Source: Candidatus Sulfopaludibacter sp. SbA3
GTDB lineage: Bacteria; Acidobacteriota; Terriglobia; Bryobacterales; Bryobacteraceae
Length of the DNA: 64,000 nt
Direction: 5' to 3'
Assembly: GCA_945890485.1 (NCBI GenBank)
Contig: CAMDCN010000001.1
Coordinates: 496,001 to 560,000, forward strand
Part shown: positions 1 to 64,000 of the stretch, piece by piece
How the letters are laid out: each line of letters starts with the position of its first letter
Numbering within the stretch: position 1 is the stretch's first letter
The notes under the pieces: generated by a model
Databases searched by the model: none
What the model was told of the DNA's origin: nothing
What the model saw: only the letters and a program-made list of their open reading frames with translations
Translations under genes and position numbers: made by a program

Positions 1-2235
1 GCCGTGAAGCGCGTGGAGCGCCTGCTGGATGAAACGCCCGTGCTCGATGCGGGACTGTTGCAACTCGCCAAGTGGATCGCTCACTACTACTGCGCCCCGC
101 TCGGCGAAGTTTTGCGCTCCATGGCGCCCACCACGGCCGAAACTTCGCGATCCAAGGTGTATACGCTCACTGACACCGGCCGGGACGTTCTTCGGCAGCT
201 TCTTTTCCAGACCGACGACGAAGAACCAGGGATTCAGGTACTGCGGCTGCTCGAACGCCGGGCGCTTTCGGCCGCCCATTTACTCAAGAAGTTGCCTGCC
301 GCGAAGAACGTCCTCGCCACCCTCGAAAAGAAGGCGTGGATCGCCGTCGAGCAGGACATCACGGCGAAGGATCCGCTCCGCGCACCTGCCGAGCAGCTTC
401 GCGTCCGCTTTACCGTTCGCCCGGAGGGCCTGAAACTCCCCAAGGCCGAGCGTGAGCTGCTCGCGTTTCTCGAACTCCATCCGGGCGAACACAATCTGGC
501 TGAACTCGATCAGACACTCAAGAACGCGAGTCAGACGGCACGAGCCCTTGCCCGGCGCCAACTCCTCGGCATCCGGCAAGCGCCCCTCGCGCTCACCGCT
601 TCCGACCGTCCGCCCCATTCGCTGAACCCACATCAGTTGGCGGCGTTTGATCGCATTAAGGCTTCGCTGGACGACCGGACGTTCGAAGCGTTTCTGCTTC
701 AAGGGGTGACGGGATCCGGCAAGACGGAGGTTTACCTCACCGCGATTGATCACGTCCTCACGCAGGGCCGGAGTGCGCTGCTGCTCGTACCCGAGATTGC
801 CCTGACGCCGGCCGTTGCCGGGCAGTTCTTCACGCGCTTTGGAGACCGAGTAGCCATTCTCCATTCGGCGTTCTCTGATTCCGAGCGTGCGGAGCAGTGG
901 CGACGCATCCGGCAGGGGGAAGCCACCGTCGTGGTCGCGACGCGATCCGGCGTCTTCGCCCCGATGAAGAACCTTGGCCTGTTGCTGGTTGACGAGGAGC
1001 ACGACGGCAGCTACAAGCAGCAGGAGGCACCCCGGTATCATGGCCGCGACGTTGCGGTGGTCCGGGCTTCGCAGGCTGGGGCCACGGTGGTCCTGGGCTC
1101 CGCCACGCCATCGCTCGAAACCCGCTACAACGTCGAACGGGATAAGTACAAACTGCTCGAACTGCCCGAGCGGGTCGCTCAGCGCCCGATGCCGATTGTC
1201 GACATTGTGGATATGCGGCAGGAGTTTCTTGAGACCCGGACGCAGAATCCGTTCTCTCGGCAACTGCTGGACGCGCTACGGGAACGCCTCGATGCGGGGG
1301 AGCAGACCATGCTCCTGTTGAACCGCCGCGGCTTTTCGAGTTTCGTCACTTGCCGGTCCTGCGGTGAGCGGGTTGAATGCCCCAACTGCGCTGTGACGCT
1401 GACTTACCACAAGCGAGACCGCCGCCTGCTTTGCCACTATTGCAACCACGCGGCCCCGATCCCCAGTAACTGCCCCAAGTGCGACAGCGACTATCTCAAC
1501 TTCCTCGGTACGGGGGCGGAGAAGGTGGAAGACGAGTTGCACAAAGCGCTCCCCGGGGCCCGCATCGCCCGCATGGACCGGGATACCATCACGACCAAGC
1601 GCCATTTTGAAACGATCCTGACGGGCTTCCGCGAAAGGAACTACGACATTCTCGTCGGCACGCAGATGATCGCCAAGGGCCACGACATTCCCAACGTGAC
1701 GTTGGTTGGCTTGGTTAACGCGGATATCGGCCTGGGCGTTCCCGACTTCCGCGCCGCCGAACGCACGTTCCAACTCCTGACGCAGGCATCCGGCCGTGCG
1801 GGCCGCGGCGAGTTGCCGGGCCGGGTTATCCTGCAGACCATCAACCCCGACCACTACGCTATTCGCCTCGCCGCCACGCAGGACTACCCTGGGTTCTACG
1901 AGAAAGAGATCCTTTTCCGCCGCAGCATGAAGTATCCGCCCTTTGCCGCGTTGGCGAACCTGCTGGTACGGGATGAGAAGCAGGAGGACGCTCTCCGGAA
2001 GGCCACGGAGCTGGAACGCCTTTTGAAACCGGAGCCCGAAGGGATGAAGGTGATGGGCCCCGCGCCAGCCCCGGTCCCGCGGTTGAAGGCGGAGTTCCGC
2101 TACCAGATCCTGATCAAAGCCAACGACCGCAAGAAGCTTAACGATTTGCTCCACCGGATCCGCCGGTACGCGCTCGAACAGAAATGGGGGCTGACGGCGC
2201 TGGTGATCGACGTCGATCCGCTCAGCCTGCAATAG
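1..2235 (+). CDS. priA: Primosomal protein N' (PriA helicase), 5' end outside window
   Basis: PriA is the 3'-to-5' superfamily 2 helicase that restarts stalled replication forks by reloading the replisome. The frame is open from the first base. The first visible residues match the end of the 3'-DNA-binding domain, so roughly 60 N-terminal residues lie upstream. Counting from the GTG at base 4, Walker A GVTGSGKT is at residues 234-241 and the DEEH box at 330-333. Eight cysteines in paired CxxC motifs from residue 450 to about 495 form the two zinc sites typical of PriA. The C-terminal helicase lobe with its QASGRAGR motif follows. All catalytic motifs are intact. The next gene starts 4 nt after the stop, so the two may be co-transcribed. 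Confidence 0.97.
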   Translation, partial: AVKRVERLLDETPVLDAGLLQLAKWIAHYYCAPLGEVLRSMAPTTAETSRSKVYTLTDTGRDVLRQLLFQTDDEEPGIQVLRLLERRALSAAHLLKKLPAAKNVLATLEKKAWIAVEQDITAKDPLRAPAEQLRVRFTVRPEGLKLPKAERELLAFLELHPGEHNLAELDQTLKNASQTARALARRQLLGIRQAPLALTASDRPPHSLNPHQLAAFDRIKASLDDRTFEAFLLQGVTGSGKTEVYLTAIDHVLTQGRSALLLVPEIALTPAVAGQFFTRFGDRVAILHSAFSDSERAEQWRRIRQGEATVVVATRSGVFAPMKNLGLLLVDEEHDGSYKQQEAPRYHGRDVAVVRASQAGATVVLGSATPSLETRYNVERDKYKLLELPERVAQRPMPIVDIVDMRQEFLETRTQNPFSRQLLDALRERLDAGEQTMLLLNRRGFSSFVTCRSCGERVECPNCAVTLTYHKRDRRLLCHYCNHAAPIPSNCPKCDSDYLNFLGTGAEKVEDELHKALPGARIARMDRDTITTKRHFETILTGFRERNYDILVGTQMIAKGHDIPNVTLVGLVNADIGLGVPDFRAAERTFQLLTQASGRAGRGELPGRVILQTINPDHYAIRLAATQDYPGFYEKEILFRRSMKYPPFAALANLLVRDEKQEDALRKATELERLLKPEPEGMKVMGPAPAPVPRLKAEFRYQILIKANDRKKLNDLLHRIRRYALEQKWGLTALVIDVDPLSLQ

Positions 2236-2239
2236 CGTT

Positions 2240-3184
2240 ATGTGGTTTGAGCAACTCACCGGTTTTCGCGAGGAGACGCCGGACCAAGTCCGAGCCAATC
2301 TTGAACTTGCCGGCAACCGGCTGACCTCGCGCCGGAACGGGAGGGTGATGACCTGGGGCCGCCTGGAGACACCTTCGCTGGGGGAGTTGCGGCAACGGGT
2401 GGCCAGCGCCCGGCTGCCCGAAGGCCGCATTTCGATGCGTGAGGTGATTACCAGCGCCCAGCAGCTTCATGCCGATCGCTCCAACGCCAATGCTCTGTTC
2501 CAAGTGGCCTCGCAGTTCAATCTATTGGAGATGATCAGCCCGCTGCGTACTCCAGAGCAGGGCGTGGGCATTTACGAGCACGACCACACGCAAGGGCCGG
2601 CCTGCGCGATCGCGGCTGGGGCGGGGACTATCTATCGGAACTATTACGTGCCGGTGAACGGACAGATTGGCCAATCGGAGCACAATCAAATCGATTGCCT
2701 CGGCGATCTGGGTGAGGCCTTGGGAAATCAAGATCAGTCCCGGTGGACGATGCGGAATGGCTATGCGCTGCCGGCGCCGGGCGGACTCGCCGCCATTGCG
2801 GATCAACTCGATCGCCAATCGGAGGTGGAGCGCGACGGCCTCCGCCAACTGCTTCGGATTGGCCTGCAGTGGGATACCGAGGCGACGCTCCCTGGCGGAG
2901 GCCACACCGTGTCGCAGGCCTATTGTTCGGCCCTGCCCATCGCTTACTCCGGTGAGCCACCGGAGGCCTGGCGAAGCTTTGCGCAGCTCGTGCTCGAAGC
3001 AACTTACGAAGCCACCTTCGCAGCCGCTGCCTTAAGTGGCCAACCCCTGTTTCTGACGAGCGTTGGCGGGGGCGCGTTTGGCAATCCGCCAGCGTGGATT
3101 CTCGCCGCGATCGATCGCGCGGTGCGACTATATGCCAAGGTCCCGCTTACGGTCGCGAACGTCATATACTCGAAGCAACCGTGA
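2240..3184 (+). CDS. Conserved hypothetical protein with macro-domain-like C-terminus
   Basis: A 314-residue soluble protein with no signal peptide or membrane segment. The region with VGIYEHDHTQGPACAIAAGA (about residues 110-130) and the C-terminal FLTSVGGGAFGNPPAWI segment have the glycine-rich loops seen in macro and PARG-like ADP-ribose-binding folds. This is a motif impression, not a verified homology. It begins 4 nt after priA, and its stop codon overlaps the GTG of the following membrane-fusion protein (GTGA at 3181-3184), so it is translationally coupled to an ABC exporter cluster. Function unknown; ADP-ribose or nucleotide-derivative binding is a speculation. Confidence 0.7.
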   Translation: MWFEQLTGFREETPDQVRANLELAGNRLTSRRNGRVMTWGRLETPSLGELRQRVASARLPEGRISMREVITSAQQLHADRSNANALFQVASQFNLLEMISPLRTPEQGVGIYEHDHTQGPACAIAAGAGTIYRNYYVPVNGQIGQSEHNQIDCLGDLGEALGNQDQSRWTMRNGYALPAPGGLAAIADQLDRQSEVERDGLRQLLRIGLQWDTEATLPGGGHTVSQAYCSALPIAYSGEPPEAWRSFAQLVLEATYEATFAAAALSGQPLFLTSVGGGAFGNPPAWILAAIDRAVRLYAKVPLTVANVIYSKQP

Positions 3185-4299
3185 TCGTACGCCGGGTTGT
3201 GCTCTTTCTGGTTCTTCTTGTCTTGGCGGTCGCTGCGTGGTGGTGGTTCACGCAACGGGTAGCGCCGCCGCCGACCGTCTATGGCATCGTCGAATCCCGC
3301 CGGGTGGAAGTGGGATCGAAGATCGGCGGGCGCGTGACTGAGGTGTTGGTGGAGGAAGGGGCCGTGGTGGATCCGGAGACGCCCTTGGTCCGGTTCGACT
3401 TCGCCGAACTGCGCGCTCGCTTGCGGCAGGCGGAGGCGCGCGTGGCGGAGGCGTCGGCGCGGGCGGAACAGCTTGCCCGGGGATTGCGGCCCGAGGAGAT
3501 TGCGCAGGCGGCAGCGGCGGCGCAGCAGGCGCGGGCACAGTTGGAGGCGGCCAAGAGCGGGCCCCGGCCACAGGAGATCGCCCAAGCACGGGCGGAGATG
3601 CAGGCGTCGACGGCGGAACTGGAGACCGCCTACGCGACGGCGAAGCGGATGGAGCAGTTGGCAAAGACCGGAGACATTTCGCAACAGGCATTGGACGAGG
3701 CGACCGGCCGGCGGAACGCACTGAATGCACGCGCACGAGCTTTGCGGCAGCGCGTGATGTTGTTGGAGGCCGGGACGCGGAAGGAAGACGTGCAGGCGGC
3801 AGAGCAGCGGGCTCTGCAGGCGGAGAAAGCGGCGGCCGTGGCGCGGCTAGGGAGCCGGCCGGAGGAGATCGCGCAGGCGCGGGCGCGGGTGGAGCAGGCG
3901 CAGGCAGAGGTGGCGCAGTTGGCGGTGCAGTTGGCGGAGGTGGAGGTACGGGCGCCATCTCGGGCGCGGGTGGAAACGGTGTCCGTGCGACCGGGAGATT
4001 TGATTCCAGCAGGACGGGCGGTGGTGTCGCTGCTCGAAGAGTCGCAAACGTGGGTGCGGGCGTACGTGCCGGCTCCGGACCTTGGCGCTTGGCCGGTGGG
4101 GACGAAAGTGGAAGTGGTGTTGGATAGCGGGAAGGTGGTGGCGGGGACGGTGCAGCAGATTGCGGCGCAGGCCGAGTTTTTACCGCGAAACATTCAAACG
4201 CGGGAGGACCGGACGCATCAGGTGTTCGCCGTGAAGATTCAAGCGCCGGGGGCGGAGTTGCGGTCGGGCATGGCTGCCGAGGTCCGGCGGGTTCCCTGA
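3181..4299 (+). CDS. HlyD-family membrane fusion protein of an ABC exporter
   Basis: Periplasmic adaptor linking an inner-membrane ABC transporter to an outer-membrane channel (YbhG/HlyD type). I start it at the GTG overlapping the previous stop, giving 372 residues that begin directly with a transmembrane anchor (about residues 4-20). A longer in-frame ATG at 3094 lies inside the upstream gene and adds 29 non-anchor residues. A lipoyl half-motif ([20 protein letters not shown]) follows the anchor. A long Ala/Gln/Glu-rich coiled coil comes next, and then the second beta-barrel part ([14 protein letters not shown]). The coiled coil carries four copies of an R-P/K-x-E-I/V-x-Q-A motif near residues 103, 129, 200 and 226. 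It overlaps the ATPase start (TGATG). Confidence 0.92.
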
Positions 4300-5231
4300 T
4301 GCCGGCGGTAATCGAGACGCGGGAGATTTCAATTCGCTTCGGCGCATTCACGGCGGTGGACCGGGTGAGCCTGATGGTGGAACGGGGGGAGGTATTCGGG
4401 CTGCTGGGTCCGAATGGATCGGGGAAAACGACGCTGATCAAAGCGCTTTGCGGCCTCGTGAAGATCTCTGGCGGCGAGGGGCGGCTGCTGGGGATGGACG
4501 TGCGGAAGGAGGCGCCGGAGATTCGGCGGCGGATTGGGTACATGTCGCAGCGGTTCGGGCTGTACGAGGACCTGACCGTGCGGGAGAACATCGAGTTCTA
4601 CTCGGGGGTGTATGGGCTGACGGCGGAACGGCATGCGCGGCGGTTTGCGAGCGTGGTGGAATTGACGACCATTGAGCCCTATCTGGACCGGCGGGCGAGC
4701 CAGCTGTCGGGGGGATGGAAGCAGCGGCTGGCTTTGGCCTGCGCAATTGTTCATGAGCCGGAGGTCGTGTTTCTGGATGAGCCGACGGCGGGGATTGACC
4801 CGGTGGCGCGGCGGGCACTTTGGGATCTAGTGTTTCTGCTCTCGGGCCAGGGGGTGACGTTTCTGGTGACGACGCACTACATGGACGAGGCGGAGCGGTG
4901 CGGACGGGTGGGGTATTTGTATAACTCGACGCTGGTGGCGCTGGGTACGGTGGATGAGTTGAAGCGTCTGCCGGCGGCGAATCCGCCGGGGACGGCCCGG
5001 TACGAGATTACGTGCCCGAACATTACGGAGATGCTGACGATGGTGCGGGCGCTGCCGTACGTGCGGGAAGCGACGGTGTTTGGACAGTCGATCCATGCAC
5101 TCGCTGAGACGGCCGCGGCGGCGGAGTTAGCGGCGGCGACCTGCGTGGCGCCGAGGTTGATTGAGCCGTCGCTGGAGGACGTCTTCGTGACGTTGACGAA
5201 CCGGATTATCGCGGACCGGAGGGCGGGATGA
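4299..5231 (+). CDS. ABC transporter ATP-binding protein
   Basis: Cytoplasmic ATPase of an ABC-2 type exporter, 310 residues. Walker A GPNGSGKT is at residues 37-44, the signature LSGGW at 136-140, and Walker B ends in DE at 160-161, followed by the D-loop-type TAGIDP. The H-loop is in [12 protein letters not shown]-terminal extension (from about residue 215) is typical of drug/lipid-type ABC-2 ATPases. It overlaps the adaptor gene upstream and the permease gene downstream (ATGA at 5228-5231), which indicates strict co-translation. The order adaptor, ATPase, permease resembles the ybhG-ybhF-ybhS/R type of exporter. Confidence 0.96.
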
Positions 5232-6334
5232 GCCTGTTCGCCGGGACTTGGCCGATGCTGCGGAAGGAGTTTCTGCATTTGCGGCGGGACCCGGGGACGG
5301 TGATCTTCGCGCTGCTGATTCCCGTGATTCAGTTGATTATTTTCGGCTTCGCGCTGAACATGAACGTACGGCAGATTCCCACGCTGATCTATGATCAGGC
5401 GCCATCGCAGCGGAGCCGGGAGTTCATTGAACGGTTCCGAGCGGCGGATACGTTCGAGATTGTGGCGCACGTGAGTTCGGACGCGGAGCTCTATGCGGAG
5501 ATTCGGCGGGGACGGGCGCAGGCGGCGCTGAAGATTCCGTACGACTACGCCGACCGCGTTCTCGAAGGGCGCGGGGCGACCGTGCAGCTACTGGTGGATG
5601 GATCGGACTCGACGGTTTCGAATGCGGCGTTGAACGTGTTCAACACTTTAGTGCTTTTGGAGAATCAGCGGTTGGCGCGAGTGGGCCAGCCGATTATTGA
5701 AGCCCGCCCGGCGGTGTTGTTCAACCCGGCGACGCGGTCGCCGAACTTCTTTGTGCCGGGGTTGGTGGCGGCGCTCGTACAGATCATGGTGATAGTGCTA
5801 GTCGCGCTTTCCGTCGTGCGGGAGCGGGAGCGAGGGACGCTGGACCAATTGACGGTGACTCCGGTGCAACCGCTGGGCGTGATGCTCGGCAAGATGATTC
5901 CTTACGTTTCGTTGGGGTTCGTGGAGATTTGTTGGGTGCTGCTGATTATGCGGGTGGTTTTCGCGGTGCCGATCCACGGGAGCCTGGGCACGCTGTTGCT
6001 GCTGGCGATTCCGTTTCTGGTGGCATCGGCGGGCATGGGACTCTTGATTTCGACGCGGGCGAACTCGCAGGCCGAAGCGTTCCAGATGGCGTTTGGGACG
6101 ATGCTGCCCACGATTTTCCTGTCGGGCTATATTTTCCCCATCAACAACATGCCGCTGCAGTTTCAGATGGTGAGCAAGCTCATTCCGACGACTTACTTCA
6201 TCGACGTCACTCGCGGGGTGATTCTGCGGGGAGCGAGTTTGGCCGAACTATGGACGAACGGGGCGGTGCTGACGGTGATGGCGCTGGTGGCGGTGGGTTT
6301 GGCGGCACGGCAGTTTCACCGGCAGCTTAGTTGA
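5228..6334 (+). CDS. ABC-2 type permease
   Basis: Inner-membrane permease of 368 residues. An N-terminal helix (about residues 20-45) is followed by a large extracytoplasmic domain. A block of about five transmembrane helices from residue 175 onward contains the conserved [12 protein letters not shown] cytoplasmic loop and the C-terminal [20 protein letters not shown] motif of the YbhR/YhhJ family. Only one permease gene is present, so it probably works as a homodimer. Substrate unknown: family members export drugs, cations or lipids. Its last 8 bp overlap the 3' end of the converging lipoprotein gene. Confidence 0.95.
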
Positions 6335-7181
6335 CGGGGACGGATTCGAGCGACGGGAGCATGGCATCCCAGGCGGCTTCGAGCGCCGGTTGTCCGGAGA
6401 CAGCGGCCTTGGCGACAAAGTCGATTTTTGGCTTCGTTCCGTCGCGGCCCACGCCGGGGTAGTGCCAGGTGAAGCGCACTTGCGGTTCCTTGCCCGGTAA
6501 CGTGACTACAATACGGATCTCCCTGCCGTTCAACCCATTCAGTGTCCGGTCCCGTTCGCTGAGAACGGTCAACGTACCGCCCGCCGCACCCGCCATGCCG
6601 CGCTCTTCCTCGACATCCATGAAGGTCCTCGTGTCGGGTTCCGTGACGGTTTGGGTGGAGAATTCAATCTTCACTCCACTTGCTGGGAGCTGCCAATTGA
6701 TCCGCACGGATTCGCTTAGGGAAGGGCCCATGTGGATGGCACCCGGCCCCAGGCAGAAGCCGGCGGCGGCGCCGGGCTTGTAGTTTTCGAGCACGGCGGA
6801 AGCCAGTTTTTCGGCTACGGCCTCTTTCCCTTCCGGCGCATCGCGAACGATGGAGACCGCAACCCCATCGCGCACGGCTTGCGCTTCCAGTATGAGGTCA
6901 GAGCCTTCCTTGTACCAAATGGCGGCGACGCCAGCACCAAGCGACGGCCGGGAGACGATCTTCTCCGCGTGCGCGGCGACTTTCGCGTCCCAGGCGCCGG
7001 CCTGCACGGGCTCAGCAGCTACTTCCACGCCGTAGATCATCTGGCTGCGGCTCACGGCCTCCAGGCCCACCGGCACGCCGACTCGAAATCGACCGATCGC
7101 TTCCTTGTTTGTCAGTTCCACTCGTTTTTCTCCCGCGCAGCTCACGACCATCCCCAAGGCTACCCAGAGGCCCCACTTCAC
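6327..7181 (-). CDS. Tli4-like immunity lipoprotein (putative)
   Basis: I start it at the GTG (7181) that overlaps the stop of the lipase gene as GTGA, giving 284 residues. The N-terminus is a lipoprotein signal (WGLWVALGMVVSC, lipobox VVSC at about residue 14). The rest is beta-rich, with the pattern I associate with Tli4-type immunity proteins, the periplasmic antidotes to Tle4 phospholipase effectors of type VI secretion. Features include a KIEFSTQT strand and a C-terminal RFTWHYPGVGRDGTKP segment. Lying directly downstream of and coupled to a lipase gene fits an effector-immunity pair. The family assignment is from memory of sequence patterns and needs a profile search. Confidence 0.65.
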   Translation of the reverse strand: MKWGLWVALGMVVSCAGEKRVELTNKEAIGRFRVGVPVGLEAVSRSQMIYGVEVAAEPVQAGAWDAKVAAHAEKIVSRPSLGAGVAAIWYKEGSDLILEAQAVRDGVAVSIVRDAPEGKEAVAEKLASAVLENYKPGAAAGFCLGPGAIHMGPSLSESVRINWQLPASGVKIEFSTQTVTEPDTRTFMDVEEERGMAGAAGGTLTVLSERDRTLNGLNGREIRIVVTLPGKEPQVRFTWHYPGVGRDGTKPKIDFVAKAAVSGQPALEAAWDAMLPSLESVPVN

Positions 7182-8701
7182 GTAGGAGCCTCTTCGCCCT
7201 TCCGTTGCTCCCAGTACCGGTGTTTCACCATCGCGGTGATTGCCTTGATGGCCCACTCCTGCATAAGTTCGTTTTCGTAGGCCGGCTGATGCTCCATGCG
7301 AAGTTTGATGTCGCCGGGCGAGGGCCGGTTGGGCGCATCGACGCCGACACCGGAGGAGGTGGGCACCGTACCGTCCCCGTCGCCTGCCGGATCCTGCAGG
7401 ACAGCCTGCATATCCTTGCCCGCTGCATTGACAAAGAAGCCGCGGAAACACTGATTGGGGTAAGGATCGCTGCGCACCCAGTTCGACTCCACCTTCATTT
7501 CGATGGCATCAGCCGACTTGTGCTGGATGCCCGTGGCGGCCAGGGTTTGGGCATGCTGCAGGGGGCCGGTGGGCGGGCTCAGCTGATCGTGTAGGGCCTC
7601 GGCGATAGCCAGGTTTTTGAGATAGATGTCCCAAGAGTTATTGAGTTCGGCGTTCATCTCGTCGAAGGGGTCGCCGCCTTCCGGCGTCGTTTTTTCCGGG
7701 TTGAGCAACGCCGGATCGACGAGGCCCCAGTACTCGTTCGTGCTCGGCGTCTCTCCGGCCTTCGGCTGCACTACGGCCTTACGGCGGTAGATCTCTTCGT
7801 AGGGATCGGTCTGGGGTTCGGAGACAATCAGGTTTCCGCCATCGGTGACACGCACCCATTCCGTTTTGCCATCGTTGGCCTTGTAGAGTTTGTTGGGGAG
7901 CAGGGTCAAGCCGCCGGGAATGTTACCCATGATCGCGGTGACCTTCGGACCGCTATTGCCCAACGCGCGCTGCACAAGTCCCAAGGAGTTGAAACCCTCA
8001 AAGCCGGCCTTCATGCGCCAATACGCGCCGGGAGAACCATTAACGGGCTGCACGCCGTGGACGATCCCAATGATCTTGTCCTTGGCTCCGCAGAGTTCAC
8101 TGGCGGTACGGGAGACGAGACCACCCATGGAGTGCGAAATCAGGATCACCTTTTCACAGAGCCCAGTGATTTTGCGGGACTCTTCGATGATGTTATCGAT
8201 ACGCTTGGCCAAATAAGTCCCGGCCGTTTTGACGTCATCGGTCCAGTTATAGCCAACGGCGTAGACGGGAAAGACGAAGTACTTGTCGAGCTCCTTCCAG
8301 TCGTGTTTGCGGAGGATGTCCAGGAAGATGTGGTAATCCTCCATGATGCCGCGCCAACCGTCTCCGGGAGGCGAGTCTTCGTCCACTTCGAGATAATCCG
8401 GGTTGAAGCTCTGGTGCGGCTTGCCGACGATCAACCGGCGGCGATAGGCGCCGTCGGACCGCGCGAAGGCAAGGTTCGACAGGACCCACCACGTTCCCGT
8501 GCTCCAACGCAAATTCGGAAAGCCATCGGCCTCGCCTTCGCCATTTGTGCCGGGGCGGCGGAGATGCGTCCCCATAATGCCGGGAACGAAGACGAGGGGG
8601 ATGGCTTCCCGCCGCACTTCGATTTCGTGGGTTTCCTTGGTTTCGAGCCCGGCGAGGAACTCGTCGACCTTATTCCAATCGACCTGATGTTTTTTGGGCA
8701 T
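7178..8701 (-). CDS. LCAT-like alpha/beta-hydrolase, putative phospholipase effector
   Basis: A 507-residue lipase-fold protein without a signal peptide. VFVPGIMGTHLRRPG near residue 37 is the oxyanion-hole region of LCAT/phospholipase-type hydrolases. The nucleophile elbow is SHSMGG, with the serine at residue 191. A late GDGTVP motif supplies a plausible catalytic Asp, and EHQ in RMEHQPAY is a candidate catalytic His. Lack of a secretion signal, together with a coupled lipoprotein downstream that resembles Tli4, suggests a Tle-type antibacterial lipase delivered by a contractile apparatus. Alternatively it is a cytoplasmic esterase. The gene lies 6 nt after the preceding lipoprotein gene. 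Confidence 0.8.
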   Translation of the reverse strand: MPKKHQVDWNKVDEFLAGLETKETHEIEVRREAIPLVFVPGIMGTHLRRPGTNGEGEADGFPNLRWSTGTWWVLSNLAFARSDGAYRRRLIVGKPHQSFNPDYLEVDEDSPPGDGWRGIMEDYHIFLDILRKHDWKELDKYFVFPVYAVGYNWTDDVKTAGTYLAKRIDNIIEESRKITGLCEKVILISHSMGGLVSRTASELCGAKDKIIGIVHGVQPVNGSPGAYWRMKAGFEGFNSLGLVQRALGNSGPKVTAIMGNIPGGLTLLPNKLYKANDGKTEWVRVTDGGNLIVSEPQTDPYEEIYRRKAVVQPKAGETPSTNEYWGLVDPALLNPEKTTPEGGDPFDEMNAELNNSWDIYLKNLAIAEALHDQLSPPTGPLQHAQTLAATGIQHKSADAIEMKVESNWVRSDPYPNQCFRGFFVNAAGKDMQAVLQDPAGDGDGTVPTSSGVGVDAPNRPSPGDIKLRMEHQPAYENELMQEWAIKAITAMVKHRYWEQRKGEEAPT

Positions 8702-8707
8702 CGTTCG

Positions 8708-9388
8708 CTATCGCTTGGCGGCGTCCTGATTGATTTTGGCGATGGTGGCGGCCATCGCCGGGGTAGCGCCGATCTGCGTCCACCAAGCTTGTGCTTCGGC
8801 TGTCGTCGAGAAGCCCGGATGAAGGCGGCGGACCCAGGTTTCGGCGAAAGCTTTCCCTTCGGGAGACGATTCTTCGGATTCCAAAATGCCGAGGAACGCC
8901 GGGAAGGATTCCGGGGTGAACTCCACCTGAACCTTGATGGCATTCGACAGGACGGTTTCAGCGTCGTCGGTCACATCCTTGATCTGCAGCTCGTTGACGC
9001 CGGGGAGGAACCGCTCCGGCCACCGCTTCCCGGCGTCGTATTGAAACGCGTGTTGCGCGCCCGGAGCCACGGTGAACTCCTCGGCATCCTCAATCGACCA
9101 GCGCACGCGGCCTTCGCCAGCGTAGCGGAGAATCTTACCGAACGAAACATTCGCGCCACCCACGAGCAGTTGTACTTCCCATGTCTTTTGCGGATCCCGC
9201 ATAATAATCGGCTTCGCCGTCCGGTTCGTGTACCGGACGCCAATGGGGATTGATCCGCCTAGCGAAAACACGCGCTTCGGCGCCGCCAGTTCAATGGTCC
9301 GCTTGGTGGCCGCAGCCCCTTGCACTCCGTCGCTCATAAAACATCCTCCCATCCAAAGCGGTACGATCGCGGCCAGCAGGAATCTCAT
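8708..9388 (-). CDS. Putative lipoprotein of the lipase cassette
   Basis: A 226-residue protein with an N-terminal export signal ending in GGC (MRFLLAAIVPLWMGGC), so probably a lipoprotein, although position -3 of the lipobox is Met. The body is a single beta-sandwich-like domain (KRTIELAAPKRVFSLGGSIP, then IGVRYTNRT) resembling generic Ig-like periplasmic domains. Its ATG overlaps the stop of the large OmpA/zincin gene by 4 bp, and its stop is 6 nt before the lipase. It may be a chaperone or a second immunity protein, by position only. Confidence 0.75.
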   Translation of the reverse strand: MRFLLAAIVPLWMGGCFMSDGVQGAAATKRTIELAAPKRVFSLGGSIPIGVRYTNRTAKPIIMRDPQKTWEVQLLVGGANVSFGKILRYAGEGRVRWSIEDAEEFTVAPGAQHAFQYDAGKRWPERFLPGVNELQIKDVTDDAETVLSNAIKVQVEFTPESFPAFLGILESEESSPEGKAFAETWVRRLHPGFSTTAEAQAWWTQIGATPAMAATIAKINQDAAKR

Positions 9389-12276
9389 AGCACGCCTCGT
9401 AGAATTTCTTTCTCGCGCGCCGTGAACGGATTAACGCTCGCGGTGGGATCCATCATCCCGGTGGTTGCCACCGGGGTATGGTCCCCAGGGCCAAACCGCG
9501 CTTTCTTAAACTGGTTTTTGGACTCGTGGGCCGCTTCGTGGGCCACGGTGACTTGAGTCCGGGCAGCCGACATCCCCGCGGTAACGTAGGCTCGCTGTCC
9601 CATGGATACGCCCTGTCCGTTGATCCATCGGGCATCGGGGTGAATCGTCCGGCCTTCTACGGTAATCCGCAGCCAGGGGAAGGCCGTCCATTCAGCGGTG
9701 GTCGAATCGGCTCCGGCGGAGGCCGAGTACTTGGGATGCTCATACTCGATCGACACGAGCGTGTTGACGGGAACACCTGCATCGGGCGCCCAGTTTTGGC
9801 AGCCTGCGTTGTAGGCGGCGATGATGCGATCCCGCCAAGCGGTCACTTTGACAATGATTGCGCCACGCGCGGCCATTTGCGCGGGACCGGCGGGTCCATT
9901 GGCTGCAGTGGTTTCCGCGGCGGTAGGCGTTTCGGCGGCGAGTTTCTGCTGATGGGTCGCCCAGTTCAGCATCGTGAGAGAACCGTGGTCCCAAAGGCCG
10001 ATGTACTTCACTGTGCGGTTCGCGGCGATGGCGTTGACGGTGCCGAGGTCGTACTCGGTGAAGGTATCGGCGGTGTAGAAACTGCCTTCTTGAATCGCCT
10101 TCGTGCCGTGGGTGGAGACGTGGGTTTGGCCCACCATCTCGTAGGGCGTCAGGACAATCCTGCGATGTACGGTGAGCTGGGCCGATTCCTTATTCTTGGT
10201 AGCCAGGGTGGCCTTGACCTTGTACTTATTGCCACCTACGCCGGACGGGAGGAACCAGATTGAGGCGACGCCCATTTTGGCGCCAGCGTTGGCGGTAAGC
10301 GCGAGGGCCGAGGTCTTGAAGCCATCCGTTGAGGAGGCAGTGGAATCAGGATGGGCCTCCCAGTAAAGCGCGGCCGCGTCGCCGGCTTTGCCCAGGGTGG
10401 CGGGGGCGGCGTAGACGAAGGAGTTCGCCGCGGTCGTGTTCCCGGCGTCGGGCGTGAAGGTGAATTTCACATTGAGGCCCAGCGGGGTGACCACGCCAGT
10501 GCCGTCCTTTTTCTTGAGGAAGACCTTGGCTTTGACAAGCTTCTTGGCTACCGGATCGTTCATCCGGAGCTTGTTGCCGGGCGCATCAACGGTCAATTCG
10601 ATTTTGTCGACTTCGACCCTGGTGGGCTTGGTTCCCTTTCGGCTGCCATCGGCGAGTTGGAGGCTCACTGAATAGGGGCTGCGCACGGGACCCAGGCGTT
10701 TCCCATCGGTTCCGCGGCCGTCCCACTCAAACGATTTTCCATCGCCATCAGCTTTCTCGGCAGCGTCGAGTTCCCGCTCGAAGATGATGGTCGCCGGGGC
10801 GGCATCGCTGACGACGGTGAATTTCACAGTTTCGCCGGCGAGGTCCTTGATGTCGTAGGTCACGGTGAGGGTTTCAACGCCGGGGGCGAAGAGGGGGTCG
10901 ACGTTGACGAGTGTCAGCTTCTGGTCAGGCGTCGAGGGCCCGGGCGGGATGACCGGGGGGATGACGGGAGGAATCACGGGGCCCGGCGCGGGCGGCGCGG
11001 GCGCGACTGGAACAGGCCACGGCGTGGCGGGGCCGAGTTTTTCTTCGACGGTCTTGTAAAAGTCCGGGAAGCGGATTTCGCACTGCCCGCCGGGGAGCGG
11101 GTCGACGCGGAGTTTGGCTTGATTGTCGAGTGACCCGGTCTTGGGTCCGCTCGTTAGCTTGCTGTCGTACTTCTCGGTCGGGAAGATCTTGGCGTCATGC
11201 TTCGGCCAGTACTTCTTGGGGGCCTGCATGGGGTATTCGGCCAGCTTGAATTCAATCCACTCAATCGTGGCGGCGGGCGGCGGAGGCATCACCCCTTCGC
11301 AGGGTGAGGAGACGGTCAGACGGTGATAGAAGCGGCAGCCAAACGTATCGAGGGTGTCCGCGAATTTACGCCGGGAGGCTTGCGGATTGCGCCGGACGGC
11401 GGCATCGGACCACAGCCGTTTCTGGCAGCCGCCTACCCCTTCGCTGGCGCGCGGGCAGGGCCACTTGTCCGATGGCGGCGTGCCGGGCCGGAAGAGCAGG
11501 ATCAGAACCCGGCGGTTGATGCTGTTTTCCCGGTTGCGCTCCTCGGTGGAGAGAGACTGGCTTTCGGCTTGGGAGAAGACCATAGCCGGGTTGAACTCGC
11601 CGCAGCCTTGGTAGTCTCCCTTGCCCCCCGCGTCCTTGCCCTGGCCGAAGAAGTCGGCCTTGGTGAGCTTGTCGGCGCAGAGGAAGTCCATGTAAGCGGC
11701 AAAGAGCTTCGCCCGGGTGAGGGGGCCCGCGGCGCCGTCGACGGTGAGCCCGCCGGCAGACCGTTGGAAGGATTCGATACCGGCCTTCGTCTTCGGCCCG
11801 GACACTCCGTCGATGGGACCGGGATCGTGACCGAGCGCGGTGAGCATTTCCTGGATGGAGCGCGTGCCCCAGCCTTCCGAGGATCCGCCCTCCTGGTAGA
11901 GATCTTCCCAGCGATCGGTGTCGCGAATCAGGACGGCGTAGACGGATTCGGCGCGGCGGCCGCTCAAGGCCTTGTTAAACACGTCGTCACCCACGGGGTC
12001 GGCATGTCCGAATACGGAGAGCGGCGCTTTCGGGTGTTTCTTCAGCAGCGCCGACAGTTCGGCGAATTCCCGCTTCGTCGAGGGAAGCAAAAACGTCGAC
12101 CCGAAAGCAAAACGGACGTCGTCAAGCTTCCAGCAACCAACCGGGATCAACTCCATCCGGATGGTGTTCTTGCCCTTGTCCGCCGTCGAAGGGGATACCA
12201 GTACCGGCAGGAGCGACGCCGCCGGGTGGTCCGCTGTTACCCCACCGACCGATTGACCCTGATCCTCATTTGCCAT
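9385..12276 (-). CDS. OmpA/peptidoglycan-binding protein with zincin-like C-terminal domain
   Basis: A 963-residue multidomain protein. I start it at the ATG at 12276; a TTG at 12372 would add 32 residues, and neither has a clear ribosome binding site. Domains in order: an OmpA-like segment (LSVFGHADPVGDDVFN, then LSGRRAESV), a PG_binding_1 domain (SIQEMLTALGHDPGPIDGVSGP, then a second half ending in LTVDGAAGPLTRAKL), a Pro-rich linker (PPVIPPVIPPG), a FlgD-like Ig region (FEWDGRGTDGKRLG) and a C-terminal enzyme-like domain. The last has HEAAHE (His913, Glu914, His917), a further His933 and a Met-rich turn GMMDP, a zincin layout. No signal peptide is seen. It heads the four-gene cassette and is a candidate cell-wall-targeting effector or structural adaptor. 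Confidence 0.82.
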   Translation of the reverse strand: MANEDQGQSVGGVTADHPAASLLPVLVSPSTADKGKNTIRMELIPVGCWKLDDVRFAFGSTFLLPSTKREFAELSALLKKHPKAPLSVFGHADPVGDDVFNKALSGRRAESVYAVLIRDTDRWEDLYQEGGSSEGWGTRSIQEMLTALGHDPGPIDGVSGPKTKAGIESFQRSAGGLTVDGAAGPLTRAKLFAAYMDFLCADKLTKADFFGQGKDAGGKGDYQGCGEFNPAMVFSQAESQSLSTEERNRENSINRRVLILLFRPGTPPSDKWPCPRASEGVGGCQKRLWSDAAVRRNPQASRRKFADTLDTFGCRFYHRLTVSSPCEGVMPPPPAATIEWIEFKLAEYPMQAPKKYWPKHDAKIFPTEKYDSKLTSGPKTGSLDNQAKLRVDPLPGGQCEIRFPDFYKTVEEKLGPATPWPVPVAPAPPAPGPVIPPVIPPVIPPGPSTPDQKLTLVNVDPLFAPGVETLTVTYDIKDLAGETVKFTVVSDAAPATIIFERELDAAEKADGDGKSFEWDGRGTDGKRLGPVRSPYSVSLQLADGSRKGTKPTRVEVDKIELTVDAPGNKLRMNDPVAKKLVKAKVFLKKKDGTGVVTPLGLNVKFTFTPDAGNTTAANSFVYAAPATLGKAGDAAALYWEAHPDSTASSTDGFKTSALALTANAGAKMGVASIWFLPSGVGGNKYKVKATLATKNKESAQLTVHRRIVLTPYEMVGQTHVSTHGTKAIQEGSFYTADTFTEYDLGTVNAIAANRTVKYIGLWDHGSLTMLNWATHQQKLAAETPTAAETTAANGPAGPAQMAARGAIIVKVTAWRDRIIAAYNAGCQNWAPDAGVPVNTLVSIEYEHPKYSASAGADSTTAEWTAFPWLRITVEGRTIHPDARWINGQGVSMGQRAYVTAGMSAARTQVTVAHEAAHESKNQFKKARFGPGDHTPVATTGMMDPTASVNPFTAREKEILRGVL

Positions 12277-12444
12277 CTGTTCGTATACGCGGAAACGGCT
12301 GGTGAGTTGCCTCAAGTCCGTCCCGCCCCCCGCGGGGCGTCGCCCAATCCTCCAGACCTCAATTGTAGACAAAGCAGCCGATCAGGAGCCTGGACAAAAT
12401 AGACCGAGGAGACAGGAGGTGGAGAGTGGTACCGTTAGGCGTTC

Positions 12445-14232
12445 ATGTTCGCAATCGCTCTCCTGGCCGCCATCGGTATCGCACTCCACCTTGCTACGGG
12501 CAACCCATGGCCGCTCTACGTAGTACTTGCGATCGGCGGACTGCCGCTGCTGTGGGATCTGCTGAAAAAGCTTTGGGCGCTCGACTTCGGTTCTGACCTG
12601 TTGGCCGGCATGTCGATCCTCACTTCGATTTTGCTGGAACAGTATCTGGTCGGCTCGATTGTCGTGCTGATGCTGTCGGGTGGTTCAGCACTGGAGGAGT
12701 ACGCCCTGCGGCGAGCTTCGGCGGTGCTGGAGGCGCTGGCGAAGCGCATGCCGCGGGTGGCGCATCGACGATCCGGAACCGAGATTGCGGATATCCCATT
12801 GGAGCAGGTGGCCCTGGGCGATACGTTGGTCGTGTTTCCGCACGAGACGTGCCCGGCAGATGGGACCGTGGTGGCGGGCCGCGGCACGATGGACGAGTCC
12901 TTTCTGACCGGGGAGCCGTTCCGCATGGCCAAACTACCGGGTGCGGCGGTGCTCTCCGGCGCGATCAATGGCGACGCCGTGTTGGAGGTCCGCACTGACA
13001 AGCTGCCGATCGATTCCCGCTATGCCCAGATTATGCGCGTGATGCAGCAGGCCGAAGAGTCCCGGCCGGCCATGCGCCGTCTGGCGGATCGTCTGGGCAG
13101 TTGGTATACCCCGCTGGCGCTGGCAGTCGCCGGCGCAGGCTGGGCGCTGAGCGGCGACCCCAGCCGATTCCTCGCGGTGCTGGTGATCGCGACGCCGTGT
13201 CCCTTATTGATCGCCATTCCCGTGGCGATTCTCGGCGCGATCTCGTTAGCCGCCCGGCGCGCCATCATCATCAAAGATCCCGCGTTACTCGAACGGATTG
13301 ACACTTGCCGGACGTTCATCTTCGACAAGACCGGGACCCTTACTTATGGCCGGCCGGCCCTGACCGGCATTGTCACCGCGCCGGCGGTAAACCGCCGCGA
13401 TGCGCTGACTTGGGCGGCCAGCCTCGAGCAGTTTTCAAAGCACCCGTTGGCGGCGGCCGTGCTCTCTACGGCGGAGGCCGAAGGGGTGCCGCTGGCGCCG
13501 ATCCTGGAGGTGAGCGAGAAGCCGGGCCAGGGGCTGACGGGACAGTTGGACGGCAAGTGGATTCAGATTACGGGGCGATCCAAAGTCGCCTTGGCGGACC
13601 TGCCTCCGACGCAGCCGGGCATGGAAGCGTTGCTGCTGGTGGATGGCGCGTTTGCCGCCGCATTCCAGTTCCAGGATGCTCCGCGCGCCGAGAGCAGGTC
13701 GTTTATAGGCCATCTGCATCCTCGGCATGGCGCAGTGAAGGTGCTGCTGCTTTCCGGCGACCGCGAGGCGGAGGTCCGGTATCTGGCCGAGCAAGTGGGC
13801 ATCTCCGAGGTGCTCTATAGCAAAAGCCCAGAGGAGAAGGTCGCCATCGTGCGGCAGGAGACAGCATTGGCTCCGACGCTGTTCGTGGGCGACGGGATCA
13901 ATGATGCTCCGGCGATGCAGGCCGCCACCGTGGGTATTGCTTTCGGGCAGCACAGCGATGTGACGGCGGAGGCGGCGGGGGCGGTGATTCTGGAAGCCTC
14001 GCTGCACAAGGTGGACGAGTTGATCCACATCGGTCAGCGGCTGCGGCGAATCGCGCTCCAGTGCGCGGTGGGGGGGATGGCGTTGAGCGTGATTGGCATG
14101 ATCGCCGCGGCGACCGGGTATTTGCCGCCGGTGGCTGGGGCGGTAGCGCAGGAGTTTATCGACTTGGCGGCGGTGCTGAACGCCCTCCGGATGGCGTTGC
14201 CACCCGGAGAGCTCAGCGACATTGATTCTTAG
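12445..14232 (+). CDS. Heavy-metal-translocating P-type ATPase
   Basis: P1B-type cation pump of 595 residues in the inner membrane. The actuator motif TGEPF, the ion-site motif TPC (residues 250-252), the phosphorylation site DKTGTLT (Asp294) and the hinge GDGINDAP are all present. There is no N-terminal metal-binding domain, and the protein starts directly with transmembrane helices. The usual CPC/CPH signature is replaced by TPCPL, so the metal cannot be assigned to copper or zinc by motif. The gene is divergent from the effector cassette and has no adjacent metal regulator or chaperone. A purine-rich stretch (12411-12425) lies too far upstream to be a normal ribosome binding site. Confidence 0.92.
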
Positions 14233-14244
14233 AACAGCACGTTC

Positions 14245-17200
14245 TTAGAACAACACCTTCATAACCAGAACGACTTGGCGGGTGGCGTTGTTCTGGGCGG
14301 GGTTCAGCTGCCCGAAGCGGGGGTCAGTAACATTGCTGGCGACAATCTGGCCGAAATAGGCATAGTCGAGAGCATTCTGCATGTCCGCACGGATCTGCCA
14401 CCGGACGCGTTCAAAGAAGCGGAATTCTTTGTAGGCCGAGATCTCCCAGCTGGCAAGGTGGGGGCTACGGACATCGGGGAACCGCGTCGGGAAGTCGCGC
14501 AGCGTGAACGGCGCCTGCGCGGTGCGGGGAAAGAGCGACACGTCGTAGTACTTGTCGAAGAACGGGTTGAACTCCGACCGGCCCGCGGCTTGCGCGGCGG
14601 CGTCGCGTTGTTCATTCGTCAGCTTCGCGCTGCGCGCGGCCAAGGGGCTGGCGTTCGGAAAATCAAACGGGACACCGCTACGCCGCATGTACTGGACGTT
14701 GAGGTTCCATCCGCCAAACACCGCATTGCCCGCACCGTTGAGGCCGTTGAGGAAGCGCTTGCCCTTGCCGAAAGGCAGTTCGTAGGTAACGAGGGCGGAA
14801 AAGGTGTGCGGAATGTCCCACTGCTGCAGCCGCTGTTCGAGGTCCGCGCCCAGGAGGTTGGCGGTGTTGACCGTCTGAGGGTTGAGCGGAGTCAGCTTCT
14901 CAAGCGTCTTCGACCAGGTATAGGAAAACTGGCCGGAGAAGCCATTGGCGAAGCGGCGGGAGGCCTTGGCTTGCAGGGAGTGGTACGACTGGGCGCCATA
15001 GGGGACGTTGTTCAGCGTAACCTGACTGAAGTGCGGGTATGCATTCAGGAGGACCTGGCGGGGGACAGTGGCGCCATTGATTGCCGAGCCGGGGAGGAGG
15101 CCAGCCATGGGATTGGGAACCTGCGCATTGAAGTACGCGGCACGCTGCGCCAGAGGCAAACGTTCCAGCTCCGCGAGCGGAATGTAGTTCGTGCTGAAGC
15201 TGCTGGGAAGTTTCGAGGTGAGGTTGCCCGAATAGCTCACGTCGGTAAGCCACGTGTTCCCAATGGTGCGCTGGAAGCCGGCAGAGAACTGTTGCGAGTA
15301 TGGCAGGGGGCGGTTCAGATATTGGGCAGTGATGCCGAGACCGAGGTTGGTGGACAGGCCTTGGCTGGATCCGATAGGTTGCAGCAGGCCGTTCGGGAAC
15401 AGGCTAGTGGGGAACGGATCGTTCAGGAAGCTGGCCGGGGTGAGGTTGTTATCGGTACTGGCGATGACGGTGGTGGGCTGGCTAAAGCCAGTGGCCGGGC
15501 CAGCCGCATTCTGGCCGAGGTAGCTGAGTCCGTAGCCGCCGCGGAAGACCCACTTGGGCAAAAATTGCCAGGCAATCCCGACTCGCGGCTGCCAATTGTT
15601 CTGGTCGCGATTAAAGGCCTCGCGATCCGATCCGGAGGAGCCGGCGAAAAGCAAACCACCATTCAAAGCGAGGCCCTGCACCCGGCTCTGGAGCGGGCTT
15701 GGCTGGTCGAAGGCGAATCCGCGAACCTGCCGGTTGTACCGTTCCACGATCGGCCCTTCGTAGTCCCAGCGAAGGCCGAAGTTAAACGTTAGCGTTCTAG
15801 TGACCTTCCAATCGTCCTGAAAGAAGAAGGCGCCATAGGTGTTTTGATAGGCTGGCCAGACATTCTTTGCCACGTCGCCGGAGGTGATCGCCCCCACCAG
15901 GAAGGTGGCAAGTTCGTTGCCGCTGAGGGCGTCGGCCTGCTGCGGGTTCCGCTGGGTCCAGTTGCGGCCGAAGTTGTAGGTGCCGGACGAGGCGCCGGGG
16001 TTGTGGTTGTTGGAGTTGTAGAGCCGGAGTTCGGCGCCCATCTTCCAGGTTTGGCGGCCACGGATGACAGTCAGATTCGGCTGGATGGAATAGGTGTCCT
16101 GCGTCTCGTAGTTCGCGGTACGGGTGGAGCCGAGCGGAGAGATATTGTTGCCGGTGAAGTTGAAGCGCGGGAACTGGCGGACATCGAACTGGCTGACGAG
16201 CCGTTCGGAGAAGCCGAGTTCGGTGGGGTTGAAGTTCAGGCCGAACACGTTGCCGGAGAAGCCTTCATAGCGGGCGAGGCCGCCTCGGAGATTGAACACC
16301 ATCGACGAGCTAAGAGTGTAAGTCCAGTCGGCCCCCCAGTTGCGGGAGATACGCGTGGAAGGAGCTTCCGTAGACGGTTCGGCGGCGTTGGTTCCCCATT
16401 GAACGCGGGCGAAGTTGAACCAAGGGGTCTGGCCGTAGCGCCAGTTCACGCGGCTCTTGTCAGAGGCGACCCAGTCCATCTTGCCGAGCCATTGATCGTA
16501 GTCGTTGCGGGAGCTGTTCACGAACAAATAGTTGTTCTGACCGTCGAGGCTTTCGCTGATCCGATTGGCCGGCGGATAGAACTCGATGGTCCGTGCGGCA
16601 ACCGGGTTGATGCGATTGCGAGGAATGACATTGCCTGCGAAGGGCTGGCGGGGCGAGGTCAGCGGATCGAAGATGAGGATGGGCTGGTTGGCGTTGGTAA
16701 CCAGCTTTGAGAAGTCACCGGTCTTTTGCTCGGCGGTGGGGACGGTCCAGAGCTGCGTCTGGGGGTTCCGTTCGCGAAGACCTTCGAGCGACACCATCCA
16801 GAAAAGCTTGTTTTTGCCGTTCACGAGTTTCGGAATCAGCACGGGACCATCGAAACGGAAGCCGTACGTGTTATTCCGATAGGCGGGTTTGCGCACGCCG
16901 GCGGAGTTGCGGGAGTAGCCGTTCGAAATCAGTTTGTCGTTCTTGAAGAACTCGAATAGTTCGCCGTGGAATTGGTTGGTACCGCTGCGGAGGTTGATCG
17001 ACGTCGTACCGCCACCGACGCGGCCAAACTGCGCGTCGTAGGTGTTGGTGATGATGTTGACCTCTTCAATCGCCTGCAGAGCCGGCGCAAAGGAGGCGCT
17101 ACGGCTGCCACGGGTGGAGGTGATGCCGTCGAGCAGAATCTCGTTTTCGCCGCTACGGCCCCCGTTGATGGAGACGCCGTTAATATTGCCGAAGGCATAT

Positions 17201-17703
17201 AGCTCGTAATTGCCCCAGTAATTGCTCGTCTTGGTGACGCCGGGGAGCGAGTATTGAAACTGAAACAAATTACGGCCGGAGGTGGGGATGTCGGAGATTA
17301 GCTTGGTGCTGATGGTGCCGCTGCGTACCGCGGTCTCCGTCTGGAGCAGGGGCTGTTCCGCCGTAACGGTAACGCGCTCGCTGATCGAGCCAACCTGCAT
17401 CTGTACGTTCAGATTCACGCGATCGACGGCGGTCAGTTGCAGACCTTCGCGGAAGAGTGGCTTGAAGCCATCCTTTTCAAAGCGGATCGTGTACGCGCCC
17501 GGAGGGAGGAAGGGAGTTACGTACCGCCCGGCATCGTTGGTTACGGCCATGTAATCGACACGCCGGTCCAGATTCTGTGCAATTACTCGTACACCAGGGA
17601 TCGACGCCCCGGTAGCGTCATTCACGTCGCCGGAAATGACCGCACGAAAGTCCTGAGCGAAAACCGCTCCTGTCAATACTAGAAAACCCAGCAAGGCTCG
17701 CAT
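14245..17703 (-). CDS. TonB-dependent receptor with carboxypeptidase-regulatory-like domain (Oar-like)
   Basis: Outer-membrane protein of 1152 residues. A cleavable signal peptide (MRALLGFLVLTGAVFA) is followed by a CarboxypepD_reg-like beta-sandwich (about residues 20-105) and a plug domain (RVTVTAEQPLLQTETAVRSG). A long beta-barrel ends in an aromatic-terminated strand (VVLVMKVLF). This architecture is greatly expanded in Acidobacteria and usually imports oligosaccharides or other large ligands. The substrate is not indicated by its neighbours. The gene is convergent with the P-type ATPase and divergent from a CE4 deacetylase across only 51 bp, an AT-rich stretch that must carry both promoters. 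Confidence 0.95.
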   Translation of the reverse strand: MRALLGFLVLTGAVFAQDFRAVISGDVNDATGASIPGVRVIAQNLDRRVDYMAVTNDAGRYVTPFLPPGAYTIRFEKDGFKPLFREGLQLTAVDRVNLNVQMQVGSISERVTVTAEQPLLQTETAVRSGTISTKLISDIPTSGRNLFQFQYSLPGVTKTSNYWGNYELYAFGNINGVSINGGRSGENEILLDGITSTRGSRSASFAPALQAIEEVNIITNTYDAQFGRVGGGTTSINLRSGTNQFHGELFEFFKNDKLISNGYSRNSAGVRKPAYRNNTYGFRFDGPVLIPKLVNGKNKLFWMVSLEGLRERNPQTQLWTVPTAEQKTGDFSKLVTNANQPILIFDPLTSPRQPFAGNVIPRNRINPVAARTIEFYPPANRISESLDGQNNYLFVNSSRNDYDQWLGKMDWVASDKSRVNWRYGQTPWFNFARVQWGTNAAEPSTEAPSTRISRNWGADWTYTLSSSMVFNLRGGLARYEGFSGNVFGLNFNPTELGFSERLVSQFDVRQFPRFNFTGNNISPLGSTRTANYETQDTYSIQPNLTVIRGRQTWKMGAELRLYNSNNHNPGASSGTYNFGRNWTQRNPQQADALSGNELATFLVGAITSGDVAKNVWPAYQNTYGAFFFQDDWKVTRTLTFNFGLRWDYEGPIVERYNRQVRGFAFDQPSPLQSRVQGLALNGGLLFAGSSGSDREAFNRDQNNWQPRVGIAWQFLPKWVFRGGYGLSYLGQNAAGPATGFSQPTTVIASTDNNLTPASFLNDPFPTSLFPNGLLQPIGSSQGLSTNLGLGITAQYLNRPLPYSQQFSAGFQRTIGNTWLTDVSYSGNLTSKLPSSFSTNYIPLAELERLPLAQRAAYFNAQVPNPMAGLLPGSAINGATVPRQVLLNAYPHFSQVTLNNVPYGAQSYHSLQAKASRRFANGFSGQFSYTWSKTLEKLTPLNPQTVNTANLLGADLEQRLQQWDIPHTFSALVTYELPFGKGKRFLNGLNGAGNAVFGGWNLNVQYMRRSGVPFDFPNASPLAARSAKLTNEQRDAAAQAAGRSEFNPFFDKYYDVSLFPRTAQAPFTLRDFPTRFPDVRSPHLASWEISAYKEFRFFERVRWQIRADMQNALDYAYFGQIVASNVTDPRFGQLNPAQNNATRQVVLVMKVLF

Positions 17704-17754
17704 TGTGAAACGATAACATTAATAGGTTAATTCTGAACTACATAACGATTCTTA

Positions 17755-18606
17755 ATGATTACTCGCAGACACCTACTTTTGGCCTCACTTTTCGACTCCC
17801 GACAAATCGCCCTCACCTTTGACGATTTCAATCCGTCGGCGCTGGCCTCCGATGATGTTTCCGCTGCAAACCACAGGTTTCTACGCCATTTAGATCGCGC
17901 CGGTTTGGAGGCGACTGCTTTCGTAATTGGCGGCGTGAACCAAACCGCCGCGTGCCGCGCCAACCTGGAGGCGTGGTCCCAGGCCGGCCATCGAATCGCC
18001 AACCATACCTGGTCGCATCGGAACTATAACAACCCGGCCATTACGGGGGCCGAGTTCGCCGCTGACACTGCCCGGGCACACACGTTCGTTTCTACGTTTC
18101 GAACCTTTACACCGATGCTTCGCTTCCCCATGTTGAAGGAAGGCGAGACAGCCGACAAGCGCGATTCCATGCGCCGCTGGATGCGATCGGAAGGCTACCG
18201 GAATGGCCATGTCGCCGTCGACGGCTGCGATTGGCTGTACTCGCAGTACTTCGTTCGCGGCGGGCTCGCCGAGAAGTTCCGGCAGCCGTACTTGAACCAC
18301 CTGGAGCGAATGGCGAATTTTTCCATGGGTTTGGCAGGAGGACTCGGCATCAACGCTCCGCTGACGCTGCTGCTGCACTACAACGCGATCAATCTTGCCT
18401 TCCTACCCGACGTTATCGCGCATTTCCGGTCACTCGGGTGGCGGTGGGTCGACTCTTCCCAAGCCTTTGCGGATCCCCTCTACAGCAAAGAGCCGAACCG
18501 GCTCCCCGCCGGGGAATCGCTGCTTTGGGCGCTTGACGGCGGGCGGGAGCGCCACCAGGGAGAACAGGATAAGGCAGAGGAGGACATTCTCCGCCGCCTG
18601 CTCTAG
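17755..18606 (+). CDS. Polysaccharide deacetylase family protein (CE4)
   Basis: A 283-residue metal-dependent deacetylase-fold protein. Motif 1 is TFDD (residues 21-24), supplying the catalytic base and a metal-ligand Asp. Motif 2 is HTWSH (His84 and His88), the other metal ligands. The N-terminus has a short hydrophobic stretch (HLLLASLF) but no convincing cleavage site. CE4 enzymes remove N-acetyl groups from peptidoglycan, chitin oligomers or exopolysaccharide. It is divergent from the TonB receptor, and no terminator is seen after it. Confidence 0.9.
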   Translation: MITRRHLLLASLFDSRQIALTFDDFNPSALASDDVSAANHRFLRHLDRAGLEATAFVIGGVNQTAACRANLEAWSQAGHRIANHTWSHRNYNNPAITGAEFAADTARAHTFVSTFRTFTPMLRFPMLKEGETADKRDSMRRWMRSEGYRNGHVAVDGCDWLYSQYFVRGGLAEKFRQPYLNHLERMANFSMGLAGGLGINAPLTLLLHYNAINLAFLPDVIAHFRSLGWRWVDSSQAFADPLYSKEPNRLPAGESLLWALDGGRERHQGEQDKAEEDILRRLL

Positions 18607-18836
18607 TTTCTGTGAAAACTGTCATAAACGCTGTATCGGAGTTAGTCGTCTACCCGTTTACTACGGTTCGCGTCATCGGTTCTGTGCTTCCCATGATCTA
18701 CACCACCCACGGAATTTCGAACAAGGCGGCCCGTTTACGATTGGCCGGGGTGTTCGCGGTTTGCACTCGGGTGGGTTTACGGGGGCCATGGGAGGGGAGG
18801 TTCTGTTCAACCAGGCGGCTCGACCGCGTGAGAGGG

Positions 18837-20192
18837 ATGGGGTGGCTTCGAATCGGGGCGCTGTGTCTGCTGGCCGGTAGCGCGCCGGCGGCGACGCTGT
18901 CCGGGGTGCTCTTAGATCATCGCTCGGGTTACCCACTGTCACGGTCGCTGGTGCGATTGGAGCCGTTGCCGGGGTCACCGATGGGCCTCCGAACTCTTCA
19001 GACGCGATCGGGGCGGTCCGGGCAGTTTCAATTTGTTTCCGTGCCGGCGGGCCAGTACCGGGTGATGGCTACGCGGACGGGCTATTTTCCGGCGGCGACG
19101 GCGCGTCCACTGCGTTTGACCGGAGACGACGCGCCTTTCGTGGAGTTGCGGGCGCGCCGGGTCGGGGCGATAACGGGGACGGTGTTGGACGAAAACGGAA
19201 TCGGCATTGCAGGGGCATCCGTGGTGGCCTACCCAGCCACGTTGCCATTGCGGGTGGCGGCAACGGGAAAAACTGACGACCGGGGGATCTTCCGCATTGC
19301 TGGGCTGATGCCGGGCAAGTTCTGGGTTCGGACGGCGGCGCACACGATGGAGGACGGGTCGGGGCTATTGCCGACTTTTAGTCCGCAGGCGCGGCAGGCA
19401 CGGGATAGCCGGATGTTTGCCGTGCAACTCGATGCCGATACGCCAGACGCCGATGTGCGGCCGGACGGTGGGAGCCTGCTGACTTTGACGATCCAGGTGC
19501 TCTGTACGGCGGGCCCGGCGATGCTGACGCTGACGTCAGAGACGACGCGGCACATGGTGAATGCGCCGTGCGGCGGCGAGACGGTGATTCGCGATTTGGC
19601 GCCGGGGCGATACGAGCTACTCGGCGTCTCGCCCGATGGGAGTCGCGCAGCACACTGGTACACCGATCTGGCCACCAACGCGACCCGGGGGATTCAGTTG
19701 ACGGAGTTGCCGACGGTGGTTCTGCAGGCACCTGGCTTTGGGCGACGGATCGATCCCTACGAGGCATCTGCGTTCGTCGCGATTCCGGCTCGTCAGAGCA
19801 CATTGCTGCCTGGTTTTTGGGAGTTCCGGGCCGCCACGCCGCTAGAGCGGTACGCTGAGCCGCGGCAGGAATATTTAGCCACGGCGGCGTATCGCCCGCT
19901 GCGGCCGCTGGTTTCCGGAGAAGGCGGCCGCGTTGAGGGGCGCGTGAAGAGTTCGCCGGGCATTTTCGTGCTGCTATGGGCGGTTTCCGACAGGAACAAG
20001 GAGATCCTGGGCGGGCCGCGGCAGGTGGTCGCCGACGTCGAGGGACGGTTCGTTTTCCCCGGCCTGCCGCCGGGAGATTACCAGATGATGGCGACCTACG
20101 ACCAATCGGCTCTGGATTCTGAGACTCTGGTAGAAGCCTATGCGGTGAACGTGGGCCAAACAACGGTCGTCGAACTCGCTCCTTCAAATTAA
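18837..20192 (+). CDS. Secreted protein with carboxypeptidase-regulatory-like repeats
   Basis: The open frame extends 5' to 18612, but I start at the ATG at 18837 because a clean signal peptide begins there (MGWLRIGALCLLAGSAPA), giving 451 residues. Two or more CarboxypepD_reg-like beta-sandwich modules are visible: LSGVLLDHRSGYPLSRSLV, GTVLDENGIGIAGASVVAYP, and one at the C-terminus ending in FPGLPPGDYQMMATY. No enzymatic motif is seen. Such proteins are abundant in Acidobacteria and are probably extracytoplasmic binding or scaffold proteins. Confidence 0.8.
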   Translation: MGWLRIGALCLLAGSAPAATLSGVLLDHRSGYPLSRSLVRLEPLPGSPMGLRTLQTRSGRSGQFQFVSVPAGQYRVMATRTGYFPAATARPLRLTGDDAPFVELRARRVGAITGTVLDENGIGIAGASVVAYPATLPLRVAATGKTDDRGIFRIAGLMPGKFWVRTAAHTMEDGSGLLPTFSPQARQARDSRMFAVQLDADTPDADVRPDGGSLLTLTIQVLCTAGPAMLTLTSETTRHMVNAPCGGETVIRDLAPGRYELLGVSPDGSRAAHWYTDLATNATRGIQLTELPTVVLQAPGFGRRIDPYEASAFVAIPARQSTLLPGFWEFRAATPLERYAEPRQEYLATAAYRPLRPLVSGEGGRVEGRVKSSPGIFVLLWAVSDRNKEILGGPRQVVADVEGRFVFPGLPPGDYQMMATYDQSALDSETLVEAYAVNVGQTTVVELAPSN

Positions 20193-20230
20193 GGAACACT
20201 TCATCCTGTCCGATACGTCAGCAAATATAC

Positions 20231-21166
20231 ATGCATCGCTCCATCCTTCTTCTCGCACCACTATTCCTTTTGGCCGCGTGTTCCAGTCAGCGGACCTCGG
20301 TGATGCTCGATCCCGCGCTGCTGCCGCTGATTCCTGGTGACACAATCAGCATGGGAGGGATTCGGTTCGACGCTTTCCAAAAGACCGAAACCTGGAAGCG
20401 GCTGGCGGCTTCACCGCAATGGAGCCGGCAGATGGATGAGTTTACGAAGGAGGTGGGCTTCGATCCGCGGAAGGACCTGATGGAGATTCTGTGGGCGTCG
20501 AACGGGAAAGAATCTCTATTCTTCGTGCGAAATCGCTTCTCGCAAATGAATATCGAACCGTTGGTGCGTCGGGAAGGATTTCAGCGCTTGGCCTACAAGG
20601 GGTACCCGCTGCTGGGGGATGAAGAGTTCGCCGCACTGTTCATGAACGCCTCGACGGCGGTGGTCGGCCGGACGGCTCGTCTGCGCCAGATTATTGACTC
20701 CCGGGACTCTGGCCCAGGAAACGTCTCAAAGGAGCTGCTGGCCAAGGCGGAGACGATTCCCGCGAGTGCGCACCTGTGGATGGTGGCGACCCCAGCCGCG
20801 TTGCCTAAGTTCGAAGCCGATTCGGCCGGCACGTCAAACATGCTGGCCAATTTGCCGCGGCTTTTGAATGGGGTGCAGTATTTGACGATTGCGCTCGATA
20901 TGACCAGCGGGGTGGATGCGCAGGCGGTGGCCTACTGCGTCGACGACCAGTGCGCCAAGCAGTGGCAAAACACGATCAAGGGCTTGGCTGGGATCGCCCG
21001 CATCACGCTTCCGGAGGCGCAGCGGACGCAGATGCTTCCGCTGCTCGATAGTGTCGAAGTTCAGGTGAACGGGACGTCCACAACCACCAAGTTCAAAGCA
21101 GATCTGGCTACTTTGGAGCGGTTGCAGTCTACTTTTTCGGCAGAGGTATCGCGGCGCCCAAATTAA
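20231..21166 (+). CDS. Putative lipoprotein of unknown function
   Basis: A 311-residue protein with a lipoprotein signal (MHRSILLLAPLFLLAAC, lipobox LAAC). The mature part has no recognised catalytic motif. It shows repeated mixed alpha/beta segments such as DTISMGGIRFDAF and AHLWMVATPAALPKF, reminiscent of acidobacterial paralogues that monitor or bind envelope components. It starts 38 nt after the preceding stop. The last 38 bp overlap the 3' end of the ferredoxin gene on the opposite strand. Confidence 0.8.
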   Translation: MHRSILLLAPLFLLAACSSQRTSVMLDPALLPLIPGDTISMGGIRFDAFQKTETWKRLAASPQWSRQMDEFTKEVGFDPRKDLMEILWASNGKESLFFVRNRFSQMNIEPLVRREGFQRLAYKGYPLLGDEEFAALFMNASTAVVGRTARLRQIIDSRDSGPGNVSKELLAKAETIPASAHLWMVATPAALPKFEADSAGTSNMLANLPRLLNGVQYLTIALDMTSGVDAQAVAYCVDDQCAKQWQNTIKGLAGIARITLPEAQRTQMLPLLDSVEVQVNGTSTTTKFKADLATLERLQSTFSAEVSRRPN

Positions 21167-21527
21167 TGGAACCGCCGCCTTCGCTGACATAGTTCCGATT
21201 CCAGTCAGGAATCAGCACCGTGACGTCGCCCTGGACGACACATTGGCATCCGAGGCGGGAATGCAGCGTCAACCCTGCCGCCGTTTCGACGCGATCGGCT
21301 TCATCGTCTTCCATTTCGGAGAGGTTCCGGTCTCCCGCCTTCACGATGACGTGGCACGTGGTACACGCGCAGCTACCGCCACACGCGTGCTCCAGATGCA
21401 CCCCGTGGTTTAGCGCGATGTCGAGCAGGGAGCCCTGCAGACCATGATCCGAGTACGGCATCGTAGCGGGATCGTAGTCGATCGTGATGTTTTCGGGCAG
21501 GAAAGTAACCTTGGGCACAGACCTCAT
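21129..21527 (-). CDS. [2Fe-2S] ferredoxin, adrenodoxin/Isc type
   Basis: A 132-residue electron carrier when started at the ATG at 21527; the frame continues 5' to 21635 without homology. Cluster ligands fit the C-x5-C-x2-C pattern at Cys49, Cys55 and Cys58 (ACGGSCACTTCHV), with the fourth in RLGCQC near residue 94. DNDA-type acidic residues after the loop (SEMEDDEADRV) match Isc-type ferredoxins, which donate electrons in Fe-S cluster assembly or to hydroxylases. There is no isc operon next to it. Cys53 is an additional, non-ligand cysteine. Confidence 0.93.
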   Translation of the reverse strand: MRSVPKVTFLPENITIDYDPATMPYSDHGLQGSLLDIALNHGVHLEHACGGSCACTTCHVIVKAGDRNLSEMEDDEADRVETAAGLTLHSRLGCQCVVQGDVTVLIPDWNRNYVSEGGGSINLGAAIPLPKK

Positions 21528-21606
21528 TCTAGCGGTCGCGGAGGCCAACCCGCAAAGCGATGGCGATTCAAGATAACTCCTATCGGCTTTGGTATGATTG
21601 AAACTC

Positions 21607-21828
21607 ATGGATTCCCACTCCCGCAGTATTGCCAAAGCCGTCAGCTACCGGGTCCTCGGTTCGCTAGCGACGGCTGGCATCGTCTACTTCTTTAGTGGCG
21701 ACATCCGCGCTTCGGCAGGGGCTGGTATGATCGACTCGGTCGTGAAGATTGGGCTGTATTTCGTGCATGAACGCATATGGAACTACATTCCCTTGGGCCG
21801 TCCAAAGCCGCCGGAATACGAAATTTAG
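21607..21828 (+). CDS. DUF2061 small membrane protein
   Basis: A 73-residue protein with the DUF2061 pattern: SIAKAVSYRVLGSLATAG, a first transmembrane helix, SAGAGMIDSVVKIGLYFVHERIW and a short basic tail. A TTG three codons upstream (21598) is possible, but the ATG is preferred. Function unknown. In other bacteria such proteins are often near sulfur-assimilation or envelope genes. It is divergent from the ferredoxin gene. Confidence 0.85.
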   Translation: MDSHSRSIAKAVSYRVLGSLATAGIVYFFSGDIRASAGAGMIDSVVKIGLYFVHERIWNYIPLGRPKPPEYEI

Positions 21829-21943
21829 TTGAAATTGTACTAGTCCCATTGATCCGAACCCGCGCTTTTGCTTCCCCCTCCCTTCGTACGGGCCGCCCGG
21901 CCGTTCCACTCAAAATCCCCAGAAAATCGAAGTACCACAACCT

Positions 21944-21986
21944 AGTACCCGAGCCGCCCGGAGGTTGTAGCGGCGGTCTGGGTACT
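21944..21986 (+). promoter_or_regulatory. Large imperfect hairpin upstream of the PEP-CTERM gene
   Basis: A 7-bp outer stem (21944-21950 with 21980-21986) and a 6-bp inner stem (21953-21958 with 21972-21977) enclose a 13-nt loop. It lies in the 263-bp gap between the DUF2061 gene and the PEP-CTERM gene. There is no following T-run, so it is more likely a 5'-UTR structure or operator than a terminator. The same gap repeats the pentamer agtac several times. Confidence 0.4.
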
Positions 21987-22091
21987 GCCGTTCCTTAGTA
22001 CAGCGGTCCAATTGGGCGTTCCCGATGCGCCCCATAGACTCCGAATTGTCGCCGGAAAGACCATTAGCTCCCGGCCAATTCGGAGAACTGC

Positions 22092-22814
22092 ATGACCCTG
22101 AAATCACATTTGTTGATCGCTCTGGCTTCGGTCGCCCTCGCTGCACCGCTTTCGGCCACAACGGTAACAACCGGCCAGTGTGCTGGACCTGTTGCCTGGG
22201 GGTGCGTTGCCGCCCTTGATGTATTCAATATTTCGAACCCTGGTACGTTCCTTGACGGCTCCACTGACAGCCTTAGCGGCTTGAATGCGCAGGGCAATGT
22301 GCTCTACAGCGGCACACTTCGCACGGCTGTCTATCGCAATATTATCGGAACGCTGGATTTTTACTATCAGTTTGCCAACTCCTGGAGCTCTCCCGACTCG
22401 ATCAGCCGCATCACCATGGGCAGCTTCGCCGGGTTCACGACCAATATCGGCTACACCAACCAGAACATTGATGGATACGGCAACAGCGACGTGAACTTTC
22501 GCGGCACCACGGCCTACACTCCTCTTCAAGCGCCGCTAACCGGAGAGCGGGTGAGCGACGCTACCCTCGGCTTCAACTTCACGCCAGGTCCTTCGGGAAC
22601 CAAGATCAACCCCGGCGAGACTTCGTCCATCCTGGTGATTCGCACGAACGCCACCAGCTTCGATATCGGCTCCACGAGCATCATCAACGGCGCCACCGTC
22701 AATGTCGCGACCTTTGCTCCGACCGCTGACTCGAATGTTCCGGAACCCGCCACCTACGCTCTGATGGGCGCCGGCTTGGTGACTCTGGGTTTGTTCCGCC
22801 GCAACCGCAAGTAG
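22092..22814 (+). CDS. PEP-CTERM sorting-domain protein
   Basis: A 240-residue exported protein with an N-terminal signal peptide (MTLKSHLLIALASVALAAPLSA). The C-terminal tripartite sorting signal is VPEPATYAL, then a hydrophobic helix, then the basic end RRNRK. Such tails are recognised and cleaved by exosortase in bacteria that make exopolysaccharide. The body is beta-rich and Thr/Ser/Asn-rich with no enzyme motif, probably a surface or matrix protein. A ribosome binding site (cggaga) precedes the ATG. The gene ends at a strong terminator. No exosortase gene is in the window. Confidence 0.92.
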   Translation: MTLKSHLLIALASVALAAPLSATTVTTGQCAGPVAWGCVAALDVFNISNPGTFLDGSTDSLSGLNAQGNVLYSGTLRTAVYRNIIGTLDFYYQFANSWSSPDSISRITMGSFAGFTTNIGYTNQNIDGYGNSDVNFRGTTAYTPLQAPLTGERVSDATLGFNFTPGPSGTKINPGETSSILVIRTNATSFDIGSTSIINGATVNVATFAPTADSNVPEPATYALMGAGLVTLGLFRRNRK

Positions 22815-22840
22815 TCCGCCTTCTCCTCTTCCCTCCTTGC

Positions 22841-22889
22841 CGCCCGGCGGGACGTTCTAAAAAAACGTCCCGCCGGGCGATCTGTTTTT
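22841..22889 (+). terminator. Rho-independent terminator after the PEP-CTERM gene
   Basis: A perfect 16-bp stem (22841-22856 with 22864-22879), a 7-nt A-rich loop and a trailing T5 run at 22885-22889. It separates the PEP-CTERM gene from argS. The stem is nearly symmetrical apart from the T-run, and no converging gene uses it. Confidence 0.93.
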
Positions 22890-22907
22890 CGGCGAAAGCA
22901 GATTGGA

Positions 22908-24842
22908 TTGCTATACTTACAGGCAGTGCTCCATCAATTGGAAAGCCGCATTGTCGCGGCCGTCTCGCAGCATATTCTCATTCGTTACGGCCTGTCGACC
23001 CCGGTAGTTCTCGAACAACCCCGCCAGCCGTCCTTCGGTGAATTTGCTCTCCCCACAGCCTTTCAGCTCGCCCGCGAGTTGAAGAAGGCCCCGCGCGCCA
23101 TTGCGCAGGAACTGGTCGATGAACTGCCGGAGATTGAAGGGATTCGATCACTCGAAGTGGCTGGGAACGGCTACATCAACCTGCGGCTGGACCGTTCCGC
23201 ATTCGCGGCCGCCGTCGCCGCACCCGCTCCGCCGATGCCGGCCGGCGGCAAGGTTCTGATCGAGCACACGAGCATCAACCCGAACAAGGCGGCCCATATC
23301 GGCCACCTGCGGAACTCGATTCTCGGCGATACCTTTGTGCGGATGCTCCGCGCGGCCGGGCGGCAGGTGAACGTCCAGAACTACATCGACAATACTGGCG
23401 TGCAGGTGGCCGATGTCGTGGTTGGGTTCCACTTCCTCGAAGGCAAGTCGCTCGAGGAGGTGCGGGCGCTGATCGAAACGCCGCGCTTCGACTATCTGTG
23501 TTGGGATTTGTACGCGAAGGTGTCGCAAACCTATGCAACCGATGAGGCGTTGAAAGCTCGCCGGGCGGAGACGCTGCATGCCATTGAAGCCGGGCATGGG
23601 ATGCTGGCGGAGATGGGGTCTCTGGTGGCGGACAAAATTGTCGGCTACCACCTGGATACGATGCTGCGGCTGGGGATCGTCTATGACGCATTGCCGCGGG
23701 AGTCGGAGATTCTTTACCTCCACTTCTGGGCGGCGGCGTTTGAGCTGCTAAAAGAGCGCAAGGCGATCTACCTGGAAACCGAAGGCAAGAACAAAGGCTG
23801 CTGGGTGATGCCCGGCTCCGCGTTCTCTGACCATCGCGAGGACGAAGATTCGAAGGTGATCGTCCGGTCGAACGGTATCGTCACCTACGTCGGCAAGGAC
23901 ATTGCGTATCAGATGTGGAAGTTCGGCCTGCTGGGCAAGGACTTTTACTACCGTCATCTGCGGACGTATCCGGATGGGCATCCCTTATATGTGACATCCG
24001 CTTCGCCCGAGGGCGCGACGCCGGGAATCACCTTTTCGGGCAATGAGCGCGTTTACAACGTCATCGATTCGCGGCAGAGCTACTTGCAGGATGTGGTGCA
24101 GGCTGGCCTCCGGGCGCTGGGGCATCCGAAGGAAGCTGAGAACTCGATCCACTTCTCGTATGAGATGGTGGCGTTGACACCGCGGACTTGCGGGGAACTT
24201 GGGATTGAGTTGACAGACGAGGATCGCGCGCGGCCCTACGTCGAAGTTTCGGGCCGGAAGGGTCTCGGCGTGAAGGCCGACGACCTGATCGACAAGCTCA
24301 TCGCGGCCGCCCAGCGGGAAGTGGACTCGCGGAACGAAAACGAACCCGGTGAAACTCGGCGTCAAGTGGCGGAAACGATCGCGATCGGCGCGTTGCGGTA
24401 CTTCATGCTGAAGTTCACCCGGCCTACCGTGATCGCATTTGACTTCCAGGAAGCGCTCAGCTTCACGGGGGAGACCGGGCCCTACATCCAGTACGCGGCT
24501 GTCCGCGCGGGGAAAATTCTGGCGAAGGCGGATTCGGCGCCGGCGCTGCCCGCGAACTTGGGGCCAATCCTGGAAGACGAAGAGCTGTGGCAATCGCTGC
24601 TTGCCGCCTTCCGGACCGATTCGGCGCTTGCCTTGGCGATCAATGCCGATGAGCCGGCCCACATGGCTCGCTATGCCTTCCAACTCGCTCAGGCCTACAG
24701 CAACTTCTATCAGAAGTTCCCTGTGCTGATCGAGACCAACCCCGAAAAGCGCGATTTCCTTCTCTGGCTTACGGCGGCCTATCGCACTCAACTCGTCCGC
24801 ACCCTCAACCTTCTCGGCATCGCCGTTCCCGCATTCATGTAA
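22908..24842 (+). CDS. argS: Arginyl-tRNA synthetase
   Basis: Class I synthetase that charges tRNA-Arg. The 644-residue form starts at TTG 22908; a GTG at 22926 is an equally plausible start and has a better spaced purine stretch. The N-terminal Add1 domain contains GFGEFALP-like SFGEFALPTAF. The HIGH motif is at residues 130-133 (AAHIGHLRNS). The C-terminal DALR anticodon-binding domain includes GETGPYIQYAAVRAGKIL and ends in LLGIAVPAFM. A KMSKS lysine is not conserved in its usual form, as in many ArgS proteins. acnA begins 24 nt downstream. Confidence 0.96.
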   Translation: MLYLQAVLHQLESRIVAAVSQHILIRYGLSTPVVLEQPRQPSFGEFALPTAFQLARELKKAPRAIAQELVDELPEIEGIRSLEVAGNGYINLRLDRSAFAAAVAAPAPPMPAGGKVLIEHTSINPNKAAHIGHLRNSILGDTFVRMLRAAGRQVNVQNYIDNTGVQVADVVVGFHFLEGKSLEEVRALIETPRFDYLCWDLYAKVSQTYATDEALKARRAETLHAIEAGHGMLAEMGSLVADKIVGYHLDTMLRLGIVYDALPRESEILYLHFWAAAFELLKERKAIYLETEGKNKGCWVMPGSAFSDHREDEDSKVIVRSNGIVTYVGKDIAYQMWKFGLLGKDFYYRHLRTYPDGHPLYVTSASPEGATPGITFSGNERVYNVIDSRQSYLQDVVQAGLRALGHPKEAENSIHFSYEMVALTPRTCGELGIELTDEDRARPYVEVSGRKGLGVKADDLIDKLIAAAQREVDSRNENEPGETRRQVAETIAIGALRYFMLKFTRPTVIAFDFQEALSFTGETGPYIQYAAVRAGKILAKADSAPALPANLGPILEDEELWQSLLAAFRTDSALALAINADEPAHMARYAFQLAQAYSNFYQKFPVLIETNPEKRDFLLWLTAAYRTQLVRTLNLLGIAVPAFM

Positions 24843-24866
24843 GTTAATAAGGGTTACATCATCATC

Positions 24867-27494
<2,628 letters not shown>

Positions 27495-27517
27495 CGGTAT
27501 CCTGGTCCCGGAGAACT

Positions 27518-27679
27518 GAAGGCTCCAAGCTTTCGTCCATCGCCAAGCTGTTCGCAGCCGAAGCTTGGACTCTCCGGGGTTACCCCGGGGATTTGACCGC
27601 ACTACGCAACACTCGTGCGGGAACCTAACTGCGCTTCACGCAGACCTGTTCCCGCCCTGCCCGGCACGTTGGAGCCTTC
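27518..27679 (+). ncRNA. Candidate retron msr-msd non-coding RNA
   Basis: A 162-nt region bounded by a perfect 11-bp inverted repeat, a1 at 27518-27528 and a2 at 27669-27679. Just inside a1 is an AGC (27528-27530) whose G27529 is the candidate branching guanosine. The msr part has two hairpins: 27543-27549 with 27562-27568, and a 9-bp TTA-looped stem 27571-27579 with 27583-27591 that includes one G-T pair. The msd part is one long hairpin: 27614-27618 with 27664-27668, 27619-27624 with 27648-27653, and an inner 5-bp stem 27629-27633 with 27639-27643. It ends exactly at a2. The reverse transcriptase ATG follows 14 nt later. This is the canonical retron layout. msr and msd limits are inferred from pairing only. 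Confidence 0.85.
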
Positions 27680-27693
27680 TCCACCAATTTGTT

Positions 27694-28854
27694 ATGTTGG
27701 CCCATCGCATCCTGGTTCAGTCGCTGCTCGCGGGGCCTCTTACCCGCGAAGAATGCCGGGTGCGTGCAATGGAGACCTTAGGCGCTGCGAATCAGTGGCT
27801 CGATCCCTTTATCGATCGATTCGTGGACAAATTCTCCACCCGCCCGCGGATACAGACGGCGATGGAATTTCTGTGGGCCGATACCGCCGTTCCCCGCCGG
27901 CTTTCCGTCGTCAATTGCCTGCCGTCTCCTCCGCAATCGCTTCCGGTGTGGCCGACTCCGAGACTGCCAGCGCTCACCGACGTGGCTGATTTCCTGTGCA
28001 TCACGGTTGGCGAACTGACGTGGTTCACGAGCCTCCGCCGGCCGTCCCACTATCACGAGCAATGGATTCCGAAGCGCTCCGGCGGCATGCGGCTACTCGC
28101 CGTGCCCAAACCCCGGCTTAAGGCCCTCCAGCGGGTGATTCTTGCTGAACTGCTTTCGGCCATCCCTACCCATTCAGCCGCCCATGGATTCTGCCCAGGC
28201 CGGTCGATCCACACCTTCGTCGCCCCGCACCTCAGGCCGCCGGCGCTGTTGCGTCTCGACCTGGCGGACTTCTTTCCCTCGATCCGGTTTCCGCGGGTCG
28301 CCGCATTTTTCCGCACCGCCGGCTATCCGGAATCGGTCGCCGATGCTCTTGCCGCTCTCTGCACGCACGACGGTTCCCTGCCCCAGGGCGCGCCAACCTC
28401 GCCCGCGCTCGCCAATGCTCTCGCCTACCGGCTGGACTGCCGGCTCACCGGACTGGCCCGGTCAGCCGGTTTGCAATACACTCGTTACGCCGACGATTTG
28501 GCGTTTTCCGGCGCGGCGTTAACGCGCACCTTTCTTCCTCACGTCGCAGCAATCGTCCTGGAGGAGGGGTTCACGCCCAACTACCGGAAGACGCGGCTGA
28601 TGCTTCCAGCGCAACGGCAACACCTCACAGGACTGACACTCAACGAGAAGCCCAACCTTGCCCGCCCGGTCTACGACGCGCTCAAGGCCGTCCTTACGAA
28701 CTGCCTACGCCATGGGCCCGCGACCCAAAACCACGAAGGTCATCCCGCGTTTCGCGAACACTTGCAAGGCCGGGTGGCGCACGCGCGGGCCGTCAATCCC
28801 GGCAAGGGAGCACGTCTGCAGGCGCTGTTTGATGCGATTATTTGGCCGTCGTAG
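27694..28854 (+). CDS. Retron-type reverse transcriptase
   Basis: Reverse transcriptase expected to make branched msDNA from the adjacent ncRNA. I start at the ATG at 27694 (386 residues); the frame is open to 27565, but that part lies in the ncRNA hairpins. An alpha-helical N-terminal extension (about residues 1-110) precedes the RT core: WIPKRSGGMRLLAVPKP (RT1), HGFCPGRSIH (from 164), LDLADFFPSI with Asp189, LPQGAPTSPALANAL, and the catalytic YADD at 265-268. The thumb has LTGLTLN (LTG at 311-313), matching the VTG of retron RTs. The NAxxH motif is FVAPH (175-179), keeping only the His. The overall pattern resembles myxobacterial Mx162-type enzymes. It overlaps a converging nuclease gene by 17 bp. 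Confidence 0.92.
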   Translation: MLAHRILVQSLLAGPLTREECRVRAMETLGAANQWLDPFIDRFVDKFSTRPRIQTAMEFLWADTAVPRRLSVVNCLPSPPQSLPVWPTPRLPALTDVADFLCITVGELTWFTSLRRPSHYHEQWIPKRSGGMRLLAVPKPRLKALQRVILAELLSAIPTHSAAHGFCPGRSIHTFVAPHLRPPALLRLDLADFFPSIRFPRVAAFFRTAGYPESVADALAALCTHDGSLPQGAPTSPALANALAYRLDCRLTGLARSAGLQYTRYADDLAFSGAALTRTFLPHVAAIVLEEGFTPNYRKTRLMLPAQRQHLTGLTLNEKPNLARPVYDALKAVLTNCLRHGPATQNHEGHPAFREHLQGRVAHARAVNPGKGARLQALFDAIIWPS

Positions 28855-29392
28855 GGAAGATCGAGTTCACCGCCAACGTCCCGCCGCCGAATAGCGCTAA
28901 GGGGATTTCTTGGTCGCGGTGATAGAAGGCGAAGGAGCCGCCCGGTTTGGCCACGCGGACGGTCTCCCGTTCCGAGTCGACGACCCAGAACTCGGAGCAT
29001 CCCGTCGCCAGGCACAGCTCTTCCCGTTCATACATCTCACTAGCGGAGTTCGAAGGGCTGAGCACTTCGATGATCAGGTCCGGAGAGCCGGCAATATTGT
29101 CTTCAGGATCGGCAGCGGCAAATCGATCTTGCCGTACAAATGCGACGTCAGCAGCTCGCAACTCATGTTCCGGCAATGGCCTGAAAGCCAGTTCCGTGTC
29201 GAGCCAGCCGCGCGACTCCGCAGCCGCTTCCAGCAATTTGAAGAGCCGCCGCTGTATGATGGCATGTTTCAGTTTTGGCCGTGTCATCGGCACCACCTCG
29301 CCCCGCTGCAGTTCAAAGTCAAAGTCCCCAGCCGCCTCCGGCAATGCCTGGAACTCTGCCACCGTCATCCGTTTTGTCGCAGCGACCACCAT
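28838..29392 (-). CDS. Uma2-family (DUF820) putative endonuclease
   Basis: A 184-residue protein of the PD-(D/E)XK-fold Uma2 family. The core SPDLIIEVLSPSNS carries the acidic metal ligands, followed by a LCLATGCSEFWVVD segment. EPEFAFRP-like TELAFRPLPEHELRAADVAFV precedes it. The ATG has a strong ribosome binding site (aaggaggt). Uma2 genes are highly expanded in Acidobacteria and Cyanobacteria and have no settled function. The 3' end overlaps the retron RT by 17 bp in convergent orientation, so it is not in the retron operon. Confidence 0.9.
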   Translation of the reverse strand: MVVAATKRMTVAEFQALPEAAGDFDFELQRGEVVPMTRPKLKHAIIQRRLFKLLEAAAESRGWLDTELAFRPLPEHELRAADVAFVRQDRFAAADPEDNIAGSPDLIIEVLSPSNSASEMYEREELCLATGCSEFWVVDSERETVRVAKPGGSFAFYHRDQEIPLALFGGGTLAVNSIFPTTAK

Positions 29393-29403
29393 GCCTTACC
29401 TCC

Positions 29404-30024
29404 TTACTTCTTGACGCTGATTTCCTTGAAGAACACCGTGTCTCTGGCGCCGTGATTCTGGATGCCGATGTATCCCTTGCGCGCCCGCGGCCCCCGCACC
29501 GGCTCAAACCACATCTTGCGCTCCGGCACCGTCTGGTCGCCCTTAAACTCATTCACCAGCTTGCCGTTCAACTTCACGCGGGTCACATCACCCTTCAACT
29601 CCACTTCCATCGTGTTCCATTGGCCAATCGGCTTCATGTTCCGCGCCGTCACTTTGCTCAACGAATACAGCGCGCCGGTGCAGTGCCAATCGTCGCCGGT
29701 GGCGTCAATCTGCACCTCATAGCCATTGTGTACGCCGTACCACGCATCTCGCGGCTTCTCCGGCATCCGAATGTACAAGCCCGAGTTTGCCCCTTTCTCG
29801 GTCGGTGTCTTGAATACGACGCGAATGGTCGCGTTTTCAAAAGCCTCATTCTCGTAATACAGGAGGCCCATGCCACCTGTCGTTTTCAAGGCCCCGTCTT
29901 CCACGACGAAGTTGCCCCAGCCGACCTGTTTCCAGCCAGTCAAATCCTTGCCGTTCCAGATCTTCTCCCAGCCGGCCGCCGGAAGCAATGCCGCGGCCAT
30001 CACAAAAATGAGTAAGGTTCTCAC
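29404..30024 (-). CDS. DUF1080 (3-keto-disaccharide hydrolase-like) secreted protein
   Basis: A 206-residue protein with a signal peptide (MRTLLIFVMAAALLPAAG) and one DUF1080 jelly-roll domain. It starts with WEKIWNGKDLTGWKQ, contains NSGLYIRMPEKP and GYEVQID, and ends with GYIGIQNHGARDTVFFKEI. DUF1080 proteins are concanavalin-like, and some act on glucosidic or 3-keto sugars. It lies 11 nt before the Uma2 gene and 9 nt after the permease gene, in a co-directional series with a TonB receptor, fitting carbohydrate use. Confidence 0.92.
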   Translation of the reverse strand: MRTLLIFVMAAALLPAAGWEKIWNGKDLTGWKQVGWGNFVVEDGALKTTGGMGLLYYENEAFENATIRVVFKTPTEKGANSGLYIRMPEKPRDAWYGVHNGYEVQIDATGDDWHCTGALYSLSKVTARNMKPIGQWNTMEVELKGDVTRVKLNGKLVNEFKGDQTVPERKMWFEPVRGPRARKGYIGIQNHGARDTVFFKEISVKK

Positions 30025-30033
30025 GACCCTATG

Positions 30034-31290
30034 TTACCCTCTTCGCCGCCACGCGACCAACGACCCTAGAAACGCCCACGCGGTGCCCAAAGCCAGCGCG
30101 GTCCACCCCAGGTTCGACCACATGAAGAAGCAGATTGCCAGCCCTGCAGCCGGCGGAGCCATTCCCCAGAACGTCCGCTCACTACGCCGGAGACAGGCCA
30201 GGTTCACTCCCATAAAGCCAATAAACGCTCCGTAATTCAGAAGAAGCGCTCCCATCTCGTAGGAGATCGCCAACGCCCCCACCAGTGCGAGCGCCCCAAT
30301 CAGCAGCACATTCTTCACCGGCACCCCGGTCGACTCTTTCACAGTCCCGAAGAACCCCGGCGGCAGCGCCCCGTCCCGTCCCATGCCGTAGAGCAATCGG
30401 GCCCCGGCCATCTGTCCTCCGGCCCCACTCCCGATGCTCGCCACCAGCAGCGTCAGGTTGATCGTCTGAAAGAGCCACTCTCCACCGGCGCGGCCTGCCG
30501 CGTACACATACGCCGTATCTACGTCCGGAAAGGCCTCGCCGTGCGGCCATACCAACTGTGCGGCGTAGATCTCGATCGCGCTCAATGCGCCAATCAGCAA
30601 ACAGACCAGTACCGTCGCCCGCGGCACATTCCGTTCAGCATCGACGGTCTCTTCCGACAGCGTTGAAATCGCGTCGAAGCCGATGTAAGTCAAAACGGCG
30701 AGCGAGGTTCCTGCCGACAACTTGCCCCAACTGAAAGTCACCGGATCATAGAACGGCTTGAGTAAGTCGATGCCGGGATTTCCGAGGACGAACCGGACCG
30801 TGGCGACCAACATCCACGCCACCACTCCCAACATGATGATGGCGAGCCATTTGTTCGTGTTCGCGGTGGCCGATACGGCGCGCAGGTTGAGCCCCGTGAA
30901 CAAGAGAACGAAGAAGACGACGGCGAGCCAATACGGCAGCGCCGGGAAGATGTTCAGCAGGGCCTTGCTACACCAGATGGTACAGATCATCGGATTGATG
31001 ACGTAGTCCAGCAGCATTCCCCATCCCGTCAGGAACCCGGCGGTCGGATGCACCTCTTTGCCGACATAGGTGTAGGCAGACCCCGCGCTCGGATAGATCC
31101 GCGCCATCCGTCCGTAGGAGATCGCCGTGAATAGCATCCCCACGAGCGCCAGCAGAATTGCCGATACGACGTGGCCGCCCGCCAGATTGCTAACGACGCC
31201 AAAGAGGGGCATCGGAGCGGTGGGCTGAATCAATATCAGCCCCATGAAAACCAGATCACTCAGGCGAAGGGTCTTTTTCAGTCCACTCAT
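30034..31290 (-). CDS. APC-family amino acid/amine permease
   Basis: Inner-membrane secondary transporter with about 12 transmembrane helices. I start it at ATG 31290 (418 residues); an ATG 8 codons upstream is possible. The APC signature is visible in TM1 (LSDLVFMGLILIQPTAPMP), in YPSAGSAYTYVGKE, and in the TM6-TM8 part (TYIGFDAISTLSEETVDAER). Related proteins move amino acids or polyamines by proton symport or exchange. It lies 48 nt downstream of the TonB receptor gene in the same direction. Confidence 0.93.
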   Translation of the reverse strand: MSGLKKTLRLSDLVFMGLILIQPTAPMPLFGVVSNLAGGHVVSAILLALVGMLFTAISYGRMARIYPSAGSAYTYVGKEVHPTAGFLTGWGMLLDYVINPMICTIWCSKALLNIFPALPYWLAVVFFVLLFTGLNLRAVSATANTNKWLAIIMLGVVAWMLVATVRFVLGNPGIDLLKPFYDPVTFSWGKLSAGTSLAVLTYIGFDAISTLSEETVDAERNVPRATVLVCLLIGALSAIEIYAAQLVWPHGEAFPDVDTAYVYAAGRAGGEWLFQTINLTLLVASIGSGAGGQMAGARLLYGMGRDGALPPGFFGTVKESTGVPVKNVLLIGALALVGALAISYEMGALLLNYGAFIGFMGVNLACLRRSERTFWGMAPPAAGLAICFFMWSNLGWTALALGTAWAFLGSLVAWRRRG

Positions 31291-31338
31291 GAATCCATCA
31301 TTGTGGCATCCCAAGACCCCGCCTGCCAGAAGATCGTC

Positions 31339-34300
31339 CTAGAAAAACAGCTTTAACGCCAACCGGAACTGGCGTTCGGTCGCCTGTGCGCTGGTGATCT
31401 CCGTCCAGCCGTTTAAGGCCGTAATCTGGCCCGCCGCATTCCGCGTCGCGCCGGATACGGTTGCCCCTGGATTATTGAACGCCGGGGTGTTCGATACGTT
31501 AAACGCTTCGGCTCGGAACTGAAGCCGCCACCGCTCGGAAAGGTTGAAGTTGCGGAACAAGCTCCCGTCCAAGTTGATCACTCCGGGTCCGCGCAGAATG
31601 TTGCGGCCCGAATTGCCAAAGCGCACATCCGTGACCGGCCGGAAGGACAGGGGATCAAAGTAACTCGATCCCCGGCCTATGCCGCCAAGGATTTGCACGT
31701 TCTCCACCACCTGGTCGCCGGTCTGCGTGTTGCCCGGCGAGTTTACGGAGGTCCCGGCCGAGGCCACGGTAAACGGTGTGCCGCTGTAGGCGCTGAAAAT
31801 GCCGTTCAGTTGCCAACCGCCGAGCACCGCGCCAGCGACACCACCGGTTGCATACTTCTGACCCTTGCCAAACGGCAGTTCGTACACACCAAAGATCTGC
31901 ACGTTATTCGGACGGTCGAAATTTGCTACCGCGCGGTTCCGGCGCCACAACGATGGGGCCTGCCACGACAAGCCGCTGTCGTTATTGTCAGCCCAGCTGA
32001 TTGCCTTCGACCGCGTGTAGGATAGCCCAAGCTGGGACGCCCGGCCCATCCGCTTCGTCAACTGCATCTGGAAAGCGTTGTAGTTCGAGGTGTTGAACGG
32101 AGTGAGTTGGTTGATGTTGCCGATCAGCCCGTACCGCTGAAAGAGAGCGCGATTGCTGTTGCCGCCACCGGCTCCGGTATTCGCGTTGAGGTTCACGACT
32201 GCCGTCTGCCGGATCGCTCGCGTCCCCACATAGGAGAGCTGCAAGGTCGTATCTTTCATCACTTCGCGCTGCACCGTAGCGTTGAAGCTTTGAATGTAGC
32301 CGCGATTGAACCGCTCCGGGAACGTCACCGTTCCAACGGCCGACGGGAGCAGAATGGCACCCGAACTCACGTCCGGCGGAACAACGGCCGGAATGCCCGT
32401 CCGTAGGTTTCCAGCGGCGATAAAGCTGGTCGATCCGGAAAACTGTGAGGAGATGGTGGCAGGGTACGCATCGCGCATGCTGCGGAACGAGTTCGGATCG
32501 ATGCTGATGCCGTATCCGAGGCGGATGACAGTTTTTTCGGACGCACGGTAGGCAATGCCCAAACGTGGAGCAATCTGCCCCCAGCCGACGTCCACGCCGG
32601 TATCGCGCGGCGTGCTGCCCTCGCCGCCAATGAGCACCCGGTTGATGGACGGGTCGTAGCGCTCACCGCCACGGTGGTCGCGCGTGGCGAAGGGATAGTA
32701 TTCGTAGCGCATGCCGTAGTTCAGCGTCAATTTCCGGTTGACCTGCCACTGATCGCGCGCGTAGAAGCCGTAGGACGGCATCCGCACGGCGGCGGGATTG
32801 ATGTTCTGGACATCCTTGCCCATGCCTTGCGCTTGGCCGAGCAGAAAGTCTGCGAGGCCGTTGTACAGGTTCGGAGCGGACCCACCGTTCAAAGCCGTCA
32901 GGCCACCCGTGAAATTGAAGCCGCCGCGCGGGCCGAAGGCGGCCTGGGGCTGGAAGTGGTTGATGGTGTAGTAGGCGTACTCCGCCCCAAATCGGAACGA
33001 ATGCGCGCCCTTGAACCAACCGACATTGCCGACGGCTACGAATTGGTTATCCCGGAAGAGGAAGGGATTCGAGACGTTGGGATTCCCGAGAGCGGAGAAG
33101 CCGCTGATGTTGAATCGGGGGTACCCTCCCTGCAGCCGGTCACCGCCATTGGTGCCGGGAATCTGTAAGTCCTCCAATCCGTAGTTCCTTTCGATATCGA
33201 CGTTTTCGGCGCTAAGCCGCAGCCGCGTGAAACCCAGGTTGGCATCGATCAAGACGCGCGGGGACACCGTATAGGTCCCACCGACCGCGGCGCTTTGAAT
33301 CAGCCCCGGCGCCCGGCCCGGCTGCCCTCCCGCCAGCGCGTCGCCACCGGCCGCACCCAGCGACGGGGGATCGAAAATGAGGCTCGGCGAAAAGCTGTAA
33401 CGGCCGAAGACCGAAGACTTCTCTGTTGGATTGTAGTTCACTTTGAAGTCGGCGTTGTCCCGGTTGAACTCGTACGTTCCGCTGGCGAAGTGGTTGTTCT
33501 GAATCTGGTTCGACCCGGCCGGCAAGCCGACATAGTTCGGGGCCTCCAGAAGGCCGAGAATCTTGGCCGACGCGGGATCGATCCGGCTGGCTGGAATCTG
33601 CAGCCCGGGAAACAGTTGCCGTCCGGTGCCATTTGCGGCTCCCGTCGTCGGGTCGTAAATGTTGGTTCCGAACGAACTGAAGTTACCGCCACGCAAGACG
33701 GCGTTCGGTAGAGTCCGGAACGCCGAAGCGTTCTGCCGCCGCACGGTCCGTTCCCAATCGGCGAAGAAGAAAAGCTTGTTCTTTTTGATCGGGCCGCCGA
33801 AGGTGCCGCCGAACTGATTCAAGATGTTCTTTGGCAGGTTGCCACCGTAGTAGAAGTAGTTCCGGGCCCGCATCGCGCTATTGGTGTGGAACTCGTGGGC
33901 AGACCCGTGAAACTCGTTCGTACCGCTTTTGATGGTGACGTTCATGGCTGCGCCGCCCGCCATACCCTGCTCGGCATCGAAGCTGTTGGAGACGACGTTC
34001 ACCGTTTCGATAGCATCCTGCGGAGGGACATAAGCGACAATGTGCGGCAGCCATGGGTAACTCACCGTCGCTCCGTCAATGCGGGTATTGTTGTTCGAGT
34101 AGCTGGCGCCGTTGACGTTGGTACCCATCGCTTGCTTCGGGTTGCCGGCGTCGGAGTGCAGCTCAGTCGGTGGTGTGAAGCCGGGGATCAGTTTGTACAA
34201 GCTCTGAAAGTTGCGTCCCGAGCCAATCGGGAGGTTTGTGATCTGCGTCTTTGATATTTGGGTGCTCAGGTCCGCCTTATCCGTTTGCAAAGTCGCCGCC

Positions 34301-34659
34301 GATCCTTCGACAACAATGCTCTCCGTAACGCTCGCCACCTGCAGTCGCGCGTCGATACGCCGCAGCGTGTTGGCGTCGATCGAAACCGTATTCTGCACGA
34401 CGGTTCGGAAAGAGGTCGCGGTGATCGTGACCTTGTAACTTCCCGGCTGCAGATCGTTGAACAGGTAAGTGCCCCGTTCATCGGTTGTTCCTTGCTTCGT
34501 AACACCAGTGGCGGTGTTTGCTGCCTCTACTTTCGCCCCCGGTACGGCGGCATCAGCCGCGTCGGTAACGTTTCCCGTCAAAGACACGTACAAAACCTGC
34601 GCCGGTGCGATTCCCGCACTCAGCACAACTCCAAGCAACAAGGCTCCCAGTTTCTGCAA
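31339..34659 (-). CDS. TonB-dependent receptor with carboxypeptidase-regulatory-like domain (Oar-like)
   Basis: Outer-membrane receptor of 1106 residues, starting at TTG 34659 with GGAG six bases upstream. The signal peptide is MQKLGALLLGVVLSAGIAPA. Next comes a CarboxypepD_reg-like domain (LTGNVTDAADAAVPGAKVEA), then a plug (SVTESIVVEGSAATLQTDKA; INNFRIDG-like NNNTRIDGATV). The long barrel ends in RQFRLALKLFF with a terminal Phe. It is a paralogue of the receptor at 14.2-17.7 kb but strongly diverged. It lies 17 nt downstream of the membrane protein of the sigma-factor operon, so it could be controlled by that ECF sigma factor. Confidence 0.95.
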   Translation of the reverse strand: MQKLGALLLGVVLSAGIAPAQVLYVSLTGNVTDAADAAVPGAKVEAANTATGVTKQGTTDERGTYLFNDLQPGSYKVTITATSFRTVVQNTVSIDANTLRRIDARLQVASVTESIVVEGSAATLQTDKADLSTQISKTQITNLPIGSGRNFQSLYKLIPGFTPPTELHSDAGNPKQAMGTNVNGASYSNNNTRIDGATVSYPWLPHIVAYVPPQDAIETVNVVSNSFDAEQGMAGGAAMNVTIKSGTNEFHGSAHEFHTNSAMRARNYFYYGGNLPKNILNQFGGTFGGPIKKNKLFFFADWERTVRRQNASAFRTLPNAVLRGGNFSSFGTNIYDPTTGAANGTGRQLFPGLQIPASRIDPASAKILGLLEAPNYVGLPAGSNQIQNNHFASGTYEFNRDNADFKVNYNPTEKSSVFGRYSFSPSLIFDPPSLGAAGGDALAGGQPGRAPGLIQSAAVGGTYTVSPRVLIDANLGFTRLRLSAENVDIERNYGLEDLQIPGTNGGDRLQGGYPRFNISGFSALGNPNVSNPFLFRDNQFVAVGNVGWFKGAHSFRFGAEYAYYTINHFQPQAAFGPRGGFNFTGGLTALNGGSAPNLYNGLADFLLGQAQGMGKDVQNINPAAVRMPSYGFYARDQWQVNRKLTLNYGMRYEYYPFATRDHRGGERYDPSINRVLIGGEGSTPRDTGVDVGWGQIAPRLGIAYRASEKTVIRLGYGISIDPNSFRSMRDAYPATISSQFSGSTSFIAAGNLRTGIPAVVPPDVSSGAILLPSAVGTVTFPERFNRGYIQSFNATVQREVMKDTTLQLSYVGTRAIRQTAVVNLNANTGAGGGNSNRALFQRYGLIGNINQLTPFNTSNYNAFQMQLTKRMGRASQLGLSYTRSKAISWADNNDSGLSWQAPSLWRRNRAVANFDRPNNVQIFGVYELPFGKGQKYATGGVAGAVLGGWQLNGIFSAYSGTPFTVASAGTSVNSPGNTQTGDQVVENVQILGGIGRGSSYFDPLSFRPVTDVRFGNSGRNILRGPGVINLDGSLFRNFNLSERWRLQFRAEAFNVSNTPAFNNPGATVSGATRNAAGQITALNGWTEITSAQATERQFRLALKLFF

Positions 34660-34676
34660 ACTCCAGGGGTGCCAAG

Positions 34677-35399
34677 TTAAGCCGGTTTATTGGCCCCAAC
34701 GAAAATTTGTTCCCGCATCCGCTCAGCGGCCCGCGTCACGCTCCAACGCTCCACCGTGGCCATTGTAAATAGCCATGGCGCTGCGAGGTTTGGCCACTGC
34801 AGCCACTCGGCCCACCCTGTAGTCGATGTACTGACACACAAATTCACTAATCGCAGCAGCAGGAAGGCGACCATCCACCGAAGCGCGACGGCCCAGCGGC
34901 CGCCTGTCATCTCCCGGCTAATTCGATGCAGCCCCAAGGCGACCATCGCGGGGACCGCGAGCAGAAGCGAACTTAAAAACTGTAGATACCGCATCGCCGC
35001 AATCGTACTGGTCGAATCTCCCATGCGATCCCGATTCACGACCACAGGCACCGCCAGCGCAACGAGCAATAGCAACCACAGCCAGTCCACCCGTTTCCAA
35101 CGCGGAGCCAACCCCGCCTCCCGGAACGCCCGTCCCAATTCCAGGAGCCCCCAAGTCAAAGTCAACAGCGCCGCTACGATCACGATTTGCCGCCAACTCC
35201 GCTCTGTCCGGGCCCACCCCCCAAACTCCGCGACAGACTCGTATAGATGCCGAGCCATCGACAAGATGGCGCTAATTCCCATCAACGTCCATGCCGTTCG
35301 CATCCGCGAACCGTTTGGAGAATCGCGCCGGATCCGCCAACAGTAGGGCAAGGCCACCGCGTAGGCCGCGAGCTTAATCGCCTCCCGCCAGATTTCCAC
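34677..35399 (-). CDS. Polytopic membrane protein of the sigma-factor operon
   Basis: A 240-residue protein starting at GTG, directly abutting the stop of the upstream gene (35400). About six transmembrane helices are separated by short Arg-rich loops, for example IVIVAALLTLTWGLLELG and VDWLWLLLLVALAVPVVV. No family is recognised. Its position between a sigma-factor gene and a TonB receptor suggests a membrane sensor or anti-sigma-like role, but no anti-sigma domain is visible. Confidence 0.75.
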   Translation of the reverse strand: MEIWREAIKLAAYAVALPYCWRIRRDSPNGSRMRTAWTLMGISAILSMARHLYESVAEFGGWARTERSWRQIVIVAALLTLTWGLLELGRAFREAGLAPRWKRVDWLWLLLLVALAVPVVVNRDRMGDSTSTIAAMRYLQFLSSLLLAVPAMVALGLHRISREMTGGRWAVALRWMVAFLLLRLVNLCVSTSTTGWAEWLQWPNLAAPWLFTMATVERWSVTRAAERMREQIFVGANKPA

Positions 35400-35747
35400 C
35401 TAGGCGACCTCCAACGACAGGCCCGCCTGGCCAATCAATCGGCCGGCCGCCATCCCACAAAACGAACCGATCAGTTCGCTGAGCGAGGCCACGAACGCTC
35501 GCCAAGTACGGCCCGTCACCCCTCCGCACCGGCGCGACGCCGCTGCCATTGCCGACTCCGCCGCGCTACGCCCGCACAGGGGCTCCAACAAGTGGCCCAA
35601 CAGCGCCAGTGCCTCTTCAGTCCGCAGTCCGCTCCGCTCCAACCGTTGCATGGTTCCGCGCAACATCCGGTCGACATCAGCCGAACCCGGTGAAGACGCC
35701 GCTCGCCACCGGGCGCCTTCCTGCTGCAATGCCATCTCCCAGTTCAT
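35400..35747 (-). CDS. Small hypothetical protein coupled to ECF sigma factor
   Basis: A 115-residue protein started at the ATG overlapping the sigma-factor stop (ATGA at 35744-35747); the longer frame to 35792 lies inside the sigma gene. It is predicted mostly alpha-helical, with an Ala/Gly-rich C-terminus that could insert in the membrane (ELIGSFCGMAAGRLIG). The HxxxCxxC zinc motif of classical ZAS anti-sigma factors is absent. By position it is the best candidate for a regulator of the sigma factor. Confidence 0.65.
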   Translation of the reverse strand: MNWEMALQQEGARWRAASSPGSADVDRMLRGTMQRLERSGLRTEEALALLGHLLEPLCGRSAAESAMAAASRRCGGVTGRTWRAFVASLSELIGSFCGMAAGRLIGQAGLSLEVA

Positions 35748-36268
35748 CGGAAATGCTCCGCCAACTTCTTCTTCAACTGAAACACACGCCACTGCACCGT
35801 GCCCATCGGCATCTCCAGCAGTTCAGCGATTTCGTGATAGGCAAAGCCATCCACGTATCGCAGGAGCAAAAGTTCCCGGTCGCCACTCGGCAGGCAGTCC
35901 AGCCATTCGCCCAACACGAGTCCCGCGAACGGATTCCAATTCGCTGCGCCCAACTCTTCGGTCAGGTCCAAGGTCTCTACGCGACGGCCCTGCCGGCGCA
36001 GATATTGCAACAACTCATTTTTGGCGATCCGAAACAACCACGGCCGGAAGAGACCGACGTCCCGCAATCCCTCCACTTTGCGGAAGAGCGCCAACATCAC
36101 TTCCTGTGTCAGGTCTTCAGCCACGGATACTTCACAGCCGCGGGCCCGGAAATAGACCATCAACTGCGGCGCCAACACCCGAAACAGACCAGCGAAGCGC
36201 TCCTCATCGGGACGCGCCACGAACTGCTCAACGACTGCTTCCACGCTGCCAGCAACTGTGTGCGCCAT
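35744..36268 (-). CDS. ECF-family RNA polymerase sigma factor
   Basis: A 174-residue extracytoplasmic-function sigma factor. Region 2 is visible as VAEDLTQEVMLALFRKVEGL followed by FRPWLFRIAKNELLQYLRR (residues about 50-95). Region 4 is the C-terminal LLRYVDGFAYHEIAELLEMP, with the helix-turn-helix ending in MGTVQWRVFQLKKKL. It directs transcription of a small regulon, probably including its own operon. It heads the co-directional series running down to the DUF1080 gene and is divergent from a methyltransferase. Confidence 0.93.
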   Translation of the reverse strand: MAHTVAGSVEAVVEQFVARPDEERFAGLFRVLAPQLMVYFRARGCEVSVAEDLTQEVMLALFRKVEGLRDVGLFRPWLFRIAKNELLQYLRRQGRRVETLDLTEELGAANWNPFAGLVLGEWLDCLPSGDRELLLLRYVDGFAYHEIAELLEMPMGTVQWRVFQLKKKLAEHFR

Positions 36269-36429
36269 CGACCAGAGATCCTATCACGATGGTGCGAAGG
36301 GGAATTGCGGCTCACGCCAAATGGGCATTTGGCGCCCCGATGCTACGATGAAGGCACCAGAATGTTTCCATCGCTTGCTTCACGCACAACAACCGGGACG
36401 CGCCGCCGCGGACTCGTACGCCAGGATTG

Positions 36430-37212
36430 ATGCCGGAAGCCTACGACGCCATTGCGCCTTTTTATGAACAAAATTGGGGCTCGCAATTTTTCTCCAACGC
36501 CAAGGGCCTGTTTTCGAAACTGATGTTCCGCCGGCTGGGATCCAAGCCGAGGGTCCTCGACCTGTGTTGCGGCACGGGGGAATTCGCCGCATGGCTGGGT
36601 CAGAAGGGAATCGCGGCCACTGGTCTCGACAGCTCGTCGCGCATGGTTGGCCGCGCGAGAATCAATGCTCCCGGTGCCGAATTCGTCCGGGCGGATATGA
36701 GTGCGTTTACGTTGCCTCAACGATTCGATGCGGTCACCTGTTTTTACAACAGCATCAATCATGCTCTCACCGCGCCCTCCCTGCAAGGTGTTCTTCAAAG
36801 CGTGAACGGATCCCTCAACCCGAGCGGATGGTTCCTCTTCGATGGGATCGATGAGCAGGGCTATCTGGAGTCGTGGCACGCCGATGAGGTCGTGCGCAAT
36901 TCCGATCAGGTTTGCTCGATCCGCTATCGGTATGACCGCGACCAAAGGCTAGCGATCTGCAACATCACCATAACCGGGTCCGGGCCGGAACGCCAATATG
37001 AGTTGCGGCAGCGGCCCTACTGCCGGACCGAGCTCAGCGAAGCGTTGGTGGCTGCGGGGTTCACGGTCGAACTGGTCCATCCAATCCATGACTCGTATCC
37101 GCTCCAGGGCCGGTACGCCATCCTTGCTCGGACAAAGGGAAACACGGACGTTTCGCGTCCGCAAATCACCGCTCCTCCCGGCGTGCGATCAATTTCGGCG
37201 AATCGCACATAG
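36430..37212 (+). CDS. Class I SAM-dependent methyltransferase
   Basis: A 260-residue protein; a TTG codon directly before the ATG is an alternative start. Motif I is VLDLCCGTGEFAAWL (about residues 40-54), the SAM-binding glycine loop. Motif II has GLDSSSRMVG, and motif IV resembles FDAVTCFYNSINH. The beta-barrel-like insertion in the second half resembles small-molecule methyltransferases of the CMAS/UbiE superfamily. The substrate cannot be told from context. Confidence 0.9.
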   Translation: MPEAYDAIAPFYEQNWGSQFFSNAKGLFSKLMFRRLGSKPRVLDLCCGTGEFAAWLGQKGIAATGLDSSSRMVGRARINAPGAEFVRADMSAFTLPQRFDAVTCFYNSINHALTAPSLQGVLQSVNGSLNPSGWFLFDGIDEQGYLESWHADEVVRNSDQVCSIRYRYDRDQRLAICNITITGSGPERQYELRQRPYCRTELSEALVAAGFTVELVHPIHDSYPLQGRYAILARTKGNTDVSRPQITAPPGVRSISANRT

Positions 37213-37250
37213 GCTCGGCAAACCTGCTTCGATAGGCGTAGACTTGTGCG

Positions 37251-37922
37251 ATGAAATATACATCGTGCTGGGCTGCGGCGGCACTGCTTCTCGCCGGGAG
37301 CACCCTTGCGGCAGCCCCACTGAGCGGATTTTGCGTCTACCTGGAGTACCAGGTAATGTCGAGAAGCTTGGCGCCAGGGCACTGGTATTTCTTGCCGGAC
37401 GGCCGCTACCTAAACGATGCACCGAAGGAGGAGTTGTCGCCCCAAGGGCTTGAGCTCGGCTGCACCAAGTATCCAGGCAGTTGCGGGACATACGACGTCG
37501 CGGGCGCCAAATTGAACCTGACCCCGAGAAAGGGAAAGGCGTGGTCCACAGACTTCAAACAGGTAGCCGGTGGCAACTTCGAAATCAGTGGCATTCCCTG
37601 CCAGAGCGTGAAATCGGCCTATGCGGCCACGGCGAAGTTGAACGGCAAGTATACTTCAGGGTCGGGATTCGGCGGCGTGAGCTCAGCGAGCACGTATGTC
37701 TTCAGCCCGGACGGCAGCTACACCTCCGAATCGGTGGGCTCCGTCCGGACAGGCGGCGCAAGCGCAACTTCGGCATCCTTGAAGCGAGGCGCTTACCGGC
37801 TGCTTGGCAACACGTTAACCTTATCCGCGGAAGGAATTACGACCCGGCATCTGATCTACGAAATTCCGGCAGGAACAGGAACGCAGATGATGATCGACGG
37901 AGCCTCCTGGAAGAAGCACTAA
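37251..37922 (+). CDS. Secreted protein of unknown function
   Basis: A 223-residue exported protein with a signal peptide (MKYTSCWAAAALLLAGSTLAAA). The mature part is beta-rich with two similar halves, each with a YxFxPDGxY motif (HWYFLPDGRYLND and TYVFSPDGSYTSE) and GTY/GAY-type turns. It resembles small lipocalin- or META-like domains that sense matrix components, but I do not recognise a named family. Four cysteines could form disulfides. Confidence 0.75.
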   Translation: MKYTSCWAAAALLLAGSTLAAAPLSGFCVYLEYQVMSRSLAPGHWYFLPDGRYLNDAPKEELSPQGLELGCTKYPGSCGTYDVAGAKLNLTPRKGKAWSTDFKQVAGGNFEISGIPCQSVKSAYAATAKLNGKYTSGSGFGGVSSASTYVFSPDGSYTSESVGSVRTGGASATSASLKRGAYRLLGNTLTLSAEGITTRHLIYEIPAGTGTQMMIDGASWKKH

Positions 37923-37936
37923 CCCCACAACCTTTT

Positions 37937-38455
37937 ATGGACCTGCCTGCATTCCCCTATCATCCTGATCCGGTCGCCACCGGAAGCGTCGAGATCAACC
38001 CGGACAAGCCGTGCCTCTGTTGCAACCGGATCCGTGGCTACGTGTACACGGGACCAGCCTACTCCGAGCGATTCCACTACTTGTCGGGATGCCTCTGCCC
38101 TTGGTGTATCGCGGATGGCTCCGCCGCCAAACGGTTCCAGGCCGAGTTTACCGATACCGGAACTCTCGACGGGGTTCCGGACGCCGTAGTGACCCAGTTG
38201 GCGACTCGAACGCCCGGCTTTGTCGCATGGCAACAGGAGCGGTGGCTGACCTGTTGCAACGATGCCGCGGCGTATCTGGGCCGAGCCGGATCCGCCGAAC
38301 TCGAGCAAGACTTCGCGGCGGCGCGTCCGGCGGTACAACGAGAGTTGGCGCCGGGGCAGGAGCTGACAGACCTGCAAAAGGACGGCGAACCGACGGCATA
38401 TATCTTTCGGTGCCTTCACTGCAATGAGTTTCTGGCGTACCTGGACGAAGCGTAG
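37937..38455 (+). CDS. CbrC-family (UPF0167) protein
   Basis: A 172-residue soluble protein, starting at the ATG 14 nt after the preceding stop. It begins DLPAFPYHPDPVATGSV, the typical FxYhPdp start of CbrC-family proteins. It carries zinc-ligand-like cysteine clusters CLCCNRIRG, CLCPWCIADG, LTCCNDAA and the C-terminal FRCLHC. E. coli CbrC is linked to colicin E2 tolerance and envelope change. Its biochemical role is not known. It may be co-transcribed with the secreted protein before it. Confidence 0.88.
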   Translation: MDLPAFPYHPDPVATGSVEINPDKPCLCCNRIRGYVYTGPAYSERFHYLSGCLCPWCIADGSAAKRFQAEFTDTGTLDGVPDAVVTQLATRTPGFVAWQQERWLTCCNDAAAYLGRAGSAELEQDFAAARPAVQRELAPGQELTDLQKDGEPTAYIFRCLHCNEFLAYLDEA

Positions 38456-38524
38456 CCCAGAGGAGCGAGACATAGCGCTTTGGATCCTGCGCCCGGGCGG
38501 GGCAGGTTCCGGCCGACGGTGACA

Positions 38525-39919
38525 CTAGGCAAGGACGTCATTCATAACGCTTCCCGCTACGTCGGTCAGACGGAAGAAGCGGCCGCTGTAGGGGTAAGTC
38601 AGGCGAGTGTGGTCGATCCCCATCAGGTGGAGAATGGTGGCATGCAGGTCGTGGACGTGGGCGCGCTTTTCTACGGATTTCGCGCCGAACTCATCCGTCG
38701 CGCCATACACCGTTCCGCCCTTTACCCCGGCTCCGGCGAGCAGGTAGGTGAATCCTTCGTTATTGTGGTCGCGGCCGTTCTGGACGTTGATTCTTCCGTT
38801 GGTTTCAATCCACGGGCGGCGGCCGAACTCTCCGCCAATTACTATTAGTGTCTCCTTGAGGAGCCCGGAGGACTTCAGGTCCTTGAGAAGTGCAGCGATT
38901 GGCTGATCGGCCTGCTGTGCCAGCTTGCGGTGGACCAGAATGTTGTGGTGGCTGTCCCAGGGCTTGTCGTTGCCGAAGTACACCTGAACGGCGCGCACCC
39001 CCCTCTCCACCAAGCGGCGGGCCACCAGGCAGCCCCTGGCGAAATCGCCGTCGCGCGTCGCGGACTTGATCTTCATCTCGGCTTCGTCGGGGTTGCGAGT
39101 GACCCCGTAAGCAGCCTGGACCTTTTCGGATTCCTTCGAGATGTCGAAGGCGTCCATCGCCTCGGCTTGCATCCGGTAGGCGACCTCCATCGATTGGATG
39201 CGGCCTTCGAGCAGCGGGTCGGAGCCGCGCTTGGCGAGTTCGAGACCGTTGAGTTTGTTAAGGAAATCGAGAGTTTTGCGCTGGTCGGCGAGCGTCGTCG
39301 TCGCGTTGCGGATATGCTGGATCATCTTCTCGGGGTCGGCCTCGTCGTTGGGGACGTAGGTGCCCTGGTAGACCGAAGGCAGGAAAGCATTGCCCCAGAG
39401 GTTGGCGCCCACGTCGGGAACGCCGGCGCAAAGAGCGACGAAGCCGGGGAGGTTCTTGTTCTCGGTGCCCAGGCCGTAGGTCAGCCAAGATCCCCAGGAG
39501 GGGAAGCCGGGGATGATGCGACCGATGTTCATCTGCAACATGGCCTGGGGGTGAGCCGGCAGGTCGCAGTGCATCGAACGGACCACACAGATATCGTCGA
39601 TGCATTCGCCGACCTGGCGGAAGATTTCCGATACTTCGATGCCGGATTGGCCGTACTTCTGGAACGAGAACGGAGAACGCATGAGAGTTCCCTGCCCCAT
39701 TTTGTTTTGACCGGGCGGGAGAGTGCCGTGGAACTTGTCGAGGGCCGGCTTAGGGTCGAAGGTATCGACCTGGGAGGGGCCTCCGTTGAGGAAGAGGAAG
39801 ATGACCGATTTGGCTTTGGGCGTGAAGTGAGGGCCGGTGGCGGCGGCGATGTTGTTCGCCAAGCCGATCATGCCGAAGCCGGTTCCGAGGGTTTTGAGGG
39901 CGTCGCGGCGGTTCATCAT
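38525..39919 (-). CDS. DUF1501 protein (sulfatase-fold, Tat-type leader)
   Basis: A 464-residue protein with a twin-arginine-like leader (NRRDALKTLGTGFGMIGLA). It follows the DUF1501 pattern: FLFLNGGPSQVDTFDPKPAL near the start, SWGSWLTYGLGTENKNLPGF in the middle and GEFGRRPWIE toward the C-terminus. DUF1501 proteins share the alkaline phosphatase/sulfatase fold and are nearly always adjacent to cytochrome-domain DUF1549/DUF1553 proteins, as here, where one base separates the two genes. The exact reaction is unknown; a role in polysaccharide or sulfated-glycan use is commonly inferred. Confidence 0.94.
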   Translation of the reverse strand: MMNRRDALKTLGTGFGMIGLANNIAAATGPHFTPKAKSVIFLFLNGGPSQVDTFDPKPALDKFHGTLPPGQNKMGQGTLMRSPFSFQKYGQSGIEVSEIFRQVGECIDDICVVRSMHCDLPAHPQAMLQMNIGRIIPGFPSWGSWLTYGLGTENKNLPGFVALCAGVPDVGANLWGNAFLPSVYQGTYVPNDEADPEKMIQHIRNATTTLADQRKTLDFLNKLNGLELAKRGSDPLLEGRIQSMEVAYRMQAEAMDAFDISKESEKVQAAYGVTRNPDEAEMKIKSATRDGDFARGCLVARRLVERGVRAVQVYFGNDKPWDSHHNILVHRKLAQQADQPIAALLKDLKSSGLLKETLIVIGGEFGRRPWIETNGRINVQNGRDHNNEGFTYLLAGAGVKGGTVYGATDEFGAKSVEKRAHVHDLHATILHLMGIDHTRLTYPYSGRFFRLTDVAGSVMNDVLA

Positions 39920-39920
39920 G

Positions 39921-42545
39921 TTAGTTCACAAAAAGGAATTCGTTCGAGCTGAGGAGAGCTTTAGCGAGCTGGGTCCAGGGGTCCTTGGCGGATTGGGCGA
40001 ACTCGAGACTGAGAGTGCGTTCCTGGGCATCGGGGTTTCGGGAGAGGGCGGCGCGATAGAGGAACGCGACGCGGTCTGGGGCGGCTGCGGAGGCGGCGGC
40101 GAGCTTGCGGGCCCGGGCGTCGACGAAGTCGCTATTCAGGAAGAAGAGCTGTTGGAGAGCCGTGGCGGTGACGGTACGCTGTTCGCCCGTGGCGTTCGGG
40201 TTGGGGAAATCGAACAGGGCCAAAGTGCCATTGAGCTTGCGGCGGGACACCAAACCATAGATGGTGCGTTTGCGCGTCTCGTTGGCGGCGAGGTCGGCGG
40301 GTTGGGCGCCGGGGGTGAGATCGAGCTCAGAGGAGGCGGCGAGCAGTGCATCGCGGAGGCTCTCGGCATCGAGGCGCTGGCGATTGGCGCGCCAAAGGAG
40401 GCGGTTGGCGGGATCCTTTGCCGTACCGGCGGCGGTGTTCTCGGCCGAGAGCTGATAGGTCGCAGAAAGCATAATTTCGCGGTGGAGTTTCTTCAGCGAC
40501 CAGCCGTTGTTGACGAAGCTATGGGCCAGGTAGTCGAGTAACTCGGGGTTACTGGGTTTGCCGCCCATGCGACCGAAGTTACTCACCGTCGGAACGATGC
40601 CTTCCCCAAAATGATGGGCCCAAACGCGATTGACCATCACCCGCGGAGTTAACGGATTCGTGGGCGCAACCATGGCGTCGGCCAGTTCCAGGCGGCCGCT
40701 GCCGTTGGTGAACGGTTTTTCGGAGAGGATGGAGAGGAAGCCGCGGGGGACTTCGGCGCCCAGATTATCGGGCTGGCCGTTGATCTGGATCTTCTGATTT
40801 TTGGGGTTCGGGAGATCCTGGATCACGTGGGCGTAGGCGTATTGTTCGGGGAGCGCGGCTTTGCGTTCGTTCAGTTCGGCGCGAAGAGCCTCCAGGTGTC
40901 CGGCCCAAGGGCCGGTGAGAAAGCGTTCGATGGTGCCGTCGGAGGTGAGATAGCCGCGGTTGGGGCCGAAGTAGAGGATGCCATCCTCTTCCTGCTTGAA
41001 CTCCTTGCCGTAGAAATCGGAGAAGTAGAGGTCACGCCAGAGGAAGTAGTCTTCGGTTTTGAGGGAGACGGTGACGTAGCCGTCGACGTTCTTGGCGCCC
41101 TTGGCGTTGGCTTTGCGGACGATGTTTTCCTGGTCAACGCGGTCGCGCTCGGCCAGCACGCGGAAGCAGTGGTCGCGGAAGGTTTTCGCGTCGAAGGACT
41201 GGCTTTGCCAACCCTTTAGATACTGATTATCTTCGGGGCCGGTTTTGAGATAGCGGACCCAATTCTTAAGGACGCCGGCATCGAGGTGGTCGGCGGCGGC
41301 GGCATCTTCCACGGAGACGGGGTTGGGGCCGACAAGGACGCGGCGCGCGGCGGCGATGTACTGCGGGGACTGCATGGTCAGGATTTTGGCCATGCTGGTG
41401 GCTTGGTCGTGGAGGAAGTCTTGAATCTGGGTTTCGAGTTCCTTGACCTTCGCCTCTTTCCGTTTGTATTCGGCGACTTCGACGGCGGGAGCAAGGGGGA
41501 GTTCGCTTCGTTTCGTCGAGGAGAATACGCCCTGGAGAGCGTAGTAGTCGGCGGTGGGGATGGGGTCGAATTTGTGATTGTGGCACTGAGCGCAGGCGGC
41601 GGTGAGGGCGAGGAAGCCGCGGGTGGTAACGTCGACACGGTCGTCGACTAACTCGGGGCTGAGGCCGTAGAAGCCGAGGCCGACAGCGAGGTCGGGGTGT
41701 TGCGCGTTCCGGGGAAGGAGGTCGCCGGCGATCTGGGCTTTGACGAAGAGGTCGTACGGCATGTCGCGATTGATGGCGTCGATGACCCAGTTGCGGTAGC
41801 GGAAGGAGTTTGGATAGGGGTCGAAGACGTCGTTCGAGAGTTTGTCGTCGGCGTAACGGGCGATATCGAGCCAGTAACGGCCCCAGCGCTCTCCATAGCG
41901 GGGCGAGGAGAGGAGTTGGTCAACGACTTTGGCGAAGGCGTTGGGAGATTTGTCGGCGAGGAAGGCATCGACGGCGGCGGCGGAAGGAGGAAGGCCGGTC
42001 AGGTCGAAGTAGGCGCGGCGGAGAAGGTCGCGCTTGGCCGCAGGGGGATTCTGGCCGAGGCCTTTGGCGGCGAGTCGGGATTGGATGAGTTGGTCGATGC
42101 TGGCGCCAGGGGCCGGTTTGGCCAGGGGGGTGAAGGCCCAGTAGTTTCGCTGCTCGGGGGTGATGACGTAGGGGGCGTTGGCCGGTTGGGTCTTTGAGAT
42201 AACCGCTTCGGGCCAGACGGCGCCCGATTGGATCCAGGTGGTGAGATCGGCGATTTCAGAGTCGGTAAGTTTGGGCTGATTGAAGGGCATCAGCAGTTTC
42301 GGGTCGGCATGGCGGACTGCGGTAAGGAGCAGACTGGCTTCAGGTTTGCCAGGGACGAGGGCGGGGCCGCGGGTTCCACCTTTAAGAAGCGCTTGGCGGG
42401 AGTTGACGGCGAGGCCGGACTGGGGGGTGAGGGCGTGACAGGAGTAGCAGCGGTTGGCGAGGACGGGACGGACTTTGTTTTCAAAGAATTCGGCGGGGTC
42501 GGCGGCGAGGAGAGGCAGGGCGAGGGCGGCGAGGAAGAAGCGCAT
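39921..42545 (-). CDS. DUF1549/DUF1553 protein with N-terminal cytochrome-type (PSCyt1) domain
   Basis: An 874-residue exported protein. I start at ATG 42545, which has AGGAG ten bases upstream and a signal peptide (MRFFLAALALPLLAADPAEF). The frame is open to 43568, but the extra 341 residues are antisense to the toxin genes and low-complexity Pro-rich. The PSCyt1 heme site is CYSCH (VRPVLANRCYSCHALTPQSG). DUF1549 (TGLPPSAAAVDAFLAD; RYGERWGRYWLDIARYAD) and DUF1553 (RVMVNRVWAHHFGEGIVPT) follow. The family is expanded in Planctomycetes and Solibacteres and is paired with DUF1501. Confidence 0.93.
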   Translation of the reverse strand: MRFFLAALALPLLAADPAEFFENKVRPVLANRCYSCHALTPQSGLAVNSRQALLKGGTRGPALVPGKPEASLLLTAVRHADPKLLMPFNQPKLTDSEIADLTTWIQSGAVWPEAVISKTQPANAPYVITPEQRNYWAFTPLAKPAPGASIDQLIQSRLAAKGLGQNPPAAKRDLLRRAYFDLTGLPPSAAAVDAFLADKSPNAFAKVVDQLLSSPRYGERWGRYWLDIARYADDKLSNDVFDPYPNSFRYRNWVIDAINRDMPYDLFVKAQIAGDLLPRNAQHPDLAVGLGFYGLSPELVDDRVDVTTRGFLALTAACAQCHNHKFDPIPTADYYALQGVFSSTKRSELPLAPAVEVAEYKRKEAKVKELETQIQDFLHDQATSMAKILTMQSPQYIAAARRVLVGPNPVSVEDAAAADHLDAGVLKNWVRYLKTGPEDNQYLKGWQSQSFDAKTFRDHCFRVLAERDRVDQENIVRKANAKGAKNVDGYVTVSLKTEDYFLWRDLYFSDFYGKEFKQEEDGILYFGPNRGYLTSDGTIERFLTGPWAGHLEALRAELNERKAALPEQYAYAHVIQDLPNPKNQKIQINGQPDNLGAEVPRGFLSILSEKPFTNGSGRLELADAMVAPTNPLTPRVMVNRVWAHHFGEGIVPTVSNFGRMGGKPSNPELLDYLAHSFVNNGWSLKKLHREIMLSATYQLSAENTAAGTAKDPANRLLWRANRQRLDAESLRDALLAASSELDLTPGAQPADLAANETRKRTIYGLVSRRKLNGTLALFDFPNPNATGEQRTVTATALQQLFFLNSDFVDARARKLAAASAAAPDRVAFLYRAALSRNPDAQERTLSLEFAQSAKDPWTQLAKALLSSNEFLFVN

Positions 42546-42638
42546 CGGGGAAGCTCCTAAGCGGTTTGGCAAATGGACGCTATTACTATACATTTTTCCT
42601 TCCACCAGAAAAAGGGGGTACCGCGGATTGTTTCTGTG

Positions 42639-42658
42639 GAAATACTGTGAGATATTTC
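42639..42658. promoter_or_regulatory. Inverted repeat upstream of the RES-Xre pair (possible operator)
   Basis: A 6-bp inverted repeat gaaata/tatttc with an 8-nt spacer (42639-42644 and 42653-42658) lies 17 nt before the antitoxin ATG, just upstream of its ribosome binding site (aggag, 42663-42667). An AT-rich stretch at 42580-42598 could hold a -10 element. Position and symmetry fit autoregulation by the Xre antitoxin; binding is inferred. Confidence 0.45.
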
Positions 42659-42675
42659 TTTCAGGAGCAACATCC

Positions 42676-43071
42676 ATGGCGCGAGCGAAACAGGAATTGG
42701 CGAGGGAGGGGACGCGATCGGAGACGGCGCGGGAGGTACTGACGGAAGCTGTGCTGCGGGCAGCGGCGATTCTGGAGATTTCGCAGGGGGAGTTAGGAAA
42801 GATTCTGGGAGTTTCCGCGGCGAGCGTGTCGCGGATGGCGGCGGGGAAGTATCTGCTTGATCCGGAGGGAAAGGAGTGGCAGTTAGGGGCGCTGTTCGTG
42901 CGGCTGTTCCGGAGCTTGGATTCGATTACGGGGGGCAGTGAGGAACATGCGCGGCGGTGGCTGCGGAGTGCGAATGCAGGTCTGCAGGGCACGCCGTCGG
43001 CGATGCTGCGGGAGATTGACTCGTTTGTGCGGGTCGTACAGTACCTGGATGCTTCGCGTGCCCGTGTTTGA
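42676..43071 (+). CDS. Xre-type antitoxin of a RES-Xre system (MbcA/ParS-like)
   Basis: A 131-residue protein starting at ATG 42676 behind an AGGAG site; the frame extends upstream without homology. It has an N-terminal helix-turn-helix (LEISQGELGKILGVSAASVSR). The C-terminal toxin-binding (DUF2384-type) domain has the characteristic ALFVRLFRSLDSITGGSEEHARRWLRS segment (split here by description) and the NAGLQGTPSAML motif. Such proteins bind and neutralise RES toxins and repress their own promoter. The toxin ATG lies inside its last 23 bp. Confidence 0.93.
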   Translation: MARAKQELAREGTRSETAREVLTEAVLRAAAILEISQGELGKILGVSAASVSRMAAGKYLLDPEGKEWQLGALFVRLFRSLDSITGGSEEHARRWLRSANAGLQGTPSAMLREIDSFVRVVQYLDASRARV

Positions 43072-43753
43072 AGTTGTTGCGGCGGCTCTGAGGCCGGGGC
43101 GCTGGAAGGCGTGGCGCGCGGTGGAGGGTCAGCATGTGGTGTCGACACTACGGTTGGTGGGTGGGGATCCGGGGCGCCAGGATCTGTTGGAGCGGATTTT
43201 AGAAGAGAGTAAACCACCGCTGCCGGAGGGTACGGCGGGGCTTCATTATCTATTGGCGACACCGTTCCGGTATCCACCGACGGGGGCGGGGTCGCGGTTC
43301 CGGGGTTGGGGGGATCCAGGGGTACTCTATGGCGCGGCGCTGCGGCGGACGGCGTGTGCCGAGGTGGGGTATTGGCGTTGGCGGTTTGTGCGGGAGAGCG
43401 CGGGGCTGGAGGAGTTGCCGGCGGCGGCGCAAACGGTGTTCCGGTTTGGAGCGGGAGGCCAGGGAGTGGATCTGGAGCGGGCGCCGATGGATGAGTGGGC
43501 TGCGGCTTGGACAGACCCGGCGGATTACGGGGAGACGCAGGAGTTGGGTCGGATGGCGCGGGAAGCAAAGGCGGAGTGGATTGGTTACCAATCGGTGCGG
43601 GACCCGGAGGGCGGGCGGTGCTACGCCGTGTTGACTGGGCGGGCGGTGCGGCCGAAAGAGCCGTTGGAGCGGGAGACGTGGTGGTTGACCGTGCGAGGGA
43701 AGGGGGTGGTTTGGCAGCGGGAGGGTGGGGAGCGGTTCGTATTCCGATACTGA
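43049..43753 (+). CDS. RES-domain toxin (NAD+-consuming)
   Basis: A 234-residue RES-domain protein translated from an ATG overlapping the antitoxin by 23 bp. RES toxins such as MbcT degrade NAD+. The conserved Arg is in the FRYPP/SRFRGWGDPGVLYGA block, the Glu in TACAEVGYWRWRF, and a Ser-containing YQSVRDPEGG segment lies near the C-terminus. The N-terminal KAWRAVEGQHVVSTLRL segment is usual for the family. Its 3' end is one base from the converging meaB stop. Confidence 0.92.
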   Translation: MLRVPVFEVVAAALRPGRWKAWRAVEGQHVVSTLRLVGGDPGRQDLLERILEESKPPLPEGTAGLHYLLATPFRYPPTGAGSRFRGWGDPGVLYGAALRRTACAEVGYWRWRFVRESAGLEELPAAAQTVFRFGAGGQGVDLERAPMDEWAAAWTDPADYGETQELGRMAREAKAEWIGYQSVRDPEGGRCYAVLTGRAVRPKEPLERETWWLTVRGKGVVWQREGGERFVFRY

Positions 43754-43754
43754 A

Positions 43755-44684
43755 TTACGCTGCGACCATTCTTGCGACGGCTTGGGGCGGAGTGAGCATT
43801 CCAGCGCGCAGGGCAGCTTCGAGTTGGGGCCGGAGTTGCTGGACGGCAGGGTTGGAGTGGAAGTTGTGCCAGAGGGTTTGGCGGAGGAGCTCTTCGAACC
43901 AGGCGAGGGCTTGGGCAGGGCGGCGGGTGAGGTCGGCCTTGGACTGGATGGTTTCCCAGAGTTCGGGGATTCCTTCCCTGGTTAGAGCGGAGCAGGTGAG
44001 GACGGGCGGGGCGGTGGCGGCGAATAGGTGAAGGGCGGAGGAGTAAGCTCGTTGAGCTTGGGTGGCCTTCTGTTTGTTCTCACCGTCGGCCTTGTTGATG
44101 GCTACGATGTCGGTCAGTTCGAGGATCCCTCGTTTGAGGCCCTGGAGTTCGTCACCGGCTCCGGGCAAAAGGAGCAGGAGGAAACAGTCGGTCATCTGGT
44201 GGACGGCGGTCTCGGATTGGCCGACGCCGACGGTTTCGACGAGGATGACCTCGAAACCGGCGGCTTCGCAGAGCAGGATACTTTCGCGGGTGTGGCGAGC
44301 GACGCCGCCGAGGTGGCCGCGGGAGGGGGAAGGGCGGATGAAGGCATGCGGGTTTTGGGCGAGGGTCTCCATGCGGGTTTTGTCACCGAGGATGGAGCCG
44401 CCCGTCGCGGGTGACGAAGGGTCGACGGAGAGGACGGCAAGGGGTTGGGCGATGTGTTGGCCGAGGGCTTCGATGAGCGTCGACTTCCCTGCCCCGGGGA
44501 CGCCAGTAATCCCGAGGCGGAGGCTACGGCCGGTGTAAGGGAGGAGTTCGGCGAGGAGAGCCTGGGCGAGGAGCTGGTCGGCCGCGAGGTCGGATTCAAT
44601 AACGGTAAGGGCGCGGGCGAGAGTGGCGCGGTCGCGGGCGAGGATTCCGTCACGGTATTGGGGGAGGGTCAGGCGCGGGAGCAT
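43755..44684 (-). CDS. meaB: Methylmalonyl-CoA mutase-associated GTPase MeaB (ArgK family)
   Basis: A 309-residue G3E-type GTPase that protects and reactivates adenosylcobalamin-dependent methylmalonyl-CoA mutase. Walker A is GVPGAGKST. The metallochaperone-type Walker B region is [20 protein letters not shown]. Switch residues lie in ETVGVGQSE, and the base-recognition motif is NKADG. Its start overlaps the mutase stop by 16 bp, giving translational coupling in an epimerase-mutase-GTPase operon. Confidence 0.95.
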
Positions 44685-47101
44685 AGATGGTCGAGGATCT
44701 GCTTGGCCGCACTCGGAATGACCGTTCCGGGGCCGAAGATGGCAGCGACTCCGGCGGCCAGCAGCGCCGGGTGGTCGGCTTGGGGGATGACGCCGCCGAC
44801 AATCGTCACGATGTCGGGGCGGCCTTGGCGGGCGAGTTCCTCGATCACGGCCGGGACCAGAGTCTTGTGAGCGCCGGCCAGAGAGGAGATGCCAAGAATG
44901 TGCACGTCGTTCTCGACGGCGTGGCGGGCGACTTCCGCGGGCATCTGGAAGAGGGGGCCGATGTCGACATCGAATCCCAGATCAGCAAAAGCAGACGCAA
45001 TCACCTTTGCCCCTCGGTCGTGTCCGTCCTGGCCTAACTTTGCGATCAAGATGCGTGGCTGGCGTCCTTCGCTCCGGGCGAACTCGGCGACTTTGTGGCG
45101 GGCGGATTGGAACTCGACATCGTTCGAGGATTCCTTCACGTAGACTCCAGATAGCGCGCGAGGGGTAGCCTGATAGCGAGTGAATTTGGCTTCGAGGGCC
45201 GTCGAAATTTCGCCTAGGGTACAGCGGGCTCGCGCAGCGGCGATGGCCAATTCTAGGAGGTTTCCTTCGCCTTTGGCCAGGGCGGCCAGGAAAGGCGCGG
45301 GATCGTTGCGCGTAGCTTTGAGCTGGGCCAAGCGGGCCGTTTGCGTGGCGAGAACCTGAGTATTATCGATGGACAAGACGGGGACGTCGGTGGGGACAGG
45401 AGGCGGATACTTGTTGACGCCCACAATAGTCTCGCGGCCGGAATCGAGCGCCGCCTGCCGGCGAGCGGCCGCCTCTTCAATGCGGGACTGCGGGAGGCCG
45501 GCTTCGATGGCCTTGGTCATGCCGCCACGGGATTCTACCTCGGCGATGAGTTGGCGGGATTCTTCAAGGAGAGAATCGGTGAGGGATTCGACGGCGTGAG
45601 AGCCTCCGAAGGGGTCGATGATCTGCGTGATGCCGGTCTCGTTTTGGAGGATGAGCTGGGTGTCGCGGGCGATTTTAGCGGAGAAGTCGGTGGGGAGGGC
45701 GAGGGCTTCGTCGAGGGCATTGGTGTGGAGGGACTGGGTGTGGCCGGCGACGGCGGCGAAGGCTTCGAGGGTGGTCCGGGTGACGTTATTGAAGGGGTCC
45801 TGGGCGGCGAGGCTCCAACCGGAGGTTTGGCAGTGAGCGCGGAGAACGCTGGATTTTGGATTTTGCGGGCGGAACTGTTGAAGGAGTTCGTACCAGAGTT
45901 GGCGGGCGGCGCGGAGCTTGGCGACCTCCGTGAACAGGTTCATGGAGATGCCCCAGAAGAAGGACAGGCGAGGGGCGAAATCGTCGATGGCAAGGCCGGC
46001 AGCGAGGCCGGTGCGGATGTATTCGAGGCCGTTGGCGAGGGTGTAGGCCAGCTCCTGGGCGGCGGTGGCTCCGGCTTCCTGCATGTGGTAGCCGGAGATG
46101 GAGATGGAGTTGAACTTGGGAAGGTTCTGGGCGCAGTAGCGAAAGATGTCGGCGACGATGCGCATGGAGGGCGCCGGCGGATAGATATAGGTATTGCGGA
46201 CCATGAACTCCTTCAGGATGTCGTTCTGGATGGTGCCGGCGAGTTGGGAGGGGGCGACGCCCTGCTCTTCGGCGGCAACAATATAGAAGGCGAGGATGGG
46301 GAGGACGGCTCCGTTCATGGTCATGGAAACGGAGATTTGGCCGAGGGGGATTTGATCGAAGAGGAGGTGCATGTCCTCTACGGAGTCGATGGCGACGCCG
46401 GCTTGCCCGACATCGGCTTGGGCGCGGGGATGGTCGGAGTCGTAGCCTCGGTGGGTGGGGAGATCGAAAGCGACGGAGAGGCCTTTTTGGCCGGCGGCGA
46501 GATTGCGGCGGTAAAAGGCGTTGGAGGCTTCGGCGGTGGAGAAGCCGGCATATTGGCGGATGGTCCAGGGTTGGTGGACGTACATGGAGGCGTAGGGGCC
46601 TCGGCGATACGGGGGAACACCTGCTGGGGGGCCTTCGGGGGTGAGAGGGGCGGGAGCGAGTTGGGCTAGCTGGTGGGTCAGGGTGTCAATGTAATATGAC
46701 CCGGCGGCGGGATCGAAGGGTAACTGGCACTCTTCGTCGAGGATGTGTTCGATGTTCGTGGCGAGGTGGGGAGGGAATGTTTGGTTTGTTAGTGAGACGG
46801 AGTCGGCACGGCCCAAGCGGGCGGCGAGGACAGCAAGGGTCAGTTGGACTTGATTGCAATCCGACGGGGGGATGACATGGAGATAGAGGGGGCGGTTGGC
46901 GATGTAGCGGGCGGCGCGGAGCTTGGCAACTTCGTCGTAGAAATTGAAGCTGAGGGGGAGGGCAATTGCGGTAGCGGAGGAGGACTGGATGGCGGCGAGT
47001 TGCGCCGCGGCATCGGGGAGATGGGTGAGATCGAGCTCAATGGGAGCGGCCGGGGCGGAGGGGGGAAATGGCGGGAGCTGGGGGGCAGTGGTGGCGATCA
47101 T
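44669..47101 (-). CDS. Methylmalonyl-CoA mutase with N-terminal mutase-like remnant
   Basis: Adenosylcobalamin-dependent isomerase converting (R)-methylmalonyl-CoA to succinyl-CoA, 810 residues. The substrate TIM barrel starts near residue 165 ([20 protein letters not shown]), contains [19 protein letters not shown]-like sequence, and ends near residue 590. The C-terminal B12 domain has the base-off motif DGHDRG with the cobalt ligand His694. The first 150 residues are unusual: they carry [31 protein letters not shown] and [16 protein letters not shown]. These mirror the late-barrel segments of a mutase and resemble a shortened MutA small-subunit chain. A single chain of about 720 residues is more usual. 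The operon order is epimerase, mutase, MeaB. Confidence 0.94.
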
Positions 47102-47547
47102 GCGAGGGGGTCCTGAACGATTTCGAGCAGATAGCCGATGGGAGCTTCGGCGGGGGACTTGGGATGGACGAAGAAGACGGTGGTGCCGTTGGAACCGGGC
47201 CGGGGTGCGGGGTCCAGGATTTGATAGTTCCGCGACTGGAGATGGGCGAAGGCGGCATGGATGTCAGAGACCGCGAGGGCGAGATGGGCGAAGGCCGGGC
47301 GCGGCTTGTCGAGTTGGCGAGCGACGGGGCTGGCCACGGAGAGAGGGGAGAGCAGTTGGAGGAGTGGAGGGCCGGAGGGGGGCCGGAGGAGTACTTCGTG
47401 GACCTGATCAGAGCCGAGAACGTCTTCGCGATGGGCGATGGAAAACCCAAGGGCTTGGTAGGCGGCGAGTTGGGCGGCGAGTTGATCGGTGGGGACGGCG
47501 AGGGCGAAGTGGTGGATACCGAGGAGACCGGGTAAGGTGGGCAGCAC
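47098..47547 (-). CDS. mce: Methylmalonyl-CoA epimerase
   Basis: VOC-fold metalloenzyme interconverting (S)- and (R)-methylmalonyl-CoA. I start at GTG 47547 (149 residues, normal for the family); an in-frame GTG at 47586 would add 13 residues. Two beta-alpha-beta-beta-beta modules are visible. GIHHFALAV holds the first metal His. [17 protein letters not shown] holds the second. VFFVHPKS, then GYLLEIVQ supplies the Glu ligand. The stop overlaps the mutase ATG as ATGA. With the mutase and MeaB it completes the propionyl-CoA route after carboxylation. Confidence 0.93.
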
Positions 47548-47691
47548 TCTAGTTATCGTCGCGCAAAATGCTGGGGATTGGGCCACTGGGCTGGGTCGAA
47601 TTGCTCAGTTCCAATTGGAGTGAGAAGGGATTTCCGGGGGATTCGGACATGGACGGTCAATTGCAGTGGAAATCGGCGGAGGTCGTACCGT

Positions 47692-48480
47692 ATGCGAACG
47701 ATATTCACGCTGAGCAGTCTTCTCCTGGTGGGGATGTTGGCCGGGCAGGTACAGATCAAGAGGACGCCCATTCCCGCCACAAAAGCGTCGGACGGAGCGG
47801 AGATGTATCGGACCTATTGCGCGAGTTGCCATGGGATTGACGGTAAGGGTTCGGGGCCGGCGGCGGCGGCACTGAATGAGGCAATGCCAGACCTCACAAA
47901 GTTGGCGCAAGCGAACGAGGGGCCGTTTCCTTCCGAATCCGTGATGTTGACGCTGGGCAGGATCCGGGGGAGCGGCGCACACGGGAGCCAGGAGATGCCG
48001 GTGTGGGGCGATGTGTTCCGGGCGACAGGGATGGGCGCGGACGAGATGGTTGTGCAACTTCGGATCTATAACCTCATGCGGCACCTAGAAGGGATGCAGG
48101 ATCCACCTGCCATGACGATGGTGAAAGTGAAGCCGCCATCTCCCGGGCGAATATCGGACATCCGTCCTTCCTCCGGGGCTGATATGTATGCGGCATACTG
48201 TTCGAGCTGCCATGGGATGCAGGGGCTGGGGGATGGGCCTTCGGCTTCCTCACTGAAGAATCGGCCCACCGATCTGACGATGCTATCGGCGAACAATCGT
48301 GGAGCATTTCCGGCGGCGAATTTGAACCGTTTGATGGACCGGGATCCGGGAACGGCAGCGCATGGTTCGAAGGAAATGCCGGTATGGGGGGATGCGTTCC
48401 GAGCAACCGGCGAGTCTCCCGCCCTGGCGCAGTTGCGGGTCCACAACATCGTGGCTTACGTGCGATCGATTCAGCGATAG
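47692..48480 (+). CDS. Di-heme c-type cytochrome
   Basis: A 262-residue exported electron carrier; ATG 47692 has a GGAGG site and a hydrophobic leader (MRTIFTLSSLLLVGMLAG). Two cytochrome c domains each carry a CxxCH site: YCASCHGIDGKGSGP and YCSSCHGMQGLGDGP. Each is followed by a distal segment ending in MPVWGD, whose Met is the likely axial ligand. The halves are clear internal duplicates. Similar proteins link oxidation of small substrates to terminal oxidases. A phosphoribosyltransferase gene follows after 11 nt. Confidence 0.93.
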   Translation: MRTIFTLSSLLLVGMLAGQVQIKRTPIPATKASDGAEMYRTYCASCHGIDGKGSGPAAAALNEAMPDLTKLAQANEGPFPSESVMLTLGRIRGSGAHGSQEMPVWGDVFRATGMGADEMVVQLRIYNLMRHLEGMQDPPAMTMVKVKPPSPGRISDIRPSSGADMYAAYCSSCHGMQGLGDGPSASSLKNRPTDLTMLSANNRGAFPAANLNRLMDRDPGTAAHGSKEMPVWGDAFRATGESPALAQLRVHNIVAYVRSIQR

Positions 48481-48491
48481 GAGAGAAGCTC

Positions 48492-49169
48492 GTGGAACGA
48501 TTCAGGAACCGGCGCGAAGCGGGAATGAAACTGGCGGAGGAGTTGCGAACTTGCCGTGGCGTGCCGGGAGGATTGGTGTTGGCTTTGCCCAGGGGAGGGA
48601 TGATTCTGGCGGAAGAGGTTTCGCGGGCGCTGGAACTGCCTTTGGATGTTTGCCTGGTGCGGAAACTTGGCGTGCCCTGGCGGCCTGAGCTGGCGATGGG
48701 TGCGTTGGCGCCTGGAGAAGTGGTGGTGCTTCATGATGATCTGCTGCGCGATCTACGAATTCCGCAATTGGAAGTGGAGCGGGAGATTGCGCTGGAACGC
48801 GTCGAACTGGGCAGGCGAGAGCGGCTATACCGGCGGGGCCGTGGGCCGCTACTGGTAACGGGCCGGACCGTGATTCTCGTGGACGACGGGGTGGCCACAG
48901 GCGCGACTATGGAGGCCGCGATTGCGGCCATGCGCAAGATGGGTGCGGGGCGGATAGTCGTGGGCGTAGGAGTCGCGCCGGCAAGCACCGTGAAGCGGTT
49001 GGCGCGGGAGGCGGATTTGGTGATCAGCGTGCTGGAACCGTGGGAAATGGGAGCGGTGGGGGAATGGTACGAGGAGTTTCCGCAAGTGGGAGATTCCGAG
49101 GTGCTCGCGTTGTTGAGCGCGGCCGAAATGCGGACAAAGGAACAGGAGACAACCTATGAGAGTCGGTGA
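48492..49169 (+). CDS. Phosphoribosyltransferase-family protein
   Basis: A 225-residue type I PRTase-fold protein. GTG 48492 is chosen because it has a good site (aggagag) and begins at the family start (ERFRNRREAGMKLAEEL). The PRPP-binding loop is VILVDDGVATGAT. The conserved LALPRGGMILAEEVSRAL and VRKLGVPWRPELAMGAL blocks identify the group often found with Hsp20, CBS and universal-stress genes in stress clusters. Its substrate is unknown. The last 14 bp overlap the CBS-domain gene. Confidence 0.9.
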   Translation: MERFRNRREAGMKLAEELRTCRGVPGGLVLALPRGGMILAEEVSRALELPLDVCLVRKLGVPWRPELAMGALAPGEVVVLHDDLLRDLRIPQLEVEREIALERVELGRRERLYRRGRGPLLVTGRTVILVDDGVATGATMEAAIAAMRKMGAGRIVVGVGVAPASTVKRLAREADLVISVLEPWEMGAVGEWYEEFPQVGDSEVLALLSAAEMRTKEQETTYESR

Positions 49170-49614
49170 TTTGGCGACAGAATGCGTGATTACAGCGGAC
49201 AGTTCCCTGACGGTGACGAAGGCGGCGAAGCTGATGCGGGACCACCATGTGGGCGATCTGGTGCTTCGGGAAGAGAGCGAGAGCGGGTCGAAGCCGGTGG
49301 GGATTGTGACGGACCGGGACTTGGTCGTGGGGGTGATGGGGCTCGGACTGGATCCGGGAGTGTTTACGTTGGGGGACATAACGCAAGCTCCAGTTCACAC
49401 CGCGGCAGCGGACGAAGATGCGGACGTGGTCATCGAGAGGATGCGGGTGCTGGGGATCCGGCGGGTACCGGTCCTAGACGCGCATGGCGACTTGAAGGGG
49501 ATCTTTACGATGGACGACTACGTAGGGTATCTGGGACGGCAATTACGAATGGTCAGTGACTTGATTCAGAACGAGCGGATACGGGAAGAGGACTCCCGGT
49601 TGGTGATCAGCTAG
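49156..49614 (+). CDS. CBS-domain pair protein
   Basis: A 152-residue protein with two CBS motifs (residues about 8-65 and 72-130) forming one Bateman module that binds adenine nucleotides. Each ends in the typical GIVTDRDL and GIFTMDDY sequence. It overlaps the PRTase gene and is expected to share its transcript. Its last 8 bp overlap the 3' end of the histidine-kinase gene on the other strand. It is probably a cytoplasmic energy-state sensor, by family. Confidence 0.92.
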   Translation: MRVGDLATECVITADSSLTVTKAAKLMRDHHVGDLVLREESESGSKPVGIVTDRDLVVGVMGLGLDPGVFTLGDITQAPVHTAAADEDADVVIERMRVLGIRRVPVLDAHGDLKGIFTMDDYVGYLGRQLRMVSDLIQNERIREEDSRLVIS

Positions 49615-51487
49615 CGTCCGGAGCCAACGGGACATCGACTTCAATGCGCGTACCGCTGCCCGGGGCCGAGTGGATGGCAAAGGTGCCGCCGAGGTCCCGC
49701 GCCCGTTCCTCCATGCTGATCAGGCCCAGTCCACCGGAGCGGCGAGGGTGGTCGAGTTTGAATCCGCGACCGTCGTCGATGACAACCATGCGAAGGCTGC
49801 CGTTGTGGCCGGTCACGTGGATGGATACGTTGTTGGCGCTGGCGCTCTTGACCGAGTTGTGGAGAGCTTCCTGTGCGATGCGGTACAGAGCGGAGGCCGT
49901 GGCAGCGGGGATGGAATCCGGGAGTTGATCAACGACCAGGTGCACGCGGGGCCGGTCGAATTTCTCCGTTTCACCGACCAGGCTTTCCAGAGCGGGCACC
50001 AGGCCGGAATATTCGAGGGTGCTGGGATGGAGACGGTGAGAGATAGCGCGGACTTCGTCGTGGATCAAATCGACTTGGTGACGAGCGTCATCAAGGCCCG
50101 CGAGGAGATTTTCGCGGGGGCCATCAACATCCTGCTTTAGAAATCCTATTTTCATGCCGAGGAGGGAAATGGTTTGTGTCAGGTCGTCGTGTATGTTCCG
50201 GGCAATACGGCGACGCTCTTCCTCCTGGGCTTTGAGGAGCTTTCCCGCCAAGGACTGGAGGTGGCGACGGTGTTGGACGAGGTCGCTGATGTCCTGAATG
50301 AACGCCACGGCGAGTTGGCCCTCCGGAGTGCTGATTACGCTGAGGCTGATCTCGACAGGAACCTCGGTGCCATCCTTGCGGCGACCGGACAGTGAAGATC
50401 CGGAAACCATCCGTCTGGGCAGCGGCTGTTCGAAAAAAGCCTTTTGGTGTTCGGCATGAGCTGGGCGCGACCGCTCCGGAATGAGGCGGGACAGGTTGGT
50501 TTGCAAAAGCTCCTGCACGGAGTACCCGAAAACCCGGGAGGCTGCTGGATTGGCGATCATGATGCGACCTTCCTGGTCGACGCCAAGGATGGCCTCGGCG
50601 GCATTTTCGATCACCGCGCGGAACTTGGCTTCGCTGGCTTGGAGGGACCGCTTGGCCTGATATCTGCTCGTAACGTCAACGCCGGTTGCAATGACATAGG
50701 CGACACGGCCGTCGGAATCTCGCATCGTGGTGTTCGACCAGGCGATCCGATGGCGGGCGCCATCACGCGAAATCCAATCGTTCTCATTCGTGTTGGCAGG
50801 AGTGGCGGCGAGGAGTTCCGCAAATACCGCTTTCGTTTGGGGGATTTGCTCTGGAGGAATGAAACTCCAGACGGGGAGGCCACAGGCATCTTTGTGTGAA
50901 ACACCGGAGGTGACCTCGCAGGCGCGATTGAACTCGATGATACGGCCATCGGGATCCAGGACGAGGATGAGTGCGCCAACGGTATCCAAAACGGCGGCGA
51001 TGAAGTTATAGCGTTCGCGGAGCGTGATCTGGCTTTGCCCGAGAGCAGTTTGACCGCGAAGTATCTCCTGGTTCGCCGATACCAGTTCATTAACCGCGGC
51101 GCGGAGTTCTTCGTTGGTAGCTTCCAGTTCGACGGCGAGGTCTTCGTAGGAGTGGCCAGCGCGTGCGCCCGATGGAGGATTCGCTAGTTTGCGGTAGCGC
51201 TCCAGTTGAATGCGCCATCTGTTAGGTCCTTCCGGCATCACCGAAAGGACGGCGGCGCGGGGAAGGCCGAACTCGGAATATCGCACGTCAGGTAGAGTGA
51301 CTTGGCCATTTGTTCGCCGGGCCTGATCGAGAGCGTCCAGGACGATGGGGCGGAGGGATTCGGTAAGGAGGCGCGGGAGACTCAGGGTGGCGGAGCCCGG
51401 AGGAAGATCAATCAGGGGTGCGGTATGGCCAATGAACTCCAGTACCTGGAGCTGGTCATCGATGATAAATCCAACAGAGGGCTTCAT
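49607..51487 (-). CDS. PAS-domain sensor histidine kinase (NarL/DegS-type, HisKA_3)
   Basis: A 626-residue soluble kinase. The N-terminus (MKPSVGFIIDDQLQVLEFIG, then PPGSATLSLPRLLTESLRP) resembles the linker that follows the CheR domain in CheB-CheR fusion proteins. A coiled coil (about 115-165) and two PAS domains (AVLDTVGALILVLDPDGRII and VIENAAEAILGVDQEGRIM) follow. HisKA_3 has the phosphorylated His433 (ARNIHDDLTQ), and the ATPase domain has IAQEALHNSVK, DDGRGF and GGLGLISM. It most likely phosphorylates a LuxR-type regulator such as the one at 55.5-56.1 kb. Confidence 0.94.
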   Translation of the reverse strand: MKPSVGFIIDDQLQVLEFIGHTAPLIDLPPGSATLSLPRLLTESLRPIVLDALDQARRTNGQVTLPDVRYSEFGLPRAAVLSVMPEGPNRWRIQLERYRKLANPPSGARAGHSYEDLAVELEATNEELRAAVNELVSANQEILRGQTALGQSQITLRERYNFIAAVLDTVGALILVLDPDGRIIEFNRACEVTSGVSHKDACGLPVWSFIPPEQIPQTKAVFAELLAATPANTNENDWISRDGARHRIAWSNTTMRDSDGRVAYVIATGVDVTSRYQAKRSLQASEAKFRAVIENAAEAILGVDQEGRIMIANPAASRVFGYSVQELLQTNLSRLIPERSRPAHAEHQKAFFEQPLPRRMVSGSSLSGRRKDGTEVPVEISLSVISTPEGQLAVAFIQDISDLVQHRRHLQSLAGKLLKAQEEERRRIARNIHDDLTQTISLLGMKIGFLKQDVDGPRENLLAGLDDARHQVDLIHDEVRAISHRLHPSTLEYSGLVPALESLVGETEKFDRPRVHLVVDQLPDSIPAATASALYRIAQEALHNSVKSASANNVSIHVTGHNGSLRMVVIDDGRGFKLDHPRRSGGLGLISMEERARDLGGTFAIHSAPGSGTRIEVDVPLAPDAS

Positions 51488-51499
51488 GGTGGGCTTGCT

Positions 51500-52140
51500 C
51501 TTGGGCTATGTTGCGCAGGCTGTTTGTGCGGTGAGCGCCACAATTCTATCCTGACTCCGAATGGGCGTGATACGGGCGTGAGAGGGGTACGGCTGGCGAG
51601 GTCGTGGATATTGATGACCGCGAGGACGGCTCCCGTGAGCGTGCTTTCGATGGTTCGAACGGGCCGAGTGCGGAGGAGGCGACCCACTTCGCCGGGAATC
51701 AAGACCGCTGGCGAGATTGGCATCGAGGCTAGCGACGCCGGCGTCAACGGAGTTGAGTGAATTTGGCGGATCCTCGGTGGTGGCCTTCACTTCGCCGGGC
51801 CGGGTGCGCCTTTCGTCGCCGATGGCGGAAAGCGCTTCGTGGACGCTCTGGAGCTCCTCATTGATCGACAGGGTCTCTTCGTGGGCGGACCGGAGCGGCT
51901 CCTGGTTTGCTTCGAGTTGGCAAAAGCGTCGCGAAGGCGGGGTGCCGGCTGTTTCGGTAGAGACGAGGAGGGGCAGCAACGAGGGGCTGTGGGCGTAGTA
52001 AAAAGTAGCGAGTTTTGTCTGCTGGACATAAGCCTTGAGATTGATGTGGAGATTGCGGCAACTCACGATGTCCATTTTCGAAAAGGGCGGAACGGCGGTG
52101 ACCTCGGGAACGGAGAAGACACAGCGACAGGGCCGAATTG
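51500..52140 (-). pseudogene. Decayed CheB/CheR-type methyltransferase-PAS fusion fragment
   Basis: No intact gene lies here. One frame reads SVPEVTAVPPFSKMDIVSCRNL, then YAHSPSLLPLLVSTETAG, matching the end of a CheR SAM-methyltransferase domain (PPFxxxDlxSCRNLLIYL pattern). It jumps directly to a coiled coil with SINEELQSVHEALSAIG, characteristic of the linker in CheB-CheR-PAS fusions, and then to SLNSVDAGVASLDANL. After about base 51690 the homology moves to another frame (LIPGEVGRLLRTRP, then TGAVLAVINIHDL). Internal deletion plus frameshift mean it is a relic. It sits directly upstream of the histidine-kinase gene. Confidence 0.8.
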
Positions 52141-52156
52141 TGGCGGCGTAGCAAGG

Positions 52157-52726
52157 CTAAGCGGGGCGACGGAGCAGAATGCCCCCAGAATGGGACGGTT
52201 GGAGCCTTGCGGACTCGACGGCTTCGACCTCACTTTCATTAACTTCAACCGAGACGGATCGCTGCAGGAGCGAGACGGAGAGAACAATTCGGTGACCTTT
52301 TTTCGCTTCGAGCAAGATCCCTTCGACGCCGCTGAGGGGGCCGAAGACGACGCGGACGCGCTGTCCGACGGTGAGGTATGGAGTAGCCTCAAACGCCAAG
52401 CCGGCGCGGACCGCCTGCTGCAGGGCAAGGACTTCCCCATCATCGACCGGCATTAACTGCTTGCCGAATCCGACGATTCGCACGACGCCGAAAGCGGACT
52501 GGACCAATCCACGCTGCTGCGACGTGAAACGGCAAAACAGATAGCCCGGGAAGAGCGGCATTTCCACATTCTTGAAACGGTCAGCCCATTTGTGGCGGCT
52601 TACCTGACAGGGAAGAAACGCTTCGAGACCCTTCTCGGCAAGTTGCTTCTCGACGGCCCGTTCATGACGGACTCGGACGTAGAGTGCAAACCAGAGCGGC
52701 TCAGATAGGGGATAAAGGTCGGACAT
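52157..52726 (-). CDS. NusG-family transcription antiterminator (UpxY/RfaH-like)
   Basis: A 189-residue NusG paralogue. The N-terminal NGN domain is WFALYVRVRHERAVEKQL, then ending in LFPGYLFCRF and VRIVGFGKQLMPV. The C-terminal KOW domain is VGQRVRVVFGPLSGVEGILL. Specialised NusG proteins of this type in Acidobacteria and Bacteroidetes control long polysaccharide operons, but no such operon follows here. It is the last intact gene of a sigma-54 activator, receiver-like, NusG series, and a fragment of its 5' end is repeated at 53.6 kb. Confidence 0.93.
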   Translation of the reverse strand: MSDLYPLSEPLWFALYVRVRHERAVEKQLAEKGLEAFLPCQVSRHKWADRFKNVEMPLFPGYLFCRFTSQQRGLVQSAFGVVRIVGFGKQLMPVDDGEVLALQQAVRAGLAFEATPYLTVGQRVRVVFGPLSGVEGILLEAKKGHRIVLSVSLLQRSVSVEVNESEVEAVESARLQPSHSGGILLRRPA

Positions 52727-52739
52727 GGGGCCTACTTAA

Positions 52740-53529
52740 TCTGTTTATGCGGCATGGGAGGCTGTGACTTCTGCCTCCACCCGGCGCTGCTTGGCCGTTA
52801 CGGCGTGGACAAGACCGAGGAGAGGAAGGACCTCGGGAAAAACGTGGCGATGAGACCAGCCCCAAAACTAGCCTGTTGGCTGAACGAGGAGTGATCCAGC
52901 GGACGAAGCCGCGTCAGAGTCCGGTGAGGTTGACCGGGCCGGGCGCGATGGCACGCCGTGCTACACACGGCAGCGAACTCGGACGAGACCAATCGAGTAT
53001 TTACCGACAAGTTTACTTTTCTAGTCTTCATTCCATTGCTCGGAGCGAGCAGAACCCGATTGGCCCAACTCTTTGGTACCGCCGGTGGCTTTTGTGCTGT
53101 GATGCGTCGGTCCCAAGCATTTTCGGGGCCTTCCGCGAATTGTCTCGGGCGCCTCCCAAGGTGTGCGAGGGCCAGATGCGGAAAAGAGCCCAATCGCCAA
53201 TCTGTCGTCAAGGCTTTAACCGTCGCTCCATCCTGCCGATGCCCGCTCGGCACCGCCCACGGGCCGCCAGAAGAACCGTTCAAATGGTGCGCAGCGGTGA
53301 CCATTAGCGGTCGATGGACCTGCGGGGGTCGGGCTTCTAACCCAAGGAGGTAGCGCCTACAGGCCAGCGTGGCGGCCCGTTGAAGCGCGGATTTCACTCG
53401 CCGGGCGAAGGATCGCAAGCAATATGGGCAAGCAGAGACACCCCAGCCGCTTGGGGTACAAGGGGAACTGACGCCGATGGGTTTGCTAGAGAAGTATCCA
53501 ACTACGAGCAGAATTGGGCAACGATCCAT
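52740..53529 (-). pseudogene. Broken duplicate of the receiver-like gene, with a 0.5-kb insertion
   Basis: The 5' part (53529 to about 53427) reads MDRCPILLVVGYFSSKPIGV, matching the start of the intact neighbour (MDNRPVLLVVGDFSNEHIDL). About 528 bases of unrelated sequence (near 52900-53427) then interrupt it. Homology resumes as LDHSSFSQQASFGAGLIAT, loses the middle of the gene, and continues in another frame as EVLPLLGLVHAVTAKQRRVE to the stop at about 52741. This matches the intact C-terminus AEFLHALGFVDAVMAQQRRL. Insertion, deletion and frameshift show it is dead. Confidence 0.8.
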
Positions 53530-53679
53530 ATAGACTGCACCTCTGGAATTTCGGGTGGGCACGTTTCAGTCCAGTAGCGCAGGCGGTTATGGGTAGTGCT
53601 TTTCAACTGTCCGATAGTGGTGGACGCGGACATAAGACTCGAACCAATACGGTTCAACGAGAGGGTAAAATTCGGACAT
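53530..53679 (-). pseudogene. Fusion remnant: NusG-paralogue 5' end joined to sigma-54 activator 3' end
   Basis: Reading from 53679 leftward, an ATG begins MSEFYPLVEPYWFESYVRVH and continues to RTVEKHYP before a stop. This matches the first 28 residues of the intact NusG paralogue (MSDLYPLSEPLWFALYVRVR). The next bases match the last part of the sigma-54 activator gene (cgcctgcgctac, the DRLRYR region of its Fis helix) and run to the start of the broken receiver-like copy. This is the scar expected if one tandem duplicate lost most of its NusG gene and the next copy lost most of its activator gene. Confidence 0.75.
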
Positions 53680-53701
53680 GGGGGAGTCCCTACTTTGCTG
53701 T

Positions 53702-54109
53702 TCATGCGGCGTGGACGGCGTTCAATTCTGCCTCCAACCGGCGTTGCTGGGCCATAACCGCGTCGACGAAACCGAGAGCATGAAGGAACTCGGCGGAGCG
53801 GAGTGGACGATGGAGAAAATGGAAGGCTCCGAGGCGCTCGAGTTCAGCCCAAGGTATGGAGGAACTGAAGCGGCAGCAGGCAATCCAAAGGACACGAGGA
53901 AAAAGACGGTGAGCCAAGCGAAGGTAGGCCCCCCCGTCACAAGAAGTGTCGATGAGTCCGGCAGCAAAGGGACCCTGATCGTTGAGCGAGGGGTGATCCA
54001 AAGTAGGAACCAGCTTGAGACCCCAGCCAAATTGGGCACAGTGGGAACCAAGGTCGATGTGTTCGTTCGAAAAGTCTCCGACGACGAGCAGAACAGGGCG
54101 ATTATCCAT
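53702..54109 (-). CDS. Receiver-like protein (degenerate response-regulator fold)
   Basis: A 135-residue protein whose ATG overlaps the stop of the sigma-54 activator by 8 bp. The layout is that of a receiver domain: RPVLLVVGDFS in place of the acidic-pair strand, AAGLIDTSC near the phospho-acceptor strand, and FHFLHRPLRSAEFLHAL at the KP site, where Lys is replaced by Arg. The usual DD pair is missing, so phosphorylation is doubtful and it may be a pseudo-receiver acting by protein contact. It lies between the activator and the NusG paralogue, a combination repeated as a decayed duplicate downstream. Confidence 0.75.
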   Translation of the reverse strand: MDNRPVLLVVGDFSNEHIDLGSHCAQFGWGLKLVPTLDHPSLNDQGPFAAGLIDTSCDGGAYLRLAHRLFPRVLWIACCRFSSSIPWAELERLGAFHFLHRPLRSAEFLHALGFVDAVMAQQRRLEAELNAVHAA

Positions 54110-55166
54110 ATACCACCTGTGAAGATTCGAGCGCGTCTTTAGCGAGTTGATACTTTCTGATTCGGTAGCGCAGGCGGTCACGGGTGGTGCCCAGAGCCTT
54201 CGCGGCCTTGGTCTGGTTCCAGCCGGCGCGGTGAAGAGCCTGACGGAGGAGTCGAGCCTCGCAGGCTTCGAGTGTATTCATGGGCGCCGTTTCCGCGGCT
54301 ACGGGCGGGGCCGGCAATTGAGCGGCTGGTTCCTCAAAGGGTAGATTTAGATAGGAGGGCAAGTCTTCCAGTTCGATGGTGTCGCCGGCGCAAACCATAC
54401 AGGAGTAGCCGAGTACATTCTCGAGTTCCCGAACATTACCCGGCCAGAGGTGCTGGGCGAGCACTTGAGCGACGTCAGCGGAGAGGCGCGCGATGGGCTT
54501 GTTGTATCGGACGGCCCATTGGCGCAGGAAATAACTCGTGAGCAAAGGAAGGTCGCCGTCGCGTTCGCGGAGCGCGGGCAGATGAATTTCAACCATGGCG
54601 AGGCGGAAATAGAGATCCTCGCGGAACTGATTTTCACGCACGGCGCGTTTCAGATCCTTGTTGGTTGCGGCCACCACCCGGAGATCGAGCTTTCGCGGGG
54701 TGAGCGAACCGACGCGCTGGACTTCGCGATTCTGCAGGACCCGGAGGAGTTTGGCTTGGGTGGCGAGGGGCATGTCGCCGATTTCATCGAGGTAAAGAGT
54801 ACCGCCATCGGCGAATTCGCATTGCCCGATTTTGTCCTGATGGGCTCCAGTAAAAGCCCCACGGATGTGGCCAAAGAGTTCACTTTCGAAAAGTGTTTCG
54901 ACTACGGCCGAGCAGTTGAGCGTCACGAGGCGGCCCGTCGCCGGACTGAGTTCGTGGAGCGCCCGGGAAACAAGTTCCTTGCCTGTGCCGGTTTCGCCGG
55001 TGACGAGAACGGTGCGGAAATGTGGAGCCACCCGTCTCAGCCGGTCAAAGACGAGGTGCATCTGAGGGCTTCGGGCGATCGCGCCAGGTACGGTCGCTGA
55101 ACCGGTAGCCAACTGATCACTTTGCACTGACCGGTATTCCTGTATTGGCAGTACAGCTGCGCTCAT
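54102..55166 (-). CDS. Sigma-54-dependent transcriptional activator, Fis-type HTH
   Basis: A 354-residue bacterial enhancer-binding protein lacking a regulatory receiver or GAF domain: the AAA+ module starts after about 30 residues. Walker A is GETGTGKE (57-64), the sigma-54 contact loop GAFTGA is at 103-108, Walker B is in LYLDEIGD, and WPGNVRELENVL holds the sensor II region. The C-terminal Fis-like HTH has GWNQTKAAKALGTTRDRLRY. Activity is probably controlled by the coupled receiver-like protein. A decayed copy of its 3' end is at 53.5 kb. Confidence 0.95.
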   Translation of the reverse strand: MSAAVLPIQEYRSVQSDQLATGSATVPGAIARSPQMHLVFDRLRRVAPHFRTVLVTGETGTGKELVSRALHELSPATGRLVTLNCSAVVETLFESELFGHIRGAFTGAHQDKIGQCEFADGGTLYLDEIGDMPLATQAKLLRVLQNREVQRVGSLTPRKLDLRVVAATNKDLKRAVRENQFREDLYFRLAMVEIHLPALRERDGDLPLLTSYFLRQWAVRYNKPIARLSADVAQVLAQHLWPGNVRELENVLGYSCMVCAGDTIELEDLPSYLNLPFEEPAAQLPAPPVAAETAPMNTLEACEARLLRQALHRAGWNQTKAAKALGTTRDRLRYRIRKYQLAKDALESSQVVYG

Positions 55167-55475
55167 CGAAGGACTCCTGTGCCCCTGCTGACATTGCGTC
55201 GATGCTGGCCGCTGATTGGCAAGGTCTTCTTACGAAGCGGACTCTGAGTATCCAATTCAGCCGCCAAATTCGAACTACTTTGGCGAGTATATCCGCGGCT
55301 CGCCCGAAACTATACTCGTAATTTCCCGGGGTATAGGCTCATTCGATACGAGGTGGTGGAACTGAGCGAGAAGCGGTGGTATAGTGCTCTTGCCCCGGCG
55401 TTGAACCCGGCCTTCATTGCCCACTTTCGTTTACCATGGTTAATAAGACGTCGTTCTTTCCAACCTGGAGGCTGG
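55167..55475. other. Divergent intergenic region with a spaced inverted repeat
   Basis: This 309-bp gap separates the sigma-54 activator (-) from the LuxR-type regulator (+). The clearest signal is a perfect 8-bp inverted repeat, cgagtata at 55284-55291 and tatactcg at 55311-55318, spaced by 19 nt, which could be paired regulator half-sites. No convincing -24/-12 sigma-54 promoter with GG-N10-GC spacing was found. The open frame of the LuxR-type gene extends into the gap to 55353 but is not needed. Confidence 0.45.
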
Positions 55476-56123
55476 ATGAAGAAGAAGCGCATTATCCTCG
55501 CCGATGACCACGAGCTTGTTCTCGAGGGTCTTCAGCGCATTCTGGAGCACCACTTCACGTTGGTCGGAACGGCACGCGACGGACGGACACTGGTAAGTGA
55601 AGTGGAGCGGTTACAGCCGGATTTGGTTGTTTGTGACATTTCCATGCCGCTGTTGAATGGCTTGGAGGCGCTGCACCACTGCCGGGCCATCGGACTGCAG
55701 ACGCGCTTCATTTTTGTGACCGGAAGCCTGGATGTATCGTTGGCGACGCGAGCGTTCCGGTTAGGAGCGGCAGGATATGTGCTGAAACATGCCGCCACGG
55801 AGGAGTTGTTGACGGCAATTCGGGAAGCGCTGCAGGGCCGCACTTATGTGACCCCACGAATTGCGGAAAAAGTACTGAGGAATCTGATGGCGGTACCCGA
55901 GGATCGTCCAACGCCGGGGAAAGAGTTGAGTCAGCGAGAGCGGGAAGTGCTGCAGTTGATTGCAGAGGGAAAAACCATGAAAGAAGCCGCCACGGAGTTG
56001 GAACTATCCCCGCGGACGGTGGAATTTCACAAGAAGAACATCATGGATAAGACCGGTCTGCGAACGACGGCAGAGTTATCCCGTTACGCAGCTCGCCATG
56101 GGATCAGTGTGGAAGTGGAATAG
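55476..56123 (+). CDS. LuxR/NarL-type response regulator
   Basis: A 215-residue two-domain regulator starting at ATG 55476 behind a GGAGG site. The receiver has ILADDHELV (acidic pair), the phospho-acceptor Asp54 in LVVCDISMPLLNG, and a T/K switch region ending in YVLKHAATEELL. The C-terminal GerE/LuxR HTH is LSQREREVLQLIAEGKTMKE, then SPRTVEFHKKNIMDKTGL. It is the natural partner of a HisKA_3 kinase such as the one at 49.6-51.5 kb. The last 20 bp overlap a converging Hsp20-like gene. Confidence 0.95.
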   Translation: MKKKRIILADDHELVLEGLQRILEHHFTLVGTARDGRTLVSEVERLQPDLVVCDISMPLLNGLEALHHCRAIGLQTRFIFVTGSLDVSLATRAFRLGAAGYVLKHAATEELLTAIREALQGRTYVTPRIAEKVLRNLMAVPEDRPTPGKELSQREREVLQLIAEGKTMKEAATELELSPRTVEFHKKNIMDKTGLRTTAELSRYAARHGISVEVE

Positions 56124-56379
56124 TGTCCTCGCGGCCTGAACGGGTGTTCTGGATGGCGATGGTGAGCATGCCCTGAGTGAGGCTGACTCGAATGTCCTCG
56201 ATTTTGGCGCCTGGAGCGGGCAGGACAAGGAAGAGGGTACCGTTCTCCTTCCTGATGTCCACCTCCGGCACGCCAAGGCTGCCGGCCGGGCTATGGCCGG
56301 AAAGGCCGGCGAGGAGCTGGTCGAGTTCCTGTGTAAATCGATGAACGAGTTCTCTGGAGGTAGCGCTGGTGGACGGCAT
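56104..56379 (-). CDS. Small Hsp20/alpha-crystallin-like protein
   Basis: A 91-residue protein with the core of an alpha-crystallin domain: VPEVDIRKENGTLFLVLPAP, then GAKIEDIRVSLTQGMLTIAI. It is shorter than typical Hsp20 proteins (about 140 residues) and lacks the second half of the domain and the IxI tail, so it may be truncated or only CS-domain-like. It sits 20 nt downstream of a CBS-domain gene in the same direction, in a neighbourhood rich in stress-type genes. Confidence 0.75.
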   Translation of the reverse strand: MPSTSATSRELVHRFTQELDQLLAGLSGHSPAGSLGVPEVDIRKENGTLFLVLPAPGAKIEDIRVSLTQGMLTIAIQNTRSGREDTIPLPH

Positions 56380-56399
56380 TTGGACGATCGACTCCGGGT

Positions 56400-56837
56400 T
56401 CAGGCTGCGGCCTGTCTGTGGTTGCGTAGCGCTTGAATAGTCGCCACGACTTCATTGCGCGTGGATTTTTCGGCTCGAACAGCGATGTCAGAGAGGGTGA
56501 TGATTCCGGCGAGGAGGCCGGATTGATCGACGACGGGGAGCCGGCGAACCTGGGCGTGGCGCATCAGTTCCAGGGCGTGGTGGAGACTGTCCTGGGTGGA
56601 ACAGGTCTGCAGGTTGGTCGTTTCGACGTCCCGGACGGCAAGTTCGTGGGCCTGACGATCCCGGGTGCCGAGCGCGATGCAGATGTCTCGATCGGTGACA
56701 ATACCGGCCAGCCGGCCATCGTCAAGGACCGGGAGGGCACCACAATCGTAGCTCCACATCAAGGCTGCCGCGGCAGCGAGGTTGGTGTCCGGGGTGCAGC
56801 ATTGAACGGGCTGGGTCATAGCATCTTTAACAGTCAT
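56400..56837 (-). CDS. CBS-domain pair protein
   Basis: A 145-residue protein made of two CBS motifs (about residues 5-60 and 70-128). They contain LPVLDDGRLAGIVTDRDICI and LPVVDQSGLLAGIITLSDIA. It is a diverged second CBS protein of this cluster (compare 49.2-49.6 kb). It probably forms a dimeric adenine-nucleotide-sensing module. It is co-directional with the Hsp20-like gene and divergent from the DUF1554-like gene. Confidence 0.92.
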   Translation of the reverse strand: MTVKDAMTQPVQCCTPDTNLAAAAALMWSYDCGALPVLDDGRLAGIVTDRDICIALGTRDRQAHELAVRDVETTNLQTCSTQDSLHHALELMRHAQVRRLPVVDQSGLLAGIITLSDIAVRAEKSTRNEVVATIQALRNHRQAAA

Positions 56838-56993
56838 GGATTGCTCTCCCCGAAAACCGATGCATCTCTAGGGCCATTGCCGGCTATGCACGAATTGGAG
56901 GCATGTGCCGTGGATGGTGGCGCAAACGGCTGGGGGATATTGCGCGGAGGTTCGCATTTCTGGGGCAGGTGTAGTAGTCTGATCGGGAAACTT

Positions 56994-57671
56994 ATGAAAC
57001 CTCTACTTTTCACCCTGAGTTTGACTTTTGGTTCGATGACTGTCCTTGCGCAGCAGCCGGCTCCCCCGAAACCGGCGCCGGCGCCGATGACCTTTTTTGT
57101 GACGAGCGTTGGAGTCGGCGATGGAGCCAATCTTGGCGGATTGGCCGGCGCGGATGCCCATTGCCAGAAGCTGGCGGCAGCAGCCGGATCCAGCTTCACG
57201 AATTGGAAAGCCTACTTGAGCGCGGCGGCCGAGGGCGGCAAGCCCGCGGTGAATGCGCGAGACCGGATCGGTAACGGACCGTGGCACAACGCGAAGGGCG
57301 CCGTGATTGCTCGCAATCAGGAGCATTTGCACGGCGATACGATCGAGGCGGCGCGGTTGGGAAATCTGGTAACGAAGAACAACGCTTTGAATGAGAAGGG
57401 CGAGCAAATCAATGGCGTCGGCAGCCAGCCGAACCAGCACGACATTCTGACCGGGTCGCAGCCGGATGGGCGCGCATATACCGATGGCGCCGACCATACT
57501 TGCAAAAACTGGACCAGCAATGGTGCGGGTGTCGCGCAATTGGGCCACAGCGACCGGAACGGCGGCGGGATTTCGTGGAATTCGACGCACCCATCGCGCG
57601 GCTGCAGCCAGGCGAATCTGGTGGCGACCGGCGGCGCTGGCCTGTTCTATTGCTTTGTGCCGGTGCAGTAA
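56994..57671 (+). CDS. Secreted DUF1554/lectin-like protein
   Basis: A 225-residue exported protein. I start at ATG 56994, where a signal peptide begins (MKPLLFTLSLTFGSMTVLAQ); the longer frame to 56433 is antisense to the CBS gene. After a Pro-rich linker it reads FFVTSVGVGDGANLGGLAGA, then DAHCQKLAAAAGSSFTNWKA, the start of the collagen-XV/endostatin-like lectin fold of DUF1554 proteins. The C-terminus has CKNWTSNG, HPSRGCSQANL and LFYCFVP with paired cysteines. A sulfatase gene starts at the very next base after its stop. Confidence 0.88.
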   Translation: MKPLLFTLSLTFGSMTVLAQQPAPPKPAPAPMTFFVTSVGVGDGANLGGLAGADAHCQKLAAAAGSSFTNWKAYLSAAAEGGKPAVNARDRIGNGPWHNAKGAVIARNQEHLHGDTIEAARLGNLVTKNNALNEKGEQINGVGSQPNQHDILTGSQPDGRAYTDGADHTCKNWTSNGAGVAQLGHSDRNGGGISWNSTHPSRGCSQANLVATGGAGLFYCFVPVQ

Positions 57672-59036
57672 ATGTTGACGAGACGCGGCTTCCTGGGGGC
57701 TTTGGCGGCAGGCAGGAAGCCGAATCTTGTGTTGGTTCTGGCCGACGATATGGGCTACGGCGATATCGGCTGCTACGGGTCGAAGGATGTGCCGACGCCA
57801 CACCTGGATGCGTTGGCGCGGGCCGGGGTGCGGTTTACGGACGGGTACGTATCGTGTTCGGTGTGCAGCCCTTCGCGGGCGGCGCTGCTGACGGGGCGGT
57901 ATCAGCAACGGTTCGGGCATGAGTTCAACTCAGGGCCATTGCAGCGAGAGGCGGAGGTGGGGTTCGGCCTTCCCGTGGGAGAGAAGATCCTGCCCGAGTT
58001 CTTGCAAGGTGCGGGGTACCGCAGCATTGCGATCGGAAAGTGGCACTTGGGGGCGCGGCCGGGCTTTCATCCGCTGGAGCGGGGCTTTGATGAGTTTTTC
58101 GGGTTCTTGACCGGTGGGAACGCGTTCGTGACACCGCGGACGACGGATCGGAGGGTGGTGGCCTCGGACGGGGATCGGGGTCTGTTGGCGGAGCGAGCGG
58201 ATCCGATCAGGCGGGGCAAGGAACCGGTGGCGGAAGATCGGTATTTGACGGACGCATTCGCCGACGAGGCCGTGAAGTTCATCGAGCGCAATCGTGCGCG
58301 GCCGTTCTTCGTCTATCTGGCCCCGAACGCAATTCATACGCCGCTGCATGCGCTCGATAAGTACGTGGACCGGGTGGCCGGGATTGCTGAGGAGAAGCAT
58401 CGGTTGCTGGCGGCGATGACCGTGGCGCTGGATGACGCGGTGGGGTTGGTGGCGGGTAAGTTGAAAGAGTTGGGCTTGGAACGCGACACCCTTTTCGTGT
58501 TCTTAAGCGATAACGGCTGCCCGGTGATCACCGGGGCGGGTACCAATGGGCCGTTGAACGGGGAGAAGGTCACTTACTTTGAGGGCGGGATCCGGGTGCC
58601 GTGGATGATGCGGTGGCCTGGGCGGATTCCGGCCGGGAAGGTGTACCGGGAACCCGTCGTCTCCCGCGATTTGTTCCCGACGTTCCTGGCGGCGGCAGGG
58701 GTGAAGGCACCGGGAGTGGACGGGGTCGATCTGCTGCCATTCCTGCGGGGCGGGAAGGCGAAGCCGCACGACGCGCTGTTCTGGCGGGCAGGTAAGGCGC
58801 GGGCCGTGCGGAAAGGGAAATGGAAGCTGGTCGAGTTTGGGGACGAGTTCTCCGGGCTGTACGACCTGAGCGTCGACGTGGGAGAGACGCGGGACTTGAG
58901 CGGATCTCGGCCGGAGGTGCTGCGGGAGTTACGCGAGGCGTGGGCGGGGTGGAGCCGGCAGATGAGTGCGCCGGCTTGGCCGCCCCGCTTTAGAAAGTTG
59001 ACGGTGAACGGGAAGGAATTGAACTGGGAGCTGTAA
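57672..59036 (+). CDS. Sulfatase (Cys-type, formylglycine)
   Basis: A 454-residue arylsulfatase-family enzyme. The leader is twin-arginine-like (MLTRRGFLGALAAG). The metal site begins with LADDMGYGDIG. The sulfatase signature CSPSRAALLTG has Cys65, which must be converted to formylglycine by an FGE or anSME enzyme not present in the window. The second signature is GYRSIAIGKWHLG. FLSDNGCP carries further metal ligands. It probably removes sulfate from glycans in the periplasm. The zero-gap junction with the DUF1554-like lectin gene suggests joint action on a sulfated polysaccharide. Confidence 0.95.
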   Translation: MLTRRGFLGALAAGRKPNLVLVLADDMGYGDIGCYGSKDVPTPHLDALARAGVRFTDGYVSCSVCSPSRAALLTGRYQQRFGHEFNSGPLQREAEVGFGLPVGEKILPEFLQGAGYRSIAIGKWHLGARPGFHPLERGFDEFFGFLTGGNAFVTPRTTDRRVVASDGDRGLLAERADPIRRGKEPVAEDRYLTDAFADEAVKFIERNRARPFFVYLAPNAIHTPLHALDKYVDRVAGIAEEKHRLLAAMTVALDDAVGLVAGKLKELGLERDTLFVFLSDNGCPVITGAGTNGPLNGEKVTYFEGGIRVPWMMRWPGRIPAGKVYREPVVSRDLFPTFLAAAGVKAPGVDGVDLLPFLRGGKAKPHDALFWRAGKARAVRKGKWKLVEFGDEFSGLYDLSVDVGETRDLSGSRPEVLRELREAWAGWSRQMSAPAWPPRFRKLTVNGKELNWEL

Positions 59037-59037
59037 A

Positions 59038-60621
59038 TTACTTCCGGACGGTCGGATAGGTAATCCCAAGCTGCTCCAGATAGGTCCCGTACTTCGCGGG
59101 ATTGTAATATTGCTCCTTCATGCGGGGGCGGAACTCGTCCATGATCCGTTTATTCAGGAAGAGCGCGGGCTGGTCCGTGGGACGGAGAAATGTCTTGTAC
59201 TTGGTGTCTTTGGTCTGGACGTTGTTGAAATAGTCCCAGGCGGCAGTGACCAGAGCGGGTTTGGTAATCAGGTCAAGGAGCGTCATGGCTTGGGCCTTGG
59301 CTCCGGCGACAACGCCCTTGTGCGCGATGGGGGTGGCCATGGCAATGGCGTTGGCCCAGTTGTGTCCGGGGCCGGCTTGAATGTTGGCGGGATAGCGCAA
59401 CGTGATGGTGGGTACGTTCCAGGAGATGTCGCCGATGTCGTCCGAGCCACCACCGCCAGTGCCCGACGGGACGGCCGAGGGCTGGCGCAATTCGCCGACC
59501 TGGTCGTTCAGGCCGGTAACAGGAACCTTGAGTTCTTTCTGGAGAGCGACGGCGAAGCTCTTGTCGTCCTCCGACCATTGGGGGTAGCCAACCTTCTTGA
59601 TATTGGCGTGCATCGCTTCCGCGATGGGGACCGAGAAGTGGCCGGCCCAGGCGGAGCCGAGAACTCGCGAGGTGAACGTCGTGTTGGTCATCAGCGCGGC
59701 CCCTTGGGCCATCTGGTCGCCGACCTTCCAGAGGTCCATGACGTGGTCGTAATCAGACTCGCGGAAGAAGTACCAGACGGAAGCGTTCTGAGGGACGACG
59801 TTGGGTTGGTCGCCGCCATTCGAAATGACATAGTGCGAACGCTGAGCCAAGCGGAGATGCTCGCGGCGATAGTTCCAGCCTACGTTCATCAGTTCGACCG
59901 CATCGAGCGCGGAGCGGCCGCGCCACGGGGCGCCGGCGGCATGAGCGGATTCCCCTTGAAACTGATATTCGACCGAGACCATGCCGCTTTGGCCTCCGGG
60001 TCCGGCCGCGACGTTGAAATCGGCGGAGACGTGGGCGAAGAGGACGGCATCGACGTCCTTGAAGACGCCAGCGCGGACGTAATAGGCCTTGGTGCCGAGT
60101 TGCTCCTCGCCTACGCCGGGCCAGAGTTTGAGGGTGCCGGGGAGCTTCTCGCGCTCCATCACCTCTTTGACCGCAAGGGCGGCAACGATGTTCAGGGGCA
60201 TGCCTGAGTTGTGACCTTCCCCATGACCAGGAGCGAAATCGAGGAGCGGCGCGCGATAGGCCACGCCGGGCTTCTGCGAGGCCTGCGGGATACAGTCGAT
60301 GTCGGAACCGAGAGCGATAACCGGCTTGCCGGAACCCCAGGTCGCCACCCACGCGGTAGGGATGCCGGCGACGCCGCGCTCAATTTTAAAGCCTTCCTTT
60401 TCGAGGATGCCAGTGAGATATTTGCTGGTTTCGACTTCCTGGAAGCCGAGTTCCGCGAACGAGAAGACGGAGTCGACCATGACTTGAGCTTGTTTCGACA
60501 TCCGGTCGATGCGGCCGGCGAGGTCGGCCTTCATCGCGGCTTCGCGATCAGGAGAAATAGGAGTTTGGCCGGAGGCGACGGAGGCGGCCACGAGGAGGGA
60601 GAGCAGGAATCGGCGGGGCAT
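59038..60621 (-). CDS. M20-family peptidase/amidohydrolase (AbgB-like), secreted
   Basis: A 527-residue zinc hydrolase with a signal peptide (MPRRFLLSLLVAASVASG); the frame to 60789 is not needed. Metal-site motifs are IALGSDIDCIPQ (first Asp), FAPGHGEGHNSGMPLNI (His ligands) and GEEQLG (catalytic and ligand Glu). A late AGPGHNWAN His is near the C-terminus, and a dimerisation insert starts near GESAHAAGAPWRGRSALDAV. AbgB-type enzymes cleave p-aminobenzoyl-glutamate or other N-acyl amino acids. It lies 16 nt downstream of an esterase gene on the same strand. Confidence 0.93.
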   Translation of the reverse strand: MPRRFLLSLLVAASVASGQTPISPDREAAMKADLAGRIDRMSKQAQVMVDSVFSFAELGFQEVETSKYLTGILEKEGFKIERGVAGIPTAWVATWGSGKPVIALGSDIDCIPQASQKPGVAYRAPLLDFAPGHGEGHNSGMPLNIVAALAVKEVMEREKLPGTLKLWPGVGEEQLGTKAYYVRAGVFKDVDAVLFAHVSADFNVAAGPGGQSGMVSVEYQFQGESAHAAGAPWRGRSALDAVELMNVGWNYRREHLRLAQRSHYVISNGGDQPNVVPQNASVWYFFRESDYDHVMDLWKVGDQMAQGAALMTNTTFTSRVLGSAWAGHFSVPIAEAMHANIKKVGYPQWSEDDKSFAVALQKELKVPVTGLNDQVGELRQPSAVPSGTGGGGSDDIGDISWNVPTITLRYPANIQAGPGHNWANAIAMATPIAHKGVVAGAKAQAMTLLDLITKPALVTAAWDYFNNVQTKDTKYKTFLRPTDQPALFLNKRIMDEFRPRMKEQYYNPAKYGTYLEQLGITYPTVRK

Positions 60622-60637
60622 GATTCCGATCAGGATA

Positions 60638-61372
60638 TCAGGCGGCAAGATAGCGGCGGACCATTTCGCGCCAGTGCAGAGCACGGTGCGCTTCGCCGGG
60701 CCAGATATCGAGGTGGTGAGGAATCTTTTTGTTATGGAGGATGTTGGACAGATCCCGGGTAGAGGCGCAGAAGGTGTCGTCGTGACCAACGGCGAGAGTG
60801 ATATCGAGGCGGCGGAGGGCCGTCAGCAGGGTGGTATCGGTGAGGCGGGGGAGGAAGTGAGGCGGAGTGTGGAAATAGATGTTCTCGTCATAGTAGCCGC
60901 TGAAAAGGTCGAGGAACGGACCGATGGCACGGGTGAGATCATAACGTCCGGATAGGGCTAGAACGCGCGTGAACAGTTGCGGCCGGCGGAAGGCAAGGTC
61001 AACAGCGTGATAGGCGCCGATAGAGCAGCCGTGGGCGAGCAGCCGGGGATCGGAATTCTTCGACTGCGTGAAGGGGAGTACCTCCTGGAGAACGTAGTCT
61101 TCGAAGAGTTGATGGCGGCGGATGCGCTCGCGGGGCGGAATAGAGTCGCAGTAGAGGGAGTGAGAATCGAAGCTATCGAGGCAAAAAAGTTGCAGCTTGC
61201 CAGCATCGATGGCAGGGGCGGCCGCTTCTACTAAGCGCCAGTTCTCGTAGTCGAAGAAGCGGCCTTGGCGTGTGGGAAAAACCAGCGCACGTTCTCCGGC
61301 GTGACCGAAGACGAGGAGTTCCATGGTGCGGTTCAGGCGAGCGCTAAACCACTTGTGGTATTCCCGAAGCAT
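60638..61372 (-). CDS. Alpha/beta-hydrolase, putative esterase family
   Basis: A 244-residue esterase-D/FrmB-like hydrolase without a signal peptide. The nucleophile elbow is HGCSIGAYHAVDLA. Other conserved parts are LVFPTRQGRFFDYEN near the N-terminus, DSFDSHSLYC, the acid-bearing LAVGHDDTF and the catalytic His region WPGEAHRALHWREM. Its start overlaps the end of the SGNH hydrolase gene by 29 bp. Family members act on short esters or S-formylglutathione. Confidence 0.9.
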   Translation of the reverse strand: MLREYHKWFSARLNRTMELLVFGHAGERALVFPTRQGRFFDYENWRLVEAAAPAIDAGKLQLFCLDSFDSHSLYCDSIPPRERIRRHQLFEDYVLQEVLPFTQSKNSDPRLLAHGCSIGAYHAVDLAFRRPQLFTRVLALSGRYDLTRAIGPFLDLFSGYYDENIYFHTPPHFLPRLTDTTLLTALRRLDITLAVGHDDTFCASTRDLSNILHNKKIPHHLDIWPGEAHRALHWREMVRRYLAA

Positions 61373-62015
61373 CTTGACCCGAGGATAGCTCGACTTGGCG
61401 AATATCCGGAGACGGAGCGATTAACATTCGATGTCGATCCTGATTCAGCGTCTCAGCCCAGCGACGATAGCCAGCGGGACTGAGGTGCAGGCCGTCGGGT
61501 TGAAAGTATTCGGATGCCGGGTAGCCGGCTGGGTTGAGCAGGGGCGAAGTGACGTCGATGAAGGAGGCGCGGGGATGGCGCGCGGTTTCGAGTCGGATGG
61601 AGTTGTTGGCGCGGTCAATCTGGGGGCGAAGGTTGAGTCGGGAGGGCGAGAGTTTGATAGAGAGGAAGGCCCAAGGGAGCGTGGGGTTGAAGCGGAGGAT
61701 TTTTTCGGCAAGGGCGTGGAAGCGGTCGAGGACGAATTCGGGGGACTGGCCATCGCCGAGGTCGTTGTCGCCGGCGTAAACGAGGAGGGACTTGGGTTCG
61801 GCAAGCGGAATGAGTTGGTCGAAGAAGTGTACGCAGGCGGCAAGGGTGGAGCCGCCGAAGCCTAGGTTGAGTACGTTTGGGTTCTCCAGGTCATCGCGCA
61901 GGTTGTCCCAAAGGCGGATGGAGGAGGAGCCGTAGAGCGCGACGGGGGACGGGGACAAAGGGTTCTGGCGCAGCTTTTGCGCGAGGTTGGCGATTTCTTC
62001 GGCGTACCAATCCAT
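61344..62015 (-). CDS. SGNH/GDSL-family hydrolase
   Basis: A 223-residue esterase/acetylhydrolase. Block I is ALYGSSSIRLW, with Ser in an unusual GSSS instead of GDS. Block II is NLGFGGSTL, block III is YAGDNDLGDG, and block V is DGLHLSPAGYRRW with the catalytic Asp and His. No signal peptide. It is the first gene of an SGNH, esterase, M20 series on the minus strand and faces the leader and TPR-CHAT gene divergently. Confidence 0.92.
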   Translation of the reverse strand: MDWYAEEIANLAQKLRQNPLSPSPVALYGSSSIRLWDNLRDDLENPNVLNLGFGGSTLAACVHFFDQLIPLAEPKSLLVYAGDNDLGDGQSPEFVLDRFHALAEKILRFNPTLPWAFLSIKLSPSRLNLRPQIDRANNSIRLETARHPRASFIDVTSPLLNPAGYPASEYFQPDGLHLSPAGYRRWAETLNQDRHRMLIAPSPDIRQVELSSGQDASGIPQVV

Positions 62016-62209
62016 TACAAATCAGTTTATCAGGCCCGGCCACGCCGATTGCGCATAGCCTTACATGCCGATCCCAGTGCGTTTCAATTTTTCTTTTGTT
62101 CTTTTTCAACTACTTACGGAAGGTGATATCCCGGAATACCGGGTTCCTCCAACCTACGATCGGGTTGGGAGTTGGCGAGCGACAAGGCGCCAACTGCCAA
62201 GGAAAAACG

Positions 62210-62251
62210 ATGGATCCGATCATCATCATTATCATCTCCGATCTGTGGTAG
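62210..62251 (+). CDS. Short leader-peptide-like ORF with six consecutive Ile codons
   Basis: A 13-codon ORF, MDPIIIIIISDLW, with an AAGGA ribosome binding site seven bases before the ATG. It is followed after three bases by a GCAA-loop hairpin. This is the layout of amino-acid-responsive attenuator leader peptides, with six Ile codons (ATC/ATT) as the control run, plus Leu and Trp. Several upstream hairpins (62130-62143, 62149-62168, 62171-62194) could form alternatives. The next gene, 190 nt on, is a TPR-CHAT protein and not an Ile biosynthesis gene. A chance trinucleotide repeat is the main alternative. Confidence 0.5.
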   Translation: MDPIIIIIISDLW

Positions 62252-62254
62252 TTC

Positions 62255-62276
62255 GAGCGGCGCAAGCCGCTCTTTT
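62255..62276 (+). terminator. GCAA-loop hairpin with T4, possible attenuator
   Basis: A perfect 7-bp GC-rich stem (62255-62261 with 62266-62272), a GCAA tetraloop and four T bases at 62273-62276, starting three bases after the poly-Ile ORF stop. The T-run is short, so termination may be partial. A further 7-bp hairpin follows at 62277-62296. Confidence 0.6.
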
Positions 62277-62354
62277 CATGTGTACACAGACACATGTTGC
62301 TCAAAAATTGAAACTTCAGTACTGGGTCATCTCAGTAATTCCTCTGGTATGATT

Positions 62355-62387
62355 CCTAGGAGTACCCCTGCTAAGGGTACTCCTAGG
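62355..62387. repeat. Perfect 13-bp inverted repeat in the TPR-CHAT leader
   Basis: A perfect 13-bp stem (62355-62367 with 62375-62387) with a 7-nt loop, ending 53 nt before the TPR-CHAT ATG. No T-run follows, so a simple terminator is unlikely; it may be a 5'-UTR structure, an operator or a small dispersed repeat. The 62016-62440 gap also contains a T-rich stretch (62088-62108) that may include promoters. Confidence 0.6.
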
Positions 62388-62440
62388 GACGCCAGCCTCG
62401 CGTTTTCTTTCTCGTACTTGCTCGTAGTCCGTCCAAAGAA

Positions 62441-64000
62441 ATGCGCATCGCTGGTTTTCTGCTTTTATTTATTCCCGCACTTTTCTACACCAACAGCCTT
62501 CGTTGGCGTACCCCCGGCACGGCATCCTCGTCGTTTGACATCTCCTGGAAACACCCCGCTTATATCCCATTTAAACAGTCTGCTGGCCAGAGTATGGCGC
62601 GTAACGATTACCGGGCCGCGGCTGAATCGTATGGCCAAGGCGCCGACGCGGCCCTGCGCCGGGGCGATCGCTCTTCGGCCTCCCGTTTCTTCGTTAACCG
62701 GTCCAGTACTCTCATGGCGGAAGGCCGTTTTCGCGATGCGTTAACGACCTATCAACAGGCGCGGCACTACGCGGAGGCTAGCGGCGACCGGCGGACCACC
62801 CAGGCGCTTTATTTCGCCTTGGCCAACCTCTATATGGCGTTCGGAGACCGAACGGCCGCAAGGATCGCCGCCCGGCAAGGACTCTCCGCCATTAATTCTT
62901 TGGGCGACCTGACGTCTCGCATGCCCCTGCTGCTGCTCCTTGGCAGGCTGGAGATTCGCGAACGCGGCCTCGCCAGCGCCCAGCCGTACTTTTTCGAGGC
63001 CATCGCGGCAGGCCAGGAACTCGATGCCGCTCCAGAGTCGGGAGCACAGTCCCATGAGGCCGAAGCCTGGGATAACTTCGGGTTTGAAGTGATGCAGTTA
63101 GGAATGCTGGACGCGGCTGAAGATGCCTTCTGCCGGGCTTGGCGGCTGCGGGCCCGGCGGGGCGACCCTCGGCTCGCACAATCGTACCCGTTGCTCGCCA
63201 GTGTGTATTTTGCCCGCCAGGATCTGCCCCGCGCGAAATTCTGGAACGATCGGGCCGCTGCGAATGTTGCCCATCTCAGGATGCGCAAACCCTGGATGCT
63301 GGAGCATCGCCGGGGCCAGATTGCCGAGTCCGAAGGAGACCGGCCGAACGCATATCTTGCTTACCAAAAAGCGCTGGATGAGGCCCGCCGTTGGCGAACG
63401 AGTTTGATTCCGTCCGACCACTTCCGGACGCACGCCGAAGTGGAAATCAGCGATCTATTTGATGACCTATTGCGCGTCGCGATCGCCCTGCCGCAGACCG
63501 CGTCTCTGCGCGAATCGACCTTTCTGGCTCTCCAGGAGAGCCATGCGTGGAGCCTGCAAGCGCAACTTGAAGCCTCGGCCGACCTGTCGGCGCGTCTCCC
63601 GGCGGCGTACCGGGAAGAACTCACCAAAGTGCGGCAATTAGAGGCGCGGTTGTTGGGCAAAGACGATCCGGCGGCGCGGGCTGAGGCCGACCAAAGGCGC
63701 GTGCGTCTGTTGGAAATGGAAGCGGCGGCGGGGATGCCCGTCCAAATCAGCGGAAAACCAAACCTGCACTTGGAGCCCCTGCACGAGAGCGAAGCGGTGT
63801 TGACGTTCCACACCGCGGAACCGGCGTCGCAGTTATGGCTTTTGACACGCCATGGCTTGCAGGTGGCCCAACTGCCGGGCCGCAAGGCGTTGTCCGCCGC
63901 GGCGGCGGCCTTTCACCAGAGTGTTTACACCAACGCCCCCGAATTGCGGGAGCAGGGCGAGCAGTTGTTGACCATGCTTCTCGGGTCGCTCCGGGAACCG
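62441..64000 (+). CDS. TPR-CHAT protein (caspase-like protease), 3' end outside window
   Basis: An open frame of 520 codons from ATG 62441 to the window end. The N-terminus is a hydrophobic anchor or signal (MRIAGFLLLFIPALFY). Residues about 45-330 form TPR-like helical repeats (YRAAAESYGQGADAALRRGD, FRDALTTYQQARHYAEASGD, AQPYFFEAIAAGQEL). A helical linker with LTKVRQLEARLLGKDDP follows. From about residue 450, LHESEAVLTFHTAEPASQLW, then LLTRHGLQVAQLPG, matches the start of a CHAT domain. The catalytic His and Cys would lie beyond the window. CHAT proteases associated with TPRs include separase-like enzymes and defence or signalling proteases. The start codon has only a weak ribosome binding site. 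Confidence 0.82.
   Translation, partial: MRIAGFLLLFIPALFYTNSLRWRTPGTASSSFDISWKHPAYIPFKQSAGQSMARNDYRAAAESYGQGADAALRRGDRSSASRFFVNRSSTLMAEGRFRDALTTYQQARHYAEASGDRRTTQALYFALANLYMAFGDRTAARIAARQGLSAINSLGDLTSRMPLLLLLGRLEIRERGLASAQPYFFEAIAAGQELDAAPESGAQSHEAEAWDNFGFEVMQLGMLDAAEDAFCRAWRLRARRGDPRLAQSYPLLASVYFARQDLPRAKFWNDRAAANVAHLRMRKPWMLEHRRGQIAESEGDRPNAYLAYQKALDEARRWRTSLIPSDHFRTHAEVEISDLFDDLLRVAIALPQTASLRESTFLALQESHAWSLQAQLEASADLSARLPAAYREELTKVRQLEARLLGKDDPAARAEADQRRVRLLEMEAAAGMPVQISGKPNLHLEPLHESEAVLTFHTAEPASQLWLLTRHGLQVAQLPGRKALSAAAAAFHQSVYTNAPELREQGEQLLTMLLGSLREP

What the first reader, a model, noticed from the sequence alone, without database searches (positions are those of the whole stretch)
27518..28854. 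Probable complete, undescribed acidobacterial retron
The sequence shows a perfect 11-bp inverted repeat (27518-27528 and 27669-27679). It encloses two short hairpins and one long stem-loop and ends 14 nt before the start of a reverse transcriptase. An AGC just inside the left repeat gives a candidate branch G (27529). This is the a1-msr-msd-a2-RT order of known retrons. The RT has YADD, LPQGAPTSP and a retron-like thumb LTG motif, and resembles from memory the myxobacterial Mx162-type RTs. Retrons are antiphage systems, and acidobacterial members are little studied.
Basis: partly seen in the sequence, partly recalled or inferred. Interest (0 to 1): 0.93.

Follow-up and report, generated by a model that had tools for sequence, protein, structure and literature searches.

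The report
Solitary retron in a soil bacterium
A soil bacterium of the Acidobacteriota carries a small genetic element that should make a branched RNA-DNA hybrid, and it belongs to a widespread branch of retrons in which no shared partner gene was found beside it, unlike the well-studied antiviral retrons.

Summary
In detail: a perfect 11-bp repeat encloses hairpins and ends 14 nt before a 386-aa reverse transcriptase (RT). It is a retron. The RT matches retron profiles and structures; the upstream RNA is a conserved family (28 of 30 predicted pairs change on both sides in 72 sequences), has a -10-like box just before it, and in 23 of 24 related genomes holding it lies beside this RT or a remnant. 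Corrections: the RT is not of the Mx65/Mx162 type but of a separate branch (99/98 support) that PADLOC files as RT_other/RT_outgroup, with its own RNA and altered NAXXH and VTG motifs. "Complete" in the tripartite sense is not supported: clustering of neighbours at 100 loci (20 unnamed, 80 named, at least 3 duplicates, some on short contigs) found no common partner, and the adjacent Uma2 gene is shared only within the genus. Lineage-specific partners are not excluded. The RT branch is already in a database and retrons without clear effectors are mentioned in print, so this is a new member of a known kind. What this branch does is open; msDNA and phage defence were not tested.

The parts
27498..27503 (+). 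-10-like box TATCCT, 4 nt after the acnA stop; probable promoter element of the retron transcript
   Evidence: A TANNNT hexamer starts within -22..+1 of the RNA model start in 65 of 72 family RNAs, against 11 of 72 in an equally wide stretch further upstream
27510..27689 (+). retron non-coding RNA (msr-msd), full-length match to covariance model R1
   Evidence: 118 bits, E 1.3e-30 in the window (the window is one of the 17 model sequences, so it matches by construction); covariation
27518..27528 (+). a1 repeat arm
   Evidence: perfect inverted repeat with 27669-27679; all 12 pairs of the family helix show changes on both sides
27529..27529 (+). predicted branch guanosine, first base after a1, in CCAAGC
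   Evidence: G in 68 of 72 family RNAs, AG in 65, AGC in 50; role inferred from known retrons
27535..27570 (+). variable msr hairpin
   Evidence: folds; poorly conserved
27572..27590 (+). conserved msr hairpin CTCCGGGGTTACCCCGGGG
   Evidence: 99.3% of cells paired in 72 sequences, 6 of 8 pairs with changes on both sides, 2 invariant
27617..27655 (+). long msd stem-loop, within the part predicted to be reverse transcribed (about 65-75 nt of DNA)
   Evidence: arms 27617-27633 and 27639-27655; covarying lower stem; the complementary DNA strand of 27596-27668 folds with z -3.4; DNA length inferred
27668..27668 (+). predicted first template base for reverse transcription, next to a2
   Evidence: G in 71 of 72 family RNAs; role inferred
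27669..27679 (+). a2 repeat arm
27694..28854 (+). retron reverse transcriptase, 386 aa, YADD; residues 1-62 a four-helix N-terminal domain, from about 94 the RT
   Evidence: Pfam RVT_1, retron profiles, AlphaFold2 mean pLDDT 93.1, nearest solved structures retron RTs
28838..29392 (-). convergent Uma2-family gene, neighbour shared only within the genus; probably not part of the retron
   Evidence: Pfam Uma2; orthologue beside the retron in G009 and beside a decayed copy in G001; tblastn found it in only 1 of 100 loci, that of G009

Best explanation
It is a retron of the branch that PADLOC calls RT_other/RT_outgroup. A promoter at the end of acnA starts an RNA at or just before a1. The arms a1 and a2 pair; the RT binds the msr hairpins and uses the 2'-OH of G27529 to prime a DNA copy of the msd that starts opposite 27668, giving a branched RNA-DNA molecule with about 65-75 nt of hairpin DNA. 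Shown: the anatomy, its conservation and covariation, the RT class, the linkage of RNA and RT, and the lack of a common neighbour gene in the loci examined. Inferred: branching, msDNA size and function. Most likely function: the RT-msDNA complex acts in phage defence or a similar stress response without a locally encoded, branch-wide effector, through the RT itself or a partner encoded elsewhere. The confidence below is for the retron reading; for the function part alone I would say about 0.5.
For: Retron profiles and structures. Covariation: 18 of 30 pairs compensated in 17 MAFFT-aligned RNAs; 28 of 30 in 72 model-aligned RNAs, 94.6% of cells paired against 36-52% when slid. RNA upstream of the RT in 76 of 80 named loci at E up to 1, 66 of 80 under 1e-5. 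RT in 25 and RNA in 24 of 201 related genomes, 20 shared, Fisher p 2.8e-19; 3 of the 4 RNA-only genomes hold an RT remnant or a contig-cut RT start. -10 box. RT dN/dS 0.16 against the G009 copy. No common neighbour.
Against: NAXXH is altered (N in 2 of 36, H in 36 of 36) and VTG is mostly LAG. No msDNA was seen. Defence has no direct support: of AcnA, Uma2 and the DUF1080 gene only Uma2 has a PADLOC match, a candidate family; no wider defence scan of the window was made. In 29 of 80 named loci a same-strand ORF of 80 aa or more starts within 120 nt downstream of the RT (mechanical ORFs), so lineage-specific partners are possible; five planctomycete loci share such a gene, and two neighbours of isolates match PADLOC models (a subtilase, 101 bits; NUDIX PDC-S07, 29 bits). 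Several copies are decayed (G001, G030, G118). The 72-RNA alignment is fitted to the model, which favours its structure.
Confidence: 0.9

Rival explanations
1. A tripartite retron whose effector is the convergent Uma2 gene at 28838-29392, gained together with RNA and RT between acnA and the DUF1080 gene.
For: Retron plus Uma2 lie between acnA and DUF1080 in the window and G009, and with a broken RT in G001; three genus members (G010, G016, G017) have acnA next to DUF1080 with neither. Uma2 matches the PADLOC candidate PDC-S03.
Against: Opposite strand, convergent; tblastn found it in 1 of 100 loci, that of G009 (one query, so distant Uma2 proteins could be missed); in G001 Uma2 has an open frame while the RT is broken; in G006 RT and the nearest Uma2 are on different contigs and no RT follows that Uma2.
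Confidence: 0.08
2. The effector function lies in the RT's own N-terminal four-helix domain (residues 1-62), making a one-protein retron.
For: The domain is present in the acidobacterial members aligned and weakly recognisable in Myxococcaceae and Paraburkholderia ones (23-27% identity), folds confidently, and no separate common partner was found.
Against: Weakly conserved (2 invariant of 113 columns); no significant match in Pfam, PDB sequences or PDB folds; in 39 of 80 named loci the tblastn match starts at residue 41 or later, so the domain is absent, too diverged or cut off there; N-terminal extensions of unknown function are known in Mx retron RTs (PMC6868368, passages seen).
Confidence: 0.15
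3. Not defence: a domesticated or selfish msDNA-making element with a regulatory or DNA-metabolism role.
For: Neighbours are mostly metabolic or unrelated genes and no common defence gene was found; a review says some retrons seem to lack clear effector association and may have other functions (PMC8867640, passages seen).
Against: Patchy presence (7 of 19 genus genomes with an RT match, one of them broken) and repeated decay and fast RT change also fit turnover of a defence gene.
Confidence: 0.3
4. A decayed or non-functional retron in this genome.
For: The window lineage lacks the 10-31 residue insert before LPQG seen in the other 34 of 36 rows of A4.
Against: RT full length with YADD, dN/dS 0.16, perfect a1/a2 stem and a -10-like box, unlike the G001 copy.
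Confidence: 0.05

Closest known systems
PADLOC RT_other / RT_outgroup retron RTs
   Same: Best two profiles for this RT (413 and 393 bits) and for the 7 other family RTs scanned
   Different: The profiles carry no stated effector or function; PADLOC's msr-msd models could not be compared here
Myxobacterial retrons Mx162 / Mx65 (PADLOC RT_XIII; the Mx labels of the fetched loci are recalled)
   Same: Retron RT with an extended N-terminus (for Mx RTs per PMC6868368), RNA upstream
   Different: Separate side of the tree (99/98); RT_XIII only third-best profile; model R1 gives nothing up to E 10 at L175, L176, L179 and L182, and only 3-9 bit fragments at L180
Retron-Eco1 (Ec86)
   Same: Nearest solved structure: Foldseek TM 0.62 by query length, 29% identity
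   Different: 7v9x, the top hit, is Ec86 with its effector; here no effector was found and there is an extra N-terminal domain

Membership tests
Retrons (general) | RT of the retron class with YADD core | tested here: met
   YADD in 36 of 36. NCBIfam retron models match below their curated cut-offs
Retrons (general) | Region X motif NAXXH (14 of 16 validated retron RTs per PMC6868368) | tested here: not met
   FVAPH here; first position N in 2 of 36, H in 36 of 36. Not decisive: that review says two validated RTs (Ec48, Mx65) also lack the N
Retrons (general) | Region Y motif VTG | tested here: inconclusive
   LTG here; in the family LAG 20 of 36, VTG 2 of 36, G in 36 of 36
Retrons (general) | a1/a2 inverted repeat enclosing msr and msd upstream of the RT | tested here: met
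Retrons (general) | Branch guanosine next to a1 in an AGC-like context | tested here: met
   sequence level only: G in 68 of 72, AGC in 50 of 72
Retrons (general) | Production of 2'-5' branched msDNA | not testable with these tools
   needs nucleic acid from cells
Tripartite antiphage retrons (Mestre types) | Type-specific effector beside or fused to the RT | tested here: not met
   no common neighbour at 100 loci; lineage-specific partners not excluded
Mx162/Mx65 group (RT_XIII) | RT_XIII best profile and same clade | tested here: not met
RT_other/RT_outgroup retrons | Best-scoring PADLOC profile | tested here: met

The most novel reading that the evidence does not exclude
A retron branch spread over at least six phyla (by record titles) works without any dedicated effector gene: RT plus msDNA, perhaps with the short N-terminal helical domain, is the whole system, so retrons are not inherently tripartite.
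Probability: 0.3. Interest if true: 0.75.

Novelty: new member of a known kind. Interest (0 to 1): 0.48.

Why it matters
Retrons are described as systems whose RT and msDNA hold back or trigger a toxic effector. A conserved retron branch with its own RNA and no common local effector is a clean test of whether msDNA can act alone or with partners encoded elsewhere. The covariance model and promoter box give exact coordinates for expression constructs, and the compact element may be a source of msDNA in high-G+C bacteria.

Tried and rejected
Mx162-type membership: rejected. Uma2 as effector: unlikely. Rfam: no match up to E 1 in 26000-30000. Viral contigs: 7 pattern matches, none a relative (a single-protein query, which finds close relatives only). 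Plasmids: 167 records match, all under 60% identity, 5 covering at least 80% of the query (40 listed as a spread; the best is Burkholderia pyrrocinia); phages: 40 records, none covering 80% (15 listed). Chance repeat. N-terminal domain identity: no result.

Trees: the quick tree (61 rows) held a wrong-frame ORF (L022), a group II intron RT (L185) and a mostly unfilled row (L077). Rooted on L185 it put the 12 other retron RTs as one starred group inside the family, which would make the family paraphyletic, but that root rests on very long branches. One search uses 43 of the 61 rows: those three and 15 further family rows were dropped, for speed; it shows a split, not a root. A count of region Y was taken at the wrong place and redone.

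Planctomycete neighbour: five loci (L094, L098, L122, L123, L124) share a gene 14-255 nt downstream on the same strand; two of the five were scanned and match nothing in Pfam or PADLOC.

Full report
What is there. The window lies in a 7.1-Mb genome (G000, 35 contigs). A member of its genus, G015, has an RT-bearing contig of the same length (253,221) as JAEUQC010000130.1, deposited as Bryobacterales bacterium, so the host is very probably an acidobacterium. Between acnA (24867-27494) and a convergent Uma2 gene (28838-29392) lies a 386-aa RT gene (27694-28854), preceded by an inverted repeat at 27518-27528/27669-27679. It is the only RVT_1 match in the genome.

The RT. Pfam gives RVT_1 only. NCBIfam gives retron St85, Ec67 and TIR retron models, all below their cut-offs (200, 194, 189 bits), far above the group II intron model (48 bits). 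PADLOC gives RT_other 413, RT_outgroup 393, RT_XIII 303 bits. AlphaFold2 on a 36-sequence alignment has mean pLDDT 93.1; the 18 best Foldseek matches in the PDB are retron RTs (Ec86, Eco2, Eco7/Ec78, a type IA retron, Ec83, Eco8), followed by a group II intron RT. Residues 1-62 form four helices without a significant known relative. In 39 of 80 named loci the tblastn match starts at residue 41 or later, so this domain is not shown to be branch-wide.

Branch. PADLOC scores separate RT_XIII members of Myxococcus/Pyxidicoccus (an Mx162-like, an Mx65-like and a third type; Mx names recalled) from members of this family in the same genera. In a careful tree of 43 rows, 31 family members and 12 other retron RTs are split by one branch with 99/98 support; the window, G009 and G006 copies group at 100/100. 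The root is not shown; see the quick tree in Tried and rejected.

The RNA. Upstream stretches of 17 sequences (the window and 16 relatives), aligned by MAFFT, gave an RNAalifold structure with 30 pairs, 18 of them compensated on both sides; the a1 arm changes from GAAGGCTCCAA to, for instance, AAGCGGGCATGCAA with pairing kept. Model R1, built from these 17, finds the RNA upstream of the RT in 76 of 80 named loci at E up to 1, 66 of them under 1e-5. In 73 the distance to the tblastn start is under 450 nt, in three (L102, L116, L125) 490-639 nt; two of the four misses (L067, L088) have their contig end there. In L130 a match on the other strand scores higher. I then aligned 72 RNAs (the window, 13 unnamed-genome loci, 58 of the 76 named hits; mostly weaker ones, and by oversight the strong hit L112, were left out): 94.6% of cells paired, 28 of 30 pairs with changes on both sides, 0 of 500 shuffles as high on any measure, slid versions at 36-52%. 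This alignment is fitted to the model; one search is not. At the Mx162-like, Mx65-like and third-type loci R1 gave nothing or 3-9 bit fragments.

Linkage and promoter. Over 201 related genomes the RT (E up to 1e-20) is in 25, the RNA (E up to 1e-3) in 24, one per genome, both in 20 (Fisher p 2.8e-19). RNA without an RT hit: G002 (RT start runs off the contig), G030 and G118 (RT remnants; G118's RNA is weak, 27 bits), G089 (none seen). RT without RNA: G008 and G100, whose RT lies at a contig start, and G042, G069, G090, whose matches are 38-39% identical and may be other RT types. A TANNNT hexamer lies just upstream in 65 of 72 RNAs against 11 of 72 in a control stretch; in the window it is TATCCT at 27498-27503.

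Partner genes. Clustering of flanking ORFs gave no family common to the window and the 20 unnamed-genome loci; the largest cluster covers 5 of 21, at varied distance. Among the 80 named loci the largest clusters cover 9 loci (1 within 1.5 kb) and 6 loci (3 within 1.5 kb); a five-locus planctomycete cluster directly downstream is the only close same-strand one of that size. Some contigs are short. In 29 of 80 a same-strand ORF starts within 120 nt downstream (mechanical ORFs). Of 10 neighbours from 8 isolates scanned in Pfam, 8 matched different families (subtilase, NnrU, beta-lactamase fold, FGGY kinase, chitinase, pentapeptide repeats, NUDIX, GntR/UTRA) and 2 none; of 4 of these scanned in PADLOC, the subtilase (101 bits) and the NUDIX protein (29 bits) matched candidate models. 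So no branch-wide effector was found; lineage-specific or distant ones are not excluded.

History at this site. The window and G009 have retron and Uma2 between acnA and DUF1080; G001 has the same with a broken RT, a weaker RNA (85 bits) and, by eye, CGTCCT in place of TATCCT; G010, G016 and G017 have acnA directly before DUF1080. RT identity between window and G009 is 64% while AcnA is 98%; RT dN/dS is 0.16 (synonymous sites near saturation), AcnA 0.016. The RT changes fast but under purifying selection.

Literature. Passages were seen of PMC6868368, PMC9252829, PMC8565338, PMC8867640, PMC8934634, PMC12548924, PMC12262390 and PMC13405049; nothing was read whole. [quoted passage not shown] Searches: retron + Mx162 + Acidobacteria found no paper; in the listings no title or abstract start describes acidobacterial retrons. 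Mestre et al. 2020 and the Khan census are not held, so whether this RNA has been described before is unknown.

Verdict. A well-supported retron of a branch known to a database but, as far as I could see, uncharacterised, and without a branch-wide local effector. The family-level picture (shared RNA, promoter box, no common partner) is the interesting part.

Noticed in passing
window 28360-28380 (RT residues 223-229): The window and G009 copies (and G006, seen, not in A4) lack a variable insert before LPQGAPTSP; the 34 other rows of the 36-row alignment A4 have 10-31 extra residues there.
   Followed up: partly
L173 1428-2337 (G001:C204): A broken retron copy at the orthologous site: RT in pieces with frame breaks, RNA weakened, -10-like box changed, Uma2 frame open.
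   Followed up: partly
L094, L098, L122, L123, L124, directly downstream of the RT: Five planctomycete loci share an uncharacterised same-strand gene of about 190-290 aa, without Pfam or PADLOC match in the two scanned; ordinary synteny or a subgroup partner.
   Followed up: partly
L069 (CALQCC020000047.1): A public MAG contig titled Bordetella parapertussis has the same length (25,536) as G041:C47, a member of the window's own bacterial family; the title looks wrong.
   Followed up: no
window 28838-29392: Uma2-family gene matching PADLOC candidate PDC-S03, present or absent together with the retron at this site in six genus members compared.
   Followed up: partly
L201 (G030) and L203 (G118): Retron RNAs followed only by RT remnants, further signs of decay.
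   Followed up: partly
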